Part shown: positions 1 to 64,000 of the stretch, in pieces
Numbering within the stretch: position 1 is the stretch's first letter
How the letters are laid out: every line of letters begins with the position of its first letter
Assembly (NCBI RefSeq): GCF_003816055.1
Contig: NZ_CP033906.1
Coordinates: 1,736,001 to 1,800,000, forward strand
Reading direction: 5' to 3'
Length of the DNA: 64,000 bases
DNA from: Bacillus sp. FJAT-42376
GTDB taxonomy: Bacteria > Bacillota > Bacilli > Bacillales > Bacillaceae
The notes under the pieces: generated by a model
Told to the model about the DNA's origin: nothing
Database searches by the model: none
The model's input: only the letters and a program-made list of their open reading frames with translations
Translations under genes and position numbers: made by a program

Positions 1-440
1 CCAAATATACTCGGATAGTCGAGGGCTGTCATAAAACCAATGGTCGCTGCGAGAGAATCCCCGATCAGCGCCCGCCCCTGTCCAACCTGGTAAGTTGGAA
101 ACTCTCTGTCTAGAAAAGGGACAAGTTCATGGGCAAGAAAGCGTTTATAGGCAGAGAACTTTTCTCCGTCCGGATGGTACTTAGCCCGCCGGTCCTGAAC
201 ATTCTGATATGGAATTCCGACAATGATCAGGTTTTCCGCATCGCCGTTTTCAAGCAGTGCTTCATATTGCCGGGCAATGCGCCCGAGCCTGAAATAATCC
301 TGTCCATCCTGCGCAATGAGCAAGCTGTATTTATACAGCGGGGAGTAGTTTTTCGGCAAGTATGTAAGGACAGTCAATTCTTCGTTCAATGCTTCTGAGA
401 AAAAAGACGATTCTTTAACGACTCCAGTTTGCTTCTCCAC
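1..440 (-). CDS. YjcH-type putative esterase, 3' part cut by window edge
   Basis: Reading leftwards from a GTG at 440, with GGAGG at 449-453 seven bases upstream, this frame stays open for 146 codons to the window edge. It encodes the N-terminal part of an alpha/beta-hydrolase esterase. Visible are an 'LIAQDGQDYF' strand, 'LIIVGIPY', and near the cut a 'GDSLAA' nucleophile elbow with the candidate catalytic serine. In B. subtilis, yjcH lies next to yjcI-yjcJ (metI-metC), and the same order is seen here, which supports the call. The substrate is unknown. The Asp and His of the triad would lie beyond the window. Confidence 0.8.
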   Translation of the reverse strand, partial: MEKQTGVVKESSFFSEALNEELTVLTYLPKNYSPLYKYSLLIAQDGQDYFRLGRIARQYEALLENGDAENLIIVGIPYQNVQDRRAKYHPDGEKFSAYKRFLAHELVPFLDREFPTYQVGQGRALIGDSLAATIGFMTALDYPSIF

Positions 441-504
441 AGTTAAATCCTCCAGATGAATAGATTGATCATGATTAGAATCCGATTCTGCGCCTGGCTC
501 CGGC

Positions 505-1110
505 CGTTTGCTTCTTTGGGGCTGCAGGACAGGACGCCGCGCTTTTAGCAGAACTTCTATACTAGAAGCGCCCTGCGCATTTGGAATATGACGGATAAGA
601 TGTTTGTACTAAGTTTTTGCGTCTAGCTCCGGCCGCTAGCCGTTCGGCCGCTTCGCTTCTTCTGTCAGGGCAAAAAGCGCCCTTCTGTCAGAAGCTCCAC
701 CGTCTTTCACGGCTGGGCAAGCGCCCTACGCTTTAGGAGTATAACGGATAAGTGTTTGTACTAAGTTTTTGCGTCTAGCTCCGGCGCCTAGCCCCTCGAG
801 GTCATAAGCCACTCAACCTGCGAAAGGAAAAACGCCTTTCTCCGGCTGATTGTCTTATGCTTGTCGGGGGCCTGCAGGAGGCAGGTCAGTTCTGCGTTGC
901 GGCAGGACGCCGCGCACTTAGCAGAACATCCTTCCTAAAAGCGCCTCCGCTTTAGGAGTATAACGGATAAGATGTTTGTACTGAGTTTTTGCGTCTAGCT
1001 CCGGGCGCTAGCCGTTCGGCCGCTTCGCTTCTTCTGTCAGGGCAAAAAGCGCCCTTCGGTCAGAAGCTCCACCGTCTCTCACGGCTGGGCAAGCGCCCTC
1101 CGCTTTTAAT
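505..1110. repeat. Cluster of three dispersed GC-rich repeat copies
   Basis: Three diverged direct copies begin near 583, 740 and 962. Each starts with a segment like 'ACGGATAAGATGTTTGTACT' followed by 'TTTTTGCGTCTAGCTCCGG'. Copies 1 and 3 are almost identical for over 100 bases, including 'CGGCCGCTTCGCTTCTTCTG'. Copy 2 carries the 'GCCCCTCGAGGTCATAAGCC' variant and a separate internal hairpin region. No coding frame is convincing here. They lie between the divergent yjcH-like and metI genes and resemble short interspersed intergenic repeats common in Bacillus-group genomes. Confidence 0.8.
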
Positions 1111-1251
1111 TTGTATTCGCTTCCACTTATTTTATCATGATTCGGCAAAAAATGCTGTTGCGGAGAAAATGGGGAAAGTTTGCATGAAAGGCTTGTCAAA
1201 TTCATAGAATTGCGTTAAGGTTATACAAAATTCATATATTTCCGATTATTT

Positions 1252-1363
1252 ATTCTTATCCAGAGAGGTGGAGGGACTGGCCCTGCGAAACCTCAGCAAC
1301 CGGCAGAACGCTTTATGCGTGCCAAGGTGCTAAATCCAGCAAGCGAGCTTGGGAGATGAGAAG
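1252..1363 (+). promoter_or_regulatory. SAM riboswitch (S-box) upstream of metI-metC
   Basis: The conserved S-box aptamer core is present. P1 pairs CTTATC (about 1255-1260) with GATGAG (about 1355-1360). The 'GAGGTGGAGGGACTGGCCC' block, 'GAAACCTCAGCAACCGGC', and 'GCCAAGGTGCTAAATCCAGC' follow in order. It precedes a terminator at 1381-1413 and the methionine genes metI-metC. S-box RNAs bind S-adenosylmethionine and end transcription when methionine is plentiful. The 'GAGAAGAAG' 3' of the aptamer can pair with 'CTTCTTCTT' of the terminator, giving the antiterminator. Confidence 0.95.
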
Positions 1364-1380
1364 AAGAACTGTTCAGCGAC

Positions 1381-1413
1381 AAGCCTTCTTCTTATTTTAG
1401 AGGAAGGCTTTTT
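1381..1413 (+). terminator. Riboswitch-controlled terminator of the metI leader
   Basis: AAGCCTTC at 1381 pairs with GAAGGCTT before a T run (1409-1413). This is the expression platform of the preceding S-box. The left arm can alternatively pair with the purine stretch near 1359-1367. Confidence 0.9.
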
Positions 1414-1446
1414 GAATTTCTATTTTTCAGAAACGAGGGTGTAAAA

Positions 1447-2571
1447 ATGACAAAACATACAGAAACGATTCTGGCTCAAATTGGAAACCGCAGTGAACAG
1501 ACCACGGGCGCTGTCAATCCTCCTATCTATTTAACGACTGCTTACCGGCACGCTGGCATTGGGGAATCGACCGGTTTTGATTACATCCGGACCGGCAATC
1601 CGACCCGTGCCATTGCCGAGAAAGCACTGGCTGACCTTGAAGGGGGAGATCAGGGCTTTGCTTTCAGCTCTGGAATGGGCGCGATCCAAACGATTATGGC
1701 CCTGTTTAAAACCGGAGATGATTTGATTGTTTCCTCCGATATTTATGGAGGAACGTACCGGCTGTTTGAACAGGAATGGCGGAAATACGGCTTAACTTTC
1801 CAATATGATACGTTTACTGACCTGGGGGATACAGAGGCCCGGATTCTGCCAAATACAAAAGCGATTTTTCTGGAGACACCGACGAATCCGCTTATGCAGG
1901 AGGCAGACATTGCAGCGGTGGCTGAAGTAGCGAAGCGCCATGGTTTGCTTTTGATCGTGGACAACACGTTCTACACACCGGTTATTCAGCAGCCGATTAA
2001 GAGCGGAGCGGACATTGTCATCCACAGTGCGACTAAATACCTCGGGGGACACAATGATCTCCTTGCCGGGATCGTGGTAGCGAAAGGGCAGGAGCTTTGT
2101 GCGGAACTCGCTTCCCATCATAATGCGATCGGCGCGGTTCTCGCACCGTTTGATTCGTGGCTATTGATCAGGGGGTTAAAAACGCTCGCGCTTCGGATGA
2201 GGCAGCATGAACAGAATGCAGCTGAAATAGCCGGATTCCTGGAAGAAGCCCCGGAGGTAACCGATGTGCTTTACCCGGGCCGGGGAGGCATGCTGTCGTT
2301 CCGGATCGCGAAAGAGGAATGGGTGAATCCTTTTTTGAAACAGTTGAAAACGATCACCTTCGCTGAAAGTTTAGGCGGGGTTGAGAGTTTAATGACGTAT
2401 CCAGCCACTCAAACGCATATGGATATACCGGAAGAAATACGTACGGCAAACGGTGTCTGTAACCGGCTTCTGCGCTTCTCGGTCGGAATCGAGCACGCAG
2501 AAGATCTGATAGCCGATTTAAAGCAGGCATTCCAGGCTGTGAAGGAGGAGGAAAAAATTGAGCAATACTGA
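1447..2571 (+). CDS. metI: MetI, cystathionine gamma-synthase / O-acetylhomoserine sulfhydrylase
   Basis: PLP-dependent Cys/Met-metabolism enzyme of 374 residues, close to the B. subtilis MetI length. It joins cysteine (or sulfide) to an activated homoserine to give cystathionine (or homocysteine). The PLP lysine is K197 in 'HSATKYLGGH'; 'SSGMGAI' and 'ETPTNPL' are further family signatures. ATG at 1447 has GAGGGTG upstream. The gene lies behind an S-box riboswitch and overlaps metC by 14 bases, so the two are translationally coupled and repressed by SAM. It is cytoplasmic. Confidence 0.95.
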   Translation: MTKHTETILAQIGNRSEQTTGAVNPPIYLTTAYRHAGIGESTGFDYIRTGNPTRAIAEKALADLEGGDQGFAFSSGMGAIQTIMALFKTGDDLIVSSDIYGGTYRLFEQEWRKYGLTFQYDTFTDLGDTEARILPNTKAIFLETPTNPLMQEADIAAVAEVAKRHGLLLIVDNTFYTPVIQQPIKSGADIVIHSATKYLGGHNDLLAGIVVAKGQELCAELASHHNAIGAVLAPFDSWLLIRGLKTLALRMRQHEQNAAEIAGFLEEAPEVTDVLYPGRGGMLSFRIAKEEWVNPFLKQLKTITFAESLGGVESLMTYPATQTHMDIPEEIRTANGVCNRLLRFSVGIEHAEDLIADLKQAFQAVKEEEKIEQY

Positions 2572-3763
2572 TTGGTCCATCCAGACAAAGCTGCTGCACA
2601 ATAGCCATAAGACAGATAAGGAAACGGGAGGGGTCAGTGTCCCCGTCCACTTATCATCCACCTTCCACCAGTCCGATTTTGATCAGTTCGGTAAATACGA
2701 TTACGCACGCTCCGGGAACCCGACGAGAGAAGTGCTTGAAAATGCGATTGCCGACCTTGAGGGCGGTACGCGGGGATTTGCTTTTTCATCCGGAATGAGC
2801 GCAATCTCGACCGCATTCCTTTTGCTGTCAAAAGGGGATCATGTTCTGGTTACTGAGGACGTATACGGAGGAACGTACCGCATGGTCACAGAGGTGCTGA
2901 GCCGGTTTGGCATTGAGTATACGTTTGTGGATATGACGGATCTTCATAACGTGGCATCCAAAATCCGTCCGAATACAAAGGTCATATACATGGAGACTCC
3001 ATCCAATCCTTTGCTGAAAATTACCGATATTCAAGGAATCGTTAAGCTTGCGAAAGCAAATGACTGTCTAACATTCCTGGATAATACGTTTTTAACCCCT
3101 GCTCTGCAGCGTCCGCTTGGGCTCGGAGTCGACATTGTCCTTCACAGCGCCACGAAGTTTTTAGCGGGACACAGTGATGTCGTCGCGGGACTTGCAGTCG
3201 TGAATGATGAAGAACTCGGGAATCAGCTGTACAAACTGCAGAATTCGTTTGGGGCCATTCTCGGTGCCCAGGATTCGTGGCTTGTGCTGAGAGGCTTAAA
3301 AACCCTCCATGTACGGCTGAAGCAATCGACCGAGTCGGCTCATAAACTGGCTGCATTCTTATCCAGGCACCCGGCGGTGGAGGAAGTCTATTATCCGGGA
3401 TTGTCCTTCCACCCCGGCTGCTCTGTCCAGCGCTATCAGGCGGAAGGGCCGGGCGCGGTGCTTTCCTTTAAGCTAACCGATGAAGATGCGGTCCGAAAGC
3501 TCGTTCAAAACGTCCAGCTTCCTGTGTTTGCGGTGAGCTTGGGGGCGGTAGAGACGATTCTCTCCTATCCGGCCAAAATGTCCCATGCGGCTATGCCGAG
3601 AGAGGAGCGCTATGCAAGAGGGATTACAGATGGGCTTCTCCGTGTGAGCGTTGGGCTGGAAAAGGCGGAGGATTTAATTCAGGACTTCGGTGCGGCGCTT
3701 GATCTGCTGCCGAAGACGAAGCCTTTGCCGTATGCAAGGCTGCAGGGCAGCGGGCGCGGATGA
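2558..3763 (+). CDS. metC: MetC, cystathionine beta-lyase
   Basis: PLP enzyme of 401 residues, a paralogue of MetI, that cleaves cystathionine to homocysteine, pyruvate and ammonia. The PLP lysine is K200 in 'HSATKFLAGH', with 'YMETPSNPLL' and 'SSGMSAIS' upstream. The TTG start at 2558 lies inside the end of metI and has GGAGG at 2544-2548, typical of coupled translation. The C terminus extends about ten residues beyond the usual length ('RLQGSGRG'). The gene ends in an intrinsic terminator and is under the metI S-box. Confidence 0.95.
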   Translation: MSNTDWSIQTKLLHNSHKTDKETGGVSVPVHLSSTFHQSDFDQFGKYDYARSGNPTREVLENAIADLEGGTRGFAFSSGMSAISTAFLLLSKGDHVLVTEDVYGGTYRMVTEVLSRFGIEYTFVDMTDLHNVASKIRPNTKVIYMETPSNPLLKITDIQGIVKLAKANDCLTFLDNTFLTPALQRPLGLGVDIVLHSATKFLAGHSDVVAGLAVVNDEELGNQLYKLQNSFGAILGAQDSWLVLRGLKTLHVRLKQSTESAHKLAAFLSRHPAVEEVYYPGLSFHPGCSVQRYQAEGPGAVLSFKLTDEDAVRKLVQNVQLPVFAVSLGAVETILSYPAKMSHAAMPREERYARGITDGLLRVSVGLEKAEDLIQDFGAALDLLPKTKPLPYARLQGSGRG

Positions 3764-3787
3764 GGAGCTGCTGAGCAGAATAAGGAA

Positions 3788-3817
3788 AAGAGGCAGCCGG
3801 GCGGGCTGCCTCTTCTT
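3788..3817 (+). terminator. Intrinsic terminator of metI-metC
   Basis: AAGAGGCAGCC (3788-3798) pairs with GGCTGCCTCTT (3804-3814), followed by a T-rich stretch. It lies 25 bases after the metC stop. The symmetric arms could also serve the opposing miniprotein gene. Confidence 0.85.
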
Positions 3818-3841
3818 ATGGGTTCACGGAGCATCTGCTCG

Positions 3842-4051
3842 TTATCTGGACTCTTTTGGCGGCTGGCATACATCGCATTTACGCTGGTTATTGTTTTTGA
3901 ATTTCGTAAATGTTTTTTCGAATTCGTTTCCGCAGGCGCATTTAAATTGCAGCTTTTGTGAAAAGCCGTGATATTCCGCTGTCAGAAGCGTGCTTTCCGA
4001 ATTTTTCTCAACAAATTCCCGAATCTTACTGATTGTCCACCGTTTATTCAT
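3842..4051 (-). CDS. Small zinc-ribbon-like protein (69 aa)
   Basis: A 69-residue protein with a good ribosome site (GGAGGTG about nine bases before ATG 4051). It has a basic N-terminal half and then 'FKCACGNEFEKTF' and 'RKCDVC', that is C-x-C ... C-x-x-C, four cysteines spaced as a zinc ribbon. Similar short zinc-ribbon stretches occur as stand-alone Firmicute proteins and as appendages of phage or endonuclease proteins, but I cannot assign a specific function. It is monocistronic and convergent with metC. Confidence 0.65.
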   Translation of the reverse strand: MNKRWTISKIREFVEKNSESTLLTAEYHGFSQKLQFKCACGNEFEKTFTKFKNNNQRKCDVCQPPKESR

Positions 4052-4380
4052 TCTCTTACACCTCCATATTTAATCGAAAGGCGGAGGCTTTTCTCTGCAT
4101 CCGTTTCATTAAAAAGTTTTCCTTCAGCTGGCTGTCTCATTATATCATGAGCGCACCCTCATTTATACGGAGTGTTCCGTTTTACAGAAAACCGATGAAG
4201 TCGTTCTTCCGAATTTTTAGTGACCCTGGCCGGTGTATGCGCCTGCTTCGCCTGTTTTGTCATTTTACCAATCCAGCCCTTTATTTCCATCCGTATTGGT
4301 GAAACGTTCCCGCACCATTGGATTTGGAGAGAAATAAACTAGTTATAGATAGGTAAACGAAAAGGGAGGGGAGAGGCTGC
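4052..4380. other. Intergenic stretch without a convincing gene
   Basis: No well-supported gene. On the minus strand a TGATATAAT extended -10 near 4140-4150 could drive the 69-residue gene. The right end carries the GGGAGGGGAG ribosome site of the DUF4183 gene starting at 4381. A 34-codon minus-strand frame (4159-4263) lacks a ribosome site. Confidence 0.5.
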
Positions 4381-4701
4381 TTGACGAGACCGCTCATCAC
4401 CATTCCGGTAGTCAGGCCGGACAGCATAAGCAAAAGGCTGCCGAGAAAAATAGAAGTCCTGACGTATTTTGCAAAATCCGACGGAACGAAGCACCTTTAT
4501 ACAAATCATGATGCACTCGCTCCTTACAGCACAGCGCCCATCCTCGATCCCGCAGCCGTTTCCTATCTAAACGTATTTATCAATGCTGTTCTTCAGCCGG
4601 AGCAGAATTATGAGGTGCAAAAAGGGCTCTTCACACTAAAAACCCGTGATGTTCCGCTTAAAGGGACAGCCATTATCATACAGTTTGTTAAGCTTCATTA
4701 A
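4381..4701 (+). CDS. DUF4183 domain protein (106 aa)
   Basis: A 106-residue protein starting at TTG 4381 behind a strong GGGAGGGGAG site. Its C-terminal half has the DUF4183 pattern: a '[13 protein letters not shown]' strand, a tyrosine-containing turn ('QNYEVQKG'), and a terminal hydrophobic strand '[10 protein letters not shown]'. DUF4183 is found in Bacillus proteins, often fused to collagen-like or repeat regions, and some are linked to the spore surface; the role here is inferred. It is followed 15 bases later by a second DUF4183 gene, forming a two-gene unit. Confidence 0.7.
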
Positions 4702-4716
4702 GAAAGGAGTTTTCGT

Positions 4717-5136
4717 ATGCCAGCTGAATTGATTAAACTCGTCCTGTCTGCTTCCAATACCGTAAGCGGGGATGTGAATGTAAATACGGTCACGGATGTA
4801 GCACCCGTCGCTTCCCGTTATGCGGCTAATGTAACAGCACTTATGATTGTAGGCGGCAATACAACAATCCCTGCCACATCATTCCGTGACGACAATGGAA
4901 ATGTATTGGCAGCAGGGGCCCTGCCGGTTCCGAATGCCGAAACGGTGGTCAACGTTTATGTAAATGGAGTTCTTCAGCAGGGGGGACTGTCCACCTTATC
5001 TGCGAACAATTTACTCATCCGTGCCTCCATTCTCCTTGGTGCACCGGTTGTCCTGGAGTATTTGGACTTCAGCAGCGTTACATCTACCTCCACTGCAACG
5101 AACACGCTTGCCGTGGATACGGTCATTGATACGTAA
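4717..5136 (+). CDS. DUF4183 domain protein (139 aa)
   Basis: A 139-residue protein with ATG 4717 and an AGAAAGGAG site. It is rich in Thr, Val, Asn and Ala with few charged residues, as in an extended or surface beta-rich protein. The segment 'VVNVYVNGVLQQGG' followed by 'PVVLEYLDF' matches DUF4183. No signal peptide is seen, which fits assembly on a forming spore rather than secretion, but this is inference. It shares an operon with the 106-residue paralogue and ends at a strong terminator. Confidence 0.7.
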   Translation: MPAELIKLVLSASNTVSGDVNVNTVTDVAPVASRYAANVTALMIVGGNTTIPATSFRDDNGNVLAAGALPVPNAETVVNVYVNGVLQQGGLSTLSANNLLIRASILLGAPVVLEYLDFSSVTSTSTATNTLAVDTVIDT

Positions 5137-5143
5137 AAAAAAG

Positions 5144-5176
5144 AAAAACAGCGGTGCAGGATAGCCGCTGTTTTTA
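5144..5176. terminator. Bidirectional terminator
   Basis: AAAAACAGCGG (5144-5154) pairs with CCGCTGTTTTT (5165-5175). The A run before and T run after make it functional in both directions. It ends the DUF4183 pair on the plus strand and the MerR/small-peptide unit on the minus strand, whose last stop codon lies inside the right arm. Confidence 0.85.
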
Positions 5177-5314
5177 CATTTTCTCATTTCTTTTTATATC
5201 CTCCAGCACAGACATGATTTTTTTATTTTGTTCAATCATCTCTTTGTTCTGCTGTCTTAGCTTGGTGAAATCATACAGGAATACAATGAGGATAATCGTG
5301 ATAAGAAATACCAT
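5174..5314 (-). CDS. 46-residue membrane peptide coupled to the MerR gene
   Basis: A 46-codon frame starting at ATG 5314 overlaps the stop of the MerR gene (TAATG arrangement) and has AAGGAGATG just upstream. The peptide has an N-terminal hydrophobic helix ('VFLITIILIVFLY', residues 2-14) and a charged helical tail rich in Lys, Gln and Glu. It is a typical single-pass small membrane protein with a cytoplasmic or coiled tail. The tight coupling suggests co-expression with the regulator. Function unknown. Confidence 0.6.
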   Translation of the reverse strand: MVFLITIILIVFLYDFTKLRQQNKEMIEQNKKIMSVLEDIKRNEKM

Positions 5315-6060
5315 TAAAGCATCTCCTTCTTGTTCCGGGATGTTTCTTCGCAATAAATAACCGCTTCCTCAATAAACTTCAGCACTTCTTGTTTAACCGG
5401 AAATAAATTTAAATCTGCTGAAACTCTTTCTTGTTTGCGTGACTCCCAAAATTTGTTCTCAAGCTCCCGGTCATTTTGAAAAAGATGTTCAGAAAGCCGG
5501 ATGATCTCTCCAGCAATGAGCTGTCCTTCTTGAGAATCATAGCTTGTGCCTTCTTCAATGCAGCGTTTAATTCGCTTAATAAGGTGAATCCATATACCGG
5601 TCTTCTCATCCTCCAGTTTCGGAAGACGGCTGACAAGGGCAGACCGTTCTTCTTCGCTAAATTGAGAATGCTCTAAATCAAACTGTTTCTGCAGATTGAC
5701 AAGGGGCAGCAGCTGCTCCCAGTTTATTTCTCCTTCAAGCCTCCATGTATGTAACAGAGCGGTTGTATGGCCAAGACCTTCTTGAAGGTGCTTAATCTGG
5801 ATTTCAAGCTGCTCTTTATGTAAAAGCAGGATTTCTTCACTTGTGACTTGATTAATGATGTTCAACGTATCCTTTAATGGCATAGAAGCAGATTTCAGCA
5901 GGCAAATCTTTTCTAAAAGGAGCATGTTCTCCTCTGAATAAAACCGTTTGCCGTATTCATCTGTTTTCGCCGGTTTAACTAAACCGATCTGGTCATAATA
6001 GCGCAGGGTGCGCAAGGTGACATTCAGTTTTTTTGACACTTCTCCCGTTGAAAAATACAT
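5314..6060 (-). CDS. MerR-family transcriptional regulator (248 aa)
   Basis: The start is ATG 6060, after an AGGGGGG site; an upstream in-frame ATG at 6129 would run through the promoter and is rejected. Residues 1-70 form the MerR winged helix ('FSTGEVSKKLNVTLRTLRYY', 'GLVKPAKTDEYGKRFYS'). A helical dimerisation region and a C-terminal effector part of about 150 residues follow. The gene faces the CPBP protease gene across a promoter with a 19-bp spacer and internal dyad, the normal MerR activation site. It is probably auto-regulated. The inducer is unknown. Confidence 0.85.
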   Translation of the reverse strand: MYFSTGEVSKKLNVTLRTLRYYDQIGLVKPAKTDEYGKRFYSEENMLLLEKICLLKSASMPLKDTLNIINQVTSEEILLLHKEQLEIQIKHLQEGLGHTTALLHTWRLEGEINWEQLLPLVNLQKQFDLEHSQFSEEERSALVSRLPKLEDEKTGIWIHLIKRIKRCIEEGTSYDSQEGQLIAGEIIRLSEHLFQNDRELENKFWESRKQERVSADLNLFPVKQEVLKFIEEAVIYCEETSRNKKEML

Positions 6061-6083
6061 GATAACCCCCCTGATAAAAAGGC

Positions 6084-6114
6084 TTGCAGGTGACGCTGCG
6101 TAACCGATTATGCT
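6084..6114 (+). promoter_or_regulatory. MerR-type promoter with 19-bp spacer and operator dyad
   Basis: TTGCAG (6084-6089) and TATGCT (6109-6114) are separated by 19 bases, the over-long spacer of MerR-activated promoters. Inside it the dyad GGTGACGC-T-GCGTAACC (6089-6105) has arms matching at seven of eight positions. It lies between the divergent MerR and CPBP genes and reads toward the CPBP gene. Confidence 0.7.
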
Positions 6115-6151
6115 AAATGTATCACACATCTTTACAGGAGGAATGGTTATT

Positions 6152-6850
6152 TTGGGTAAAAATGTATTTTTTTCAATGGAGTGGTCTTTGAGAGATTGTA
6201 TGGCCCTGCTGTTTCTGGCATTTGGCCTTGTCCCGCTGCTGATTGAATTTCTCCTGCAGGATTTTCTTTATGCTTGGCTGCAGAATCAGTTATACTCGGG
6301 AATGCTAACAGGATTGGTCATGGCAGGAGTGTTTATTTTAGGTGTGTATGATGTCATTGCACTGAAACCATACCGCCTAACCTGGGACGCTGTGGGTCTA
6401 AATCGATTTTCAGGCCGGTATTGGATATGGATCTTTCTGTGGATTATCCTGCTTATTGGAAGCAGTCTGATCATCCTCTCCTTAATGGAGTGGATGCATA
6501 TAGGGTGGGAAAACGGAAAAACCAAATCTCTGGAGAACAGCAGGTCCATCTTTTCTTTTTTCATTGCATTTCTCTCCGCTGCGGTGATTTCTCCGATCTA
6601 TGAGGAGATCTTTTACCGGGGCTTTCTGTATAAATGGTTCAGAGTGAAATGGGGCATAGGAGCAGGAATCCTGCTAAGCTCGGCTGTTTTCACTCTGGTC
6701 CATATTCCAACCTATAACGGTCTGCCTGTAAATTTCCTGTCAGGAATCATTTTTGCCTGGTCTTATGAAAAAACAAAATCAATCATTCCCGGCATGATCA
6801 TCCACGGAACGTTTAATGGGCTGGCGATTACGCTTTCGTATTTTTCGTAA
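6152..6850 (+). CDS. CPBP-family intramembrane metalloprotease
   Basis: A membrane protein of about 232 residues with around seven hydrophobic segments. The C-terminal half carries CPBP (CAAX protease/bacteriocin-processing) motifs: 'EEIFYRG' (E-E-x-x-x-R), 'VHIPTYN', and 'IIHGTFNG' with the last conserved histidine. AGGAGG at 6136-6141 lies ten bases before TTG 6152, which I prefer over ATG 6143, one base from the site. Family members process peptides or protect against bacteriocins, or are uncharacterised. Its promoter has the layout of a target of the divergent MerR regulator. It overlaps the convergent MFS gene by 23 bases. Confidence 0.8.
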   Translation: MGKNVFFSMEWSLRDCMALLFLAFGLVPLLIEFLLQDFLYAWLQNQLYSGMLTGLVMAGVFILGVYDVIALKPYRLTWDAVGLNRFSGRYWIWIFLWIILLIGSSLIILSLMEWMHIGWENGKTKSLENSRSIFSFFIAFLSAAVISPIYEEIFYRGFLYKWFRVKWGIGAGILLSSAVFTLVHIPTYNGLPVNFLSGIIFAWSYEKTKSIIPGMIIHGTFNGLAITLSYFS

Positions 6851-8042
6851 TCAAACCGAGCGGCCGAATAGAAGGTTTGAGAACGGCAATGAAAAGAAGA
6901 GATGAGAGAATCATCATAAATCCGGCACCTGCAAAAATAACGGAACGCAGCGGGAAAAGGTCACTGGAAAACCCGATTCCGAATATAAAAATCACCTGAA
7001 TGAGCGAGATCACCATGCCGAGGGCACTGCCCACCCGTCCCATGATGTCTGCCGGCACATGATTTTGATAAAACGTCCAGATCCCGGTGTTCGCAAACGC
7101 CATAAAGAAGGCAAGAATGAAAAAGCCAGCGGCTGCCCATAAAAATGTGGAGGAGAGGGAGTAAATCAGATAGCCTCCTGCAATCATCAATCCTCCGCAG
7201 CCGATCAGTAAAGATGGGTTCAGTTTTTTTACAGCTAACCGGTTAACAAATGATCCGATAAGCAGTCCAACGCCGGAAACACTGACAAGCAGACCATAGG
7301 CACTGTCAGAAAGCTTCAACACCTCCCGGGAAAACACGACTTCCTGTGAATCGAGAGCGGCTGCCATCATCATCAGTCCGTTAAAGAGGAGATACACAGC
7401 CATCACATAGCGTGCGGATTTCATATATCCCATGACCATTCTCCAATCCTCTGCCAGAACGGAAAGGGAGATTCTTTTTTGAGATGTCTGCTCCCCCGAG
7501 CCGAGGTAAGGCAAACGGAAGAGAAGAAGGGCAGAAAGAACGAAGGATAAAGCGTTAGCGAAAAACGCTATTTCCGGCCGTCCGGTCATAAACAGCAGTC
7601 CGGCCAGAGCGGGACCGAGTATAAAAGATCCTGACCAGGCGAGGCTTTTATAGGAGTTGAAAACTTGGCGGTCTTGAGAAGGAATCAGCCGGACCGTATA
7701 AGCGGCAGCTGCAGGATCATAGAACGCATCCGCCATACAGATGAAAAAGACGAGAGCGTAAATAACAGGAAGGGACGGAGCGGCTAATAAAAGCAAAACG
7801 AGGATCGCCCTTATCAAATCGAGCCCCATCATCAGGTTCCTCTGAGAATACCGGTCTATTAAACTTCCAGCCCAGAAGGAAGTCATCATGCCCGCCAGCG
7901 GACGGATCATGTAAAGCCCGGCTACTGCGGCAGCGGACCCCGTCATGCTGTAAACCATCATGTTCAGGGGGATGAAATAGATCCAGTCTCCGAGATTGGA
8001 GATGCCGGTAGAGGTTAAGAGAAGGGCGGCTTTTTTCTTCAT
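6828..8042 (-). CDS. MFS transporter (404 aa)
   Basis: A twelve-helix major facilitator of 404 residues with ATG 8042 after GGGGGAG. The N-terminal 'TGISNLGDWIYFIPL' and 'AGSLIDRYSQRN' (motif A region) resemble the MFS_3 / enterobactin-exporter-like branch. The substrate is unknown; drug or metabolite export is likely. The 3' end overlaps the convergent CPBP gene. It is isolated from the genes upstream on the same strand by a hairpin at 8118-8144. Confidence 0.8.
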   Translation of the reverse strand: MKKKAALLLTSTGISNLGDWIYFIPLNMMVYSMTGSAAAVAGLYMIRPLAGMMTSFWAGSLIDRYSQRNLMMGLDLIRAILVLLLLAAPSLPVIYALVFFICMADAFYDPAAAAYTVRLIPSQDRQVFNSYKSLAWSGSFILGPALAGLLFMTGRPEIAFFANALSFVLSALLLFRLPYLGSGEQTSQKRISLSVLAEDWRMVMGYMKSARYVMAVYLLFNGLMMMAAALDSQEVVFSREVLKLSDSAYGLLVSVSGVGLLIGSFVNRLAVKKLNPSLLIGCGGLMIAGGYLIYSLSSTFLWAAAGFFILAFFMAFANTGIWTFYQNHVPADIMGRVGSALGMVISLIQVIFIFGIGFSSDLFPLRSVIFAGAGFMMILSSLLFIAVLKPSIRPLGLITKNTKA

Positions 8043-8117
8043 GGTCTGCTCCCCCTTTAAAAGGATATTTTATCCACTTTATAGCAAAAGCAGAATAGAA
8101 GCAAGGGGGACAAAGGA

Positions 8118-8144
8118 AAAAGACTGCCAGAGCGGCAGTCTTTT
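8118..8144. terminator. Bidirectional-looking terminator
   Basis: AAAAGACTGCC (8118-8128) pairs with GGCAGTCTTTT (8134-8144). On the minus strand it ends the FrnE/hypothetical pair immediately after the stop at 8148. Confidence 0.8.
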
Positions 8145-8147
8145 CGA

Positions 8148-8687
8148 TTAATTCAATTCCATAAAGTCATATACATCTCCGCCGTCAAATCCGGCTCCAA
8201 GGATCACACCATCCGGGAAAAGCTCTCCATGTCTGGATACGAACTCTTTCACAAAAATGATGATCGTTGCCGTTCCTAGAAACAGCCCTGCGGGAAGATG
8301 GTCTTCCAATAGCTGATAAATCGGCTTATAGACCGGGAAATAAGGCTCAACCGACAGCGGTGCGTAATCCTTTGCAAGAGCCCAGTCGCCTTCCTCATCC
8401 CATTCCTCGGCTCCTGCCACATACAAACTGATCGTATCCGCGGTCTCATAAAGTGCAAAGTTGATTGCTTCAAGTGAAGCAGGCGGCTTTTTCTCCGTAA
8501 GAAGGGTGGTCAGCCAGCCTTCAAATTCCTGAAAACTCGCTTCAAACTCGTTCCCGAATTCCTCAACATGGTTCTTAATGCCAAGCTTCCCGGCCCGGTT
8601 CAACATCCATTCCCTGCCGTCCTTCAAACCATCCGCCTCATCGATGGCATCATAGATGGCGTCTGTAAAAGCTTCTGTTTTAGCCAT
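8148..8687 (-). CDS. Uncharacterised acidic protein (179 aa)
   Basis: I do not recognise this family. The 179-residue protein (ATG 8687 fits GGGAGTG better than ATG 8693) is acidic and soluble, with helical N-terminal 'AFTDAIYDAIDEADGLKDG' and C-terminal strands 'TATIIIFVKEFV' and 'DGVILGAGFDGGDVYDF'. It lies 25 bases after the FrnE-like gene on the same strand and shares its terminator, so the two are probably co-transcribed. No signal peptide or membrane segment is seen. Confidence 0.6.
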   Translation of the reverse strand: MAKTEAFTDAIYDAIDEADGLKDGREWMLNRAGKLGIKNHVEEFGNEFEASFQEFEGWLTTLLTEKKPPASLEAINFALYETADTISLYVAGAEEWDEEGDWALAKDYAPLSVEPYFPVYKPIYQLLEDHLPAGLFLGTATIIIFVKEFVSRHGELFPDGVILGAGFDGGDVYDFMELN

Positions 8688-8711
8688 TTCCATTCACTCC
8701 CTTTTTAAAGT

Positions 8712-9347
8712 TCAGCAGCCCTCAGGTCCGCAAGAAGCTCCATTCATCATCCCGTCGTTCGCCTGATCCGCAATGACTTGTTCAATGGATTCTTTGGAAT
8801 GGAGGCCCTGCAGCTTCTGATTTCCGATAATAAACGTCGGAACGGCCTGAATTTCCGCATTTCTGGCCAGATCCAATGCCTCCTTGTGATCCTGCACATA
8901 CGTGCCGCCGGTAATCGCATCCTGAAAAGCAGCTTCATTTAATCCGAGCTCGCGGACAATCCCAGTCAGGATCGCCACATCCCCGATATTCTGGCCCTCC
9001 TGCCAATAAGCCTTAAACACCGCATCCACATAAGCCTGGCCCTGGCCATGCTCCATCGCAAACTGATAGCCCTGATGAGCAAGATGCGTATGCGGAACCG
9101 GATCCAAATCCATCGGAAGCTCCATCTCCACACCAAAACGCTGAGCGAGCGGCTGCACCGACTGCTTATACGCCTGCTGAATATAATCGCTTTTCGGAGA
9201 CATTCCCTCCATCGGATAAGGACGAAGCTCAAACGGCATAAACTCTACCTCAACATCCTTACCTTCCACAGCCTGCCGAAGCGGCTCCTCCCCAATAAAA
9301 CAGAAAGGGCATACAAAATCCGAAAACACCTGAATCTTAACCGTCAT
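8712..9347 (-). CDS. FrnE-like DsbA-family oxidoreductase
   Basis: A 211-residue cytoplasmic thioredoxin-fold protein. The active site 'CPFC' is at residues 13-16 after 'VFSDFV'. A helical insertion follows, then the cis-Pro loop 'AVPTFIIG', and a C-terminal 'CGPEGC' pair seen in many FrnE/YwbO-type proteins. FrnE-type proteins act as disulfide oxidoreductases or isomerases, sometimes in oxidative-stress response or polyketide pathways. It leads a two-gene unit with the acidic protein downstream. Confidence 0.85.
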   Translation of the reverse strand: MTVKIQVFSDFVCPFCFIGEEPLRQAVEGKDVEVEFMPFELRPYPMEGMSPKSDYIQQAYKQSVQPLAQRFGVEMELPMDLDPVPHTHLAHQGYQFAMEHGQGQAYVDAVFKAYWQEGQNIGDVAILTGIVRELGLNEAAFQDAITGGTYVQDHKEALDLARNAEIQAVPTFIIGNQKLQGLHSKESIEQVIADQANDGMMNGASCGPEGC

Positions 9348-9423
9348 CTAAACTTCCTCCTCGTGATTGATAGACTCATTGTAGCAAAAGGAAGAAAGGA
9401 AGACGATTTATTTGGATAAGTTA

Positions 9424-9452
9424 TTGACAGGGAGGGGGGAGAGAAATATAAT
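9424..9452 (+). promoter_or_regulatory. Consensus SigA promoter of the tRNA gene
   Basis: TTGACA (9424-9429) and TATAAT (9447-9452) both match consensus exactly, with a 17-base spacer. They lie about 40 bases before the tRNA. This is a strong constitutive promoter, as expected for a stable RNA. Confidence 0.9.
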
Positions 9453-9491
9453 AGAGAAAGTCAGCTGAGAGATGCTGCAACTACATATTAC

Positions 9492-9564
9492 GATTCCTTA
9501 GCTCAGCTGGGAGAGCGCTACCTTGACAGGGTAGAGGTCGCTGGTTCGAACCCAGTAGGAATCA
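9492..9564 (+). tRNA. tRNA-Val (anticodon GAC)
   Basis: A full cloverleaf: acceptor GATTCCT/AGGAATC, D arm GCTC-AGCTGGGA-GAGC, anticodon stem CTACC/GGTAG with loop TTGACAG (GAC reads GUC/GUU), variable AGGTC, and T arm GCTGG-TTCGAAC-CCAGT. The discriminator is A. CCA is not encoded. It is a single gene with its own promoter and terminator. Confidence 0.95.
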
Positions 9565-9574
9565 TACGAAAAAG

Positions 9575-9601
9575 AGTTGCTTTTAGGAGCAGCTTTTTTT
9601 A
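9575..9601 (+). terminator. tRNA-Val terminator
   Basis: AGTTGCT (9575-9581) pairs with AGCAGCT (9588-9594), one G-U pair, followed by seven Ts. Confidence 0.75.
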
Positions 9602-9896
9602 ATTCTATTAACACCTACTAGACTGTTTGCTGATATGAAGTGAATGAAGCTGGAATAAACAAAATAGGGTAAGGTACACGGAGTTTGTGAATTTTGTCCA
9701 ATTCATATTATAGTAAATGTAAATAATCATACAATATAAAAGAACCCTGGTGCTCTAACACCAAGGTTCCGATACAATAGTTGTCTTCCTGCAAGGGGGA
9801 AGACTTCAATCAGAATAGAAAAGACCACCCTAATCGCCGCCACAGCTCAAAGGGTGGTCTTAATTGTTGGCTATGACATGTTGTTCAAATCAACCT
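9602..9896. other. Gene-free stretch with two hairpins
   Basis: No coding frame is convincing. A hairpin AGAACCCTGGTG/CACCAAGGTTC spans 9741-9769. A second, AAGACCACCCT/AGGGTGGTCTT, spans 9821-9861; it lies 36 bases after the monooxygenase stop on the minus strand and is probably its terminator. Confidence 0.6.
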
Positions 9897-11396
9897 TTAC
9901 TTCAAAATAAAATCCCGAACCTCCCGATCCCGACCCTTCCCAAAAGCAAACCCCACATGCCCATCCGGTCTTACCCAATAAACCGCATCCCGTTCAAATC
10001 CAGCTTTCGCCATCTCGGAATTCCACTCAAACTCTATCAGCTCAATATCTTTTTCAACGGCAAATTCCCGCAGATTCCTGCTTGCCTTCCCATACACATG
10101 AATCTGCCATTTCATCGACTTCAGGGGTTCATAGTTATCCCCTCTATCTGTTTTAATCCATGGCAATCTATCCCCGCCATGAATGCTTCCGGCTTTGCCG
10201 TCGCTGATCTTGCTGCCTCTGTAATGAATCCGGGTTTGAGAAAGCAGGTTAAAGGCTCTTTTTCGTGCATTCGGTACCTTTAGCAATGCCGGAATGACGA
10301 GAGGGAAGAGGATCTTCCGAATCAGCTTGCTTTGAAAGCCTCTGCCTACGAGCGGTCGGAAGGCACGGTCGGTTGTGGAAACGAGCAGCCGTGCGAAAGC
10401 GATCCGTTCGGTTTCGTACGTGTCTAAAATATCGGGATCTGCTTTTCCTTGCAGGACGGCGGCGAGCTTCCAGGAGAGATTGACGGCGTCGCCGATTCCT
10501 GTGTTCATCCCCTGACCGCCGGCAGGGCTGTGGATATGGCCGGCATCTCCGGCAATAAACGCTCTGCCTTTGCGGAAATGTTCACTGACGCGATGGTGTA
10601 CGCGATAGGTGGAGAACCAATTTACATTATGAATAGCCAAGCCAAGTTGCTTTTCTGCAATCGGCCTTACGTTTTCAAACGATAGATCTGGAGAATCTCT
10701 CATTTCGTTCGGTACAATTCCAACCACTCTTCTCATCCCGGTTGTGCGGACCGGGATAAACGCACAAAATCCGCCTTGATCGATGAACATGTAAAAGCCG
10801 TCTTTTTCCATCCCATCATCGGCAGCTTTAACATCCGCTACATAAAACAGCTCTTCATATGTCCCGCCTGAAAATTTGAAGTTCAATGTTTTACGGACCG
10901 TGCTGTGAGCTCCATCACAGCCGCATATGTAGTCAAAACGGGCCCATTCTGTCTTTCCGTTTTTGCAGATGACGGCCTCCACCTCATCTCCATAGTCCGT
11001 AAAGGAGAGGAGCTCTGTTTCCCATTCCACTTCAATGCCTTGCTCCTGCAGTTTCTTGACTAAAAATTGTTCGTGAACATCCTGTGCGAGACTCAGGATA
11101 AACGGAAAAGGGCTTAGTCCGGCTCCTAAATCAGCCAGCTCAAGCTTAGCCTTTTTCTGTCCGTTTTCAAGAAGGCGGACGGATTTCATTTTGATGCCGA
11201 GTTCGATTAATTCCTCCGCAAAGCCAAGCTGCCGGTAAAATTCCAGTGTTCTCGCATGAATGACAAGAGCACGGGACGATTCTCCGGGTCCTTTGTTTTG
11301 GTCAATAATCCGAAACGGGACCCCGTGCCCTGCGAGACGAAGGGCGAGCACCAGACCGGTTGGACCGGCGCCTGTAATGAGTACCTGAGCAGACAT
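9897..11396 (-). CDS. FAD-dependent aromatic-type monooxygenase
   Basis: A 499-residue flavoprotein of the p-hydroxybenzoate-hydroxylase-like class. The N-terminal Rossmann 'ITGAGPTGLVLALRLA' binds FAD. 'CGCDGAHS' (DG motif) and 'GDAGHIHSPAGGQGMN' (GD motif) follow in the expected order. A C-terminal thioredoxin-like domain completes the length usual for MhpA/PgaE-type enzymes. ATG 11396 follows AAGGGGG. Such enzymes hydroxylate phenolic or polyketide substrates with NAD(P)H and O2; the substrate cannot be told here. No catabolic partners lie beside it. Confidence 0.85.
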   Translation of the reverse strand: MSAQVLITGAGPTGLVLALRLAGHGVPFRIIDQNKGPGESSRALVIHARTLEFYRQLGFAEELIELGIKMKSVRLLENGQKKAKLELADLGAGLSPFPFILSLAQDVHEQFLVKKLQEQGIEVEWETELLSFTDYGDEVEAVICKNGKTEWARFDYICGCDGAHSTVRKTLNFKFSGGTYEELFYVADVKAADDGMEKDGFYMFIDQGGFCAFIPVRTTGMRRVVGIVPNEMRDSPDLSFENVRPIAEKQLGLAIHNVNWFSTYRVHHRVSEHFRKGRAFIAGDAGHIHSPAGGQGMNTGIGDAVNLSWKLAAVLQGKADPDILDTYETERIAFARLLVSTTDRAFRPLVGRGFQSKLIRKILFPLVIPALLKVPNARKRAFNLLSQTRIHYRGSKISDGKAGSIHGGDRLPWIKTDRGDNYEPLKSMKWQIHVYGKASRNLREFAVEKDIELIEFEWNSEMAKAGFERDAVYWVRPDGHVGFAFGKGRDREVRDFILK

Positions 11397-11435
11397 CGCA
11401 TTTCCCCCTTAGTAAACATCGTTTTTCTGCAATGG

Positions 11436-11801
11436 CTAAAAAATTAAAAAGAAATAAAGGGAAAAAATCAAGATAATGACAACAATCAAAGCGGAAACCC
11501 ACGTGACAATATGGCGGGATGGACGGAAGGTCTGCTCATCAATTTGCTTTGTTTTTTTTCGGTAATCAAATGTAGAAAACAGAATGAGTGAAAACCCGCA
11601 AATAATGGAGAAAACACCGATGATGATGGTCAATATGTTCACTTCCGGGGAGGCTTTGTCCATGAAGCTGAAGTGAAGGTTGGTGATTATAAAACCGATT
11701 CCTATAATGGCGATGGCCGTTCTTACCCAGGCGAGATAGGTCCGTTCATTGGCCAGATGCTGCTGGATGTATTTTGAACTGATGGTTTGTTCTTTTTCCA
11801 T
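11436..11801 (-). CDS. DUF202 (YidH-like) membrane protein
   Basis: A 121-residue protein beginning with the DUF202 signature 'QQHLANERTYLAWVRTAIA', followed by three hydrophobic helices ending in 'FSLYFFLIF'. DUF202 proteins are small inner-membrane proteins of unknown function. It is upstream of the flavin monooxygenase on the same strand, with a 39-base gap, so they may be co-transcribed. Confidence 0.85.
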   Translation of the reverse strand: MEKEQTISSKYIQQHLANERTYLAWVRTAIAIIGIGFIITNLHFSFMDKASPEVNILTIIIGVFSIICGFSLILFSTFDYRKKTKQIDEQTFRPSRHIVTWVSALIVVIILIFSLYFFLIF

Positions 11802-11856
11802 TGAATCTCCTCTATGTTTGCCGTTTTACCCGTATTCTATCATATTATTCCATGAA

Positions 11857-11883
11857 AAAGAGCACCGGCATCCGATGCTCTTT
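11857..11883 (-). terminator. Terminator after the M14 peptidase gene
   Basis: AAAGAGCA (11857-11864) pairs with TGCTCTTT (11876-11883). On the minus strand the T-rich side follows the stem, just after the peptidase stop codon. Confidence 0.75.
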
Positions 11884-11888
11884 CTTGT

Positions 11889-14243
11889 CTATTCTTTATC
11901 AAATACGCTATTTGAAATCAGCCTGAATAAATAATCCGTATGGTTCCTGAATCCCGCTTCAATGCCGATTAATGTAACCGGCTTGTCTTTTTCCTGCACG
12001 ATGACTGGCTGGCCTTTAGCCGGTGCCCGGTCTTTCCAGTGGCCGGCGGTAAAGAAGGAGTCATTGTTCACAAAAGTGGCGGCAATGTTTGTGCCCTCTG
12101 TGCTGGAATACCAAACGGGTCCGTATACGAAACCGGCATCGTTCCTGCTGTAACCGGCAGTAAGAGGGGATGGGAGATAATCCACTTTTACAATTCCGTT
12201 GCTGCTGGAAAAGCCTTTATTGATCTCCACTTCCGTTAATCCTGCAGCTTTTGCTGCCTGTGAACCGCCTGCTCCGATTGCGATGAAATGGCCATCCTGT
12301 TCGACAAACTGCTTGATCTGTCCGTTAAACCTTTTCAGTTCCTCTTCATCGGTTAAACCGAATTCTTTATTGGCTTCGCTGAGCCTATAGGATGTAAGGC
12401 TGGCGCTTCCGCTGTAAATAAAGGTATCAAAGCCATTTAATCCATTATTGGCTACATCTCTCGGATGAACTTCCGACACTTGGAATCCAAGCCGTTCGAG
12501 GGCGAGCTTTGTGCCTGAATGGGACTGGACTTTGCCCAGACCGCCATCCTTTAAGATCGCAACTCTGTGCTTTTTAAGCGGGATGGCATCTTTAGGGACT
12601 GCTTTGGTGCGTAAGGTTAATCCTGATACCTGAACCGCTCTCTGAATCGCTTTCCCTTTTTCCGCAGCGTAAAAATTTCCTTCGTTATCCTTTTTGACGG
12701 AAACGCCCTGATCAATAAGAGAGTTCACAAGGCGGACCGCATTTACAGATGTATTCGGAATGGAGTAGGGTCCTTTGCCAATGAGTTTTCCGCGGACATT
12801 TTCCTCCCGAACTTCTTTCGTTTGGACGTTCACATCCTCCTGGCTTTTGATGGCATCAAAGCCCCAAAGCTCAGAGAGATTCCAGGCGGAAATGTCGTAC
12901 ATAGCGTCAATATCGTTTGTAATGTCTTCACCGTCCCATAAGAACGCATTAGCCAAGCCGGCCTTTGCCTGGTTAAGATCCACAATATACGTTCCTTTTT
13001 CATAGCGCTTTCCATCTGCGCGAAATGGCTTAGCCGCCTGCTCCACTTTCACATCATTTTTAAGTAAGTGCTGGACAACCTTTTGCACCGCGCTGTTATC
13101 CTTTTTATTTTCCGGGATGATGTAGCTGTCAGGATAAAAGCCATCTTTATTGTTCGGATGCTCCCCCTTGACTCCGCGGTCAAACACTTCAAGCTGGTCT
13201 TGAAGCATGGCCTGTTTATTCTGTAAAGCGAACTCCAGGGCCCCATTCACAGCATCGACCTGCCATTTCACTCCGTCCCAGTCATTTGTCGGTGCTTCCA
13301 ATGTATAGCCCAGGCCGCCATGAAGCATAGCATAAGCCGGGGTGTAAATAGGAGGGTAGACATCCCAGCCGGATTTTGAATCTCTTAATGGGATGTGAGT
13401 GCCTTCCAGTGTTTTGTACAATTCGGTCTCATAGTGATCTCTTTCGCTGACAATATTCGATTCCATCGCTTCTGCCTGCTGATTCATCCACTTATAAAGC
13501 AAATCGTATTCGTAATTCGGGTTATGAGGGGGTGTACCCGGAAGAATCAATCCCGGATGCTTTGCTTCCCCGCGTTGCCTGACATAACCGTGAAGATCAA
13601 GAAGAACGAGAGGGTTGAGCTCGGCGATTTGCTTAACGGCCGCTTCCGTTTCAGGCTGGGACTGGGTCACGAAATCACGGTTCAGATCAATTCCGTTTCC
13701 GTTAAAGCGGGTAGCATCGACACGTCCGTCAGGATTCGCGTCCACATTGATAATCAGTGTGAAGTTCTTCAGTATCTCCTTAGTTTCCTGATCATTCTTA
13801 AATCCATACCGTTCAATTAACCGGAGCGCTGCATCTGTTCCGACAAATTCGGTTCCATGAATGGAGGCATGAATCAAAATCGGGGGCTTAATATCCGGAT
13901 TGGCTTTCAGGTAGCGCTGCGCTTTTTCCGGATTTTCTCTCATGAGTTTCCGCAATCCCTTGTACTTAAGTTCACTCTGCTTAGACTTGCTGTCTGAAAT
14001 GGTGACCGTGTACAAATTTTTGCCGGTGGAAGATTTTCCTGTAATGTCCAATTGAACTCGGCTGCTTTGCTTTTCATAGGACTCCAGTTTGCTTCTAAGA
14101 GCATCATACGTTATGTAGTCATATTGTTCTGAATTGAAAAGACTCTGCTTTCGTTCAGTCTCCCCGGCCAGTGCTTGAGCGGGAAGAAGACTTCCCAGTA
14201 GACTTGCGCTCAGTAAAACGGATAAAATCGGCTTCTTCTTCAT
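11889..14243 (-). CDS. Secreted M14 zinc carboxypeptidase (784 aa)
   Basis: The start is ATG 14243 with AGGAGG; longer upstream frames run through a riboswitch. A Sec signal peptide (KKK, hydrophobic core, 'AQALA' cleavage near residue 26) precedes the M14 domain. 'IHASIHGTEF' gives zinc ligands H129 and E132, 'LLDLHGYV' the third ligand, and 'GLGYTLEAPT' the catalytic glutamate. A C-terminal region of about 350 residues ('HRVAILKDGGLG', 'FIAIGAGGSQAA') looks like a glutamine-amidotransferase-like fold seen in large Bacillus M14 proteins. It probably trims peptides outside the cell. An S-box riboswitch precedes it, linking it to methionine status. Confidence 0.85.
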   Translation of the reverse strand: MKKKPILSVLLSASLLGSLLPAQALAGETERKQSLFNSEQYDYITYDALRSKLESYEKQSSRVQLDITGKSSTGKNLYTVTISDSKSKQSELKYKGLRKLMRENPEKAQRYLKANPDIKPPILIHASIHGTEFVGTDAALRLIERYGFKNDQETKEILKNFTLIINVDANPDGRVDATRFNGNGIDLNRDFVTQSQPETEAAVKQIAELNPLVLLDLHGYVRQRGEAKHPGLILPGTPPHNPNYEYDLLYKWMNQQAEAMESNIVSERDHYETELYKTLEGTHIPLRDSKSGWDVYPPIYTPAYAMLHGGLGYTLEAPTNDWDGVKWQVDAVNGALEFALQNKQAMLQDQLEVFDRGVKGEHPNNKDGFYPDSYIIPENKKDNSAVQKVVQHLLKNDVKVEQAAKPFRADGKRYEKGTYIVDLNQAKAGLANAFLWDGEDITNDIDAMYDISAWNLSELWGFDAIKSQEDVNVQTKEVREENVRGKLIGKGPYSIPNTSVNAVRLVNSLIDQGVSVKKDNEGNFYAAEKGKAIQRAVQVSGLTLRTKAVPKDAIPLKKHRVAILKDGGLGKVQSHSGTKLALERLGFQVSEVHPRDVANNGLNGFDTFIYSGSASLTSYRLSEANKEFGLTDEEELKRFNGQIKQFVEQDGHFIAIGAGGSQAAKAAGLTEVEINKGFSSSNGIVKVDYLPSPLTAGYSRNDAGFVYGPVWYSSTEGTNIAATFVNNDSFFTAGHWKDRAPAKGQPVIVQEKDKPVTLIGIEAGFRNHTDYLFRLISNSVFDKE

Positions 14244-14274
14244 TTCTTTCCTCCTAAAATTTTTACAACACAGA

Positions 14275-14305
14275 AAAGCCTCTTTCCGGATAAGAAAGAG
14301 GCTTT
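14275..14305 (-). terminator. Riboswitch-linked terminator before the M14 gene
   Basis: AAAGCCTCTTTC (14275-14286) pairs with GAAAGAGGCTTT (14294-14305). On the minus strand it ends in TTTTC and sits between the S-box aptamer and the M14 ribosome site, as expected for the expression platform. Confidence 0.85.
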
Positions 14306-14323
14306 GCACACAAAGGGATCCCT

Positions 14324-14434
14324 CTCTCTTATCTGTCAGCGTAATCGCTGCAAGAATTAGCACCGTATTGACCATGGTCAACCGGTTGCCGGGCTTCATA
14401 GGGCTTGTCCCTCCGCCTGCTCTTGATAAAAGAG
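14324..14434 (-). promoter_or_regulatory. SAM riboswitch (S-box) upstream of the M14 peptidase
   Basis: On the minus strand: P1 CTCTTTTATC (14425-14434) pairs with GATAAGAGAG (14324-14333). Between them are 'GGCGGAGGGACAAGCCC', 'ATGAAGCCCGGCAACCGG', and 'ACGGTGCTAATTCTTGCAGC', the conserved S-box blocks in the right order. A terminator and the peptidase gene follow within 80 bases. The peptidase is therefore predicted to be turned on when SAM is low. Confidence 0.9.
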
Positions 14435-14456
14435 TTTTCGTATTGAATTAGTTTGA

Positions 14457-14484
14457 ATTATAGAGGATTTTAACAGCGCGTCAA
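14457..14484 (-). promoter_or_regulatory. SigA promoter of the S-box/M14 transcript
   Basis: On the minus strand TTGACG (14479-14484) and TATAAT (14457-14462) are separated by 16 bases. They lie about 22 bases before the S-box P1 helix. Confidence 0.7.
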
Positions 14485-14562
14485 TATGAAAATAGGAAAA
14501 TGATTCTTTGTGTTTAGGAGAAAATGGTAAAATAGGAACAGGTTATGGAGAAGGAAGATTAC

Positions 14563-14887
14563 ATGAATACAATCTTTAGTTTTATTTTACCCCCTCAACT
14601 TAATGATTGTTACTAGCTATATAACATTGAAAATTGAAGTGAAATATTGTTTCCTTCCGGCTTTGATTCTTCCTGCTGCCGTTTTTTCTAAATTTAGAAG
14701 GATTCGGGCCGGTCCTATCCAGCAAATACTTTTCTAGTGCTCTTTTACTTGGAGCAATCGTAAATGGAATGACGGCTCTAATCATGAGGAAAAGCTGAAA
14801 TCGTATCGAGTAGTGCCCTTTACAAAAGAATATATTGCCCGATCAGCAGGAATACCCTTAATATGGAAAGGTGAAGTGAACGAATGA
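14563..14887 (+). pseudogene. Decayed small membrane-protein gene
   Basis: ATG 14563 has a GGAGAAGG site, but the frame stops after 17 codons. A shifted frame continues with 'IVTSYITLKIEVKYCF' and 'LPALILPAAVFSKF'. After another break it resumes with 'SALLLGAIVNGMTALIMRKS', membrane-like throughout. A further frame ends with 'YRVVPFTKEYIARSAG' up to the stop at 14887, possibly the tail of a second gene. The pattern suggests one or two frameshifted remnants. I cannot name the parent family. Confidence 0.4.
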
Positions 14888-14902
14888 AGATAGGAGAATC
14901 CC

Positions 14903-15451
14903 ATGATAATAAAGAATCGGTTATTTGAGGTGAAAGGCCTTACCTATTCAATCAGGTCTGCTATGCATGAAGATGCTGGGATGCTCTCCAAGGTAAGAGT
15001 CCGCATTGATGGAGAAACAGAAAATATGGATAGGGAACAGGGAGAGGGATTGATCGACGAAGCAGGCTTTGAACGGCTGATTAAGAATGATACGGAAATG
15101 CCCGGCCATTTGTTTTTAGTGGCCGAGGTGGAGGGGGAGATTGTCGGATTTTCAAGGTGTGAAGGAAATCAGCTGAAAAGATCCTCACACAAAGCAGAAT
15201 TCGGAGTGGGCGTGCTGAAGGACTTCTGGGGGTACGGGATTGGCGTGAATCTATTAAAAGAATCGATTGCCTGGGCCGACTCCAATGGGATCAAGAAAAT
15301 GAACTTAAATGTACTGGAAACGAATGACCGGGCGATAAAGATTTACAGCAGTCTCGGATTTGAAACAGAAGGTGTTTTAAAAAAGGATAAGCTTTTATCA
15401 GACGGCAAATTCTACAGCACCATCCTTATGGGAAGATGGAATGGGTCATAA
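14903..15451 (+). CDS. GNAT N-acetyltransferase
   Basis: A 182-residue acetyltransferase with ATG 14903 and TAGGAGA upstream. The acetyl-CoA loop is seen as 'GVGVLKDFWGYGIGVNLL' (motif A, Q/RxxGxG-like), followed by 'LNVLETNDRAIKIYSSLGF', typical of RimJ/RimL- or YhhY-like GNATs. The substrate is unknown. The next GNAT fusion gene starts 26 bases after its stop, suggesting an operon. Confidence 0.85.
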   Translation: MIIKNRLFEVKGLTYSIRSAMHEDAGMLSKVRVRIDGETENMDREQGEGLIDEAGFERLIKNDTEMPGHLFLVAEVEGEIVGFSRCEGNQLKRSSHKAEFGVGVLKDFWGYGIGVNLLKESIAWADSNGIKKMNLNVLETNDRAIKIYSSLGFETEGVLKKDKLLSDGKFYSTILMGRWNGS

Positions 15452-15477
15452 TCCAAAACAGGGAGATTAATAGAAAT

Positions 15478-16407
15478 ATGTCCAATATAACGATCAAAAG
15501 AGCTTCCCTATCGGACGCTGAAACGCTGACAAACATCATGAAGGCAACCTTTGATGCAGAAGCAAAGAGGTGGCTGAGGGAAGAGGAACCTATCATAGAT
15601 TACAATATTCAGCCGCCGGGATATCAATCCATACATATGACTGAATACAGTATCCGTGAGTTAGTCTATTACAAAATCCTCGCAGATGAAATGATAGCAG
15701 GCGGATTGATTATGACAATCGCAGGCGATTTGCACGCGAGAATTGACCGTATTTTTGTAAGCACTTCCTTGCAGGGGAGGGGAATCGGATCGATTGCTCT
15801 TAAATTGGCCGAAGAGGCGTACCCGCAGGTATCTTCCTGGGAGCTGGAAACATCCAGCAGGCAGCTGAATAATCATTATTTTTATGAAAAAGCGGGTTTT
15901 GAAAGAGCGTATGAATCTGAGGATGAATTCTGTTATGAAAAACGGAAGGAGTCATCTAATCATTCGAAAGCCACTCAAAATCAGGATCTGTCAGGAACAC
16001 ATTATGAAAGCTGCGGGATGGACGAAAGTGATTTCTTTAAGGTGAATTTAGCCGGCAGCTCCGTCAGCAACAGCAATGTGATGAACACTCATTTCAGTAA
16101 TTGCAATTTGAGCCAGTCCAGGTTTCAAAACATTAATTTCAGAAACAGCCTGCTCGCAGATTTAAATTTGTCCGGCAGCCGGATCGACCATGTAACGATG
16201 GGCGGGGTTCAGTTTAAGGATACGAGCCTTGAAGAGAATCAGCAGCCTGTCACATTTGAACGATGTGACCTGAAAGGCAGCCGCTTTATGGAGTGCAATC
16301 TGCAGGAGGTGGAGATTCAGCAAAGCGATTTGGAAGGTATGAGGATCAATGGGATTTCGGTGAAGGAATTGTTTGATGTGTATGAAAAGGCTGTAAAACA
16401 CACCTGA
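15478..16407 (+). CDS. GNAT acetyltransferase fused to pentapeptide repeats
   Basis: A 309-residue two-domain protein starting at ATG 15478 (GGGAGA upstream). Residues 1-155 form a GNAT domain ('VSTSLQGRGIGSIALKLAEE', 'LNNHYFYEKAGFERAYE'). From about residue 175, stretches such as 'SNVMNTHFSNCNLSQSRF' and 'FRNSLLADLNLSGSRI' follow the A(D/N)LxX pentapeptide pattern and should form a right-handed quadrilateral beta-helix. Pentapeptide proteins can mimic DNA or mediate binding; some protect gyrase from quinolones. The fusion's target is unknown. Confidence 0.8.
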   Translation: MSNITIKRASLSDAETLTNIMKATFDAEAKRWLREEEPIIDYNIQPPGYQSIHMTEYSIRELVYYKILADEMIAGGLIMTIAGDLHARIDRIFVSTSLQGRGIGSIALKLAEEAYPQVSSWELETSSRQLNNHYFYEKAGFERAYESEDEFCYEKRKESSNHSKATQNQDLSGTHYESCGMDESDFFKVNLAGSSVSNSNVMNTHFSNCNLSQSRFQNINFRNSLLADLNLSGSRIDHVTMGGVQFKDTSLEENQQPVTFERCDLKGSRFMECNLQEVEIQQSDLEGMRINGISVKELFDVYEKAVKHT

Positions 16408-16425
16408 TTTGGGGTGTGTTTTTTT
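16395..16425 (+). terminator. Terminator of the GNAT pair
   Basis: AAAACACACC (16395-16404) pairs with GGTGTGTT (16413-16420), followed by Ts. The stop codon lies in the loop region. Confidence 0.8.
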
Positions 16426-16430
16426 GTGGA

Positions 16431-16640
16431 GGGAATGGCGTTGCACTGACCCCCGCTCCTCTACCGTACTAAACCTCCGTCCCCGCTCTCTGCAAGCTCT
16501 TGTCCACCATCCTTTTAGCACAGTTTTCCTCTGACCCCCGATACGGTGCTGTATTGGGGGTCAGTGCAAACCAAACCGATAATGGAACAATCGCCCCAAT
16601 CGCCCACCCCGCCCAATCACTCCAAACAGCTCCACCCCTC
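16431..16640. repeat. GC-rich intergenic repeat with CTGACCCCC hairpin
   Basis: CTGACCCCC (16531-16539) pairs with GGGGGTCAG (16556-16564). A related 'TGCACTGACCCCC' occurs at 16441. 'AAACCTCCGTCCCC' near 16475 recurs at about 47046, beside the other permease operon end. The stretch has no gene; it looks like a dispersed hairpin repeat. Confidence 0.6.
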
Positions 16641-16641
16641 A

Positions 16642-17520
16642 TCACCTTCCCTCCCCAACAAACGTCTCCCGAAACCTTACCGCTTTCTTCGTTAATGACC
16701 GGTCCTTCAGCCAAATCAGCGCACAATCGGAAAGAATGGCCGCATCCTGTATACGGACGGCTTTTAGTCCGGAATTTGGGAATGCGAGCAACGCAGATTC
16801 AGGAAGCATGGCGGCGCCGACTCCTTCGCGGACTAAGGACATCAGCATGGCCGCGTCCGGGCATTGGCAGACAATTTGAGGGGTCAAGCCTTTCTTGTGA
16901 AAGGCATTCAGCACGAGCTCATACAATCCGATGCCGCTGACCCGGTGGAGCAGAAGGAGAGGGAGGTCTGACAAATCTTTCATACAAATGGTGCTTTCTA
17001 TGGGCCAGTGGTCAGGTACGATCGCTGCAAACGGATCTTTGGATAGCGGGAGATGATGAAAGTCATGTAAATCGAGCGGCATGCGGATCAGAGCAAGTTC
17101 GATTTGCCGGCTGCGGACGTCCTCTGCCAGCCGGAAGGAGTCTCCTTCGTGCAGGCGGAACGAGACGTTTGGATATTGTTCCCGGAAGAAGCGGATCCGC
17201 TCGGGGATATAGGAAAAGCATGTTTTCACAGAGCCGATTGACAGAAGTCCGGTCAGGCCTTCTCCGGCTTCCTTTACCTCAGAGACAGCCGCCTCCATTT
17301 GGAGGAGAAGCGAGCGGGCCCGTTCGTAAAGGATGGTTCCGGCATCAGTTAGCTCCATTTTTTTACCGTTCCGCTCCAGCAGCAGCACGCCGAGCTCCTC
17401 TTCAAGGGATTTGAGCTGATAGCTTAACGGTGGCTGGGCCATGTGCAGTTTTTTGGCTGCGCGTGTCACCTGTCCTTCTTCCGCGATGGTACAGAAATAG
17501 CGGAGCTGTTTAATGTCCAA
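16642..17520 (-). CDS. LysR-family regulator of the hpa operon
   Basis: About 292 residues. TTG 17520 gives the usual 'DIKQLRYF' LysR start with GGAAGGGTG upstream; GTG 17529 is an alternative. Residues 1-60 hold the winged helix ('GQVTRAAKKLHMAQPPLSYQ'), and the rest the periplasmic-binding-like effector domain. It is divergent from the 4-hydroxyphenylacetate operon, with a perfect T-N11-A dyad between them (17578-17600). It is most likely the pathway activator, sensing an aromatic intermediate; this is inference from position. Confidence 0.85.
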   Translation of the reverse strand: MDIKQLRYFCTIAEEGQVTRAAKKLHMAQPPLSYQLKSLEEELGVLLLERNGKKMELTDAGTILYERARSLLLQMEAAVSEVKEAGEGLTGLLSIGSVKTCFSYIPERIRFFREQYPNVSFRLHEGDSFRLAEDVRSRQIELALIRMPLDLHDFHHLPLSKDPFAAIVPDHWPIESTICMKDLSDLPLLLLHRVSGIGLYELVLNAFHKKGLTPQIVCQCPDAAMLMSLVREGVGAAMLPESALLAFPNSGLKAVRIQDAAILSDCALIWLKDRSLTKKAVRFRETFVGEGR

Positions 17521-17577
17521 CGGGCTCACCCTTCCATACTTTTTTTGTATCGAATGCCTAGTTTTTATGTATTTTCC

Positions 17578-17600
17578 ATCTATAGTAGCACATGATAGAT
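17578..17600. promoter_or_regulatory. LysR box (T-N11-A dyad)
   Basis: ATCTAT (17578-17583) and ATAGAT (17595-17600) are perfect inverted arms separated by 11 bases, the classic LysR recognition layout. It lies between the divergent LysR gene and the hpa operon. Confidence 0.75.
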
Positions 17601-17606
17601 TGGATT

Positions 17607-17620
17607 TGTAAGCGTTTTCA
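17607..17620 (+). promoter_or_regulatory. CcpA cre site upstream of the hpa operon
   Basis: TGTAAGCGTTTTCA matches the Bacillus cre consensus TGWAARCGYTWNCW at every position. It follows the LysR box by six bases and precedes the operon, so glucose repression through CcpA is predicted. Confidence 0.85.
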
Positions 17621-17679
17621 AATTAATCTGAAAACAAGTGGACCCGGATGAAAGTATTTATAAAAAGGAGAGAGTGCAT

Positions 17680-18606
17680 GTGGCTGGATTTGAAGAAGCA
17701 AAGAAGAGATTAAGAGGTTCTATTGCACCGGTCATCACCCCGTTTCACGAAGATGGATCGATTGATTTTCAAACACTAGAAAAGCTGATCGACTGGCATA
17801 TTGAGAGCGGAAGCCACGGGATTTCTGTGACGGGTACAACGGGGGAACCAAGTTCTCTGACTGTCGAAGAACGTGTTCAGGTAATGGATATTGCAGCAAA
17901 GACGGTCAGCAAGCGGGTTCCTTTTGTACCGGGTACGGGATCGGCGAATTATGAAGAGACTCTGTATTTAACGAAAAAGGCTCAGGAACTTGGTGCAGAT
18001 GCCGCCATGGTGATTGTGCCTTACTACAATAAGCCATCCCAGCATGCTCTCTATAAACATTTCAAAACAGTGGCGGAATCGGTTGATATTCCGATTATTA
18101 TTTACAACATTCCCGGCAGGACCGCTGTGAACCTGGAAGTGAAAACGATGGCACGTCTGGCAAAGGATGTTCCGAATATTATCGGCGCAAAGGAATCCAA
18201 TAAGGATTTTGAACATGTGAACCGCGTCCTTCTCGAGTGCGGAAGAGATTTTCTTCTTTATTCCGGGATTGAACTGCTTTGCTATCCGATGCTTGCCATT
18301 GGCGGGGCGGGTTATATCAGTGCAACGGCGAATATCGAGCCGAAAAAAGTGGCGGATGTTTACAACGCCTGGAGCGAAGGTGATCTTACCCGTGCACTCA
18401 ACCTCCACTATGAGCTGATGCCGCTGAACGATGTTCTCTTTAAGGATACGAATCCGGCACCGCTTAAGGCGGCTCTCGGCATGATGCATAAAATCAAACC
18501 GGTGCTCCGGATGCCGATGGACCTTCCGTCAAAAGAGCTTCAGGACGAAATCCGGAGTGTGCTCAAAAACTATGTGCAGCTGCCGGAAGAAGCAGGAACG
18601 CTATAA
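17680..18606 (+). CDS. DapA/NAL-family lyase, first gene of the hpa operon
   Basis: A 308-residue class I aldolase of the dihydrodipicolinate-synthase/N-acetylneuraminate-lyase family, from GTG 17680 (AAGGAG nine bases upstream). 'TGTTGEPSSL' binds the carboxylate, 'YNIPGRT' holds the catalytic tyrosine, and 'IIGAKES' the Schiff-base lysine. It would be annotated as DapA, but leading a catabolic operon it more likely performs an aldol reaction. A good guess is the final cleavage of 2,4-dihydroxyhept-2-ene-dioate to pyruvate and succinic semialdehyde, normally done by the unrelated HpaI. This role is inference. Confidence 0.8.
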   Translation: MAGFEEAKKRLRGSIAPVITPFHEDGSIDFQTLEKLIDWHIESGSHGISVTGTTGEPSSLTVEERVQVMDIAAKTVSKRVPFVPGTGSANYEETLYLTKKAQELGADAAMVIVPYYNKPSQHALYKHFKTVAESVDIPIIIYNIPGRTAVNLEVKTMARLAKDVPNIIGAKESNKDFEHVNRVLLECGRDFLLYSGIELLCYPMLAIGGAGYISATANIEPKKVADVYNAWSEGDLTRALNLHYELMPLNDVLFKDTNPAPLKAALGMMHKIKPVLRMPMDLPSKELQDEIRSVLKNYVQLPEEAGTL

Positions 18607-18630
18607 AAAGAGAAGAGGAGGCCTGAAAAG

Positions 18631-20142
18631 ATGCAGACACAATCACATAAGGCTGCTGCTGGACACAAACAGCTCGAGCCTGTTAAGCACTATATCAACG
18701 GAGAATTTTTACATTCAGAACAGTCTTTTGAAAATAAAAATCCGTTTATGAACACGGCGATGAACGAAATAGCTGAGGGACGGAAGGAAGAGATTGAGAA
18801 GGCTGTGGCATCTGCTAAAAGCGCCTTTGTCCAGTGGGGCTCGATGAAAATGGAGAAGCGGATGAAGTTTATTGAGCGGATTGCAGCACTCATTGATGAG
18901 GAGATGGAAGAGGTTGCTTTCTTGGAATCCCTTGATACCGGCCTTCCGATCAGCCAGACAAGAAAAATGACAGCCCGGGCAGCGGAGAATTTCAGGTTTT
19001 ACTCGCGGATGGTTCAGACAAAGCTGCATGGTGAATCGTACGCTGCAGACGATGAGTTTATTAATTATACCGTGTATAAACCTCTTGGTCCCATCGGGCT
19101 GATTACACCGTGGAATGCCCCGTTTATGCTGGAAACGTGGAAGGTCGCTCCGGCGCTTGCGACAGGGAATACCGTCATTTTAAAGCCGGCAGAGCTTTCT
19201 CCGCTTACGGCTAATAAGCTCGCGGAAATCATCCATAAAGCAGAGCTTCCTCCTGGTGTATTTAACGTAGTCCATGGATACGGAGAAACCGCAGGAGCCG
19301 CGCTGGTTGCCCATCCTGATGTAAAGGCTGTTTCGTTTACGGGAGAAACAAAGACAGGCTCAATCATTATAAAGACCGGAGCCGACAGCTTGAAGAAAAC
19401 GTCGATGGAGCTTGGCGGAAAGTCCCCGCTCATTGTATTTGATGACGCGGACGTTGATAGAGCGCTCGATGCAGCGGTTTGGGGAATATTTTCTTTTAAT
19501 GGAGAACGCTGCACGGCTAACTCCCGCCTGTTTTTGCATAAGAGCATGAAAGAATCGTTCGTCGAAAAGCTGAAGGAGCGTGTTCAAACTATCGTCATGG
19601 GTGACCCGATGGACACTGGAACCCAGCTTGGACCGCTTATTGATCAGGATCATTGCAGGAAGGTTCGGTCCTACATTGATTTAGCAGAAGAAGAAGGCTG
19701 TACGGTTTTTCAGGGGGAGGTCCCAGAAGAGCTGAAAGCGGGAAATTTCGTTCCTCCTACACTGCTTCTGAATGCGCGGAATGACATGAGAGTGTGCCAG
19801 GAAGAGATTTTCGGGCCGGTTATGTCTGTGATTGAATTTGAAACAGAAGAAGAGGCGATTGAGCTTGCAAATGACGTTCCTTATGGCCTCGCAGGGTACG
19901 TCTGGACAAATGATATGAAGCGGGGACACCGGGTGGCACAGGCGGTGGATGCCGGAATGCTCTGGGTGAATTCGCACAATGTACGCGATCTCCGCATTCC
20001 GTTCGGAGGGATGAAAGCAAGCGGAATCGGAAGAGAAGGCGGCCATTATGCGATGCTTGAATTTTACTGCGAGCCCAAAGTCATTCACGTCGCACTCGGA
20101 GACCATCACATTCCGCAGTTCGGGAAAAGGAAGGGGAGCTAA
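18631..20142 (+). CDS. hpaE: HpaE, 5-carboxymethyl-2-hydroxymuconate semialdehyde dehydrogenase
   Basis: A 503-residue NAD-dependent aldehyde dehydrogenase with AGGAGG upstream. 'GPIGLITPWNAPF', 'FTGETKTG', 'MELGGKSPLIVFDDAD' (general base E) and 'FNGERCTANSRL' (catalytic Cys) are all present. Length and context identify HpaE, which oxidises the ring-cleavage semialdehyde to 5-carboxymethyl-2-hydroxymuconate. It starts 24 bases after the lyase gene and ends four before hpaB. Confidence 0.9.
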   Translation: MQTQSHKAAAGHKQLEPVKHYINGEFLHSEQSFENKNPFMNTAMNEIAEGRKEEIEKAVASAKSAFVQWGSMKMEKRMKFIERIAALIDEEMEEVAFLESLDTGLPISQTRKMTARAAENFRFYSRMVQTKLHGESYAADDEFINYTVYKPLGPIGLITPWNAPFMLETWKVAPALATGNTVILKPAELSPLTANKLAEIIHKAELPPGVFNVVHGYGETAGAALVAHPDVKAVSFTGETKTGSIIIKTGADSLKKTSMELGGKSPLIVFDDADVDRALDAAVWGIFSFNGERCTANSRLFLHKSMKESFVEKLKERVQTIVMGDPMDTGTQLGPLIDQDHCRKVRSYIDLAEEEGCTVFQGEVPEELKAGNFVPPTLLLNARNDMRVCQEEIFGPVMSVIEFETEEEAIELANDVPYGLAGYVWTNDMKRGHRVAQAVDAGMLWVNSHNVRDLRIPFGGMKASGIGREGGHYAMLEFYCEPKVIHVALGDHHIPQFGKRKGS

Positions 20143-20145
20143 AGC

Positions 20146-21621
20146 ATGCCGGCAAAAACGGGAGAACAGTATATAGAACGCGTAGATAAAGCGCAGGCGG
20201 AGATCTGGATTCACGGGGAGCAGGTCAAAGGGAAAATTTCAGAGCATCCTGCTTTTAAAGGCGTGATGAAATCACAGGCAGAGCTATATGACATGCAGCA
20301 TGATCCGGATAAAAAGGATTTTATGACCTATATCTCCCCATCGACAGGAGCGCGGACGGGAACGTCCTTTATGCAGCCATCTACGAAGGAAGAGCTTATG
20401 ATGCGCCGCCGGATGATGCAGGAGTGGGCCCGCTACAACGGGGGCATGATGGGGCGCTCGCCGGATTATATCAATTCAGGACTCATGGCGTACGGTGCCG
20501 CATCCGACATGTTTGGAAGCCAGGATCCGCTCTATGCGAAAAACATGCAAAACTATTATGAATATGCGAGAGAGAACGATTTGTCTCTAACCCATACGCT
20601 CATCCAGCCGCAGGTGAACCGCGGCGTTCATTCAGCCCAGCTGCCGGATCCCTATATAGCGGCGAGAATCAAGGAGAAAACATCAGAAGGTGTGGTCATT
20701 AAAGGAGCCCGTCTGCTCGCAACCCAGGGCGGGATAACAGATGAAATCATGGTGTTCCCGTCCACGCTCCTGAAACAGTCGGACGAAGAAAATCCTTATG
20801 CGTTCGCGTTCTGCATTCCGAATAACACACCGGGATTGAAATTTATATGCAGGGAATCGTTTGATTACGGAAAATCCGGTTTTGATCATCCGCTCGGATC
20901 CCAGTTTGAAGAAATGGATACCATTGTCGTGTTTGACGATGTGACTGTCCCTTGGGACCGCGTCTTTTCCCTTGGAGATGTTGCGGTCTGCAACAAAGCC
21001 TATACAGAGAGCAGTGCCGTTGTTCATATGACGCATCAAGTGGTATCCAAAAATGTGGCGAAGACAGAATTTGTCCTCGGGATTCTCCAGCTGATGGCGG
21101 AGACGATCAACATCAGCCAGTTCCAGCATATTCAGGAGAAAATCTCTGAAGTCATCCTTGCGCTTGAAACGCTGAAAGCCTATGTAACGGCGTCTGAAGC
21201 CAATGCCGGGCTTGACCGCTGGGGGACGATGACGCCTGATTTTGCTCCGTTAAATGCGGCGAGAAACTATTTCCCGAAAATTTATCCCCGGTTCACGGAA
21301 ATCATGCAGCTGATGGGAGCGAGCGGTCTGATGGCGATTCCGACTCAGGCTGACTTCCAATCAGATATCCGTCCCGATCTGGATCAGTACCTGCAGTCGG
21401 CGACTGGGGATGCAGAGAGCCGTGTGAGGCTGTACCGGCTTGCGTGGGATGTATGCATGAGCTCATTCGGGTCAAGACAAACCCTTTATGAGCGCTTTTT
21501 CTTCGGCGATCCGGTTCGGATGGCTAGTGCCCTGTATAACGGATATGACAAGCAGGAATACGTGGACCGCGTGAAGGCATTCCTGGACCGTTCACAGGAA
21601 CTGATCAAAAATAACGGATGA
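20146..21621 (+). CDS. hpaB: HpaB, 4-hydroxyphenylacetate 3-monooxygenase, oxygenase component
   Basis: A 491-residue FADH2-using hydroxylase of the HpaB/acyl-CoA-dehydrogenase-like class. Typical segments are 'GEQYIERVDKAQAEIWIHGE', 'FMTYISPSTGARTGTSF', 'THTLIQPQVNRG' and 'VTVPWDRVFSLGD'. It hydroxylates 4-hydroxyphenylacetate to 3,4-dihydroxyphenylacetate. It needs reduced flavin from a reductase (HpaC), which is not in this cluster, so a general flavin reductase elsewhere must serve. It is four bases downstream of hpaE. Confidence 0.93.
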   Translation: MPAKTGEQYIERVDKAQAEIWIHGEQVKGKISEHPAFKGVMKSQAELYDMQHDPDKKDFMTYISPSTGARTGTSFMQPSTKEELMMRRRMMQEWARYNGGMMGRSPDYINSGLMAYGAASDMFGSQDPLYAKNMQNYYEYARENDLSLTHTLIQPQVNRGVHSAQLPDPYIAARIKEKTSEGVVIKGARLLATQGGITDEIMVFPSTLLKQSDEENPYAFAFCIPNNTPGLKFICRESFDYGKSGFDHPLGSQFEEMDTIVVFDDVTVPWDRVFSLGDVAVCNKAYTESSAVVHMTHQVVSKNVAKTEFVLGILQLMAETINISQFQHIQEKISEVILALETLKAYVTASEANAGLDRWGTMTPDFAPLNAARNYFPKIYPRFTEIMQLMGASGLMAIPTQADFQSDIRPDLDQYLQSATGDAESRVRLYRLAWDVCMSSFGSRQTLYERFFFGDPVRMASALYNGYDKQEYVDRVKAFLDRSQELIKNNG

Positions 21622-21636
21622 AAGAGGGAATAAGCT

Positions 21637-22623
21637 GTGACGGAATTTAACATTATTCGGATGGCCCGAACGGTATTGAATGTAAAAGACTTGGATGTTT
21701 CCAGAGCGTTTTATGTGGATGCCCTTGGCTTTATTGAAACGGAACGGACAGAAGAGGCGATCTATTTAAGGGGCCTTGAGGAGCATGTCCATCACAGCCT
21801 CGTGTTGAAAAAATCAGCAAAACATGGTGTACATGCGCTTGGCTATAAGGTAGCGGCCGATGAAGATCTTGACCGACTTCAGGCATTTTTCCAAGCAAAG
21901 GGGCTGAAGACCAAATGGCTGGAGGAAGGAACGCAGCATGCACTGGGCAGAGCCTTGCATGTTCATGATATTTCCGGAATGCCGCTTGAGTTTTTCAGCA
22001 AAATGGACGGGGCTGAAAGGATGCTTCAGCGCTATGAACTGTACCGCGGCGCAAGGATTCAGCGCATTGACCACGTCAACTGCAGTGTGCCGGATGTGGA
22101 GAAAGCGTACCATTTTTACATTCAGGAACTGGGCTTTGCCTGCTCGGAATATACGGCAGCCGGGGAGGACCGGATTTGGGCGGCTTGGCTTCACCGGAAA
22201 CAAACGGTTCATGATCAGGCATTTATGAATGGGGAAGGGCCGAGGCTTCATCATGTCGGCTTCTGGCTCCCGGATCCGCTTTCGATTATCCATAGCTGCG
22301 ACGTGCTGGCTTCCCTCGGATATGCCGGAAGCATCGAACGGGGCCCGGGCCGCCACGGTTTATCCAATGCTTTCTTCCTCTATTTGCGTGATCCGGACGG
22401 CTACCGGATTGAGCTGTACAGCGGGGATTACTTGACAAGTGATCCGGATTTTAAGCCGGTCCGCTGGGATTTAAATGATCCGAGAAGACAGACGTTCTGG
22501 GGGACGAAAGCACCGGACAGCTGGTTTAATGAGACCGCGCCGTTTCTCGATATCGAAACAGGAGAGCCGGTCGGAACCCGGTCACCGGTGCTTGAGCAAA
22601 AGAAGCCTGAATTTATCATTTAA
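21637..22623 (+). CDS. hpaD: HpaD, 3,4-dihydroxyphenylacetate 2,3-dioxygenase
   Basis: A 328-residue extradiol dioxygenase of the vicinal-oxygen-chelate type, GTG start at 21637. Two VOC modules are seen: 'MARTVLNVKDLDVSRAFYVD' and, in the catalytic half, 'IDHVNCSVPDVEKAYHFYI'. Metal ligands are expected in 'DHVN', 'LHHVGFWL' and 'GYRIELYSGDY'. It opens the ring of homoprotocatechuate to 5-carboxymethyl-2-hydroxymuconate semialdehyde, using Fe(II) or Mn(II). It follows hpaB by 15 bases. Confidence 0.92.
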   Translation: MTEFNIIRMARTVLNVKDLDVSRAFYVDALGFIETERTEEAIYLRGLEEHVHHSLVLKKSAKHGVHALGYKVAADEDLDRLQAFFQAKGLKTKWLEEGTQHALGRALHVHDISGMPLEFFSKMDGAERMLQRYELYRGARIQRIDHVNCSVPDVEKAYHFYIQELGFACSEYTAAGEDRIWAAWLHRKQTVHDQAFMNGEGPRLHHVGFWLPDPLSIIHSCDVLASLGYAGSIERGPGRHGLSNAFFLYLRDPDGYRIELYSGDYLTSDPDFKPVRWDLNDPRRQTFWGTKAPDSWFNETAPFLDIETGEPVGTRSPVLEQKKPEFII

Positions 22624-22636
22624 AGGAGGGAAATCC

Positions 22637-23413
22637 GTGAGAACTGGACAATTAATGATGCCGGGAACATCCCGGCTCCAGACCGTGGAGCTCCGGGGAA
22701 AAGAGTTTGTCTGCAATGGAACCGCTTTTCAAACGGATCAGCTTATCCTAAGCCCCCCTATTTCAGGAACGGTGTACGGCACGGCCCTGAACTACAAGGG
22801 AGAACTGGAGCTGCTTGGAGATTCTGTCTATGAATCACCGTACCAGCAGCCTCCTGCTGCCCCGGTTTTGTATATAAAGCCTGTGAATACGCTGAACGGG
22901 CACGGCGGCGTCATCCCATTGCCGGATGGTGCTGATGAACTCCAGACAGGTGCTGCCCTTGGAATCGTCATCGGCCGGAAAGCAAACCGGGTAAAGGAAG
23001 AGGCGGCGCTCGATTTTGTGCTTGGATATACGGTCGTAAATGACGTGAGTATCCCCCATACCACCGTGTACCGTCCTGCTGTGAAGGAAAAATGCAGAGA
23101 TGGCTTTTGTCCGGCCGGTCCGTGGATTAGGCCCCGCAACGAGGTGAAGAATCCCGATTCTTTAAGCATCTCGGTTTATATAAACGGTGTACTGAACCAG
23201 AAAACATCGACTTCGAGCCTGATTCGTTCTGTTCCAAAGCTGATTGCCGACGTTACAGAATTTATGACGCTGAATGAAGGAGATGTTCTGCTTGCGGGAG
23301 TTCCGGAACATCCTCCCCGCATGAAGGATGGGGATGTCGTTACCATTGAGATTGAAGAGGTGGGTTCTTTAACGAACCGGGTGGTGAAGGAAGATGGGAG
23401 GGAAAGGCCATGA
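22637..23413 (+). CDS. hpaG1: HpaG1, FAH-family isomerase/decarboxylase subunit
   Basis: A 258-residue fumarylacetoacetate-hydrolase-fold protein. GTG 22637 with AAAGGAGGG is the start; an earlier in-frame ATG at 22475 lies deep in hpaD. 'TVYGTALNYKGE' and 'YIKPVNTLNGHGG' mark the FAH core, and 'FMTLNEGDVLLAGVPEH' the C-terminal strand. It corresponds to the N-terminal half of E. coli HpaG, split here into two genes. Its last bases overlap the hpaG2 start (ATGA). Confidence 0.85.
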   Translation: MRTGQLMMPGTSRLQTVELRGKEFVCNGTAFQTDQLILSPPISGTVYGTALNYKGELELLGDSVYESPYQQPPAAPVLYIKPVNTLNGHGGVIPLPDGADELQTGAALGIVIGRKANRVKEEAALDFVLGYTVVNDVSIPHTTVYRPAVKEKCRDGFCPAGPWIRPRNEVKNPDSLSISVYINGVLNQKTSTSSLIRSVPKLIADVTEFMTLNEGDVLLAGVPEHPPRMKDGDVVTIEIEEVGSLTNRVVKEDGRERP

Positions 23414-24201
23414 AGAGAGCAAGAGTTGCCTATGCCGGCGGCCTTCATGAAGCCGTTGAAGAAAATGGACGGCTTAAGCTCGATGACGGGCGCTTTGCGG
23501 AGGAGAGCGAAGTTGTGTGGCTTCCGCCTGTAGAGCCCCGGACTTGTTTTGCACTTGGACTGAATTATGCGGACCATGCAAAGGAACTCGCATTTAATGC
23601 CCCGGCTGAGCCCCTTATTTTTCTGAAGGGACCGAATGCCTTTACCGGCCATAAAGGATATTCAAGGCGGCCCGCCGGAGTGAAAAATATGCATTATGAA
23701 TGCGAGCTTGCGGTTGTGATCGGCAAAGAAGCCAGAAGGATAAAAAAGCAGGATGCCTATCAATATGTGAAAGGGTATACGGTGGCAAATGATTATGCCA
23801 TCCGTGACTATCTGGAAAACTATTACCGGCCGAACCTCCGTGTCAAAAACAGGGATGGCTGCACGCCGATCGGTCCCTGGCTTGTGGATGCTGCCGATGT
23901 GCCCGATCCGATGAATCTCAAGCTATTAACCTATGTAAATGGAGAGCTGATCCAGTCCGGCAGCACAAGGGACATGGTATTTGATATTCCATCACTGATT
24001 GAATACATTAGCAGCTTTATGACCCTGAACGAAAACGACATTATTTTAACGGGTACGCCGGAGGGACTGAAGGATACCGTTCCCGGGGATGTGGTCATCA
24101 CAGAGATTGAAGGGATTGGCAGACTGGAGAATACCATTGCGGGTGACGCGGAATTCGGTATTCCGGTGAAGGAGGATGCTCATGCCTCACATCATCGTTG
24201 A
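23410..24201 (+). CDS. hpaG2: HpaG2, FAH-family isomerase/decarboxylase subunit
   Basis: A 263-residue FAH-fold protein overlapping hpaG1 by four bases. 'CFALGLNYADHAKEL', 'FLKGPNAFTGHKG', 'YECELAVVIGKEARR' (metal-binding E-x-E region) and 'LTGTPEG' are intact, and it resembles the catalytic decarboxylase half of HpaG. It acts on 5-oxopent-3-ene-1,2,5-tricarboxylate. One of the two FAH proteins could also cover the hydratase step (HpaH), which is absent from the cluster. Confidence 0.87.
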   Translation: MKRARVAYAGGLHEAVEENGRLKLDDGRFAEESEVVWLPPVEPRTCFALGLNYADHAKELAFNAPAEPLIFLKGPNAFTGHKGYSRRPAGVKNMHYECELAVVIGKEARRIKKQDAYQYVKGYTVANDYAIRDYLENYYRPNLRVKNRDGCTPIGPWLVDAADVPDPMNLKLLTYVNGELIQSGSTRDMVFDIPSLIEYISSFMTLNENDIILTGTPEGLKDTVPGDVVITEIEGIGRLENTIAGDAEFGIPVKEDAHASHHR

Positions 24202-24574
24202 ATACACCGATAACATGAAAGCGAAGGGGGACATTCCTGGACTGCTGAAAAAGATCAACGGGGTTCTTCTATTGAGAAACGATCTGTTTCCAATAGGAGG
24301 CATCCGGTCACGGGCCATCGAATTAACAGATTATGTGATAGCAGATGGGGAAGAGGACGACGCCTTTGTCCACATCACAATGAAGATCGGAGCGGGGCGT
24401 TCAGAGGAAGACAAGAAAGCGGTTTGTGATGAACTATTTAAAAGAGCGATGCAGCATTTTCAGGAGCTTGCCTCCAGCCGGTATTTTGCCCTTTCAATGG
24501 AACTTTCGGAATTTGCGGGAGAAACGTATAAATACAACAACATTCATGAACGGTTCAAAAAAACACCCCGTTGA
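24182..24574 (+). CDS. hpaF: HpaF, 5-carboxymethyl-2-hydroxymuconate delta-isomerase
   Basis: A 130-residue tautomerase-superfamily protein. ATG 24182 with GAAGGAGG gives 'MPHIIVEYTDN', exposing the N-terminal proline used as catalytic base after Met removal. 'FVHITMKIGAGRS' and 'FALSMELSEF' are typical of CHMI. It overlaps hpaG2 by 20 bases and ends the operon at a terminator overlapping its stop. Confidence 0.92.
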   Translation: MPHIIVEYTDNMKAKGDIPGLLKKINGVLLLRNDLFPIGGIRSRAIELTDYVIADGEEDDAFVHITMKIGAGRSEEDKKAVCDELFKRAMQHFQELASSRYFALSMELSEFAGETYKYNNIHERFKKTPR

Positions 24575-24593
24575 GTTTATGCCTCACGGGGTG
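24564..24593 (+). terminator. Terminator of the hpa operon
   Basis: CACCCCGT (24564-24571) pairs with ACGGGGTG (24586-24593), followed by a T-rich stretch. The hpaF stop codon is inside the hairpin. Confidence 0.8.
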
Positions 24594-24600
24594 CTTCATT

Positions 24601-24900
24601 TTACTTTACCATTCGGACAAGCATATGGGCTAATGCGTGCTGCTGTTCCTTATCTCCGACTTTCCATAATTGGTACAGAAGATACTCCTCAGAGTTGCGG
24701 GGCTCCTCATGTTTTGCTAAGTAATCTGCTACTTTCTCAGCTGCTTTTGCCAGCTGCTCTTCGCCTAATCCCAGTTTTTCACCCTTGCTCACTTTATCAG
24801 ATAGGTAGCTTTTAAATTGCTCGAAATCCTGAAGAATACGGTCTTTTTTTTCGGAGTCCATTTGATCAACTTTCTCTTCCACATTGTTAATGTTCGCCAT
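24601..24900 (-). CDS. DUF3243 protein, YmfJ-like
   Basis: A 99-residue helical protein, ATG 24900, AAGGAGTG ten bases upstream. The pattern 'FEQFKSYLSDKVSKGEKLGL' and 'YLLYQLWKVGDKEQQHALAHML' matches DUF3243, as in B. subtilis YmfJ. Function is unknown. It is convergent with hpaF and unrelated to the pathway. Confidence 0.75.
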   Translation of the reverse strand: MANINNVEEKVDQMDSEKKDRILQDFEQFKSYLSDKVSKGEKLGLGEEQLAKAAEKVADYLAKHEEPRNSEEYLLYQLWKVGDKEQQHALAHMLVRMVK

Positions 24901-25056
24901 TTTCAAAACACTCCTTAAATTTGGTATAAGTTACAATACCCGGTAGTCGTGCTTTCAAACTCGTAAAACACACTTGAGATGCAAAATTTTCAGAACAGTT
25001 GAAAAATTAATGCAATAGAAGTAGTCTTTATGTATAAAAAAAGAGGAGTGAAACGG

Positions 25057-25983
25057 ATGAAGAAAGTAGGAAAAAACCATCTTGTTTATTCAATGGATCC
25101 ACATCATGAGCCTGTTCTGACCGTAAAGTCAGGAGAGCGGGTTGTGTTTGAAACGTCCGATTGCTTTGAGGATCAGATTACATCGGCGGATACCCCATTT
25201 GATTCTTTAAATTGGGAGCGCATCAATCCTGCAACCGGTCCGGTTTATGTAGAAGGGGCAGAGCCCGGAGATGTGCTGTCTGTGACCATCGAGCACATTG
25301 AGATTGCGGATCAGGGAGTCATGGTCACAGGACCCGGCTTGGGCGTACTTGGTGATGAACTTACGAGTAATTCGGTGAGGATGATTCCAATCGGCGATGG
25401 GTACGCGCACCTGAGTGACTCCTTGAAAATCCCCGTCAATAAGATGATCGGTGTCATCGGGACGGCTCCTGCGCATGAAGGAATCTCGTGCGGAACCCCC
25501 GATCTCCATGGAGGGAACATGGATTGCAAGGAAATAAAAGAGGGAGCCACTCTTCTGCTTCCTGTAAACGTAAAAGGCGGATTGCTCGCGCTCGGCGACC
25601 TCCACGCTGCGATGGCAGACGGAGAGGCGGCGGTATGCGGAGTAGAAGTAGCAGGGGAAGTGACGGTAACCATTCATGTGATTAAGGGGAAGAGACTCCC
25701 GCTTCCTATGCTCATCAATGAAAATCAAATTATGACCATTTCATCCAAAAAAGAGCTGGATGAAGCGGCTAATCAGGCAGTACTCAATATGGTTTCTTTT
25801 TTATCTGAAGAATGCGGCTTTGACAAAGATGAGGCGATTTTCCTCCTCTCCCTGGCAGGCGATTTAAAAATTTGCCAGGTGGTGGATCCGAATAAGACAG
25901 CAAGGGTAGAGCTGCCTCTCCGATACCTGGAAAATAAGCTTCAGCTGGAATCTCTTATTAAAGGGGAACAGGTACATGTCTAA
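25057..25983 (+). CDS. Acetamidase/formamidase family amidohydrolase
   Basis: A 308-residue FmdA/AmdA-family protein from ATG 25057 with GAGGAGTG. Signatures include 'VNVKGGLLALGDLHAAMADG', 'GISCGTPDLHGGNMDC' and 'ERVVFETSDCFEDQI'. The family hydrolyses short or aromatic amides to acid and ammonia. It overlaps the APC permease by eight bases, forming a two-gene unit of uptake plus deamidation. Closeness to the hpa operon raises the idea that it feeds aromatic acids into it, but there is no direct evidence. Confidence 0.85.
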   Translation: MKKVGKNHLVYSMDPHHEPVLTVKSGERVVFETSDCFEDQITSADTPFDSLNWERINPATGPVYVEGAEPGDVLSVTIEHIEIADQGVMVTGPGLGVLGDELTSNSVRMIPIGDGYAHLSDSLKIPVNKMIGVIGTAPAHEGISCGTPDLHGGNMDCKEIKEGATLLLPVNVKGGLLALGDLHAAMADGEAAVCGVEVAGEVTVTIHVIKGKRLPLPMLINENQIMTISSKKELDEAANQAVLNMVSFLSEECGFDKDEAIFLLSLAGDLKICQVVDPNKTARVELPLRYLENKLQLESLIKGEQVHV

Positions 25984-27328
25984 AAAACCGTCCGTTTCAG
26001 AATTCGGCTATAAGGAGGAGCTGCAAAGATCCCTTTCTCTAAGGGATCTTGTAGTATACGGAATGATTTTTATGGTTCCCATCGCTCCATTTGGAATTTA
26101 TGGCTATGTAGCGGAAGGCGCGAAGGGAATGGTCGCTCTCGCCTACCTTATTGGAATGACGGGCATGATCTTTACCGCTCTCAGCTACCGTCAGATGTCA
26201 AGGGCTTTTCCGATTGCAGGGTCTGTTTATTCTTACGCGCAGAGAGGAATCCATCCTTCCGTCGGATTTTTTGCAGGGTGGGTCGTCCTTCTGGATTATA
26301 TTCTCGTCCCGTCTTTGCTTTATATTGTATCCGCAAATGCTTTGCAGTCTTTGCTTCCGGGAGTGCCGGCGTGGATTTGGCTTATTCTTTTCATTGCGAT
26401 CAACACTGCCATTAATATAAGGGGGATAGAATTTACCGCTAAGGCCAATCTGATTATTCTTGTATTTGAACTTATTGTCCTTCTTTTATTTATTGTCATT
26501 GGGATCATCGCTATAAATAAAGGAGTTGGAAGCGGTTTTACGTTCAAGCCTGTATATGATTCCGGTTCCTTCAGCCTGTCGCTCGTAATGGGGGCGGTTT
26601 CCCTTGCGGTTCTTAGTTTTCTCGGATTTGATGGAATCAGCACACTGGCGGAAGAAACGAAGGGCGGAAAAGAAACAGTTGGGAAGGCAGCCATTTACTC
26701 GCTGCTAATCGTCGGAGCTTTGTTTATCGTGCAGACGTGGGTGGCTGCAATGATTTGGCCGGACTATACTAGCTTTAAAAATCCGGATATCGCTTTTTAC
26801 CAGATCGCAGAGCTGGCAGGCGGAGTCTGGCTGAAAAATCTGTGCATTATCGCGACCGCTATTTCATGGGGACTGGCTAATGCACTAGCGGCACAGGCTG
26901 CTATTTCCAGAATCCTTTTCAGTATGGGCCGCGACCGCAATTTGCCGTCTGTTTTAGCAAAGGTCCACCCAAAGTACAAGACACCATATCTGAGCACGCT
27001 CATCGTCGGAGGCGTTTCCCTCATTGTCGGCCTTGTTTTCATGAGCATGACTTCAGCCCTGACTTCACTCGTAAATTTCGGTGCACTATCGGCTTTCCTT
27101 TTGCTGCACATATCGGTAATCTATCATTTTATCGGAAAGAAAAAGTCGAAGAATTATATCGGGCACCTCGTATTGCCGGCAATCGGTTTTGCGATCATTG
27201 GCTATGTGGTATTCAGCCTGGATATCCTGTCTATTTCCCTTGGTCTCGCATGGCTTGGAATTGGAGTGATCTACTTTGTCTATATGAGATTCACGAAAAA
27301 GAATGTTTCGTTTGAAGAAACGATGTAG
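25976..27328 (+). CDS. APC-family amino acid/polyamine permease
   Basis: A 450-residue transporter with about twelve membrane helices; it begins 'LSLRDLVVYGMIFMVPIAPF' and has the APC motif 'SFLGFDGISTLAEETKGGKE'. It resembles the putrescine/tyramine-importer-like branch. ATG 25976 overlaps the acetamidase gene and has AAAGGGGAACAGG upstream. The substrate is unknown; an amine or amide for the neighbouring hydrolase is plausible. An aromatic amine would link it to the hpa operon. Confidence 0.85.
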   Translation: MSKKPSVSEFGYKEELQRSLSLRDLVVYGMIFMVPIAPFGIYGYVAEGAKGMVALAYLIGMTGMIFTALSYRQMSRAFPIAGSVYSYAQRGIHPSVGFFAGWVVLLDYILVPSLLYIVSANALQSLLPGVPAWIWLILFIAINTAINIRGIEFTAKANLIILVFELIVLLLFIVIGIIAINKGVGSGFTFKPVYDSGSFSLSLVMGAVSLAVLSFLGFDGISTLAEETKGGKETVGKAAIYSLLIVGALFIVQTWVAAMIWPDYTSFKNPDIAFYQIAELAGGVWLKNLCIIATAISWGLANALAAQAAISRILFSMGRDRNLPSVLAKVHPKYKTPYLSTLIVGGVSLIVGLVFMSMTSALTSLVNFGALSAFLLLHISVIYHFIGKKKSKNYIGHLVLPAIGFAIIGYVVFSLDILSISLGLAWLGIGVIYFVYMRFTKKNVSFEETM

Positions 27329-27413
27329 GGTAAAAAGGATATGGAAAGCGCCGGGAATTCCTGGGATATCAAATCAGTTCAGGCTTGAAAATGGAAAGAA
27401 CGGAAGGTGAATC

Positions 27414-28295
27414 ATGAGAAACATTCTGGTATTAGGCGGGACCAGCTATTTCGGGAAAAAGCTGGTCCAAAAATTAATCGAGAACGGGGACCGCGTAACC
27501 ATCGCTACAAGAGGGAATCAAGCTGGGAATTTTGGCGGGAGGGCAGCCCATTTGAAAATAGAGCGGGGAGACCGTGCCAGCATGAACAAGGCATTTGAGG
27601 GAAAGGAATGGGATTTGTTATACGACCAGTCGTGTCTGGCTTCCCGGGAAGCGCTCGATGCTGCGGAAGCTTTAAAAGATAAAACAAGCCGGTATATTTT
27701 CACTTCTACACAAGCTGTTTATGATTTTGGTACAAATCACCGGGAAGAGAGCTTTGATCCAATTGCCTTCCCCTTTACTCTTAAGAAAAGAGGAGAATAT
27801 CAAGGCTACGAAGGATATCAGGAAGCGAAAAGAGCTTCTGAAGCGATTTTCTTTCAGAAAGACTATTTTCACACGGCAGCTGTGAGAATGCCTATTGTTG
27901 TATCAGAGGATGATTATACAGAACGGCTGAAGTTCCACGTGGAGAGGGTCAGTAATTCACAGCCTGTCGGGATTCCTCACCCTGAATTCCGGTACAGCTT
28001 CATTCAAGCGGATGAGGCGGCAGATTTTCTATTCCGGCTCGGGAAAAGCGATTTCACTGGTCCGATTAATCCTGGATGCAAGGAAGATATCAGTCTTGCG
28101 GAACTGATGGAGAAGATTGGTGAGATCGCTGAAAAGCCTCCGCTTATTGAACAGGCAGTCACGAAAGAAAATGCCTCTCCCTATGCACTTCCAGGCTCCT
28201 GGTCCATTGATACGGGGATGGCAGAAAATCTCGGCTATCGCTTTTCAGCCCTTGATGATGTTTTAGACCCGCTGATCCGGTATTGGAACAAATAG
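27414..28295 (+). CDS. NAD-dependent epimerase/dehydratase-type SDR
   Basis: A 293-residue extended short-chain dehydrogenase-like protein. N-terminal 'ILVLGGTSYFGKKLVQKLIE' is the Rossmann nucleotide motif and 'YIFTSTQAVYDFG' the region before the catalytic tyrosine. 'YQEAKRASEAIFF' holds an atypical YxxxK (Y-Q-E-A-K). GGAAGG precedes ATG 27414. The substrate is unknown. It is monocistronic and followed by a dispersed repeat. Confidence 0.8.
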   Translation: MRNILVLGGTSYFGKKLVQKLIENGDRVTIATRGNQAGNFGGRAAHLKIERGDRASMNKAFEGKEWDLLYDQSCLASREALDAAEALKDKTSRYIFTSTQAVYDFGTNHREESFDPIAFPFTLKKRGEYQGYEGYQEAKRASEAIFFQKDYFHTAAVRMPIVVSEDDYTERLKFHVERVSNSQPVGIPHPEFRYSFIQADEAADFLFRLGKSDFTGPINPGCKEDISLAELMEKIGEIAEKPPLIEQAVTKENASPYALPGSWSIDTGMAENLGYRFSALDDVLDPLIRYWNK

Positions 28296-28345
28296 CTTTC
28301 CCGCTTAAATCCTGCTGCAGCTTTCCCGCAGGAAAAGCGTGACTG

Positions 28346-28720
28346 ACAAATAAAAGTGGCCGAGACATAACAAAATGAATGATCCACAAAAACGAATCCT
28401 AGTGGTAAATAGAATGCCTTTCTCATTGCCATGGTTGTGTTTTCATAAGGTAAGCCGTTCCATTACGCTGCAGACACTCGCTTTCCGCGGGGAGGAAGCT
28501 GAGCCTCCTCGGCTGTGCCTGCGGGGTCTCAGACTTTCCTCTACTTCCCGCAGGAGTCGAGAGCCTTCCGCTTCATTCCACTAGGATTAAAACAGGTAAA
28601 ATGTTAAAATCCTTAAAGAAAATACAAACAAAACCCGAACGATAAGGCGATCAATTCATGAACCTCTTGCCATATCATTCGGGTTTATCATGGGCTTAGA
28701 AACTTCCGTCCTAGTCTCTT
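28346..28720. repeat. Intact copy of the split dispersed repeat (reference for the IS target)
   Basis: It has a 'GGCCGAGACATAACAAAATG' edge, then 'GAATGATCCA', and a GC-rich core with 'GCTTTCCGCGGGGAGGAAGC' and 'CCTCGGCTGTGCCTGCGGG'. A long terminator-like hairpin bounded by AAACCCGAACGATA and TATCATTCGGGTTT follows (about 28632-28688). Related copies are at 52545-52752 plus 54386-54550 (interrupted by the IS, opposite orientation) and 61500-61790. No gene. The uninterrupted core shows the pre-insertion sequence of the IS site. Confidence 0.8.
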
Positions 28721-28723
28721 TCC

Positions 28724-29158
28724 TTATTTTACAATGTAGACTGGACACGAAGCTTTTTGGACGACAGAATGGCTGACGCTCCCCAGAACCCATTCCTTCA
28801 GACCGCTGAGTCCCCGGCTGCCCATGACAACAAGATCTGCGTTTTCCTGTTCGGCATACTTTACAATCACAGCAGAAGGTTCGCCTTGGAGCACAGCGGT
28901 TTTTATGGTGTTTGGGAGTGTATTCAATGTCTCTTTTGCAAGATCAAGAGTTCTTCTTGCCTGCTGGAGACGGTCTTCCCGGACAGCAGTTAGTTCCAGC
29001 AAGTTAAAGTAAACGGTCGGAGAGGGCTCTACAACGGTGATGATTCTCAGCTCAATCGTTTCATCAGCAAGCGCGAGCGCTGCCGCCTTGGCCAGTGCTT
29101 TTTTGCTCGATTCTGAGTCGTCATAGGGGGCGACAATTTTTGAACAAACGCTGATCAT
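28724..29158 (-). CDS. Universal stress protein (UspA family)
   Basis: A 144-residue single-domain Usp. 'KIVAPYDDSESSKKAL' opens the fold and 'VVMGSRGLSGLKEWVLGSVS' is the G-2x-G-9x-G-S ATP-binding motif, so it is an ATP-binding type. ATG at 29158. It is divergent from the DinB-fold gene. Confidence 0.9.
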   Translation of the reverse strand: MISVCSKIVAPYDDSESSKKALAKAAALALADETIELRIITVVEPSPTVYFNLLELTAVREDRLQQARRTLDLAKETLNTLPNTIKTAVLQGEPSAVIVKYAEQENADLVVMGSRGLSGLKEWVLGSVSHSVVQKASCPVYIVK

Positions 29159-29236
29159 TTGCTTAGCCTCCTAAATCATCGTTACTTCTCCTTTTCCCCG
29201 GAAAATGTTTGTAAAAACGAAAAAGGAGCGAAATGC

Positions 29237-29734
29237 ATGGGACTATTAAGTGAGCAGTATAAAATGGTGAAAGATACGAGAAACCTCTTATTCGAATTTT
29301 GTGAAAGAATCAATCCAGCGTATTATACGCAGGAAATTGAAGACTTCGGCTGGGGATCCATCCGCAATTTGCACGTTCACGTGGCCGAATGTTATCAATC
29401 CTGGCTTGAGAGGTTTGCACTAAAGAGGCCTGCAGCCAATTATGATGAACTTGGCATAAGCAATGTCGGGGAGATGAGAAACCTTTTTCAAAAGACGGAT
29501 CAGATTGCCGCTCAATTTTTGAATGAGTATGAAGATCAGCCGGCAGCTAAGTTAAAAGGAACCGTTTCATGGCAGAAGGAAGAAGAGGAGCTTTCGGTGC
29601 TGTGGCTCTTCACTCATACGGTGACGCATGAGTTTCATCATAAAGGGCAGATTTTGTCTATGGCCCGGCACCTGGGCTACATTCCAGTTGATACGGATTT
29701 AATTACGCCGGCAGATTTAAAGCGGCTGTCCTGA
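29237..29734 (+). CDS. DinB-fold protein
   Basis: 165 residues from ATG 29237 (AAGGAG upstream); an ATG at 29159 has no site. It is a four-helix DinB/YfiT-type protein with putative metal-binding histidines in 'HVHVAECYQSW' and 'VTHEFHHKGQILSMA'. These proteins are often thiol-dependent or metal-dependent S-transferases; the actual role is unknown. Confidence 0.85.
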   Translation: MGLLSEQYKMVKDTRNLLFEFCERINPAYYTQEIEDFGWGSIRNLHVHVAECYQSWLERFALKRPAANYDELGISNVGEMRNLFQKTDQIAAQFLNEYEDQPAAKLKGTVSWQKEEEELSVLWLFTHTVTHEFHHKGQILSMARHLGYIPVDTDLITPADLKRLS

Positions 29735-29780
29735 GGAAAACAGGGTGCGCAGAACGTCTCTGTAAAAATAATTCGATTCA

Positions 29781-29809
29781 TTGCACGGCACAGAAAAATA
29801 AGGTATCAT
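29781..29809 (+). promoter_or_regulatory. SigA promoter of the efflux-gene leader
   Basis: TTGCAC (29781-29786) and TATCAT (29804-29809) are 17 bases apart. Transcription would start near 29816, about 250 bases before the MFS gene. Confidence 0.65.
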
Positions 29810-29845
29810 AAAGTCTACTATTAATGGAAGGGTGACCCAATCGCC

Positions 29846-29857
29846 ATGATCAGCTAA
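29846..29857 (+). CDS. Possible three-codon leader ORF (Met-Ile-Ser)
   Basis: ATG ATC AGC TAA lies about 30 bases after the predicted start of the leader, behind GGAAGGGTGA (spacing about 12). Very short leader peptides that stall ribosomes control several Bacillus drug-resistance genes by attenuation. Its position before two competing stem-loops and a terminator fits that model. Translation is unproven. Confidence 0.35.
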   Translation: MIS

Positions 29858-30011
29858 TCCTATCTCAAAAACATTCGTATAGACAGCGAATCGTTCTGGA
29901 TGGGATCAGTGTGTCCATATATAACAAGTAAAACCGCGGATGCCACTTGGGAAGGACTGCCCGGTTTTCCTGTTAGGAGACCTGCTATCCAGAGTTGGTA
30001 GCAGTTTTTTT
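29855..30011 (+). promoter_or_regulatory. Structured attenuator-like leader of the MFS gene
   Basis: A long hairpin pairs CTAATCCTATC (about 29854-29864) with GATGGGATCAG (about 29899-29909) around an inner ATTCG/CGAAT stem. A second pairs AAAACCG (29930-29936) with CGGTTTT (29962-29968). The last stem CTGCTATCCA/TGGTAGCAG (29982-30004) with seven Ts is an intrinsic terminator, before the MFS ribosome site. I see no known riboswitch consensus. Confidence 0.6.
29982..30011 (+). terminator. Leader terminator before the MFS exporter
   Basis: CTGCTA (29982-29987) pairs with TAGCAG (29999-30004), extended inward by CCA/TGG with a bulged T, followed by TTTTTTT. It ends 58 bases before the MFS start. 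Confidence 0.8.
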
Positions 30012-30069
30012 GTGTGCTGGCTTTTGCAGGGATGCAAGCGTAAAAAGAAGCAGAAAGTGAGGATGCATC

Positions 30070-31266
30070 ATGACAGGAAATCAGAGAAAACAGCTTATTG
30101 TGCTGATGATTAATATGTTTATTGCGATAGGGAGCTTTGGAATCATTATTCCGATCTTGCCTGCTTATCTGAAATCGATTAACCAGGGAGGTATGGCTGC
30201 AGGACTGATGATTGCCATTTTTGCCGGTGCCCAGCTCGTATTTTCTCCTATTGCAGGGAGATGGGCGGATCAGTATGGCCGGCGGAAGATGATTGTTTAC
30301 GGACTGGCAGGGTTAACTTTGTCCATGTTCATTTTTTACGCGACGGATTCGATTTGGTGGCTGTATGCTTCACGCATAGTCGGAGGAATCGGTGCGGCTC
30401 TGCTGATTCCGGCTATTTTTGCCTACATTGCCGATATTACGACTCTTGAACAGCGGGCGAAAGGGAATAGCTACATATCGGCTGCCATGTCATTAGGGAT
30501 CGTCATCGGACCGGGAATTGGAGGGTTTTTAGCGGACTTTGGCCTGAAAATGCCATTTCTGATTTCAGCGATTGTATCACTTGCAGCTGTCTTGTTTTCT
30601 GTTCTTTTCCTGAAGGAAAGCGAATCTATTCAAGAGCCTGCACAGCATCTTGAAGCAGATGCTGAGTCAATGCTGAGGAAGCTTGCTTTGTCGGTAAAAA
30701 AACCGTATTTCATCCCGCTCGTCATTACACTAATCATGAGCTTTGGACTGATGGCTTATGAATCGGTACTTGGTTTGTTTGTGGATAACCAATTTGGTGC
30801 AACACCGCAGGAGATTGCGTTGATGATTACATCCACTGGAATAATCAGTGTGATTGTGCAGCTGTTTATCGTGGATCGGATTGTTCAAAAATTTGGAGAA
30901 GGCGCCGTTTTGAACATGTTTGTCGGAGTAGCAGCCGCAGGGTTTCTTTTCTCCCTGTTTGCGAAGGATTACGTCCTGTTTTTCGGAATCACCCTGCTGA
31001 TCTTTCTCGCCACTTCCATTTTGAGACCGGTTCTGAACACGCTCATTTCCAAAATGGCAGGAAACGAACAGGGCTTTGCTATGGGATTAAACAATTCGTA
31101 CATGAGTATTGGGAATATTTTAGGGCCGACCCTTGCAGGCTTGCTCTATGACATTCAAATTCTTTACCCCTTTATGCTTGGCTTTGTTCTGCTCCTCATC
31201 ACGCTGTTCATCACAATCGGATGGCAGAAACAGTCTCAAAAGAAAACCGCACCAGCTAAATCCTAA
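30070..31266 (+). CDS. MFS multidrug exporter, Bmr/NorA-like
   Basis: A 398-residue, twelve-helix transporter. Motif A is 'GRWADQYGRRKMIV' and the antiporter motif C is 'SLGIVIGPGIGGFLAD' in helix 5, as in the Bmr/Blt/NorA/TetA drug:proton antiporters. GTGAGGATG precedes ATG 30070. The structured leader with a terminator predicts induction by read-through, for instance on ribosome stalling by a drug. The substrate is unknown. Confidence 0.85.
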   Translation: MTGNQRKQLIVLMINMFIAIGSFGIIIPILPAYLKSINQGGMAAGLMIAIFAGAQLVFSPIAGRWADQYGRRKMIVYGLAGLTLSMFIFYATDSIWWLYASRIVGGIGAALLIPAIFAYIADITTLEQRAKGNSYISAAMSLGIVIGPGIGGFLADFGLKMPFLISAIVSLAAVLFSVLFLKESESIQEPAQHLEADAESMLRKLALSVKKPYFIPLVITLIMSFGLMAYESVLGLFVDNQFGATPQEIALMITSTGIISVIVQLFIVDRIVQKFGEGAVLNMFVGVAAAGFLFSLFAKDYVLFFGITLLIFLATSILRPVLNTLISKMAGNEQGFAMGLNNSYMSIGNILGPTLAGLLYDIQILYPFMLGFVLLLITLFITIGWQKQSQKKTAPAKS

Positions 31267-31272
31267 GCGAAT

Positions 31273-31307
31273 AAGGCGCTACCGTTTACTGCGGTGGCGC
31301 CTTTTTT
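31273..31307 (+). terminator. Terminator of the MFS gene
   Basis: AAGGCGCTACC (31273-31283) pairs with GGTGGCGCCTT (31293-31302), followed by Ts. Confidence 0.85.
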
Positions 31308-31396
31308 ATTGGCAAGAATAAGGATGGGATACTTTAAAAGGGCAAAAGAGGTTTGGTAAAATGACCTTACTTACATCATTTATAAAGGAGAGCAAA

Positions 31397-31849
31397 ATGA
31401 ACATTAGAAAACTTAAGATCGATGAAAAGCCGCCGATGGACTTGCTTTTGCTGGCTGACCCTTCTCCCTCTGCTGTTGAGGACTATAGGAAAAGGGGAGA
31501 ATGCTTTATTGCGGAACGTGATGAAAAAATAATGGGGGTTTATATCCTCCTTGCCAGCAGGCCTGAAACAGCTGAACTGGTGAATGTTGCGGTTGCAGAA
31601 GACGAGCAGGGGAAAGGCATTGGAAAACGGCTGGTCATGGATGCGGATCATACAGCCAAACGGAAAGGATTCAAAACCATTGAAGTGGGTACAGGGAATT
31701 CAGGGATCGGACAGATAACTTTGTATCAAAAATGCGGATTTCGAATAGTGGGGGTTGACCTGGATTTTTTTATTCGCAGGTATCCGGAGGAAATTTTTGA
31801 AAACGGCATACCGTGCAGAGATATGATTCGGCTGTCGCAAGATTTATGA
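31397..31849 (+). CDS. GNAT N-acetyltransferase (150 aa)
   Basis: ATG 31397 has AAAGGAG upstream. Motif A reads 'VNVAVAEDEQGKGIGKRLVM' and motif B 'QITLYQKCGFRIVGVD'. The N-terminal 'KPPMDLLLLADPSPSAVEDY' is characteristic of a Bacillus GNAT subgroup with no substrate I can assign. Monocistronic, with its own terminator. Confidence 0.85.
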   Translation: MNIRKLKIDEKPPMDLLLLADPSPSAVEDYRKRGECFIAERDEKIMGVYILLASRPETAELVNVAVAEDEQGKGIGKRLVMDADHTAKRKGFKTIEVGTGNSGIGQITLYQKCGFRIVGVDLDFFIRRYPEEIFENGIPCRDMIRLSQDL

Positions 31850-31861
31850 TGGGCTAAACGC

Positions 31862-31900
31862 GATTGAGTTTGAAAAGACGTTTCCAAACTCAATCTTAGT
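31862..31900 (+). terminator. Terminator of the GNAT gene
   Basis: GATTGAGTTTG (31862-31872) pairs with CAAACTCAATC (31885-31895), followed by a T-rich tail. Confidence 0.75.
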
Positions 31901-31936
31901 GTTTTTGCCATGTTTCATTGGCTCCTCACAGGAATG

Positions 31937-32446
31937 CTACTCCGCTCGTTTCTTAACCCATTCCGCCAATCCGCTGACGATAAGCACCGCCCCAAAAAGG
32001 ATTAGGAAAAAAGCGGGTGAAAAGACTTTCACAAATGAAATTCCAAACATAATGATTCCGACGGCCATATAATGATTCACCGCATGAATGCGATAGGACG
32101 GCTCTTCTATGTGCCATGCCCGGAAATAGCCCTGCATAAAACCAAGGCCGATCTGCAGCACAAGGGCTGCATAGGGAAGCAGCCAGATGGGGAAGGGCAT
32201 CAAGCCGGCGGTTAAATAGACCGATCCCATCCCGAGGTATAGGAAAGAAAGATTTGAATTCCGCTTCTTTTTTTTGTTTGAAAACGTACTGTATCCCCAT
32301 GCTGCTGAAAAGGAGAAAGCGGCGAAGAGCCAGGCAAATAGCGAGTAGCCAGCTGAAACCTCTTTAAGCCAAACAATATAATAAGGGAAAATGACCACTT
32401 GTCCGGCAGTAACCGTTAAGGGAATGAAACGGAGGGCATTCTGCAT
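31937..32446 (-). CDS. Uncharacterised multi-pass membrane protein (169 aa)
   Basis: Five or so hydrophobic helices, including 'AWLFAAFSFSAAWGYSTF' and 'FFLILFGAVLIVSGLAEW'. A basic loop 'SNKKKKRNSN' is probably cytoplasmic. AAGGAGG precedes ATG 32446, and it starts six bases after the FAD-oxidase gene ends, so they form an operon. It may be a membrane partner of the oxidase; family not recognised. Confidence 0.7.
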   Translation of the reverse strand: MQNALRFIPLTVTAGQVVIFPYYIVWLKEVSAGYSLFAWLFAAFSFSAAWGYSTFSNKKKKRNSNLSFLYLGMGSVYLTAGLMPFPIWLLPYAALVLQIGLGFMQGYFRAWHIEEPSYRIHAVNHYMAVGIIMFGISFVKVFSPAFFLILFGAVLIVSGLAEWVKKRAE

Positions 32447-32451
32447 CGAAT

Positions 32452-33927
32452 TCAGCCTCCTTCATTCTGCAAGTAATGATCATAGAAAAGATTGACAAAA
32501 ATCTCTTTTGGATCCTGCAGCGATTTTTGATTTTTAAACATTTCCCATTCGGGATACGCCCTTTTAAACTGATTCTTCGTTTGATAAGGATAATAGGGAA
32601 GATAATACGTTCCCCCAAAATCCATGGTCAAATCGGTCCATTTCTGGATCATTTCCTGTGCGTGGGCCATTTTCTGTTCGGTTAATCCGTGCTGGATTAA
32701 AACGACAAGCCCGAGCATATTTTCTTTCGCGTAGTTCAGGCTTGTGCCGGAATCCTCCGCAGCAAAGCGGACGGTAATATTATGTACTTTAAAATCATCC
32801 CTCTGATCGTTGGCAGGGAGAATTCTTTTTAACGCGTTTATGTATTCTTCAAAAGAATCGGCCGGAACAAAAAATTCCTGCAGGACTTCCACTCTTCCGG
32901 GGGACGTAAATTCCATAAACTCGGATTCAGAACGCATCGCATTATTTCGGGTGATAAGTTTCCCGTTGAGCCCTCGGATGAACTGTTTTTGACTGGTCCA
33001 GAAAAAATCCTCCATTAATCCGCCGCTTCTCCCCATATCGAGGGCAAGCTTGCTGAGTCTGACAGCTGTTTCCCCTTTTAAAGGCGTTTTGTGGTCCGCC
33101 GGACCTGAGATGTTGTAATCGAAGGCATACATTTCCTTTAAGAAAGAGCCTGGTGCCACACTGATTCTTGCATAATGCAGCCCGGTTTTTCTGTCCCGCA
33201 AAACCCGATGGAAATAATCTTCATACTGCTCTGTCGGCAATTCCTCCGTATGGATTCTATACACCGTATTTTCCGTTAATTCAAGCGTTGCGTCGAGGAT
33301 CACCCCAAACAGCCCATAGCCCCCAAGTACATATTTCAGTCGTTCATCACCCCGGGTCAGCTTCTGAATATCTCCCGAAGGAGTGAGCAGGGTTATTTCC
33401 TTTACGGTGCCAGCCATCGGTCCGTTCCGGATATCGCGACCATGAGCATTCACGGAAAGAGAGCCGCCAACGGTAAAAATAGATTGGGACTGTGTAACTT
33501 TTAACGCCAGTCCATATGGATTAACTGCTTTTTGGACATCATCCCAGGATGCCCCAGCCTCAACCTTAACGGTCCGTTCCTTTTCATTCAATTCAAGGAT
33601 GCGGTTCATCCCTTTCATGTCCAGAACCGTTCCATTTTTGTAATAGGTGTGCCCGCCCTGTGAGTGCTGCAGGCCGGCAATCGAGATATGCTCGCCTTTT
33701 TCGTTTGCTTCCTTCACGATTTTCTGAAGCTGATCCCTGTTTTCCGACTGCACCGCACGCTCAATTTTTTCAGGCAGGAGCCCCGTGTAGTCTGTCGCCA
33801 GCCCGGATTGGCTCAGTCCGTATTTTCTTTTTTCTACCGGAATGTTCCATACAATAAATCCGGCAAGAAGAAGGACAAGAATTGCTAGTGCATAAGGTTT
33901 CTTCCATATCGTTTTACGTTTTTTCAT
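32452..33927 (-). CDS. Membrane-anchored FAD-linked oxidase (VAO/GLDH-like)
   Basis: 491 residues from ATG 33927 (AGGAG). An N-terminal membrane anchor ('YALAILVLLLAGFIVWNIPV') precedes an FAD_binding_4 (PCMH) domain: 'EHISIAGLQHSQGGHTYY', 'VEAGASWDDVQKAV' and 'GGSLSVNAHGRD'. The C-terminal part is like D-arabinono/L-gulono-lactone oxidases. No HxxxR-type covalent-flavin claim is made. The substrate is unknown; its active site probably faces outward. Operon with the small membrane protein. Confidence 0.8.
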   Translation of the reverse strand: MKKRKTIWKKPYALAILVLLLAGFIVWNIPVEKRKYGLSQSGLATDYTGLLPEKIERAVQSENRDQLQKIVKEANEKGEHISIAGLQHSQGGHTYYKNGTVLDMKGMNRILELNEKERTVKVEAGASWDDVQKAVNPYGLALKVTQSQSIFTVGGSLSVNAHGRDIRNGPMAGTVKEITLLTPSGDIQKLTRGDERLKYVLGGYGLFGVILDATLELTENTVYRIHTEELPTEQYEDYFHRVLRDRKTGLHYARISVAPGSFLKEMYAFDYNISGPADHKTPLKGETAVRLSKLALDMGRSGGLMEDFFWTSQKQFIRGLNGKLITRNNAMRSESEFMEFTSPGRVEVLQEFFVPADSFEEYINALKRILPANDQRDDFKVHNITVRFAAEDSGTSLNYAKENMLGLVVLIQHGLTEQKMAHAQEMIQKWTDLTMDFGGTYYLPYYPYQTKNQFKRAYPEWEMFKNQKSLQDPKEIFVNLFYDHYLQNEGG

Positions 33928-34009
33928 CGCTGCTCCTGATTGAATCAATATTTTTCTAATTTCATTATAGCGGAAATAAGAAAAAAGAGGAGGAGCGCCG
34001 TTCTTCTAT

Positions 34010-34150
34010 TTTTAAAGCCATGTTAAACTTGGCTGTTGATTTGCGCCTGTGGGGTCTCACCTGTCTCGCTGCTCTCAGCCCGGAGTCTCACGCCTTCCAC
34101 TCCAATCAATAGGTGTTAAAAATCAACATAAGGCTATAACAGAGCCATTA
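34010..34150. repeat. Dispersed repeat, short copy
   Basis: 'AACTTGGCTGTTGATTT' at the left and 'CCAATCAATAGGTGTTAAAAATCAACAT' broken by indels at the right flank a GC-rich core with 'GGTCTCACCTGTC'. The same ends recur at 45054-45225. A shared AAATCAAC/GTTGATTT pair makes the ends inverted. No gene. Confidence 0.7.
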
Positions 34151-34207
34151 TTAAAAAATGAGAGGCTGAGGAATAAGGGAAAAGTATGTGGCTCATATAA
34201 GGAACGG

Positions 34208-34573
34208 TCATTTTTCACTTTTTTTCACAATGTTTCTCAAATTTCTCGTCAGCTCCACCATAAATTCCAATTCTTCTTTTGTTATTTTCTGCCCGTCTAT
34301 ATAAAAGTTGAAGTTTTCTATAATCGTCGGAGAAGCCAGGTCCATCTCATGAATGAGGGTTTTCTCACTGTCGGAGTACCATTTTTTATCCTCTTCGACA
34401 AAGTAGTCCAGATCTTTAGAGTATACTTCTGCAATCCTTGTAAGGAGGGTTAATGAAGGCTGGTTAATGCCCCGTTCGATTTTGGAAAGATTGCTTGGGT
34501 CATAATTCACTTTTTCAGCCAGGTCTTTTAGGGTATGTCCGTGGCGTTTCCTAAGTTCCTTTATCTTTTTCAT
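34208..34573 (-). CDS. XRE-family transcriptional regulator (121 aa)
   Basis: Residues 1-60 are a Cro/C1 helix-turn-helix ('GHTLKDLAEKVNYDPSNLSK' then 'IERGINQPSLTLL'). A helical C-terminal part 'TKEELEFMVELTRNLRNIV' probably dimerises it. The target is unknown. It faces away from the frameshifted gene at 34771. Confidence 0.85.
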   Translation of the reverse strand: MKKIKELRKRHGHTLKDLAEKVNYDPSNLSKIERGINQPSLTLLTRIAEVYSKDLDYFVEEDKKWYSDSEKTLIHEMDLASPTIIENFNFYIDGQKITKEELEFMVELTRNLRNIVKKSEK

Positions 34574-34770
34574 ATCGCGGATCCCTGCCTTGAAGAGTTT
34601 AATTTTGTCAAAATAGACCTGAAGAGTGGGGTTTTTATCATTTTATTTAACAGGAGAAATTGGTATACACAATTGGGTGATAAATTTTATTCTTTGGTTT
34701 CATTTACCGAAAGATGTATTCATAAGATATCTTTAATAATGAAGCTTTGAAAAAGAAAGGATGGAATGCG

Positions 34771-35195
34771 TTGGACATTGATTTGGCCTCTTTTCTTATG
34801 AAAATCATTCAGGAGTACACAGAAAAATTCGGAGCGCTGCATTTTTCCATCAGAAAAGAGAAGGAAGACTTTGTTTTTTTCACATCAATTCCAGATTGAT
34901 TTCCCTGACCAAGCTGACACCGGAATACATCGGAAGACCTTTCATGGATTTTGATTATCTGAATTCCAGGGGAAAGGATTTTTACCAGTTGGTATATGCC
35001 AGGGCATGGAGCGGAAAAACCATGGTTTATTATATGGTTCCAAACCGAAATGAAAATATTTACTTGCTGTCTATTCTTACACCTGTAAAAAATGGTGATG
35101 AGAACCAGTTTCTGAACGGGCAATGTGCCTGCCTGCAAAAGCAGGAAATGGAATGCCTAAACATTCCTCTGCAAACCTATCAGGCATTTGGATAG
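34771..35195 (+). pseudogene. Frameshifted gene upstream of the ArsR regulator
   Basis: TTG 34771 (AAAGGATGG upstream) opens 'DIDLASFLMKIIQEYTEKFG' and runs 42 codons to a stop at 34897. The frame one base over continues smoothly ('ISLTKLTPEYIGRPFMDFDY', 'AWSGKTMVYYMVPNRNE') to 35195. A seven-T run at 34874-34880 sits at the switch, so a one-base indel (real or a sequencing error) is likely. The restored protein of about 140 residues belongs to no family I recognise. Confidence 0.55.
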
Positions 35196-35244
35196 CAAAA
35201 ACCAACCATTTGACTTCCCGTTTAAAACGATTAAAATAAAAGCC

Positions 35245-35559
35245 ATGGACCTAATAACCATTTTTAAAGCACTTTCTAATGACACACGTTTAAATATATT
35301 AGAGTGGCTTCGGGAACCGGAGAAGCATTTCCAGAAAGCACAGGCTCATTTGCCGAGGGAGGTTAATAAGCAGGGCGGAGTTTGTGTAGGAGATATTCAG
35401 GAAAAAGCAAATCTGTCCCAGTCCACCGTTTCCAATTATTTATCGATGCTCCAGAAAGCCGGTCTGCTCCTTTCAGTCAGGCACGGGCAATGGACGTATT
35501 ACCGCAGAAATGAAGAACTCATACAGGAGCTCTCGAAGTATATCTCAAAGGACCTATAA
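35245..35559 (+). CDS. ArsR-family HTH regulator
   Basis: 104 residues from ATG 35245, or longer if translation starts at 35188; neither has a good ribosome site. The winged helix is 'MDLITIFKALSNDTRLNILEWL' with recognition helix 'ANLSQSTVSNYLSML' and wing 'VRHGQWTYYRRNE'. A 25-residue insertion separates helices 2 and 3. It precedes a pair of YdcZ half-transporters and an operator-like inverted repeat, so it probably controls them. Confidence 0.8.
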   Translation: MDLITIFKALSNDTRLNILEWLREPEKHFQKAQAHLPREVNKQGGVCVGDIQEKANLSQSTVSNYLSMLQKAGLLLSVRHGQWTYYRRNEELIQELSKYISKDL

Positions 35560-35613
35560 AAGGGGAGACTGCTCCGGGTGGACACGTTTTTAGGATTATG
35601 TTAGTCTTGTTGG

Positions 35614-35632
35614 GAGCTATTCCTTATAGCTC
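35614..35632. promoter_or_regulatory. Inverted repeat, candidate ArsR operator
   Basis: GAGCTAT (35614-35620) and ATAGCTC (35626-35632) are perfect arms with a five-base spacer, lying between the ArsR gene and the YdcZ pair. AT-rich sequence and the AAAAGGAGG ribosome site follow. Confidence 0.5.
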
Positions 35633-35696
35633 TATTATTTTGCCTTATATATCGAAAAATCTAAATATACAAATATATAAAAAAGGAGGCACTTAA

Positions 35697-36125
35697 ATGA
35701 AAATATTGTTTTATGCTGCTGCAGTGCTTGCCGGAGTTTCCCTTGCATTTGAAGGAGCGATTGCCGGTCAGCTTGGAACGGTGATCGGTGAGCTTGAGAG
35801 CAGTTATTACATCTTTATGATGGGGACCATTCTTCTGGGTTTGATCACGTTATTCTTCGGCAAAGGGAATCTGGCGAATATTTTTAAAGCCCCTAAATGG
35901 AACCTGACAGGCGGATTGCTCGGAACAGTATACTTAACGATTCTCGTTATAAGCATTCCTTTCGTCGGAATCGGGGTATCCATGGTCTCCGTGATTGTCG
36001 GTCAAATGATCACTTCAATGGTCATCGAACATTTTGGCTGGCTTGGAAGTGAAAAGATCACGATCAGCAAGGAACGGGTTGCAGCGATTGTCTGTATGGG
36101 TGCGGCGCTGTTCTTCATATTTTAG
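35697..36125 (+). CDS. YdcZ/DUF606-family half-transporter, first subunit
   Basis: 142 residues with about five membrane helices; 'AGVSLAFEGAIAGQLG' and 'SVIVGQMITSMVIEHFGWLG' are DMT-superfamily DUF606 features. AAAGGAGG precedes ATG 35697. It pairs with a paralogue 34 bases downstream; together they would form a heterodimeric transporter. Regulated presumably by the ArsR protein upstream. Confidence 0.85.
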   Translation: MKILFYAAAVLAGVSLAFEGAIAGQLGTVIGELESSYYIFMMGTILLGLITLFFGKGNLANIFKAPKWNLTGGLLGTVYLTILVISIPFVGIGVSMVSVIVGQMITSMVIEHFGWLGSEKITISKERVAAIVCMGAALFFIF

Positions 36126-36159
36126 TCTTGAACAACTTCGATCAAACAGGAGGGAAAAT

Positions 36160-36624
36160 ATGAGTATTGTTATGGCCGTATTAGCTCTGTTCGGGGGTGT
36201 GACTCTTAGTGCGCAATCCTCTATCAACGGGGCATTCAGCAAAAAGACCGGCACATTTGAAACATCGTTCTTCACATTTTTAACAGGCTTTATGTTTTTA
36301 ACGGTTATTGTTATTTTTTTCGGCGAGGGAAATATTTTGAACATCCTGGAAGTGCCGAAATGGCAGCTGATTTGTGCGATTCTTGGAACAGCTTACATGT
36401 TTTTGACGGTGCTTTCTGTCCCATTCATTGGAGTAACTGCCGCAAGTATTGCAACTGTCATTGGCCAGCTGGGAGGGAGTATGCTTGTTGACCACTTCGG
36501 CTGGTTTGAGAGCAAGCATATTCCGTTTGATTGGGAGCGTGCTGCCGGCGTTCTGCTCATGATCCTTGCTTTATACTTTATTTTTAAAGGAAATAAGAAA
36601 GCCGCTAAGCAGGCTGCATCATAA
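36160..36624 (+). CDS. YdcZ/DUF606-family half-transporter, second subunit
   Basis: 154 residues from ATG 36160 (AGGAGGG). 'GGVTLSAQSSINGAFSKK' and 'ATVIGQLGGSMLVDHFGWF' repeat the features of the first subunit, and a lysine-rich tail is cytoplasmic. Opposite helix topology between the two is expected for such pairs. Ends at a terminator. Confidence 0.85.
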   Translation: MSIVMAVLALFGGVTLSAQSSINGAFSKKTGTFETSFFTFLTGFMFLTVIVIFFGEGNILNILEVPKWQLICAILGTAYMFLTVLSVPFIGVTAASIATVIGQLGGSMLVDHFGWFESKHIPFDWERAAGVLLMILALYFIFKGNKKAAKQAAS

Positions 36625-36654
36625 AAGAGCTCTTCCGGGAGGGCTCTTTTTTTT
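36624..36654 (+). terminator. Terminator of the YdcZ pair
   Basis: AAGAGC (36625-36630) pairs with GCTCTT (36643-36648), with further CTTCC/GGGAGG pairing inside and a run of Ts. Confidence 0.8.
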
Positions 36655-36720
36655 GTCTGATCAAAGACCGTTTCTGGGCATATGGTATAAGATGGCTATT
36701 AATGGGGAGGAGCGGCTCGT

Positions 36721-37170
36721 ATGTTCAATAAATGGAAAGAACGATTGGAAGAAGTTTCTGTCAATGGATTATCCATACCGATATCAAGCCAAATGCTTGA
36801 ACGGGTCTTTCGTCTGAAAGCGAAGGAGGTTCAAAACTTAAAGGCTGAGATTACGGAGGACTTCGTAAGCTTGAGTGGAACGGTTAAGGTCAAAAAAATG
36901 ATGTTCGAAAAAGACATTCCCATTAAAATTGTTCTTAAGCCGCTCCGGATTGAAAAAAGAACCATCATAATGGAGCTCGTAAAAGTAAAGCCGATGGATA
37001 TCGGATTGATCAATCAAAAGCTGTTGAACAAACCGCCGTTTGCTGAATACAGGGAACGAACAATCAGATTGGACTTGGATGCTTGGGATGCAGTAAGAAG
37101 GATTCCATTTGGCCAATTTAAATCATTTGAAATGAAAAAGGACGCCATTGTTGTGAAAGTATGGATTTAA
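36721..37170 (+). CDS. Uncharacterised protein (149 aa)
   Basis: Not recognised. GGGGAGGAG precedes ATG 36721. The sequence alternates strands such as 'DIPIKIVLKPLRIEKRTIIM' with basic helices, and 'RIPFGQFKSFEMKKDAIVVK' ends it. It has no signal peptide or membrane segment. A lipid-binding (tubular) fold would fit the amphipathic strands, but that is a guess. Ends at a perfect palindromic terminator. Confidence 0.65.
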   Translation: MFNKWKERLEEVSVNGLSIPISSQMLERVFRLKAKEVQNLKAEITEDFVSLSGTVKVKKMMFEKDIPIKIVLKPLRIEKRTIIMELVKVKPMDIGLINQKLLNKPPFAEYRERTIRLDLDAWDAVRRIPFGQFKSFEMKKDAIVVKVWI

Positions 37171-37184
37171 ACCGGCTGGGCAAA

Positions 37185-37218
37185 AAACAAGCATGGGGCA
37201 GCTGCCCCATGCTTGTTT
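37185..37218. terminator. Perfect 34-bp palindrome, bidirectional terminator
   Basis: AAACAAGCATGGGGCAG is followed directly by its exact reverse complement, with no separate loop bases. It starts 15 bases after the 149-residue gene and lies downstream of the convergent mdaB-like gene. Confidence 0.8.
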
Positions 37219-37286
37219 CTATTCGTTTGGTGCGGCTGGCCGGAGTGGAATGCTTAATTAGGCTTAATTTCTCAGGAATAACCATT

Positions 37287-37835
37287 CTATCGAAAAATCC
37301 GGTTCAGATGTTCCCGCAGCTCTGCTACTGCCTTTTCTGCATCAGGATTTTTTACCACGTTGTAGCAGGCAAACGTCGGCAGCTGCTTCATCCCGATGAA
37401 CTGCTGCATTTTGTGAAGATGGAACAATGCTTCATCTACACTTTTTCCTTCAAAAAAATCGTCTTCACGATTGAACGCGGTCTCCGGGGCATTCCAGGTT
37501 ACGGAGAACATATAATGTTTTTCCGTGAATTGTCCTCCCTGGCCATACCTGTCAGAACCTTTGAAGAAAATGTTATCCATATAGACTTGATCGATATAAT
37601 GCTTAAACAGCCCCGGAATACTGAACCAATAAATCGGAGTTTGGAAAATGACAGCGTCTGCCCATTCCCATTTTTTGATTTCCTCCTGTACATCGTAGCC
37701 CATCTGCACAGTCGTTTCCTTCAAGCTAAAACGCTCATTCAGAGTTTCCCGCATGGTTTGGAATAATGTGGAGTTCAATTTTCCTTTTGATTTGCTGTAA
37801 TACTCATGTCCGTTCACAATCAGGATCTTCTTCAT
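37287..37835 (-). CDS. MdaB-type NAD(P)H quinone oxidoreductase
   Basis: A 182-residue flavodoxin-2-fold protein. 'KILIVNGHEYYSKSKGKLN' binds the FAD phosphates; 'ADAVIFQTPIYWFSIPGLFK' and 'SVTWNAPETAF' are typical of MdaB/YwrO. It makes two-electron reductions of quinones. GAGGAGG precedes ATG 37835. Confidence 0.85.
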   Translation of the reverse strand: MKKILIVNGHEYYSKSKGKLNSTLFQTMRETLNERFSLKETTVQMGYDVQEEIKKWEWADAVIFQTPIYWFSIPGLFKHYIDQVYMDNIFFKGSDRYGQGGQFTEKHYMFSVTWNAPETAFNREDDFFEGKSVDEALFHLHKMQQFIGMKQLPTFACYNVVKNPDAEKAVAELREHLNRIFR

Positions 37836-38099
37836 CTTAGTCCTCCTCTTTCACGGTTCATCAAGGGCTAGTATGCGTAAAAAGAAGGATCATGAACAGT
37901 ACGCACTTTCAAGTTCGTAAGGTACAAAAAAGGTATATTTGGCTACTGCTGCATATTGAGAATCAGATTCTAGTTAGATTGCTTCTATAAATTGGGTATA
38001 AGAAATAAAAACAGATTGCAATCATGATCCAAGAGCAGACGATTTTCGTTATATAAGTGAGGGGTATTTTGGGAATAAGACAGCGAGGGAGTGTCACAA

Positions 38100-39056
38100 A
38101 TGAACATTTTACATATAGGAAACAAAGAAAGTGAAGCAGGTATACAGGAAATGGATTGGCCGAATCACATCCAATCAGAGCCTAATCTGTCCTCTGCAGC
38201 AGCTTATAAAAAGAATAAAGTTTCAAAAGGATTTGACTTAGTTCTCATGTCTGAAGAGATTTGGCTGGATTCTCCCTCGAAAGCAGCCATGGAAGTTAAA
38301 AAGAACATTCTTTCTAACGGAGGATGCATTATTGCCATTCTGGAAGATGAGACTTCTGAAAAGGTAAACAGGCTGTACCGGGCAGGGGTAAATGATTATA
38401 TTGTTAAACCGTTAATTGAAAGCAAACTTCTATTCCGGCTGAACCGCATATCACGCGGTAAGGATGAGCTGGATCGGGAAGGTGAATTGCTGCAAGCGAT
38501 CCGTCAGCTGGAAAAAACGAATGAAAAGCTGAAAAGCCTGACGGATCTGGATTCATTAACCGGTATATATAACCGCAGGTTTTTCCATTCCTTTATTTCA
38601 GAACGATGGGAAGGGCAGCGCGATGAAAATTTCTTTGTGATCATGGCGGATATTGATAAGTTTAAAGCATTTAATGATACATACGGACACTTAAAAGGAG
38701 ATCAGTGCCTAAAACAGGTAGCACAAAGCTTGAAAAAGACATCGGATAAGCTCAATGCGATGACGGCGCGCTTCGGCGGAGAAGAGTTCGTTGTCGTCGT
38801 TCATACTCCGGATGGGGAGCAGGTGCTGAGCCTGGCGGAAGAAATCAGGAGCAGCATTGAGAAACTGTGCGTAGCTGATGAAGACTCGGAATGCCCTGCG
38901 AAAGTGACGATCAGCCTCGGTGTTTCGTCGGGGTCACTAAACGGAATTTCCTCTTATAAAGAATTAATTGACCAAGCCGATCAGTGTCTGTACGAAGCAA
39001 AGCGGCTGGGGGGGAATCAGGTGGTCCAGGCTGATATAAAAACAGCGGTTAACTGA
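38100..39056 (+). CDS. GGDEF protein with degenerate receiver domain (diguanylate cyclase)
   Basis: 318 residues from ATG 38100 (GAGGGAG eight bases upstream). Residues 1-125 have a receiver-like fold ending in 'GVNDYIVKPL', but the usual phospho-acceptor Asp is replaced ('FDLVLMSEEIW'). A coiled linker follows, then a GGDEF domain: 'DLDSLTGIYNRRFF', 'MADIDKFKAFNDTYGHLKGD', and active site 'ARFGGEEFVVV'. The catalytic motif is intact, so it should make c-di-GMP. Control must be independent of phosphorylation. Confidence 0.88.
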   Translation: MNILHIGNKESEAGIQEMDWPNHIQSEPNLSSAAAYKKNKVSKGFDLVLMSEEIWLDSPSKAAMEVKKNILSNGGCIIAILEDETSEKVNRLYRAGVNDYIVKPLIESKLLFRLNRISRGKDELDREGELLQAIRQLEKTNEKLKSLTDLDSLTGIYNRRFFHSFISERWEGQRDENFFVIMADIDKFKAFNDTYGHLKGDQCLKQVAQSLKKTSDKLNAMTARFGGEEFVVVVHTPDGEQVLSLAEEIRSSIEKLCVADEDSECPAKVTISLGVSSGSLNGISSYKELIDQADQCLYEAKRLGGNQVVQADIKTAVN

Positions 39057-39128
39057 TCCGGAGATTTAACAGAGCAAAGATTTGATTCGGAAAGTGAAAC
39101 AGAATATTTGGAGAATTGAAAACACGTC

Positions 39129-39534
39129 ATGCGCTGGTCGAATATTTTTGAACTGGAAGCGTTCCTCTTTTTTGAATACGAAAAGATACGATGCTCCATC
39201 CTATGACCCTGGCTGCAATGGCGGAAGGAATAAAGGAACTCCTTACGGAGGCAGGCAGATAAGCTTTGGTGATGTGGGAGCTTCTTACAGCAAAAGACTT
39301 GTATTTAAGAAAAGCGGCGATTGCGCTCTCATTGAGATGCATCCTGCCAGGGAAAGCGGACAAATAGCAATCGATCGGAATGTCCTCGCGAAGGATTATG
39401 CAAAAGCATTTAGTCAGCATATAAAAATCCTCGCCCGATACCAGCGCGATGAAATCGGTGCAGGTATCCTGGAGGGTTTAAAGAAAGCGGAACAAGACCT
39501 GAAACAGGCCGTTCTGGACAGGCAGCGCGGATAA
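39129..39534 (+). pseudogene. Twice-frameshifted gene
   Basis: Three successive frames read as one protein: ATG 39129 'RWSNIFELEAFLFFEYE', then 'HPMTLAAMAEGIKELLTEAG', then 'SFGDVGASYSKRLVFKKSGD' to 'RYQRDEIGAGILEGLKKAEQ' and the stop at 39534. Each switch is in the same direction, equal to a missing base (near 39185 and 39260). A long single frame starting at 39082 covers only the last part sensibly. Family not recognised. Confidence 0.45.
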
Positions 39535-39599
39535 GCCTCTTCTTGGCAAATCCGGATTGCAGTGTCTAAATCCATGCTCAATAAAAAATCAGAGTGGCT

Positions 39600-40285
39600 G
39601 GTCATTATACATATAATCAGGAACGGCCAGATTATGGCGGTGAACGGCTAAATAAAGGGCGCTGCTGGACAGATAAATGGGACAGGCCAAATTAAGGTGC
39701 TGAACGGCCAAAAAAGAGGCGGGATCGGCTAAATTATGGACTGGACCGGCTAGATAAAAGGCGCAGTTGGACAGATAGATGGGACCGGCCAAATTATAAC
39801 GCTGAACGACCAAAAAAGAGGCGGGACCGGCTGAATTAAGGTGTCCAACGGCTAAATAAAGGGCGCTGCTGGCCAGATAAATGGGACCGGCCAAATTAAG
39901 GTACTGAACCGCCAAAAAAGAGGCGGGATCGGCTAAATTAAGGTGTCCAACGGCTAAATAAAAGGTACTGCTGGACAGATAAATGGGACCGGCCAAATTA
40001 AGGTGATGAACGGCCAAAAAGAGGCGGGATCGGCTGAATTAAGGTGTCGAACGGCTAAATAAAGGGCGCTGCTGGACAGATAAATCGGAAAGGCCAAATT
40101 AGTGTGCAGAAGAGCCAAAAAAGAGGCGTGGCCGGCTAAATTAAGGTGTCCAACGGCTAAATAAAGAGCGCTGCTGGCCTGATAAATGGGACAGGCCAAA
40201 TTAAGGTGATGAACGGCCAAAAAAGAGGCAGGATCGGCTAAATTACAGTGTCGACCGGCCAAATCAGGCGCGGAAAAGGCAAATT
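39600..40285. repeat. Tandem array of ~102-bp units, each of five ~20-bp subunits
   Basis: The landmark 'GGCTAAATAAAGGGCGCTGCT' or its variants starts at 39645, 39748, 39850, 39952, 40053 and 40155 (steps of 103, 102, 102, 101, 102). Each unit divides into five subunits of 18-22 bases beginning GGCYAAAT, CAGATAAAT, GGCCAAATTA, GCCAAAAAAGAGG and GGCTAAATTA. The minus strand has long open frames simply because 102 is divisible by three; no ribosome site supports them. It is in the gap before the LacI gene. Confidence 0.9.
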
Positions 40286-40485
40286 AAATAGCGCTCCCAG
40301 ACATATAACCTGCGGCAATTAATCCAGACAGCCTGCATCAGCCGATTGCCTCCCCGCTAGCAGGAATTGCCCAGCAAGCTTAGTAACAGGGGGAATTGCG
40401 CTGGGTAAAAGTGAATGTGCCGGGATAGAAAAATAAGTGTTGCAATCGTTTCCATTCCAGAGTATGATTTACTCATAAACGGGAT

Positions 40486-40499
40486 CCGAAACGTTTTGG
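40486..40499. promoter_or_regulatory. LacI-type operator overlapping its own ribosome site
   Basis: CCGAAACGTTTTGG matches the operators at 41551 and 41570 and overlaps the GGAGG (40498-40502) of the LacI gene, suggesting autoregulation. Confidence 0.7.
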
Positions 40500-40510
40500 A
40501 GGTTTTTGGA

Positions 40511-41527
40511 GTGACGACAATCAAGGATATTGCCAAGGCAGCGGGAGTATCGGTTACAACGGTTTCTAGAGCCTTGAACGGATATTCAGATGTGAATGAA
40601 AAGACGAGAAAGAAAATTATTGAGATCTCTAAACAGCTGAATTACAGTCCTAATATTTTAGCAAGAGGTCTTGTCATGAACAAATCCAAAACCATCGGTC
40701 TGCTCGTTTCCGGATTCAATAAGGAAAGCATAAAAGATAATTTTACGTTTGAAGTTCTTTCAGGGATCAATCAGTATGCGGCAGAAACCGATTATGATCT
40801 TGTTTTATTCAATACGAACTCGACTAAGCAGCGGGAGAAGACGTATGCTCAGCTTTGCCGTGAAAGAAGGGTAGACGGGGTGATTCTGCAGGGCATTAAG
40901 ACGGATGATCCGTATTTGCAGGAAGTAGTGGAAAGCAACATTCCGTGTGTTTTAATTGATATTCCCATTCAGACGGAGAATGTCGGATACGTAACAACCG
41001 ATAATGTATTAGGTGCCGAGAGTGCTGTCCGGCATTTAATAGAGCTGGGTCACCGTCATATCGCTATGGTGAATGGACATGAATTTGCCTTTGTCAGTCA
41101 GGAGCGTCTGGAAGGGTATAAAAATGCCCTCTCTAATGCGGGTATACCTTTTTGTGAAGAGCTCGTTCTAAATGGCTTGTTCCAGGAAGAAGCGTCAAAG
41201 GGAGTGACGGGTCAATTATTACAGGAGCACCCTGAAGTGTCAGCTGTTTTCTGTGCCAGCGACTTAATGGCCATTGGTTCGGTTAAGGCGGCTGCAAAGC
41301 TCGGTCTGTCCGTTCCGGAAGACCTGTCCATTATTGGCTACGACGATATTTTGCTTTCATCCTATCTAACTCCAAGCCTTACAACCATTGCGCAAAATAA
41401 GCAAATGCTCGGCTTTCAGGCGGCAAAACTGCTTACGGATATGCTTGAGAACGGGAGCATGCCATCCCATCTGGTTTTGGACACAGAATTAAAAATCCGC
41501 CAATCAACAGGAAAAGTAAAAAGCTGA
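40511..41527 (+). CDS. LacI/GalR-family regulator of the carbohydrate locus
   Basis: 338 residues from GTG 40511, with GGAGG eight bases upstream. 'TTIKDIAKAAGVSVTTVSRA' is the LacI headpiece, 'NILARGLVMNKSKTIGLLVS' the hinge to the periplasmic-binding-like core, and 'STGKVK' the end. Three near-identical CGAAACGTTT sites lie around it and before the glycosidase gene. It therefore probably represses the debranching enzyme and ABC transporter until a sugar binds. Confidence 0.9.
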   Translation: MTTIKDIAKAAGVSVTTVSRALNGYSDVNEKTRKKIIEISKQLNYSPNILARGLVMNKSKTIGLLVSGFNKESIKDNFTFEVLSGINQYAAETDYDLVLFNTNSTKQREKTYAQLCRERRVDGVILQGIKTDDPYLQEVVESNIPCVLIDIPIQTENVGYVTTDNVLGAESAVRHLIELGHRHIAMVNGHEFAFVSQERLEGYKNALSNAGIPFCEELVLNGLFQEEASKGVTGQLLQEHPEVSAVFCASDLMAIGSVKAAAKLGLSVPEDLSIIGYDDILLSSYLTPSLTTIAQNKQMLGFQAAKLLTDMLENGSMPSHLVLDTELKIRQSTGKVKS

Positions 41528-41550
41528 AGCTGTTTTTTACTACACAAAAT

Positions 41551-41585
41551 CCGAAACGTTTTGGTAAAATCCGAAACGTTTCGGA
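41551..41585. promoter_or_regulatory. Two tandem LacI-type operators before the glycosidase gene
   Basis: CCGAAACGTTTTGG (41551-41564) and the perfect 16-bp palindrome TCCGAAACGTTTCGGA (41570-41585) have centres 20 bases apart, about two helical turns. They lie between the regulator stop and the glycosidase start. Confidence 0.85.
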
Positions 41586-41603
41586 ACAGCCAGGAGGAAC
41601 GAG

Positions 41604-43724
41604 ATGGACTATCTTGTTATAAAAGAAAATGACTTATTTCTATTATCAGAACCAAATGGAGACATAACAGGAGATCACTCTTACGGATTAGGTCTTTATT
41701 CGAAGGATACACGGTTTTTGAGCAAATTGGAGCTGACCATCAACGGAGAAAAGCCGGTTCTTCTCTCATCAGACGGATCGGATAACCGCATTTCAAAGGT
41801 GCTTCTGACAAACCCCCATATGGAAGACAACGGGGAACTGATCCTCTGGAGAGAATCTGTTCAAGTAGAGAGGGAGCGTTTTATCGCAGAAGAGGTCCTC
41901 TATGAAACCATCACCTTGAAAAACTACTTTCCTAAAGCTGTCTCCTTTTCGATCGAACTTGCCTTTGAAGCTGATTTTAAAGACATGTTTATTGTGAGAG
42001 GCTTTCAAAGCGGCCATGTAGGAGAAAGGGCCGGACAGGCAATTAATGAAAACGCATTCAGTATCCACTATGAAGGAGCCGATCAAATCAGCCGTTCGAC
42101 CGTTGTTTCCTGGGATAAAAAACCGGATGACATACAGGAGCACGGGCTGATTGCCTATCACTTCGACTTGGAGCACGGGCAGGAAGATTCATTTACGGTC
42201 AAGATTCAGCCATTAGCCGGAAATGGAACAAAGGATATTCTTTCCCGTGAAGAAGCGCTGGAGAAATTAACCTTGTCCTATGAAGAATGGCAGCAGTCCA
42301 GTACGACGGTAAAAACAGATCTTGTTCCCCTGCAGAATCTGCTGGACCGGGGGATGGCGGATCTTCGGGTACTTATGACAGACATAGGACACGGAATCTT
42401 CCCGGTTGCCGGTCTGCCGTGGTTCGGAGTTCCATTCGGCCGTGATAGTTTAATAGCCGCCCTGCAAATGCTGGCGTTCAATCCAGAAGTGGCAAAGGGA
42501 ACGCTCAAAACGATGGCGAGTACGCAAGGGACAAAGGTGGATCCGTGGAGAGATGAACAGCCTGGGAAGATTATGCATGAAATGCGCTTCGGTGAGCTTG
42601 CCAATACGAATCAAATTCCATTCACACCTTATTACGGAACGATTGATGCAACCCCATTGTATTTGATTCTTCTTACAGAGTATGTGAAATGGACAGGGGA
42701 CCTGAAGCTTGCAGAAGAGCTGATGGATAGCGTTGAGCAGGCGCTGCTTTGGATTGATGAGTATGGAGACCGGGACGGGGACCTCTTCGTCGAATACCAT
42801 CAGGAATCAAGCAAGGGAATCGCCAATCAGGGCTGGAAGGATTCCGGGGATTCAATCGTGCACCGGAACGGGGACTATGCAAAAACTCCGATCGCCCTCG
42901 CTGAAGTACAAGGATATGTGTACCAGGCAAAAATGGGCATTGCGGACATCCTCGATGCTCTTGATCAAAAAGAGAAATCAGCAAGACTGAAAGAGCAGGC
43001 AGAGGCCCTTAAGCAGAAGTTTGAAAAAGAGTTCTGGATGGAAGACAAACAGTTCTATGCCATCGCGCTGGACCAGAACAAGAAACAGGTCGGTACGATT
43101 ACGTCCAACCCTGGCCACGTCCTGTTTTCAGGGATAATTGACAGCTCCAGAGCGGATAAAGTTGCGGATATGCTGACATCCGATAAAATGTTCTCCGGAT
43201 TTGGAATCAGGACGATGGGCGAAGGCGAAGCCGGTTACAATCCGATGAGCTACCACGACGGAAGCGTCTGGCCGCACGATAACAGCATGACGCTGATTGG
43301 CATGAGCAAGCTGAAGCAGCAAAAGCAGGCGAAAAAAGTGATGTCAGGCCTGATCAAAGCAGCCGATCATTTTGAATACGAACGCCTTCCGGAATTATTC
43401 TGCGGTTATTCATCAGCGGTCGGCAAGGCGGTTAAATATCCGGTTGCCTGTTCGCCGCAGGCATGGGCAGCAGGTACTCCGCTCATTTTTATCCAATCGA
43501 TTCTTGGGTTATTCCCGGACAGCCTGAATAAAAGAATCAGCTTGTCTCCTGATCTCCTGGAAGAGATGAATGAGCTTCAGGTAAGCGGGATTTCGATCGG
43601 GAACGGAATTCTTTCTGTGCGGCTATACCGTTCAGAAAAAGGGACGGAATTTGAGATTACTGAGAATACAACGGGGTTTGAGATTATTACCGCGGGAGCA
43701 GGCTCTCCGGTCCAAAACAATTAA
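41604..43724 (+). CDS. Glycogen-debranching-like glycoside hydrolase
   Basis: A 706-residue cytoplasmic protein. An N-terminal beta-rich domain (residues 1-200, 'YGLGLYSKDTRFLSKLELTI', GDE_N_bis type) precedes an (alpha/alpha)6 barrel: 'GLPWFGVPFGRDSLIAALQM', 'QGWKDSGDSIVHRNG' and 'YHDGSVWPHDNSM' hold the acidic residues typical of amylo-alpha-1,6-glucosidase-like/GH63-like enzymes. AGGAGG precedes ATG 41604. Next to an ABC sugar importer, it should hydrolyse the imported alpha-glycoside; the substrate is unknown. Confidence 0.82.
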   Translation: MDYLVIKENDLFLLSEPNGDITGDHSYGLGLYSKDTRFLSKLELTINGEKPVLLSSDGSDNRISKVLLTNPHMEDNGELILWRESVQVERERFIAEEVLYETITLKNYFPKAVSFSIELAFEADFKDMFIVRGFQSGHVGERAGQAINENAFSIHYEGADQISRSTVVSWDKKPDDIQEHGLIAYHFDLEHGQEDSFTVKIQPLAGNGTKDILSREEALEKLTLSYEEWQQSSTTVKTDLVPLQNLLDRGMADLRVLMTDIGHGIFPVAGLPWFGVPFGRDSLIAALQMLAFNPEVAKGTLKTMASTQGTKVDPWRDEQPGKIMHEMRFGELANTNQIPFTPYYGTIDATPLYLILLTEYVKWTGDLKLAEELMDSVEQALLWIDEYGDRDGDLFVEYHQESSKGIANQGWKDSGDSIVHRNGDYAKTPIALAEVQGYVYQAKMGIADILDALDQKEKSARLKEQAEALKQKFEKEFWMEDKQFYAIALDQNKKQVGTITSNPGHVLFSGIIDSSRADKVADMLTSDKMFSGFGIRTMGEGEAGYNPMSYHDGSVWPHDNSMTLIGMSKLKQQKQAKKVMSGLIKAADHFEYERLPELFCGYSSAVGKAVKYPVACSPQAWAAGTPLIFIQSILGLFPDSLNKRISLSPDLLEEMNELQVSGISIGNGILSVRLYRSEKGTEFEITENTTGFEIITAGAGSPVQNN

Positions 43725-43739
43725 AAAGGGGTAGTGACG

Positions 43740-44987
43740 ATGAAAACAAAAAAATGGCTCGCTGGATTAAGTATGACGGCATTGCTTTTAGGAACAGCTC
43801 TTACCGGCTGCAGCGGAGGAAAGGAAAAAACTGCATCCAACGGGGAAAAGGTAGAAATTACGCTTGCTGGCTGGGGTACTCCTGAAGAAACAAAGCTATT
43901 GGATGAGATATTAAAAGATTTCGAATCGACTCATCCAAATATTAAAGTAAAAAGAGAGAACATTTCTGATCAATACATGGATGTGATGAAAACCCGTTTA
44001 ATTGGCGGAAAAGGCCCGGATGTTTTCTATCTGGATGCATTTGAAGCGCCGGGTCTCATTTCTACAGGGACGATTCAGCCTCTCGATGAATACATCAAGG
44101 AAGATTTTGATCTGAAAGATTTTGAAAAACCGCTTATTCAAGCATTCCAGAAAGACGGAAAAACCTATGGTTTGCCGAAAGGCTACTCCACTCTGGCGAT
44201 GTTTTACAACAAAAAAATGCTGAAGGATGCCGGAGTTGAAGTGCCAAAAACGTGGGAAGAATTCCAGGCTGCCTCTAAAAAGCTTTCAAACGGAAAAGGG
44301 GTATATGGTTTCGGGGCTTCTCCTGAGCTTGCGCGTCTGTATCACATCGCCCAATCGAAAGGCGGTAAAGTGGCAACAGACAATAAAGCAACCTTTGCAG
44401 ATCAAAAGGTAATTGAAGGCCTGCAGCCAATCGTTGATATGCACAACGTGGAAAAATCTGCGGCAGAACCGAAAGAAACGGGAGCAACCTGGACTGGAGA
44501 AATGTTCGGTCAAGGGAAAGCCGCTTTCGTATTTGAAGGAAACTGGGCTATTCCTTATCTGGAGGCAACCTTCCCGGATGTGGATTACGGAACAGCCGAA
44601 TTGCCGACGATTGACGGCAAAAAAGGAACCATGGCTTACACCGTTTCTTATGTTATGAATGCAGCCTCTGAGAAAAAAGAAGCTTCTTGGGAATTGATCT
44701 CCTACCTGACAGGAAAAGAAGGCATGGAAAAATGGGCGTCTAAAGGCTTCGAACTTCCAAGCCGCAAATCTGTGGCAGAAAAAAGCGGACTTGCTGAGGA
44801 TGAACTTCGCGGACCGATTGTAGCAGGTGCCCCATATGCGACGGTGTGGGCAGATGATACAAACCTGCCGATTATCTTTAACAACTTTAACAATCAGTTT
44901 ATCAGCTCCTTCCTTGGAGATCAGACACTTGATAAAGCATTAAAAGCAGCGGAAACTCAGGCAAATAAAGAGATTGACAATCAATAA
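43740..44987 (+). CDS. ABC sugar-binding lipoprotein
   Basis: 415 residues from ATG 43740 (AAGGGG upstream). A lipoprotein signal with lipobox 'LTGC' (Cys24) anchors it to the membrane. The body is a family 1 solute-binding protein ('VEITLAGWGTPEETKLLDEI', 'GGKGPDVFYLDAFEAPGL'). It delivers a sugar to the two permeases downstream. The ~290-base gap before the permeases contains a dispersed repeat. Confidence 0.9.
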   Translation: MKTKKWLAGLSMTALLLGTALTGCSGGKEKTASNGEKVEITLAGWGTPEETKLLDEILKDFESTHPNIKVKRENISDQYMDVMKTRLIGGKGPDVFYLDAFEAPGLISTGTIQPLDEYIKEDFDLKDFEKPLIQAFQKDGKTYGLPKGYSTLAMFYNKKMLKDAGVEVPKTWEEFQAASKKLSNGKGVYGFGASPELARLYHIAQSKGGKVATDNKATFADQKVIEGLQPIVDMHNVEKSAAEPKETGATWTGEMFGQGKAAFVFEGNWAIPYLEATFPDVDYGTAELPTIDGKKGTMAYTVSYVMNAASEKKEASWELISYLTGKEGMEKWASKGFELPSRKSVAEKSGLAEDELRGPIVAGAPYATVWADDTNLPIIFNNFNNQFISSFLGDQTLDKALKAAETQANKEIDNQ

Positions 44988-45029
44988 GAGGCAATAGAAG
45001 GAAAGAGGAGACATCCTCTTTTCTTTGTT

Positions 45030-45235
45030 CCTGCTTTTATAGGAAGAGCTCTGCTAAACTTGGCTGTTGATTGCAGCTAGCAGGCGATCGCTTATCCTTG
45101 GGCGGGCGGTGAGCCTCCTCCTGGCTTCGCCACTGCGGGGCCTCACCTGTCCCGCTGCTATGGCCTTCCGCTCCAATCAACAGGTGTGAAAAATCAACAA
45201 CATTCATTAACATAGCCATAGGAAGAGCTCTGAAT
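45030..45235. repeat. Dispersed repeat inserted inside the sugar ABC operon
   Basis: Left end 'AACTTGGCTGTTGATT' (45057) and right end 'AAAAATCAACAACATTC' (about 45189) match the copy at 34010-34150. The GC-rich core has 'CGGGCGGTGAGCCTCC' and 'CCTCACCTGTCCCGCTGC'. 'ATAGGAAGAGCTCTG' occurs on both sides (45039 and 45217), like a duplicated flank. It separates the binding-protein gene from its permeases. Confidence 0.7.
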
Positions 45236-45273
45236 CAACATTAGCGGAGCGATGGAAAAGGAGTGATTTACAC

Positions 45274-46176
45274 ATGAGCAAAAGGAACTTTTCAAAAGCG
45301 AAAGCAAGGGAAGCAGGCCAGGGGTATTTATTTATGAGTCCGACGCTGCTCGTGCTGCTTTTGTTTATTCTCGGACCGATTCTATATGCAATCTACCTAG
45401 CTTTTCATAAGGTGCAGCTCCTTGGAATAGCAGATTTCCAATTTGTCGGATTCGATAATTTCACAAAAATCCTGAATGATGAAAGAGCTAAAATTGCCCT
45501 TTGGAATACAGCCAAATATGTCATCATCGTGGTTCCTGTTCAGACCATCCTGGCACTTGTCCTGGCCGCGACGCTGAATGCGGGAATCAAGGGCCAGAAA
45601 TTCTTCCGTATTATTTACTTTCTTCCAACCCTGACTTCATCGGCTGTTTTAACGCTGATTTTCATGTGGATGTATAACCAAAATGGTCTTTTCAATAAGT
45701 TTTTATCCATTTTCGGTTTGCCGGCTTACAATTGGATCGGGGACCCATCGATCGCCCTGAATGCGATCATGCTGATGAATATCTGGTCTACAGCGCCATT
45801 TTATATGGTTATCTACCTTGCCGCTCTTCAGGATATTCCTGAATCACTGTATGAAGCAGCAGAGCTGGATGGAGCGAATGTATTCCAGAAGTTCTTGTTC
45901 GTTACGGTTCCGAATCTCCGTCCGGTCACATCCTTTGTTGTAATCATGGGGTTAATTGGAACATTCCAGCTTTTTGACCAATCCTACATTTTCTCAGGAG
46001 GATCGGGAGGGCCGAACAACTCAACCCTGACAGTCGTTCTGCTTATTTACCAATATGCATTTAAAAGTCTGGGAACGATGGGATACGCCGCTGCCATCGC
46101 ATTCGCACTGGCCCTTGTCATCCTCATTGCCACACTGATCCAGCGAAAGTTTTCAAAAGAAGAATCCTTATATTAA
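45274..46176 (+). CDS. ABC sugar permease, MalF type
   Basis: 300 residues, about six helices ('LLVLLLFILGPILYAIYLAF'). The EAA loop 'YEAAELDGANVFQKFLFVTV' contacts the ATPase. AAAAGGAGTG precedes ATG 45274. No ATPase gene is in the locus, so a shared MsmX-type ATPase elsewhere is likely. Confidence 0.9.
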   Translation: MSKRNFSKAKAREAGQGYLFMSPTLLVLLLFILGPILYAIYLAFHKVQLLGIADFQFVGFDNFTKILNDERAKIALWNTAKYVIIVVPVQTILALVLAATLNAGIKGQKFFRIIYFLPTLTSSAVLTLIFMWMYNQNGLFNKFLSIFGLPAYNWIGDPSIALNAIMLMNIWSTAPFYMVIYLAALQDIPESLYEAAELDGANVFQKFLFVTVPNLRPVTSFVVIMGLIGTFQLFDQSYIFSGGSGGPNNSTLTVVLLIYQYAFKSLGTMGYAAAIAFALALVILIATLIQRKFSKEESLY

Positions 46177-46191
46177 GGGGAGGGACAGACA

Positions 46192-47016
46192 ATGAAAAAA
46201 TTCAGCCCGGGAAAAATCTTTCTCTATATCATTCTTGTTCTATATGCAATTGTCACCCTGATTCCATTTCTGTGGGCACTCGGCTCTTCGTTTAAAACAC
46301 TGGGTGAAATCGTAAGCGGGTCCATTAATTTTTTCCCGAAAGAATTTACATTTGATAACTATAAGCAAATTTTCCTTGAGCAGAAGCTTTTCCCAAGATG
46401 GCTGTTCAACAGTTTATTTATAGCAGTCGCCGGCACGCTCCTGAACCTTCTGTTTAACAGTATGGCAGGCTACGCTTTGGCAAGGCTGAGCTTTCCCGGC
46501 AAGAAACCTCTGTTTATTATGATTTTGGCGATCCTTATGATTCCTGCCCAGGTTACCATGATCCCGAATTACCTGATTTTAAAAGAATTCGGATGGCTGA
46601 ATACCTATCAGGGAATGATTGTGCCGGCCATGATCAATGTCACCTTTATTTTCATGATGCGCCAGTTCTTCATTAACTTCCCGAGAGAGCTCGAGGAAGC
46701 GGCGGAAATCGACGGATTAAATCGATTTGGCGTATTTTTCCGAATCGTTCTTCCATTGGCAAAACCTGCACTCGCTGCCCAGGCAATTTTTGTGTTCATG
46801 GGCTTCTGGAACGATTTTATGAGACCGCTCATTATTATGTCCGACCCCAATATGTTTACCCTGCCGCTCGGTTTGAACACGTTTAAAGGCCAGTATATTT
46901 CATATTGGAACTACATCATGGCAGCATCTATGGTCTTCACCCTGCCAGTGCTGCTTCTGTACGGATTTTTCAACCGGTACTTTATTAAAGGAATTTCGTT
47001 TACGGGTGGAAAGTAA
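46192..47016 (+). CDS. ABC sugar permease, MalG type
   Basis: 274 residues, six helices; EAA loop 'LEEAAEIDGLNRFGVFFRIV'. GGGGAGGG precedes ATG 46192, 15 bases after the first permease. It completes the importer membrane pair. Confidence 0.9.
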   Translation: MKKFSPGKIFLYIILVLYAIVTLIPFLWALGSSFKTLGEIVSGSINFFPKEFTFDNYKQIFLEQKLFPRWLFNSLFIAVAGTLLNLLFNSMAGYALARLSFPGKKPLFIMILAILMIPAQVTMIPNYLILKEFGWLNTYQGMIVPAMINVTFIFMMRQFFINFPRELEEAAEIDGLNRFGVFFRIVLPLAKPALAAQAIFVFMGFWNDFMRPLIIMSDPNMFTLPLGLNTFKGQYISYWNYIMAASMVFTLPVLLLYGFFNRYFIKGISFTGGK

Positions 47017-47141
47017 GGGGACAGCACTGAACCCGGTGTTCTAGTCACGAAACCTCCGTCCCCCTTTAAGAGCGGCAAGCCGTTACGTGTTTTCAGCTCC
47101 TTCCCCCTCTGCGGTGAAGGAGCAGGGTTCAGAGCAAATGA

Positions 47142-47186
47142 AATGAAGCCGGTCAAAGGGAGCATCTCTTTGGCCGGCTTCATTTT
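47142..47186. terminator. Bidirectional terminator after the sugar operon
   Basis: AATGAAGCCGG (47142-47152) pairs with CCGGCTTCATT (47174-47184), with further TCAAAG/CTTTG pairing inside. It also ends the opposing CBO0543 gene. The preceding 'AAACCTCCGTCCCCC' (47046) is shared with 16475. Confidence 0.8.
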
Positions 47187-47189
47187 GTT

Positions 47190-47657
47190 CTATTCTTTCA
47201 AGCTTTCTATTTTCTTAACGCCTGCAAGAAGGGCGCGGATGGTAAGCAGTGTGAAGCTTGTACAGCTGAACGTGTAAAAGATGTTCCATTTCTTCCATGT
47301 GAACAGCTTCGTTTTCTTCTCCATATACCATTGAATGATACTCATTGGCACACTCCACGTCAGGCTCTTTAACAAAATCCCGCCAATTCCGTCTTTATAG
47401 GATTGCCGAACCCATATGACGCTGAGAAGCGGAAAGAATAACAAATCAAATAGGATGTTCGTTTGAAAGATTTTTGGAAAAGGCCGGACGGGATACTCAA
47501 TTCTTTTACGGCGAATATAAAACAGATCCAGAACCGTAGAAAGGGTTCCTTTTGCAAAAAAGACAATCAGCAGTTCTTTAAAATATCTGCTTTTAAAAAC
47601 AAAAGGAATCACTGCGGTACACGCAGCAAATAGTCCTTTTAGAAGAATTTTTTCCAT
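47190..47657 (-). CDS. CBO0543-family membrane protein
   Basis: 155 residues from ATG 47657 (AAAGGATG upstream, too close to the ATG at 47666). Four hydrophobic helices with 'LLIVFFAKGTLSTVLDLFYI' and 'LTWSVPMSIIQWYMEKKTKL' match the CBO0543 family of Firmicutes, of unknown function. Often found in spore formers. Confidence 0.75.
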   Translation of the reverse strand: MEKILLKGLFAACTAVIPFVFKSRYFKELLIVFFAKGTLSTVLDLFYIRRKRIEYPVRPFPKIFQTNILFDLLFFPLLSVIWVRQSYKDGIGGILLKSLTWSVPMSIIQWYMEKKTKLFTWKKWNIFYTFSCTSFTLLTIRALLAGVKKIESLKE

Positions 47658-47754
47658 TCCTAACATCCTTTGCGGTCATATGTAATGGGGACTCCATAAA
47701 ATCTTAAATTGACTCTCTCTGCCATAGTGTTTGTATTGTACGGGAACTTATTCA

Positions 47755-47782
47755 TTGAGCAGAATAAAAGCAGGTATATAAT
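47755..47782 (+). promoter_or_regulatory. SigA-like promoter of ggt
   Basis: TTGAGC (47755-47760) and TATAAT (47777-47782) are 16 bases apart, about 95 bases before the ggt start. Confidence 0.6.
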
Positions 47783-47874
47783 CACAAAATTCAGAAAATA
47801 AAGCCTTTTTATTTGAAATAATTCTGTGTACTACATAAGGTTAAAAAGTAAATACAGACTGAGGGAGGAAAAAG

Positions 47875-49626
47875 ATGAAGAATTTATTTAAAAAGAGTGT
47901 TTCCTTTTTCATTTGTTTCGCTTTTGTATTTGGTACTGCCTCACCACTTAGTGCCGATGCGGCCTTTGCATCGAACCACCAGCAATCGTCACAAGTCGCT
48001 GTAGGTGCTAAAGGCATGGTATCCACTGCTACTCCTCAAGCGTCTAAAATTGGTGCTGACGTTTTAAAAAGAGGAGGAAATGCCATTGACGCTGCTGTTG
48101 CCATTCAATTTGCCCTCAATACAACCGAACCGATGATGTCCGGAATCGGAGGAGGCGGATTCATGATGGTGTACGATGCGAAGACGAGGAAGACTTCTAT
48201 TGTGGACAGCCGGGAACGTGCTCCAGCAGGGGCAAAGCCGGATATGTTCCTGGACAAGAACGGCAGCCCCATTCCATTTGCTGAAAGGCATACACACGGG
48301 AATGCGGTGGGAGTGCCGGGGACACTGAAAGGGTTAGAAGCAGCTTTGGACCGGTGGGGAACAAAATCAATGAAGAAGCTTATCTCTCCTTCTGTAAAGC
48401 TTGCTGAGAAAGGCTTTCCAATCGATTCTGTGTTAGCGAAAGCCATCAGCGATAATAAGGAAAAGCTTCAGAAAACGGCAGCTGGACGTGTATTTGTACC
48501 AAACGGCAGGCCGCTTAAAGAAGGTGAAATGCTTAAGCAGAAGGATTTGGCAAAAACATTTAAACTGATTCAGAAAAATGGATCAGCTGCTCTTTATAAA
48601 GGGAAAATAGCAAATGCCTTGTCGGATGAGGTTCAAAAGCGCGGAGGATCACTGGATGAAAAAGATTTAAAAAAATACAGCATCACGTGGGACAAGCCAA
48701 TATGGGGTGAATACCAGGGCTATCAGATTGCCAGTATGCCGCCTCCAAGCTCAGGCGGGATTTTTCTCCTGCAAATGCTAGAAACGCTGGATGGATATAA
48801 TCTGTCTCAATACCCTCAAAAATCTTGGCAAAAGTATCACCTGCTGGCAGAAGCGATGCATTTATCGTATGCAGACAGAGCCGTTTATGCAGGGGATCCT
48901 GAATTTGTGAAAGTCCCTGCCAAAGGCTTGCTTGATCCTCAATACATCTCAGAAAGGCAAAAGCTGATTTCTTTAGACAAAGTGAATGCCGCTCCAAAGG
49001 CGGGAGATCCCTGGAAATATGAAAAGGGACAGGCGAATTATGATGAACAGCCTAAGCAGGATAAAAAAGCTGTCGGACAGACCACCCACTTTACCGTAGC
49101 GGACCGGTGGGGCAATGTAGTTTCCTATACGACAACGATTGAACAGGTTTTCGGCTCAGGGATTATGGTGCCCGGGTATGGATTCATGCTGAATAATGAG
49201 CTGACGGATTTTGATGCAGTTCCGGGCGGTGCCAATGAAGTTCAGCCAAATAAGCGTCCACTGAGCAGCATGAGCCCGACCATCGTATTCAAGGATGGAG
49301 AGCCTGCGCTGTCTGTAGGTTCTCCTGGAGGTCCAACCATCATCACCTCTGTCCTTCAAACCATTATAAATAAACTGGAATATGGGATGGAGCTAAAGGC
49401 GGCAGTGGAGGAGCCGAGAATTTACACGAACAGTGTAACCTCCTACAGTCAGGAGAATGGAGTCCCTAAAGAGATCCTTGAAAAATTGAACGGCATGGGC
49501 CATAAATTCATTAAGCCTTCAGAAGAGATAGGAAATGTACAAAGCATAGAAATTAATGGACCTGAAGGAAGGTATAAAGGAGTGGCCGATTCGAGCAGGA
49601 ATGGGGCTGCGATTGGAGTAAATTGA
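47875..49626 (+). CDS. ggt: Gamma-glutamyltranspeptidase
   Basis: A 583-residue secreted N-terminal-nucleophile hydrolase with a Sec signal peptide (residues 1-30). Autocleavage before T403 of 'GQTTHFTVAD' gives large and small subunits. 'VDSRERAPAGA' (arginine binding the gamma-glutamyl carboxylate), 'NNELTDFD' and 'RPLSSMSPTIV' are conserved. It transfers or hydrolyses gamma-glutamyl groups of glutathione and, in bacilli, poly-gamma-glutamate. GAGGGAGG precedes ATG 47875. Confidence 0.93.
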   Translation: MKNLFKKSVSFFICFAFVFGTASPLSADAAFASNHQQSSQVAVGAKGMVSTATPQASKIGADVLKRGGNAIDAAVAIQFALNTTEPMMSGIGGGGFMMVYDAKTRKTSIVDSRERAPAGAKPDMFLDKNGSPIPFAERHTHGNAVGVPGTLKGLEAALDRWGTKSMKKLISPSVKLAEKGFPIDSVLAKAISDNKEKLQKTAAGRVFVPNGRPLKEGEMLKQKDLAKTFKLIQKNGSAALYKGKIANALSDEVQKRGGSLDEKDLKKYSITWDKPIWGEYQGYQIASMPPPSSGGIFLLQMLETLDGYNLSQYPQKSWQKYHLLAEAMHLSYADRAVYAGDPEFVKVPAKGLLDPQYISERQKLISLDKVNAAPKAGDPWKYEKGQANYDEQPKQDKKAVGQTTHFTVADRWGNVVSYTTTIEQVFGSGIMVPGYGFMLNNELTDFDAVPGGANEVQPNKRPLSSMSPTIVFKDGEPALSVGSPGGPTIITSVLQTIINKLEYGMELKAAVEEPRIYTNSVTSYSQENGVPKEILEKLNGMGHKFIKPSEEIGNVQSIEINGPEGRYKGVADSSRNGAAIGVN

Positions 49627-49710
49627 CGGAGGCAGTTCTGTCAAAATCGCAATCTCAAAGCTGCCCTGGTTGATTGAAGGCGGATGGAGTTTACTAAAAC
49701 CAGAATAATA

Positions 49711-49830
49711 GGCTAGTTACGGGGCGAGTTCGTAAATTACGGGCAGATTTGTGTCGACTACGGGCAATTGTTTGTCGATTACGGGCAATTGTTTGTCGAT
49801 TACGGGCAAACATATGCCGATTACAGCCAA
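49711..49830. repeat. 21-bp phased tandem array
   Basis: GGGCA-type words start at 49721, 49741, 49762, 49783 and 49804, and AGCCA at 49825, a 21-base step. The best units read TTACGGGCAATTGTTTGTCG. The array lies between ggt and the hydrolase gene. It is too short and spacer-less for CRISPR. Confidence 0.85.
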
Positions 49831-49935
49831 CTCGACCAAATGCGACATTATCTTCCTGTCGCTGCAGCAGAAGTCTCGTGTCTTCTGCTACAATCAGCCT
49901 AATCCAAACTTTTAAGTGTACCTAGATAAAACCCA

Positions 49936-49974
49936 AAAACCCTCGTGATGCTTAAAATGAAGCACGAGGGTTTT
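49936..49974 (+). terminator. Terminator in the ggt-hydrolase gap
   Basis: AAAACCCTCGTG (49936-49947) pairs with CACGAGGGTTTT (49963-49974). It is about 300 bases after ggt and may end that transcript beyond the array. Confidence 0.8.
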
Positions 49975-50153
49975 AATTTTTACCATTCTTCTCATCAGGA
50001 ATAAGTTAAGCCTACAATAAACAATTTTACCCAATCTCTTTTCTTTAAGAGGCCACTCACAAATTTATTTTAAGTGCCAATTGCCCATGCACAAGCAAAT
50101 AAATGGATATAAAATGGAAAGAAAAATGGAAATTCTGTCAGGAGGATGCTTAG

Positions 50154-51686
50154 TTGAGAAAGAAAATGGTAGCGCTTACGTTGTTGTCCTCGTTAGTCTT
50201 TACTGCAGGTCCTGTAATAAATGCCAATGCTTTTGCTCATGCAGCGGAAGAACAAGCCATGGTAAAGGGTGCAGAGAATGTGTCGGAAATTTATTTTGAC
50301 GGAAAAAACGGCAATTGGCTGACTACGAAGAATCCAAAGCAGTATGAGCAGGCTGTATTATACGGAAATCTTGGACTGGCTCCATACAATTGGGGAAGTG
50401 CAGCAGACGGTTCCGGATGGCATCAAATGTATAAGCCTGCAGAAGTGACGGGTACTCAGGTTACGGGAATGTTTGATGACGCTAAATTTGTCATCCGTGT
50501 ACCGGACCATTGGAATGGAAAACTGGTGACGGCAGGTATTCCGGCTACACGGAATGAAACGTCCACTGATTTGCTGTTCAGTGATTATGTTCTGGAGAAA
50601 GGATACGCTTTTGCCGCCATTGATAAAGGAACTCAAGGAGAGCTTGATCCGGCTGATCCTTTTGCCAAGGTGAAAAATGCGCTGATCAATGAAGATGACA
50701 GTGTCGCCGAATGGCATGTGCGCTTCAGGCAAGTAACAAAGGCAGCTCAGACATATTTGGCAGAAAACTATCCGAACAGGCTCATCAAAGCAAGTGATAA
50801 AAAGAACCCTGCGAGTGATTTAATTAAAAAAGATCACCAAGTGCCTACATACGCTATCGGAATTTCAAATGGGGGGTATGTTGTGAGGTATGCCCTTGAA
50901 AACGACGGGCCTGAAAAAACAGGAGAGCCCCGACTTTTTGACGGAGGAGTTGATTGGGAGGGCGTATTATGGACAGCAAAGGAACCGAACCTGATCAGCT
51001 CGCTGACTGCGGTGGTCAACAATGAGGAAGAAGCTCTTTACGGGCAGGGGAAAGAACAGCAAAAAGCCATGAGGCAGATGTATAAAGCTGGTCTCCCGAA
51101 AGGATCTGAGAAGCTTTGGGCTTATCATGACCAGGTGTACTGGTTTGTCACGCTGAATATTTACCGCGACCACTTTGACCCGGATGCACCGGGAAGAATA
51201 GATTGGAGAAACTATCTGAACTTTACAGCGGATGGAAAACGGGACCGGAGCTATGATGCTATTTTCGAGGATTATACCTACAGCAGCCGTAATAGAGAGG
51301 TTAAGAGAAACATAAATAAAATCGCCAACACAGGAGATATTGAGGTGCCTTTAATCAGTTTTACAGGCTCGCTTGATTCACTGATTTTCCCTGACATCCA
51401 TGCAAAAGGGTATGAAAAGATGGTGAGATGGCAGGACAAAGAAAAATTCCACCGTCTTTATACCATTGAAGGCGGCAATCACGTGGACAGTCTCGTTTGG
51501 AATAAGCAAACGGATCCGGAGCAAAAGCTGCAGCCGTTGCTTCCATATGCGCACCAGTCCTTTGATCTGCTGATTGACTGGGTAGAAAATAAGAAAAACG
51601 CCCCTTCCAGCAGAACCATTCCGCTGCCAAAAAACCCGGTCAAGGTGATGGATATCAAAACAGGAGAGGAAACCGATCCCCGGTAA
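50154..51686 (+). CDS. Secreted alpha/beta hydrolase, tannase/oligomer-hydrolase-like
   Basis: 510 residues from TTG 50154 (CAGGAGG). Signal peptide to about residue 31 ('[12 protein letters not shown]'). The nucleophile elbow is '[12 protein letters not shown]' (G-x-S-x-G-G); '[11 protein letters not shown]' supplies the Asp and '[10 protein letters not shown]' the His. This layout resembles tannase/feruloyl-esterase and 3-hydroxybutyrate-oligomer hydrolases. The substrate is unknown. Monocistronic, ending at a terminator. Confidence 0.7.
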
Positions 51687-51699
51687 AGAGCAGCCTATC

Positions 51700-51738
51700 A
51701 AAACAGGGAGACGCATGATCAGGCGTTTCCCTGTTTTC
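51700..51738 (+). terminator. Terminator of the hydrolase gene
   Basis: AAACAGGGAGACGC (51701-51714) pairs with GCGTTTCCCTGTTT (about 51723-51736), followed by Ts. Confidence 0.85.
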
Positions 51739-51911
51739 GTTTGACATGTCAGTCAGGCTGATGGAATTGGAAAAGCGAAGCTGAATTAGAGAATGTGTCC
51801 CGTTTATGGGTAAGGGGGAAAGGCGGTTCGTTTTTGTTATCGGGAAATCTTGTGTAGTATAGGGAATAGCAGAAAAGAAATGGTTTATTGGCTGCAGAGA
51901 GAAGGGAACAC

Positions 51912-52523
51912 ATGGAAGAAGAGTACGAGCAGCTGATGAATATCCGGACAGGAATACATGTACAAGATATGAAGCAGAAAATGAATGCTCATTATAATCC
52001 TTATGAACCGACGCCCTATGCTGCGCTGGACTTGCTTTTTCAGCAATACAAACTGGATTCTCAAGATCAGATTGTAGATTTTGGGTGCGGAAAAGGAAGG
52101 CTTGTTTTTTACATCCATTACTTTTTTCGGGCGGCTGTAACAGGTGTTGAAATGAATCAGGCTCTTTATGATGAGGCTGTTGAAAACAAAGAGTATTATT
52201 TGGAACAGCAGCCTGACGGGGAAGAGCAAATTCAATTTTGCTGCTGTCTTGCGGAAGAGTATGACATTCATCCGCTTGACAACCGCTTTTACTTTTTTAA
52301 TCCATTCTCCATTCAGGTGTTTTATAAAATCATTCGGAAAATATTGCTCTCCGTTGAAGAGACGGAAAGGAATGTAGAACTGGTTTTATATTATCCGTCC
52401 GAAGAGTACATAATGTTTCTGGAGAACCAGACGATTTTTGAGCTGAAAGAAGAAATCCAGCTGCCTGGCTTGTATGAGAGTAATCCCTCAGAGAAGTTTT
52501 TGGTTTACTGGGTTCCTTATTGA
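51912..52523 (+). CDS. SAM-dependent methyltransferase
   Basis: 203 residues from ATG 51912 (GAAGGG). The class I motif is 'IVDFGCGKGRLVFYI', then 'VTGVEMNQALYDEA'. The post-motif 'FYFFNPFS' replaces the more common D-P-P-Y, as in rRNA-methylase-like or small-molecule enzymes. The substrate is unknown. The gene is alone. Confidence 0.82.
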   Translation: MEEEYEQLMNIRTGIHVQDMKQKMNAHYNPYEPTPYAALDLLFQQYKLDSQDQIVDFGCGKGRLVFYIHYFFRAAVTGVEMNQALYDEAVENKEYYLEQQPDGEEQIQFCCCLAEEYDIHPLDNRFYFFNPFSIQVFYKIIRKILLSVEETERNVELVLYYPSEEYIMFLENQTIFELKEEIQLPGLYESNPSEKFLVYWVPY

Positions 52524-52544
52524 ATATCTTTTACCTGCGTAAAA

Positions 52545-52752
52545 AGAGGTTGGGACAGAAGTATCTAAGCCCATGATAAACCCGAACAATTAGGCGAGAG
52601 GTTCATGAATCGATCGCCATATCGTTCGGGTTTTGTTTGTATTTCCTTTAAGTATTGTACATTTACATGTTTTAAACTAGTGGAATGAAGCGGAAGGCAC
52701 TCGACTCCTGCGGGAAGCAGAGGACGCTTAAGACCCCGCAGGCAAAGCCGAG
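52545..52752. repeat. Left half of the dispersed repeat interrupted by the IS
   Basis: It begins 'GAGGTTGGGACAGAAGTAT' and has the AAACCCGAACAATTA/CGTTCGGGTTT hairpin (about 52578-52634) and the core 'GACTCCTGCGGGAAGCAGAG'. It ends at GCAAAGCCGAG (52752), where the element starts. The other half resumes at 54386 with GAGGCTCAGC. Confidence 0.85.
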
Positions 52753-52869
52753 TTATCATGAACGAAACTAGCCCCTTACTCGTAAAATCGTAGGTTGATT
52801 TGGTTAGACTGTTTTTGTCAAACAAAACAAAACCAAATCAGAGCTACATTACGGAAGGAGCTAGCTATT

Positions 52870-53982
52870 ATGCAGGATACCATTAAATACGTAGGTTTAG
52901 ACGTATCAAAAGAAAATATTGCCGTTGCGGTCGCAGAAGAAGGACGGGAAGCACCGAGATACTGGGGGGTCATTCCTCATACGCCTGAAGCCGTGAAAAA
53001 ATTGATGAAGAAGCTGGGCAGCCCAAAGTCCCTTCGTGTCTGTTATGAAGCCGGTCCTACCGGATATCCGTTATACAGACTATTACTAACATTGGACATT
53101 CATTGTTCGGTGATCGCCCCAACTCTTATTCCGAAAAGGCCTGGAGATCGAATTAAAACCGATCGCCGAGACTCTGTTCGTCTGGCTCAATTATATCGGG
53201 CTGGGGAGTTAACGTCCGTTTATGTTCCTACTCCAGAAGACGAAGCCCTTCGGGATCTGGTACGTTGCCGGGAAGATGTGAAAGAGGATGAGTTAAGGGT
53301 GAAACACCGGTTAAGCAAATTTTTACTACGCAACGATATTAAGCCACCGGCAGGTGTAAATAAGTGGACCACCAAGTACTTCAGATGGCTGGATACCCTT
53401 CATTTTGAAAATTCTTCTTTGCGGGTTACGTTTCAGGAGTACTATTATCAGCTTAAAGAAATCGGTCAAAGACTCTTAAGGCTGGAAGAAGAAATTCGGG
53501 TTCACTCAAATGAAGGGGTACATGCTCTGAAAATTCAGGCCCTCCAATGTTTGAGAGGTGTTGCCCTTGTCACCGCCTCGAGTGTTGTGGCAGAAATAGG
53601 TTCGTTTAAACGGTTCCCAACCCCTAATCACTTCATGGGATATGTCGGGTTGATTCCAAGCGAATATTCGAGTGGAGAAAGCAGACGGCAAGGAAATATA
53701 ACCAAGACAGGAAATCGGCATGTACGACGGTTATTGGTCGAAGCCGCTTGGAGTTACCGATATAAGCCTGCGGTTAAAGGAGAATTGGCACGAAGACAAA
53801 GTGGACAATCTCCGACCATTCAGTCCATATCCTGGAAAGCACAAAATCGCCTTCATCAAAAGTATTACCGCTTACTATCCAGAGGAAAAGAGAGCAGTAA
53901 AGCCATAACAGCTGTAGCGAGAGAGTTAGCTGGTTTTATTTGGGCCGTGATGCAAGAAGTCGAAGATGTCCCAGAATCGTAA
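52870..53982 (+). CDS. IS110/IS1111 transposase (DEDD recombinase)
   Basis: 370 residues from ATG 52870, GGAAGGAG upstream. The N-terminal RuvC-like DEDD domain has 'YVGLDVSKENIAVAVAEEG', 'VCYEAGPTGYPLYRL' and 'RIKTDRRDSVRLAQLYRAGE'. The C-terminal Transposase_20 domain has 'MGYVGLIPSEYSSGESRRQG' and 'ITKTGNRHVRRLLVEAAW', with the candidate serine nucleophile. It is full length and apparently functional. Such proteins are guided by a structured RNA from the element. Confidence 0.92.
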   Translation: MQDTIKYVGLDVSKENIAVAVAEEGREAPRYWGVIPHTPEAVKKLMKKLGSPKSLRVCYEAGPTGYPLYRLLLTLDIHCSVIAPTLIPKRPGDRIKTDRRDSVRLAQLYRAGELTSVYVPTPEDEALRDLVRCREDVKEDELRVKHRLSKFLLRNDIKPPAGVNKWTTKYFRWLDTLHFENSSLRVTFQEYYYQLKEIGQRLLRLEEEIRVHSNEGVHALKIQALQCLRGVALVTASSVVAEIGSFKRFPTPNHFMGYVGLIPSEYSSGESRRQGNITKTGNRHVRRLLVEAAWSYRYKPAVKGELARRQSGQSPTIQSISWKAQNRLHQKYYRLLSRGKESSKAITAVARELAGFIWAVMQEVEDVPES

Positions 53983-53989
53983 AAAGATG

Positions 53990-54368
53990 TCGTGATCCTG
54001 ACGTGTTGTAGACCGATTCAAAATAGAATAGGGAGAATAGGGCTCGAAGGCAAAGAGTAAAACCGGAAAGGAAAATCCACGCGCCTCCTCTGTGCTAGTC
54101 CCATGTGGATGAACGCACGTCCCGAGTTTGTGGAAAAGTCCTTTATACGGAAAGATAAAATGTGAGAACCCACGAATATCAGAGTGCTAACCGCCGTTGA
54201 AATTTTTGCCTTCGTGCCTTGTCCTTCCTGTCTATTCTATAAACAAGAAAGGAATTATATTCAGTCGCTGCCTGTCAAATAAAACACAAAAAAAGAAGCG
54301 AAATACGCTTCTCTTCTTAAAGCTGTTCAAAAACAAAGTAAAACATTAGGTTGCAGGGGGCCCTTGAA
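53990..54368 (+). ncRNA. Candidate seekRNA/bridge RNA region of the IS
   Basis: The 3' noncoding part has a stem ATCCAC/GTGGAT (54075-54080 and 54105-54110) enclosing a 24-base loop. Within the loop, GCCTCCTC (54083-54090) is exactly the reverse complement of GAGGAGGC, the target sequence that spans the insertion junction in uninterrupted repeat copies. IS110/IS1111 elements are known to use such loops as target guides. The extent of the RNA is not determined. The strand is assumed to be that of the transposase. Confidence 0.6.
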
Positions 54369-54385
54369 AGTTTCGTTCATATCAG

Positions 54386-54550
54386 GAGGCTCAGCTTCCT
54401 CCCCGCGGAAAGCGAGTGTCTGCAGCGTAATGGAACGGCTTACTTGATGAAAAAACAACATTGGCTACGAAAAATGCATTCTATTCAAAGGGCAGAAGAA
54501 TGGAAATAGAATCCGTTTTTTGGATCATTCATCTTGTTATGTCTTGGCCC
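54386..54550. repeat. Right half of the interrupted dispersed repeat
   Basis: GAGGCTCAGCTTCCTCCCCG continues the repeat core broken at 52752. The remainder ('GCAGCGTAATGGAACGGC', 'ATTCATCTTGTTATGTCTTG') matches the reverse complement of 28356-28500. Confidence 0.85.
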
Positions 54551-54564
54551 ATTTGTGCGGCCGA

Positions 54565-55278
54565 TTAAGAAGCCTGGACTTCATCTGCGGAAGGACGTTC
54601 TTCTGAACCGGTACTCCATATCTTTTTCTTTTTAGCCGGCGATAGGATTTTTTCAAGCCAGCCCAGAAGCAGATCAGCCAGGACGGCCATCAAAGCTGTC
54701 GGTATGGCTCCAGCCAGTATAATGGCTGTTCCGTTTGTAGCATTTGTTCCTCGAACGATGATATCGCCAAGCCCGCCTGCACCGACAAAGGTTCCGATAG
54801 CGGTAATTCCGATGGCGATGACCAGTGCGGTACGCAGCCCCGCCATAATAACGGAAAGCGACAGCGGCAATTCAACCATGGTCAGAATCTGAAGCTTTGT
54901 CATTCCCATTGCTTTCCCTGATTCTAAATAAGCACTTTCGATGCTGACAATCCCTGTGTACGTATTCCGGATGATGGGGAGAAGCGAATAGAAGAACAAG
55001 GAAAGAATGACGGTATTCACTCCAAGTCCCATTACAAGCATTAATACAGCAAGCATGGCAAGGGCCGGAATCGTTTGAATGACATTGGTTATGGAAAAAA
55101 TCCACTTGCTCAGCTTTCGATATCTGGCAATGAATATTCCGGTTGGAATTCCGACAATGGCTGCAAAAAATACCCCGTATGCAGACATCAGGAAGTGACG
55201 GTAAAATTCATGGAGCACATAGGCTCCATTTTGTGAATAATACGTCCAAAGCTGCTCGAGCACATTCATGTCAAACAC
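54565..55278 (-). CDS. opuCD: OpuCD, osmoprotectant ABC permease
   Basis: 237 residues with about five to six helices; 'YGVFFAAIVGIPTGIFIARY', 'LESGKAMGMTKLQILTMVEL' (EAA-like loop) and 'GTFVGAGGLGDIIVRG' are typical of the OpuB/OpuC permeases. Last gene of opuCA-CB-CC-CD. OpuC imports glycine betaine, carnitine and related solutes; OpuB (choline) is nearly identical in layout and cannot be excluded. Confidence 0.85.
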   Translation of the reverse strand: MFDMNVLEQLWTYYSQNGAYVLHEFYRHFLMSAYGVFFAAIVGIPTGIFIARYRKLSKWIFSITNVIQTIPALAMLAVLMLVMGLGVNTVILSLFFYSLLPIIRNTYTGIVSIESAYLESGKAMGMTKLQILTMVELPLSLSVIMAGLRTALVIAIGITAIGTFVGAGGLGDIIVRGTNATNGTAIILAGAIPTALMAVLADLLLGWLEKILSPAKKKKIWSTGSEERPSADEVQAS

Positions 55279-55286
55279 CTCCTATT

Positions 55287-56874
<1,588 letters not shown>

Positions 56875-56892
56875 TTGCAGCGCTCCTTTCTA

Positions 56893-58032
56893 TTAAGATA
56901 CAACATGAATATCTGCATCTCCCCAAATGGAGTCATAAACGATATCTACAAGACTGGCCCGGGTTACAATACCAACGAGACGCTGATTCTCATCCACAAC
57001 CGGTACATACTTCATCCCTCTTTTCAGGATTTTTCTCACGGTGTCGCGAACGAGTGTATCTTTCTGAACGGTAAACACATCGGTATTCATGACGTCTCCG
57101 ACGAAGGTTGCTGTTCTGCGGTTGTAGTCAATGGACTCAACGTCTATGTAACCTTTTAAAACATTGTTTTCTCCAACGACCAGCAGGGAATCTACACGGT
57201 TCTGCCTCATGATCTGAATCGCGTCTGTAAGTGTTCTCTCTGCCGTCACTGTAATAGGATTCGGGTTCATCAGCTGCTCAACCCGCTCCAGATTCGGCCG
57301 GGCCTGTAGCAGACGTTCTTTTCCGATAAATTCTTCGACAAATTCATTCGCTGGATTTCTTAGGATTTCATCAGGCGTCCCGACCTGGACAATTTCTCCT
57401 CCCCGAAGAATGACAATCCGGTCAGCCAGTTTAATCGCTTCATCCATATCGTGAGTAACAAACACAATCGTTTTATGTAAGGTTTTCTGAAGTTTCTTAA
57501 ATTCTTCCTGAAGGGCATCCCGTGTAATGGGGTCCAGCGCCCCAAATGGCTCATCCATAAGAATCAGCGGCGGATCAGCTGCAAGTGCACGCAGCACGCC
57601 AATCCGCTGCTGCTGTCCTCCGCTCAATTCGTGAGGGTAGCGGTCAAGGTATTCAGGCCCCATATCAACGAGCTTAAGAAGCTCTTCGGCTCTGGCTCTC
57701 TTTTTATCTTCCGGCCATTTCAGCAATTTCGGTACGAGCACAATATTTTGCTGGATGGTCATATGAGGGAATAAACCGATCTGCTGGATGACGTAACCGA
57801 TTTCACGTCTGAGCTGAACCGGGTCTTTATCCAGAATGTTTTCCCCTTCGATGAAAATGTCTCCCTCTGAAGGTTCAATCATCCGGTTGATCATTTTCAT
57901 GGTCGTGGTTTTCCCGCATCCGCTTGGTCCGATGAAGCAGATAAATTCGCCTTTTTCGATCTCCAGATTGATTTCTTTTACTGCATGTTTTCCGCCTTTG
58001 TAAATCTTTGATACATTCGTCAGTTTTAGCAA
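56893..58032 (-). CDS. opuCA: OpuCA, osmoprotectant ABC ATPase with CBS domains
   Basis: 379 residues from TTG 58032 (GGAGGTG). Walker A 'GPSGCGKTTTMKMI', signature '[15 protein letters not shown]' and Walker B 'LILMDEPFGALDP' are intact. The last 120 residues hold a CBS pair ('ITVTAERTLTDAIQIMRQNR', 'DTVRKILKRGMKYVPVVDEN'), which sense ionic strength or nucleotides in this family. First gene of the operon. Confidence 0.92.
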   Translation of the reverse strand: MLKLTNVSKIYKGGKHAVKEINLEIEKGEFICFIGPSGCGKTTTMKMINRMIEPSEGDIFIEGENILDKDPVQLRREIGYVIQQIGLFPHMTIQQNIVLVPKLLKWPEDKKRARAEELLKLVDMGPEYLDRYPHELSGGQQQRIGVLRALAADPPLILMDEPFGALDPITRDALQEEFKKLQKTLHKTIVFVTHDMDEAIKLADRIVILRGGEIVQVGTPDEILRNPANEFVEEFIGKERLLQARPNLERVEQLMNPNPITVTAERTLTDAIQIMRQNRVDSLLVVGENNVLKGYIDVESIDYNRRTATFVGDVMNTDVFTVQKDTLVRDTVRKILKRGMKYVPVVDENQRLVGIVTRASLVDIVYDSIWGDADIHVVS

Positions 58033-58203
58033 ATACCTGCACCTCCAGTTTTATACATCTGTTTTCTTTCCTTCTTTCCTGCTGTCTTATCCATTGACTG
58101 TACGATCTGCAGCCCTAATCCTTATGTATTTTAGAAGAGGATAAGAAATGGGGAGAGAATGTTGCATCAAGCCTGTTTAAAGGGAACGCTTAAAAAGTAT
58201 AAA

Positions 58204-58242
58204 GGGTATAAGGTTTATACCCATATTGAAGGAAGGTTAAGC
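58204..58242 (-). promoter_or_regulatory. SigB-like promoter and dyad upstream of opuCA
   Basis: On the minus strand GCTTAA (58237-58242) and GGGTAT (58217-58222) with a 14-base spacer resemble the SigB consensus GTTTAA/GGGTAT. The same place holds a perfect dyad GGGTATAA-GGT-TTATACCC (58204-58222), which could be an operator. It is about 170 bases before opuCA. No better SigA promoter was seen. Confidence 0.45.
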
Positions 58243-58436
58243 CTTTTTTCTTCTTTTTTCGAGGAAATTCGATATTTTCCGCTCAGACCTTTCCCGGGAA
58301 GGGGTGGGTAGAAATGGAGATTGGAAGTGTAGGCAACTTTAAAACAGCGGGAATTTAAAACCTATCATTTTACAAAAATATAAGGAAATGGTACATAATA
58401 GATATGCAAGAAATCATAAAGATTGGAGGCAAGGAA

Positions 58437-58721
58437 ATGAAATCTACAGGAATCGTCAGAAAAGTAGATGAACTTGGACGGGTTGTCCTGCCAATCGAGT
58501 TAAGAAGAGCGCTGCATATTGAAGATAAAGATCCAATTGAAATTTTCCTGGATGATGAGAAAATTGTGCTGCAAAAGTATACCTCTCAGGACAGCTGCTT
58601 GGTTACGGGGGAAATCAGCGCGGAAAATCAGTCTTTTGCCGACGGGAAAATCATTTTGAGTCCTGAAGGTGCTCAAAAATTAGTAGAAGAACTGCAAGAG
58701 AGGATGCAAATACATGTATGA
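58437..58721 (+). CDS. abh: AbrB-family transition-state regulator, Abh-like
   Basis: 94 residues from ATG 58437 (TTGGAGG). The N-terminal swapped-hairpin DNA-binding domain 'STGIVRKVDELGRVVLPIEL' is shared by AbrB, Abh and SpoVT. The C-terminal 'GKIILSPEGAQKLVEEL' is closer to Abh than to AbrB. It would bind AT-rich DNA and modulate transition-phase genes such as antibiotic and biofilm functions. AbrB itself cannot be wholly excluded. Confidence 0.8.
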   Translation: MKSTGIVRKVDELGRVVLPIELRRALHIEDKDPIEIFLDDEKIVLQKYTSQDSCLVTGEISAENQSFADGKIILSPEGAQKLVEELQERMQIHV

Positions 58722-58857
58722 TCCTGCCATCATATAAGTCCAAAACGAGTTTTTGTAGGTCCTATTAAGGCCTTATGTTGATTTTTAACACTAGTTTATT
58801 GAAGTGGAAAGCGAGCGCCTGTAACGGAAATCAGCAGCAAAGTTTAATAGAGGTTCA
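58722..58857. repeat. Remnant of a dispersed repeat
   Basis: 'TTGATTTTTAACACTAGTTT' and 'GAAGTGGAAAGCGAGCGCCTG' with 'TAACGGAAATCAGCAGC' recall the core of the repeats at 45030 and 61895, but most of the middle is missing. No gene. Confidence 0.4.
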
Positions 58858-58906
58858 AAAAAAAAGCAGCCGGCAAATCCTGTGAACAGGAAAGCGGCTG
58901 CTTTTT
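58858..58906 (-). terminator. Terminator of tRNA-Arg
   Basis: AAAAAGCAGCCG (58861-58872) pairs with CGGCTGCTTTTT (58895-58906); on the minus strand it follows the tRNA directly and ends in a T run. Confidence 0.85.
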
Positions 58907-58908
58907 GA

Positions 58909-58982
58909 CGTCCCAGGCGAGATTCGAACTCACGGCCTACAGCTTAGGAGGCTGTCGCTCTATCCTGCTGAGCTACTGGGAC
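58909..58982 (-). tRNA. tRNA-Arg (anticodon CCT)
   Basis: On the minus strand: acceptor GTCCCAG/CTGGGAC, D arm GCTC-AGCAGGATA-GAGC, anticodon stem ACAGC/GCTGT with loop CTCCTAA (CCT reads AGG), T arm GTGAG-TTCGAAT-CTCGC. The discriminator is G and CCA is not encoded. Confidence 0.95.
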
Positions 58983-59038
58983 ATAGAACAACATTATAAA
59001 TCAAAACATGAAGAAGGTCAAAGAAAAACCTATAGATG

Positions 59039-59059
59039 CGAGCGTATGTTTGCTATAAT
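59039..59059 (+). promoter_or_regulatory. LexA box overlapping an extended -10 promoter
   Basis: CGAGCGTATGTTTG (59039-59052) differs from the Bacillus LexA consensus CGAACRNRYGTTYG at one position. It abuts TGCTATAAT (-10 at 59054-59059, extended TG). It precedes the YdjM-like gene by about 37 bases, implying SOS control. Confidence 0.65.
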
Positions 59060-59095
59060 AGATGAGAATACATAACAGCTAGAATAGGCGGATGG

Positions 59096-59725
59096 ATGAT
59101 GAGAGGAAGTTCACATGCTTTTATTGGCGGCGCAGCCGGTATGGCTGTCGCATATGGCCACCATGCAGATCCGGTTGCGGCTGCTTCTTTAATTGGAATC
59201 GGGGTCCTTTCCGGGCTTGTACCGGATTTAGATGTAAACGGAAAGCTATCGAATACACTCACCTCAAGAAAGTGGATTTATGGGCTGCTCGCTCTGATGG
59301 GTGTCCTGCTCGCAAGTGACAGTGCCCTGACTGAAAGAGGGACGCAGCAGTGGCTAGGGATGGTGATTGGAGCAGGTCTGATTGCCCTGCCAAGAATTTT
59401 TATGAAAAAGAGGACCATCCTTTTAATGACTGGAGTTGTCATTGCAGGGGCAGGGATGGTTTTAAATGAGATGTGGATCATTTTGATGGGGGTTTTCATT
59501 TGTGCAGCATCGCGACAGCCTCATAGAGGAATTACACATTCCATCATCGGTTTAATTTATTTTGGTTTTATCGGTTTTTATCTGGAACAGGATTTGCAGA
59601 TTCAGGGTGTATTTTATACTTCTATAGCTGGGTATGCGAGTCATCTCCTTGCCGATCTAAAAGTGCTCCCGGCGAACCGGAAGGGCGTGAAGCTCCTGCA
59701 GCCATTCTCCAAAAAAGAATTTTGA
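59096..59725 (+). CDS. YdjM-like membrane-bound metal-dependent hydrolase (DUF457)
   Basis: 209 residues; 'SSHAFIGGAAGMAVAYGHHA', 'GLVPDLDVNGKLS', 'RQPHRGITHSIIG' and 'YASHLLADLKVLP' carry the conserved His/Asp residues of the DUF457 family, with several membrane helices. E. coli YdjM is a LexA-controlled member. The ribosome site is weak (AGGCGG); ATG 59099 is an alternative start. Ends 11 bases before the ElaA-type gene, so likely co-transcribed with it. Confidence 0.82.
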   Translation: MMRGSSHAFIGGAAGMAVAYGHHADPVAAASLIGIGVLSGLVPDLDVNGKLSNTLTSRKWIYGLLALMGVLLASDSALTERGTQQWLGMVIGAGLIALPRIFMKKRTILLMTGVVIAGAGMVLNEMWIILMGVFICAASRQPHRGITHSIIGLIYFGFIGFYLEQDLQIQGVFYTSIAGYASHLLADLKVLPANRKGVKLLQPFSKKEF

Positions 59726-59736
59726 TGAGGTGATAG

Positions 59737-60195
59737 ATGATGGGCTGGGAGATTAAGAGTTTTCAGGAATTATCAGCTGAAACGCTTTACTCGATTTTAA
59801 GGGAAAGAACGCAGGTATTTGTAGTGGAACAAAATTGTCCGTATCTTGAAGTGGATGGGAAGGACTTGGCATCCTTTCACCTTTATCATGAAATAGACGG
59901 AGAGATCACTGCTTACGCAAGGCTTCTGCCCGCCGGTATCTCTTTTCCGGAGGCATCCATAGGCAGGGTTCTCGTTAAAGCGGAATACAGAGGACAAGGA
60001 CTGGCCGTGATGTTAATGGAAAAAGCGCTTGAATTCATTCGGGAGGAACAAATGGAACCCGCTGTGCAAATTCAGGCTCAGGAATATTTACGGGACTTCT
60101 ATGGTTCATTCGGGTTTGAGGCTGTAACGGAAACCTATTTGGAAGACGGCATTCCTCATATAGATATGATGGTCCGGTTTAAGGAGCGGCCTTAG
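59737..60195 (+). CDS. ElaA-type GNAT acetyltransferase
   Basis: 152 residues, GAGGTGATAG before ATG 59737. 'LSAETLYSILRERTQVFVVE', 'QNCPYLEVDGKDL' and 'SIGRVLVKAEYRGQGLAVML' (motif A) match ElaA-like GNATs. The substrate is unknown. It may share the LexA-linked promoter with the upstream gene. Confidence 0.87.
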   Translation: MMGWEIKSFQELSAETLYSILRERTQVFVVEQNCPYLEVDGKDLASFHLYHEIDGEITAYARLLPAGISFPEASIGRVLVKAEYRGQGLAVMLMEKALEFIREEQMEPAVQIQAQEYLRDFYGSFGFEAVTETYLEDGIPHIDMMVRFKERP

Positions 60196-60362
60196 CCCTG
60201 ATTAAAGAGAAAAAATGCACACGATTTAATTTGCTGTTTTATGAAACCTATTCGGGATAGGATTCGACAAATACTATGAAAGATCTTCAATGATTTTCCT
60301 TTGCTGCATGATTTTATGGTACCATTATTTTTGTGATTTTAATTCGGGAGGTCTTATCCATC

Positions 60363-61025
60363 ATGTACAAGCACATTATTACGCTGGGAGCCGCTTTCAT
60401 GCTGATTTTTGCCGCTGGCTGCCAATCCCAGGAATCATCATCAGGCGAAAGAAAAGCAGAACCTGCCAAAACAGAGCAATCCGTTCAAGACGAGCAGGGT
60501 CAAGCGGAACAGCCGGCTAAAGAAGAGTCACCTGATCAGGGTACGGCCAAAGAAGAAGAACCTGCGAAAGAAGAGCAGGATCAAGCAGAAACAGAACCTG
60601 CAGATGAAAATGCAGGAACGGAAACAGAAGAGCCTGACCAGGGAGATACTGGAGAGGAGCAGCCCGCTCAAGAAGAAACACATTATGTCTCTCCTTTTGA
60701 AATGAGAGATGAAATTTCAATCGGATTAACAAAAGAAGAAGCCGAAAGTGTGCTTCAGAATACACAGCCGTCAGAAGTAACGACCGAGGATGGCTCCAAG
60801 GCATTCCGCTATGATTACATGCCGGCGGATGGCTATAAGCCTGCCGCAGCCGACCCGGACGTCGAAGGGATAAAAGCAGGCAAAATGGAAGCGCAGGTGT
60901 TCATCTACTATACACCTGAAAATACAGTTGAACGATTTACGATCTATCATAAAACGGACGATGGAAAAGTAATTGAGTACCGTGACGAAGGCAATGGAGA
61001 AGGAACTGAAAGTTTGATTAACTGA
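60363..61025 (+). CDS. Lipoprotein with acidic Glu/Pro/Gln-rich linker
   Basis: 220 residues from ATG 60363 (GGGAGG). The lipobox 'FAAGC' (Cys20) ends the signal. Residues 25-110 are an unstructured Glu/Gln/Pro/Ala/Asp-rich stretch with repeats like 'KEEEPAKEEQ'. A small C-terminal domain ('YVSPFEMRDEISIGLTKEEA' to 'VFIYYTPENTVERFTIYHK') is of unknown function, possibly an OmlA/SmpA-like fold. Ends at a terminator. Confidence 0.75.
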   Translation: MYKHIITLGAAFMLIFAAGCQSQESSSGERKAEPAKTEQSVQDEQGQAEQPAKEESPDQGTAKEEEPAKEEQDQAETEPADENAGTETEEPDQGDTGEEQPAQEETHYVSPFEMRDEISIGLTKEEAESVLQNTQPSEVTTEDGSKAFRYDYMPADGYKPAAADPDVEGIKAGKMEAQVFIYYTPENTVERFTIYHKTDDGKVIEYRDEGNGEGTESLIN

Positions 61026-61032
61026 AAAGCAG

Positions 61033-61062
61033 CCGCAAACCGTTTATGGTTTGCGGTTTTTT
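61033..61062 (+). terminator. Terminator of the lipoprotein gene
   Basis: CCGCAAACC (61033-61041) pairs with GGTTTGCGG (61048-61056), followed by Ts. Confidence 0.88.
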
Positions 61063-61124
61063 CTTTGGACATGTTTTTCCCGCCATCCGAATAAAATAAT
61101 TAAAAACAAGGAGGGGAACCGCCT

Positions 61125-61472
61125 GTGAGCATAAGGAAGAGTATATGGCCGGCACTTATGGCTCTGTGCATCATTGGTGCTTCTGTATATATGGGTTCCT
61201 GGGACATTCGGAATGAAAAAATTCACAGCCCGGTCCTGATCGGCGGGGATGAGGAAACGGTATCGGTCCAGGGCGTGCCGGCGGATGCTTCAGAGGATCC
61301 GTTTGACCTCGAAGACCGGCTTGTCGGGACGAAGAAAGTGGAGGACAAAGGGATCACTTATCAAGTTGAAACCTACCGGGAATTTGAAGTGTATAAAGGT
61401 CAGGATGGCACCACCGTTAAAGAAATTCCAACCTCGAACTTTAATTATTTGAGATATAGAGTAAAAGAGTAG
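61125..61472 (+). CDS. Exported or membrane-anchored protein (115 aa)
   Basis: GTG 61125 has CAAGGAGGGG upstream. One N-terminal hydrophobic helix ('IWPALMALCIIGASVYMGSW') then an acidic extracytoplasmic part ending 'YREFEVYKGQDGTTVKEIPT'. No family recognised; the small strand-rich domain could be a binding module. Monocistronic. Confidence 0.7.
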   Translation: MSIRKSIWPALMALCIIGASVYMGSWDIRNEKIHSPVLIGGDEETVSVQGVPADASEDPFDLEDRLVGTKKVEDKGITYQVETYREFEVYKGQDGTTVKEIPTSNFNYLRYRVKE

Positions 61473-61499
61473 ATAGAAGGGGCTGTCTTAAAAGTTTCA

Positions 61500-61800
61500 T
61501 TCACTTAAAACGAGACTGGGACATAAGTATTTCAGATAATGAAAAACCCGAAAGATCAGGTGGATTTAAGTAACTCATTCCTGTAATCGTTCGGGTTTTT
61601 ATTTGGTTTAAGAAGAGTTTATTCTTCCTAAGAATCGTATCCCGTAGTGGAATGGAGCGGAAGCCACTCAACTCCTGCGGGAAGTAGAGGACGCTTAAGA
61701 CCCCGCAGGCGCAGCCGAGGAGGCTTAAGCCTTCCTCCCCGCGGAAAGGGAGTGGCTGCAGCGCAATGGAACGAACTTGTTTCTTCAGTATAACTCATTC
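61500..61800. repeat. Dispersed repeat copy, same family as the IS target
   Basis: 'GAGACTGGGACATAAGTAT' start, AAACCCGAAAGATCA/CGTTCGGGTTT hairpin (about 61547-61600), then 'ACTCCTGCGGGAAGTAGAGG', 'CGCAGCCGAGGAGGCTTAAG' and 'CCTCCCCGCGGAAAGG'. Orientation as the copy at 52545. It shows the uninterrupted GCCGAG-GAGGCT target. Confidence 0.85.
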
Positions 61801-61894
61801 GTAAGAAACAAAGTTTAGCAAAAATCACTTAGACATTGTTCGTCTTTGAGAATAGTTGTTTCAGCTATTTCCCAGCCTTTTTTCTTGAAAATTT

Positions 61895-62040
61895 GAGTCA
61901 GGCTAATTGAAGCGGAAGGGCGGCACTCCTGCGGGAGCAGCGGGACAGGTGAGACCCCACAGGCGCTTGCGCCGCGGAGGCTCACCGCCCGCCCCTGGAT
62001 GAGGGAGTCCTGCAGCGGAAATCTGCCCAAACAAATCTAA
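61895..62040. repeat. Dispersed repeat of the second family
   Basis: 'GGCGGCACTCCTGCGGGAGC' and 'AGCGGGACAGGTGAGACCCC' with 'GCGGAGGCTCACCGCCCGCC' match the core of the repeat at 45030 in reverse. No gene. Confidence 0.7.
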
Positions 62041-62265
62041 GTTAAATAGCAAGTGCGACATCTTAGAATACTTTCTGGACAGCCCGTTTTTTAGTTATAT
62101 TTCCTTACAAAAAATACTAAATTATAAGAATTTTGTCATTTTAAGAAGGAAATTAGGAAGTTAAATGGAATTATAATTACACAAGTCAGAATATTCCTAT
62201 TTTAAGGGAGCAGCAGGCTTAAAACCTGAGCCGCATACATACAGCATATAAAAGGGGGGACAGGG

Positions 62266-62994
62266 TTGATTTCATTTCGTCATGTAAATAAGCATTTTGG
62301 AGATTTTCAGGTTCTGACCGACATCAATCTTGAAGTGGCTGAAGGAGAGGTCGTGGTTGTAGTTGGACCCTCTGGATCAGGCAAAAGCACCATGCTCCGG
62401 TGCATTAACCGGCTGGAAACGATAACGGATGGGGAACTGGTGGTCAATAAAGAAGCCATTCACGATTCAAAGGTCAATATCAACGATTTACGGAAAAACA
62501 TAGGGATGGTGTTTCAGCACTTTAATCTGTACCCGCACAGGACTGTAATGGAAAACATTACACTTGCTCCGAAAAAAGCGCTGAAAGTTTCAGATGAAGA
62601 AGCCAGGAAAACAGCGATGTACTATCTCGAAAAAGTAGGGATTCCCGATAAGGCGGATGTGTTCCCATCCCAGCTTTCAGGGGGACAGCAGCAGCGTGTG
62701 GCCATTGCCAGAGGGCTTGCCATGAAACCGAATATTATGCTCTTTGATGAACCAACGTCAGCGCTTGATCCGGAAATGATCGGAGAGGTGCTGGATGTCA
62801 TGAAGACGCTCGCACGTGATGGGATGACGATGGTCGTGGTGACCCATGAAATGGGGTTTGCCCGTGAAGTGGCAAACCGGATTATCTTTATGGACCAGGG
62901 CAGAATCCTTGTAGACAGCAAACCGGATGAATTTTTCACAAACCCGAAGGAAGACCGGGCAAAAGTATTTTTAAGCCGTGTATTAAATCATTAA
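62266..62994 (+). CDS. glnQ: GlnQ, polar amino acid ABC ATPase
   Basis: 242 residues from TTG 62266, with GGGGGGACAGGG upstream. Walker A '[14 protein letters not shown]', signature '[15 protein letters not shown]', Walker B '[13 protein letters not shown]' and the H-loop 'VVTHEMGF' are intact. It powers glutamine or similar uptake with GlnH and the permease downstream. The order glnQ-glnH-glnM matches B. subtilis. Confidence 0.88.
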
Positions 62995-63016
62995 AAGATA
63001 TAAGGGGGAAACAGAA

Positions 63017-63820
63017 ATGAAAAAGCAATTGAGATGGTTGTTCAGCGCTTTCCTGATCCTGATCCTTGCCGTGGCAGCAGGGTGCGGCAGCAGCGGATCA
63101 TCAGGATCGGAAAAGAAAAACACATTGGAAGCGATTAAAGACCGGGGGAAACTGGTTGTCGGGGTTAAATATGATACGAACCTTTTCGGCTATAAAGATC
63201 CTGCAAGCGGTAAAGTCGAAGGCTTCGATATCGATATAGCGAAGGCTCTTGCGAAAAAAATCCTGGGCGATGAAAAGAAAATTGAATTAAAAGAGGTCAC
63301 ATCCAAAACGCGTGTGCAAATGCTCCAAAATGGAGATATCGACGCGATTATTGCAACCATGACGATTACGGAGGAGCGCAAAAAAGAAGTGAATTTCTCC
63401 GACGTTTACTTTGAAGCAGGCCAGTCTCTTCTTGTGAAAAAGGGAAGCGACATTAAAAGCGTGGAAGATTTGAAAGGCAAAAAGGTATTGGCTGTTAAAG
63501 GTTCAACATCTGTTGCGAACGTGAAGGAAAAAGCACCTGAAGCGGAGGTTCTTGAATTTGAGAACTATGCAGAAGCCTTTACCGCTCTCAAATCAGGGCA
63601 GGGGGATGCGCTGACAACTGACAACTCCATTCTTTATGGGATGGCAGCACAGGATTCCAATTATGAATTAACAGGAGAACCGTTTACAGATGAGCCGTAC
63701 GGAATTGCCATCGTAAAAGGTGATGACGAGTTCACTACTTACGTTAACGACTTCCTTAAAGAGCTGAAGGACAGTGGCGAGTACGACAAAATTAAACAAA
63801 AATGGATCAAGGAAGAATAG
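63017..63820 (+). CDS. glnH: GlnH, glutamine-binding lipoprotein
   Basis: 267 residues from ATG 63017 (AAGGGGG). Lipobox 'AAGC' (Cys23) after a hydrophobic signal. The family 3 binding domain includes 'RGKLVVGVKYDTNLFGYKDP', 'VEGFDIDIAKALAKKILGD' and 'DIDAIIATMTITEERKKEV'. Glutamine is the likely ligand by similarity to B. subtilis GlnH, but glutamate or others are possible. Confidence 0.87.
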   Translation: MKKQLRWLFSAFLILILAVAAGCGSSGSSGSEKKNTLEAIKDRGKLVVGVKYDTNLFGYKDPASGKVEGFDIDIAKALAKKILGDEKKIELKEVTSKTRVQMLQNGDIDAIIATMTITEERKKEVNFSDVYFEAGQSLLVKKGSDIKSVEDLKGKKVLAVKGSTSVANVKEKAPEAEVLEFENYAEAFTALKSGQGDALTTDNSILYGMAAQDSNYELTGEPFTDEPYGIAIVKGDDEFTTYVNDFLKELKDSGEYDKIKQKWIKEE

Positions 63821-63881
63821 AAGCAAAAAGGAGATGGGTGGGCTTCCTGCTCATCTCGTCTTTGCTTGAAAGGAGACCCGT

Positions 63882-64000
63882 ATGCTTGACTTTACCATTC
63901 TGACAGATAATCTGGATGTTTTTCTGCAAGGCTTCGGGAACACCGTAAAGACAAGCGTGATTGCCCTCATCGGCAGTTTTATCCTCGGCATTATCATTGC
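63882..64000 (+). CDS. glnM: GlnM-type permease, N-terminal part cut by window edge
   Basis: Starts at ATG 63882 with AAAGGAG seven bases upstream and stays open for 39 codons to the edge. 'LDVFLQGFGNTVKTSVIALI' is the usual beginning of a polar amino acid permease (HisM/GlnP class). It continues the glnQ-glnH unit. Confidence 0.83.
   Translation, partial: MLDFTILTDNLDVFLQGFGNTVKTSVIALIGSFILGIII

Follow-up and report, generated by a model that had tools for sequence, protein, structure and literature searches.

An insertion sequence of the IS1111 type in Bacillus sp. FJAT-42376 almost certainly moves by guide-RNA-directed recombination, judging from the agreement between predicted RNA guides and insertion targets in this element and its relatives. 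The element interrupts a dispersed repeat of its host chromosome, and the RNA predicted behind its transposase gene matches both halves of that repeat as well as the ends of the element itself. The analysis covered a window of 64,000 nucleotides (G000:C1:1736001-1800000) from a complete 4.25 Mb chromosome, and the features found in it are collected in Table 1.

Table 1. Features of the element, its predicted RNA and its target repeat, in window positions.
Feature	Position	Strand	Basis or remark
Whole IS1111-type element	52751..54383	+	7 bp/3 bp end rule (PMC11187229), ends and flanks, empty paralogous site
Left half of occupied target repeat, ends GCCGAG	52747..52752	+	Flank reading, empty-site comparison
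Core AG and right target half AGGAGGCT	54384..54391	+	Flank reading, empty-site comparison
Left subterminal inverted repeat ATGAACGAAACT	52758..52769	+	12 bp
Right subterminal inverted repeat AGTTTCGTTCAT	54369..54380	+	12 bp
DEDD transposase/recombinase gene, 370 aa from ATG	52870..53982	+	ORF; PF01548, PF02371, NF033542
Predicted seekRNA/bridge RNA	54040..54218	+	Outer stem conserved in A1 and A2
RNA outer stem	54040-54056 with 54202-54218	+	
CCAC, 5' arm of target-loop closing stem	54077..54080	+	Pairs with GTGG 54130-54133
Putative target guide T GCCTCCTC	54083..54090	+	Complementary to top strand of G-AG-GAGGC
Hairpin TGTGC 54091-54095 / GCACG 54115-54119, between guides T and B	54091..54119	+	Two-sided changes (34 RNAs, A2)
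Putative guide B CCGAG, other target half	54122..54126	+	Matches across relatives
Putative donor guide GATAA	54154..54158	+	Complementary to left end TTATC
Donor hairpin stem TGTG / CACG	54161-54164 / 54171-54174	+	
Putative donor guide ATATCAG	54176..54182	+	Identical to right end plus core
TTGAAA, -35-like hexamer	54363..54368	+	17 bp from TATCAT only with ends joined as circle
Uninterrupted target repeat	28510..28526	-	
Uninterrupted target repeat	45120..45140	-	
Uninterrupted target repeat	61701..61725	+	

The ends of the element can be written as in Table 1 or as 52753-54385, because the core AG is shared. The latter bounds had been given in an earlier, sequence-only reading of the window and are right: when the joined flanks are aligned with a paralogous repeat that lacks the element (L080, G000:C1:1270050 onward), no gap appears at the junction, and target duplication is absent. 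A paralogous repeat served as the empty site because the matches in relatives of the genus, three of which have the upstream gene at 85-86%, stop at query base 636, before the repeat. The subterminal inverted repeats (sTIRs), at 12 bp, have the length usual in the IS1111 family (about 11-13 bp), and outside them the element has extensions of 7 bp on the left (AGTTATC) and 3 bp on the right (ATC), as the IS1111 end rule describes. Its transposase matches both IS1111 domains above their cut-offs (PF01548 at 64.1 bits, PF02371 at 80.4 bits) and scores 261 bits, against a cut-off of 140, with NF033542, the NCBIfam entry in which the protein family is already named an IS110 family RNA-guided transposase. 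The C-terminal motif GL-P----S(T)G of IS1111 transposases (Siddiquee et al., 2024; PMC11187229) is present in the translation as GLIPSEYSSG. An upstream TTG start would lengthen the protein to 395 aa. The longer non-coding part lies downstream of the transposase gene, as in the IS1111 family; it measures 401 nt when counted from where the coding match stops through the right sTIR, against 112 nt 5' of the ATG.

The site occupied by the element is GAG^GAGGCT (the caret marks the junction) inside the dispersed repeat. That the target is a dispersed chromosomal repeat, as had been proposed, is borne out by the genome, in which the core pattern CCCCRCAG-N4..22-GAGGAGGCT occurs in 50 exact copies (20 forward and 30 reverse), while the reversed control pattern gave 0. 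The three uninterrupted repeats of the window each lie between ORFs of at least 120 aa, and an empty repeat of 137 nt folded as DNA gave a z of -2.9. The target word is thus a dispersed and mostly intergenic-looking repeat that offers the element many permitted sites. That the element hops between repeat copies without damage to genes stays an inference, because the genome has few copies of it: a single full one, one that is 3'-truncated, and a left-end remnant at 70%. The truncated copy (L002, G000:C1:57653-58750) is 100% identical over bases 1-1098 and has the left flank GGCGAG, and it is missing the last part of its transposase gene together with the entire RNA. On the far side of this deletion stands AGAGGCTCACCGCCC, from the same kind of repeat as the target. 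A plasmid search returned two weak partial matches and no near-identical element. The target repeat is itself a piece of a unit of about 200 bases (window 52578-52633 and 61542-61600) that begins with a GGGACA-like sequence and contains a hairpin ending in CGTTCGGGTTT; this unit has many matches in the genome.

The first sign of a guide was an octamer in the 3' non-coding region, where ATCCAC (54075-54080) and GTGGAT (54105-54110) enclose 24 bases. The loop word GCCTCCTC is, as first described, the exact reverse complement of GAGGAGGC, and the latter does span GCCGAG^GAGGCT in two uninterrupted repeats, near 28510 (-) and 61717 (+); a third repeat, near 45120 (-), also contains it. The octamer occurs seven times in the window, namely in the three repeats, once in the loop and at three places elsewhere (18615, 48149 and 56222), where base composition predicts 1.4. 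With uniform bases, the chance that some junction-spanning octamer falls in a 24-base loop is about 0.4%. The octamer match alone is weak evidence, and the window by itself leaves a chance match possible; the match stands above chance once relatives are compared, and on their guides and targets the chance explanation was rejected.

The structure around the guide differs from the one proposed at first. The hairpin ATCCAC/GTGGAT forms all six pairs in this copy, whereas the remaining 17 rows of alignment A1 have between 0 and 4 of them; its second arm is unconserved and the single-sequence fold favours another pairing, so it was rejected as a functional structure. The stem CCAC/GTGG, by contrast, keeps all four pairs in 17 of 18 A1 rows and three of four in the remaining row. 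In the predicted fold the guide is therefore placed in an internal loop bounded by CCAC/GTGG and TGTGC/GCACG rather than in a 24-base hairpin loop, with guide T on the 5' side and guide B on the 3' side. This is the guide order of IS1111, in which the complement of the top strand lies 5' of the complement of the bottom strand, and the two guides overlap at the core, as in the target loop of a bridge RNA. Of the 53 pairs in A1, 13 have two-sided changes; in A2 the figure is 21 of 35. The single-sequence fold gave z values of -3.6 for the predicted RNA and -5.3 for 53983-54260. No Rfam model at gathering score overlaps the predicted RNA, the five matches in the window all lying elsewhere. Model R1 of the RNA had six matches in the genus, each beside a transposase copy or, in G076, at a contig edge, and no orphan guides were found with it in six genomes of the genus. 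Between the RNA and the right end, the minus strand has a terminator-like hairpin with a T tail (window 54287-54319).

A second loop matching the ends of the element, which had been suggested as a further check, exists downstream of the target loop. The right donor guide is full, as described for bridge RNAs, whereas the left is incomplete in the window element, GATAA being followed by AA and not by the core CT; exceptions occur elsewhere too. Relatives with the end TTATC have GATA in the RNA, except L047 (GAGAG). Four RNAs (L060, L062, L063 and L070) have CATAA/ATAGCAG where the ends are TTATG/AGCAG, and L052 has TATGACT with the end AGTCATA, although in most elements with this end the match is only partial. 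The right end and the RNA differ by one or two bases in L013, L042, L043, L057 and L068.

The relatives came from three taxonomic levels (family, 80 genomes; order, 397; class, 398) and from one contig scan, whose seven loci added no target class to those of the genome search except L022. Among the resulting 73 loci, 72 have a transposase match; both ends were read in 52 of these, and the 20 without an end pair were excluded. Three of five copies were read in G082 and two of five in G385. The 52 two-ended elements amount to 47 distinct insertions, of which 19, spread over 11 genomes by their locus handles, carry GCCTCCTC in the non-coding region. In a comparison that had been proposed beforehand as a refuting test, all 19 of these distinct insertions were located at GAG^GAGGCT, and all 19 point the same way with respect to the target word. 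An element of G076 that is split between contigs and stands outside the 19 also fits, with GGCGAG on one contig and GAGGCT plus the guide on the other.

Relatives with other loops, whose identities to the window transposase are given here in brackets, sit at targets that match their own putative guides. Namely, L032 (75%) has GGTCCCTT and ACAAG at ACAAG^GGACC, L033 (74%) has AGTTGCCCTT and TATAAG at TATAAG^GGCAACT, L022 (73%) has AATTGTACTT and TTAAG at TTAAG^TACAATT, and L037 (68%) has GTTTCACTT and TATAAAG at TATAAAG^TGAAAC. Closer to the window target are L047 (70%), with GCTTCCTC and CCCGAG at CCCGAG^GAAGCT, and L031 (73%), with GCTTCC (followed by a mismatch) and CCTGAG at CCTGAG^GAAGCT. 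The match was compared with shuffled pairings in 51 elements (L044 excluded), which represent 34 different RNA regions and, on the right side, 22 different target words; the loop windows were chosen after inspecting where matches fall. For the right guide, the longest matches to the own target sum to 146 over the 22 targets, compared with a maximum of 108 in 100,000 shuffles, and the mean is 6.6 of 8 for own targets versus 3.6 across the 462 other pairings. The left-side guide, with 26 distinct words, reached 133 against a maximum of 116 in shuffles. This covariation strongly supports the reading of the loop words as guides and upholds the original proposal that the element encodes one for its target.

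Matching is poor for three of the 22 right-side targets (L070 with 3 of 8, L042 with 4 and L043 with 5). The altered right end of L042 (ATAAG) suggests a rearranged right flank, and L070 appears to have the RNA of L060 yet another right flank. In L057 and L068 (G811) the right junction carries AA instead of the expected AG, and the L057 guide matches AACGGGC; the core may therefore vary in this branch. Matching of the left half is loose, as in G077, where the guide CCCGAG is found with GGCGAG, CAAGAG and CTGAG.

We also looked at the targets of relatives as repeats of their hosts. GAGGARGCT repeats were searched in 12 genomes, with positions listed for some of them, and 11 of the 12 hold them; G402 has one and G086 none. 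In G402 the target GGGACAAGGGACC occurs 48 times, against 0 in four other genomes. GATAGTGATC was counted 112 times in G724, with 3 and 5 occurrences in two other genomes; many of those in G724 form pairs on opposite strands, spaced 15 bases, so that the repeat units number fewer. In a further search, the empty sites of 15 more segments were compared with genomes, with at most 30 candidates scored per genome and L040 left out for too little flank. Among the matches listed, junction-spanning copies in the own host number at least 42 for L031 (G195), 21 for L041 (G324), 16 for L037 (G321), seven for L033 (G086), three for L022 (G821), and one each for L012 and L057, and none are found for L039, L042, L043, L052, L053, L054, L060 and L063. 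All 20 repeats fetched from G195 read GAAGCT, having been picked as best matches to a GAAGCT query, and the exact searched word is present in 4 of 7 fetched repeats of G086, 7 of 7 of G321 and 1 of 3 of G821. The L033 repeat also occurs in G324 and G255, and 'resident' is therefore a better description than 'exclusive'. For G051, 35 GAGGARGCT places were listed, three of them within element copies and the other 32 comprising 19 GAAGCT and 13 GAGGCT; all three insertions in this genome are at GAGGCT. Each of these three elements (L008, L014 and L017) contains a copy of the target repeat within its 3' non-coding region, some 375 bases past the transposase, which suggests that the target repeat itself can move.

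There is an even chance that the lineage retunes both target guides to a dispersed repeat of its host while the RNA scaffold and donor loop are kept. Such retuning would track even a one-base variant of the repeat, with the guide GCCTCC for GAGGCT and GCTTCC for GAAGCT. The guide pattern could also be real and the fit to repeats a matter of survivorship, if elements were retargeted to any sequence and only harmless landings in multi-copy sequence persisted, an account that we credit and doubt in equal measure. Elements at 55 to 63% identity, which often sit at targets not showing as multi-copy, fit survivorship, as do the matches listed in the empty-site search, where eight of 15 segments have no junction-spanning second copy and two have one; clear repeats among the more distant elements were seen just in G724 and G324, most targets having no repeat among the matches listed. 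Against it, all six target classes of elements with at least 68% transposase identity and both ends read are multi-copy repeats in the host, in what is a small sample, with L022 thinly supported and with GAAGCT and GAGGCT taken together in G385. Should retuning be true, the guide RNAs would be a readable record of host repeat families.

Recognition of the repeat by protein alone, with the RNA octamer a coincidence, is very improbable. One matching octamer could too easily arise by chance to argue against it, and GGAGG-like words are common; however, differing guides go with matching, differing targets in both halves beyond what 100,000 shuffles produced, and transposases of 70 to 83% identity are found at different targets. 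Homologous recombination between repeats, or carriage with a repeat copy, is scarcely credible as the way in which the element came to its sites. The repeats are long and similar enough for copies to recombine, but the flanks differ among copies in one genome (four in G077, three in G051), relatives sit at unrelated repeats with the same junction geometry, and the flanks and the empty repeat agree up to the exact junction.

Guide-directed recombination of the element would begin with its excision as a circle, in which the joined ends read TTGAAA-17 bp-TATCAT, a putative promoter for the transposase gene and the RNA behind it. Relatives mostly have TTGACA in this position, and a promoter-like pair at 17 or 18 bp was found across the joined ends in all 47 listed distinct insertions, the 18-bp spacing being that of L052, L053, L057 and L068 (by eye). 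No promoter-like site turned up when the integrated stretch 53900-54420 was scanned. The RNA would then fold into a target loop and a donor loop, as its conserved fold indicates. Flanking the shared core AG, the target loop is predicted to pair with both strands of the dispersed repeat, GCCTCCTC with the top strand of GAGGAGGC and CCGAG with the bottom strand, in line with the covariation across relatives. The donor loop would pair likewise with the element's own ends, given the matches and partial covariation described above. Finally, the DEDD recombinase would exchange strands at AG, by a chemistry presumed from work on IS621 and ISEc11, and the element would enter in one orientation and without target duplication, as observed.

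Much of this is established for related elements. Published work (PMC11187229; PMC11208160) already covers the mechanism, where the RNA lies in IS1111 elements, the targeting of REP sequences and natural reprogramming, and the element is a new natural example of a known mechanism, not a new mechanism. The description of the IS1111 members ISEc11, ISKpn4, ISPst6 and ISPa11 and their seekRNAs (Siddiquee et al., 2024; PMC11187229) agrees with ours in the DEDD transposase, sTIRs, 7/3 bp extensions, long 3' non-coding region, order of top- and bottom-strand complements and absence of target duplication. That account also reports ISPa11 at the dispersed palindromic repeat REP and natural reprogramming of ISEc11 and ISXne4. 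Co-purification of the RNA with the transposase, and a need for it in transposition, are further marks of the IS1111 family. Our element differs from those it describes in its target, a Bacillaceae repeat, and in its transposase of 370 aa rather than 330-350 aa, a range given there as typical with no stated requirement; donor-loop matches are visible here, whereas the account stresses a short seekRNA with target matches. The bridge RNA of IS110/IS621 (Durrant et al., 2024; PMC11208160) likewise has two loops with two guides each that overlap at the core dinucleotide, which on the RNA strand here is CT, a likeness known here from sequence alone. As described in that work, IS1111 members are predicted to carry the RNA in the right end, and REP targets of IS621 are noted; compared with IS621, our element has the RNA in the 3' and not the 5' end, and longer sTIRs. 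The closest solved structures by sequence, the transposases of IS621 (8wt6) and ISCro4 (9t56), match the window transposase with E of about 5e-10, the match being confined to about 93 residues of the C-terminal part. Specific insertion in dispersed palindromic REP sequences by IS elements including ISPa11 was reported by Tobes and Pareja (2006; PMC1525189), in Gram-negative genomes as that report presents them and at a time when the RNA guide was not known.

From their sequences only, the relatives provide a set of naturally occurring pairs of guide and target for a compact recombinase that is guided by RNA in Bacillaceae. They point to natural reprogramming over a short evolutionary distance, with transposases 70-83% identical and an almost unchanged scaffold, and their guide-target pairs should be useful for pairing rules and mismatch tolerance. 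The data also suggest that resident dispersed repeats steer the evolution of the guides.

Two sets of minor observations were made along the way. The L041-type target, which we take to resemble the integron attC core (TTCAAC...GTTGAA), recurs in series in L084 (G324:C24:1-12000) and L085 (G255:C1:2008000-2027000). L084 holds many small ORFs on one strand (with Nudix, phosphotransferase and cold-shock domains), and L085 also carries a serine recombinase (PF00239, PF07508); these series may represent a cassette array that belongs to a different class of recombinase. Within the window, the Rfam matches include two SAM riboswitches and one Bacillaceae-1 RNA, at 1253-1362 (+), 14326-14432 (-) and 871-937 (-).
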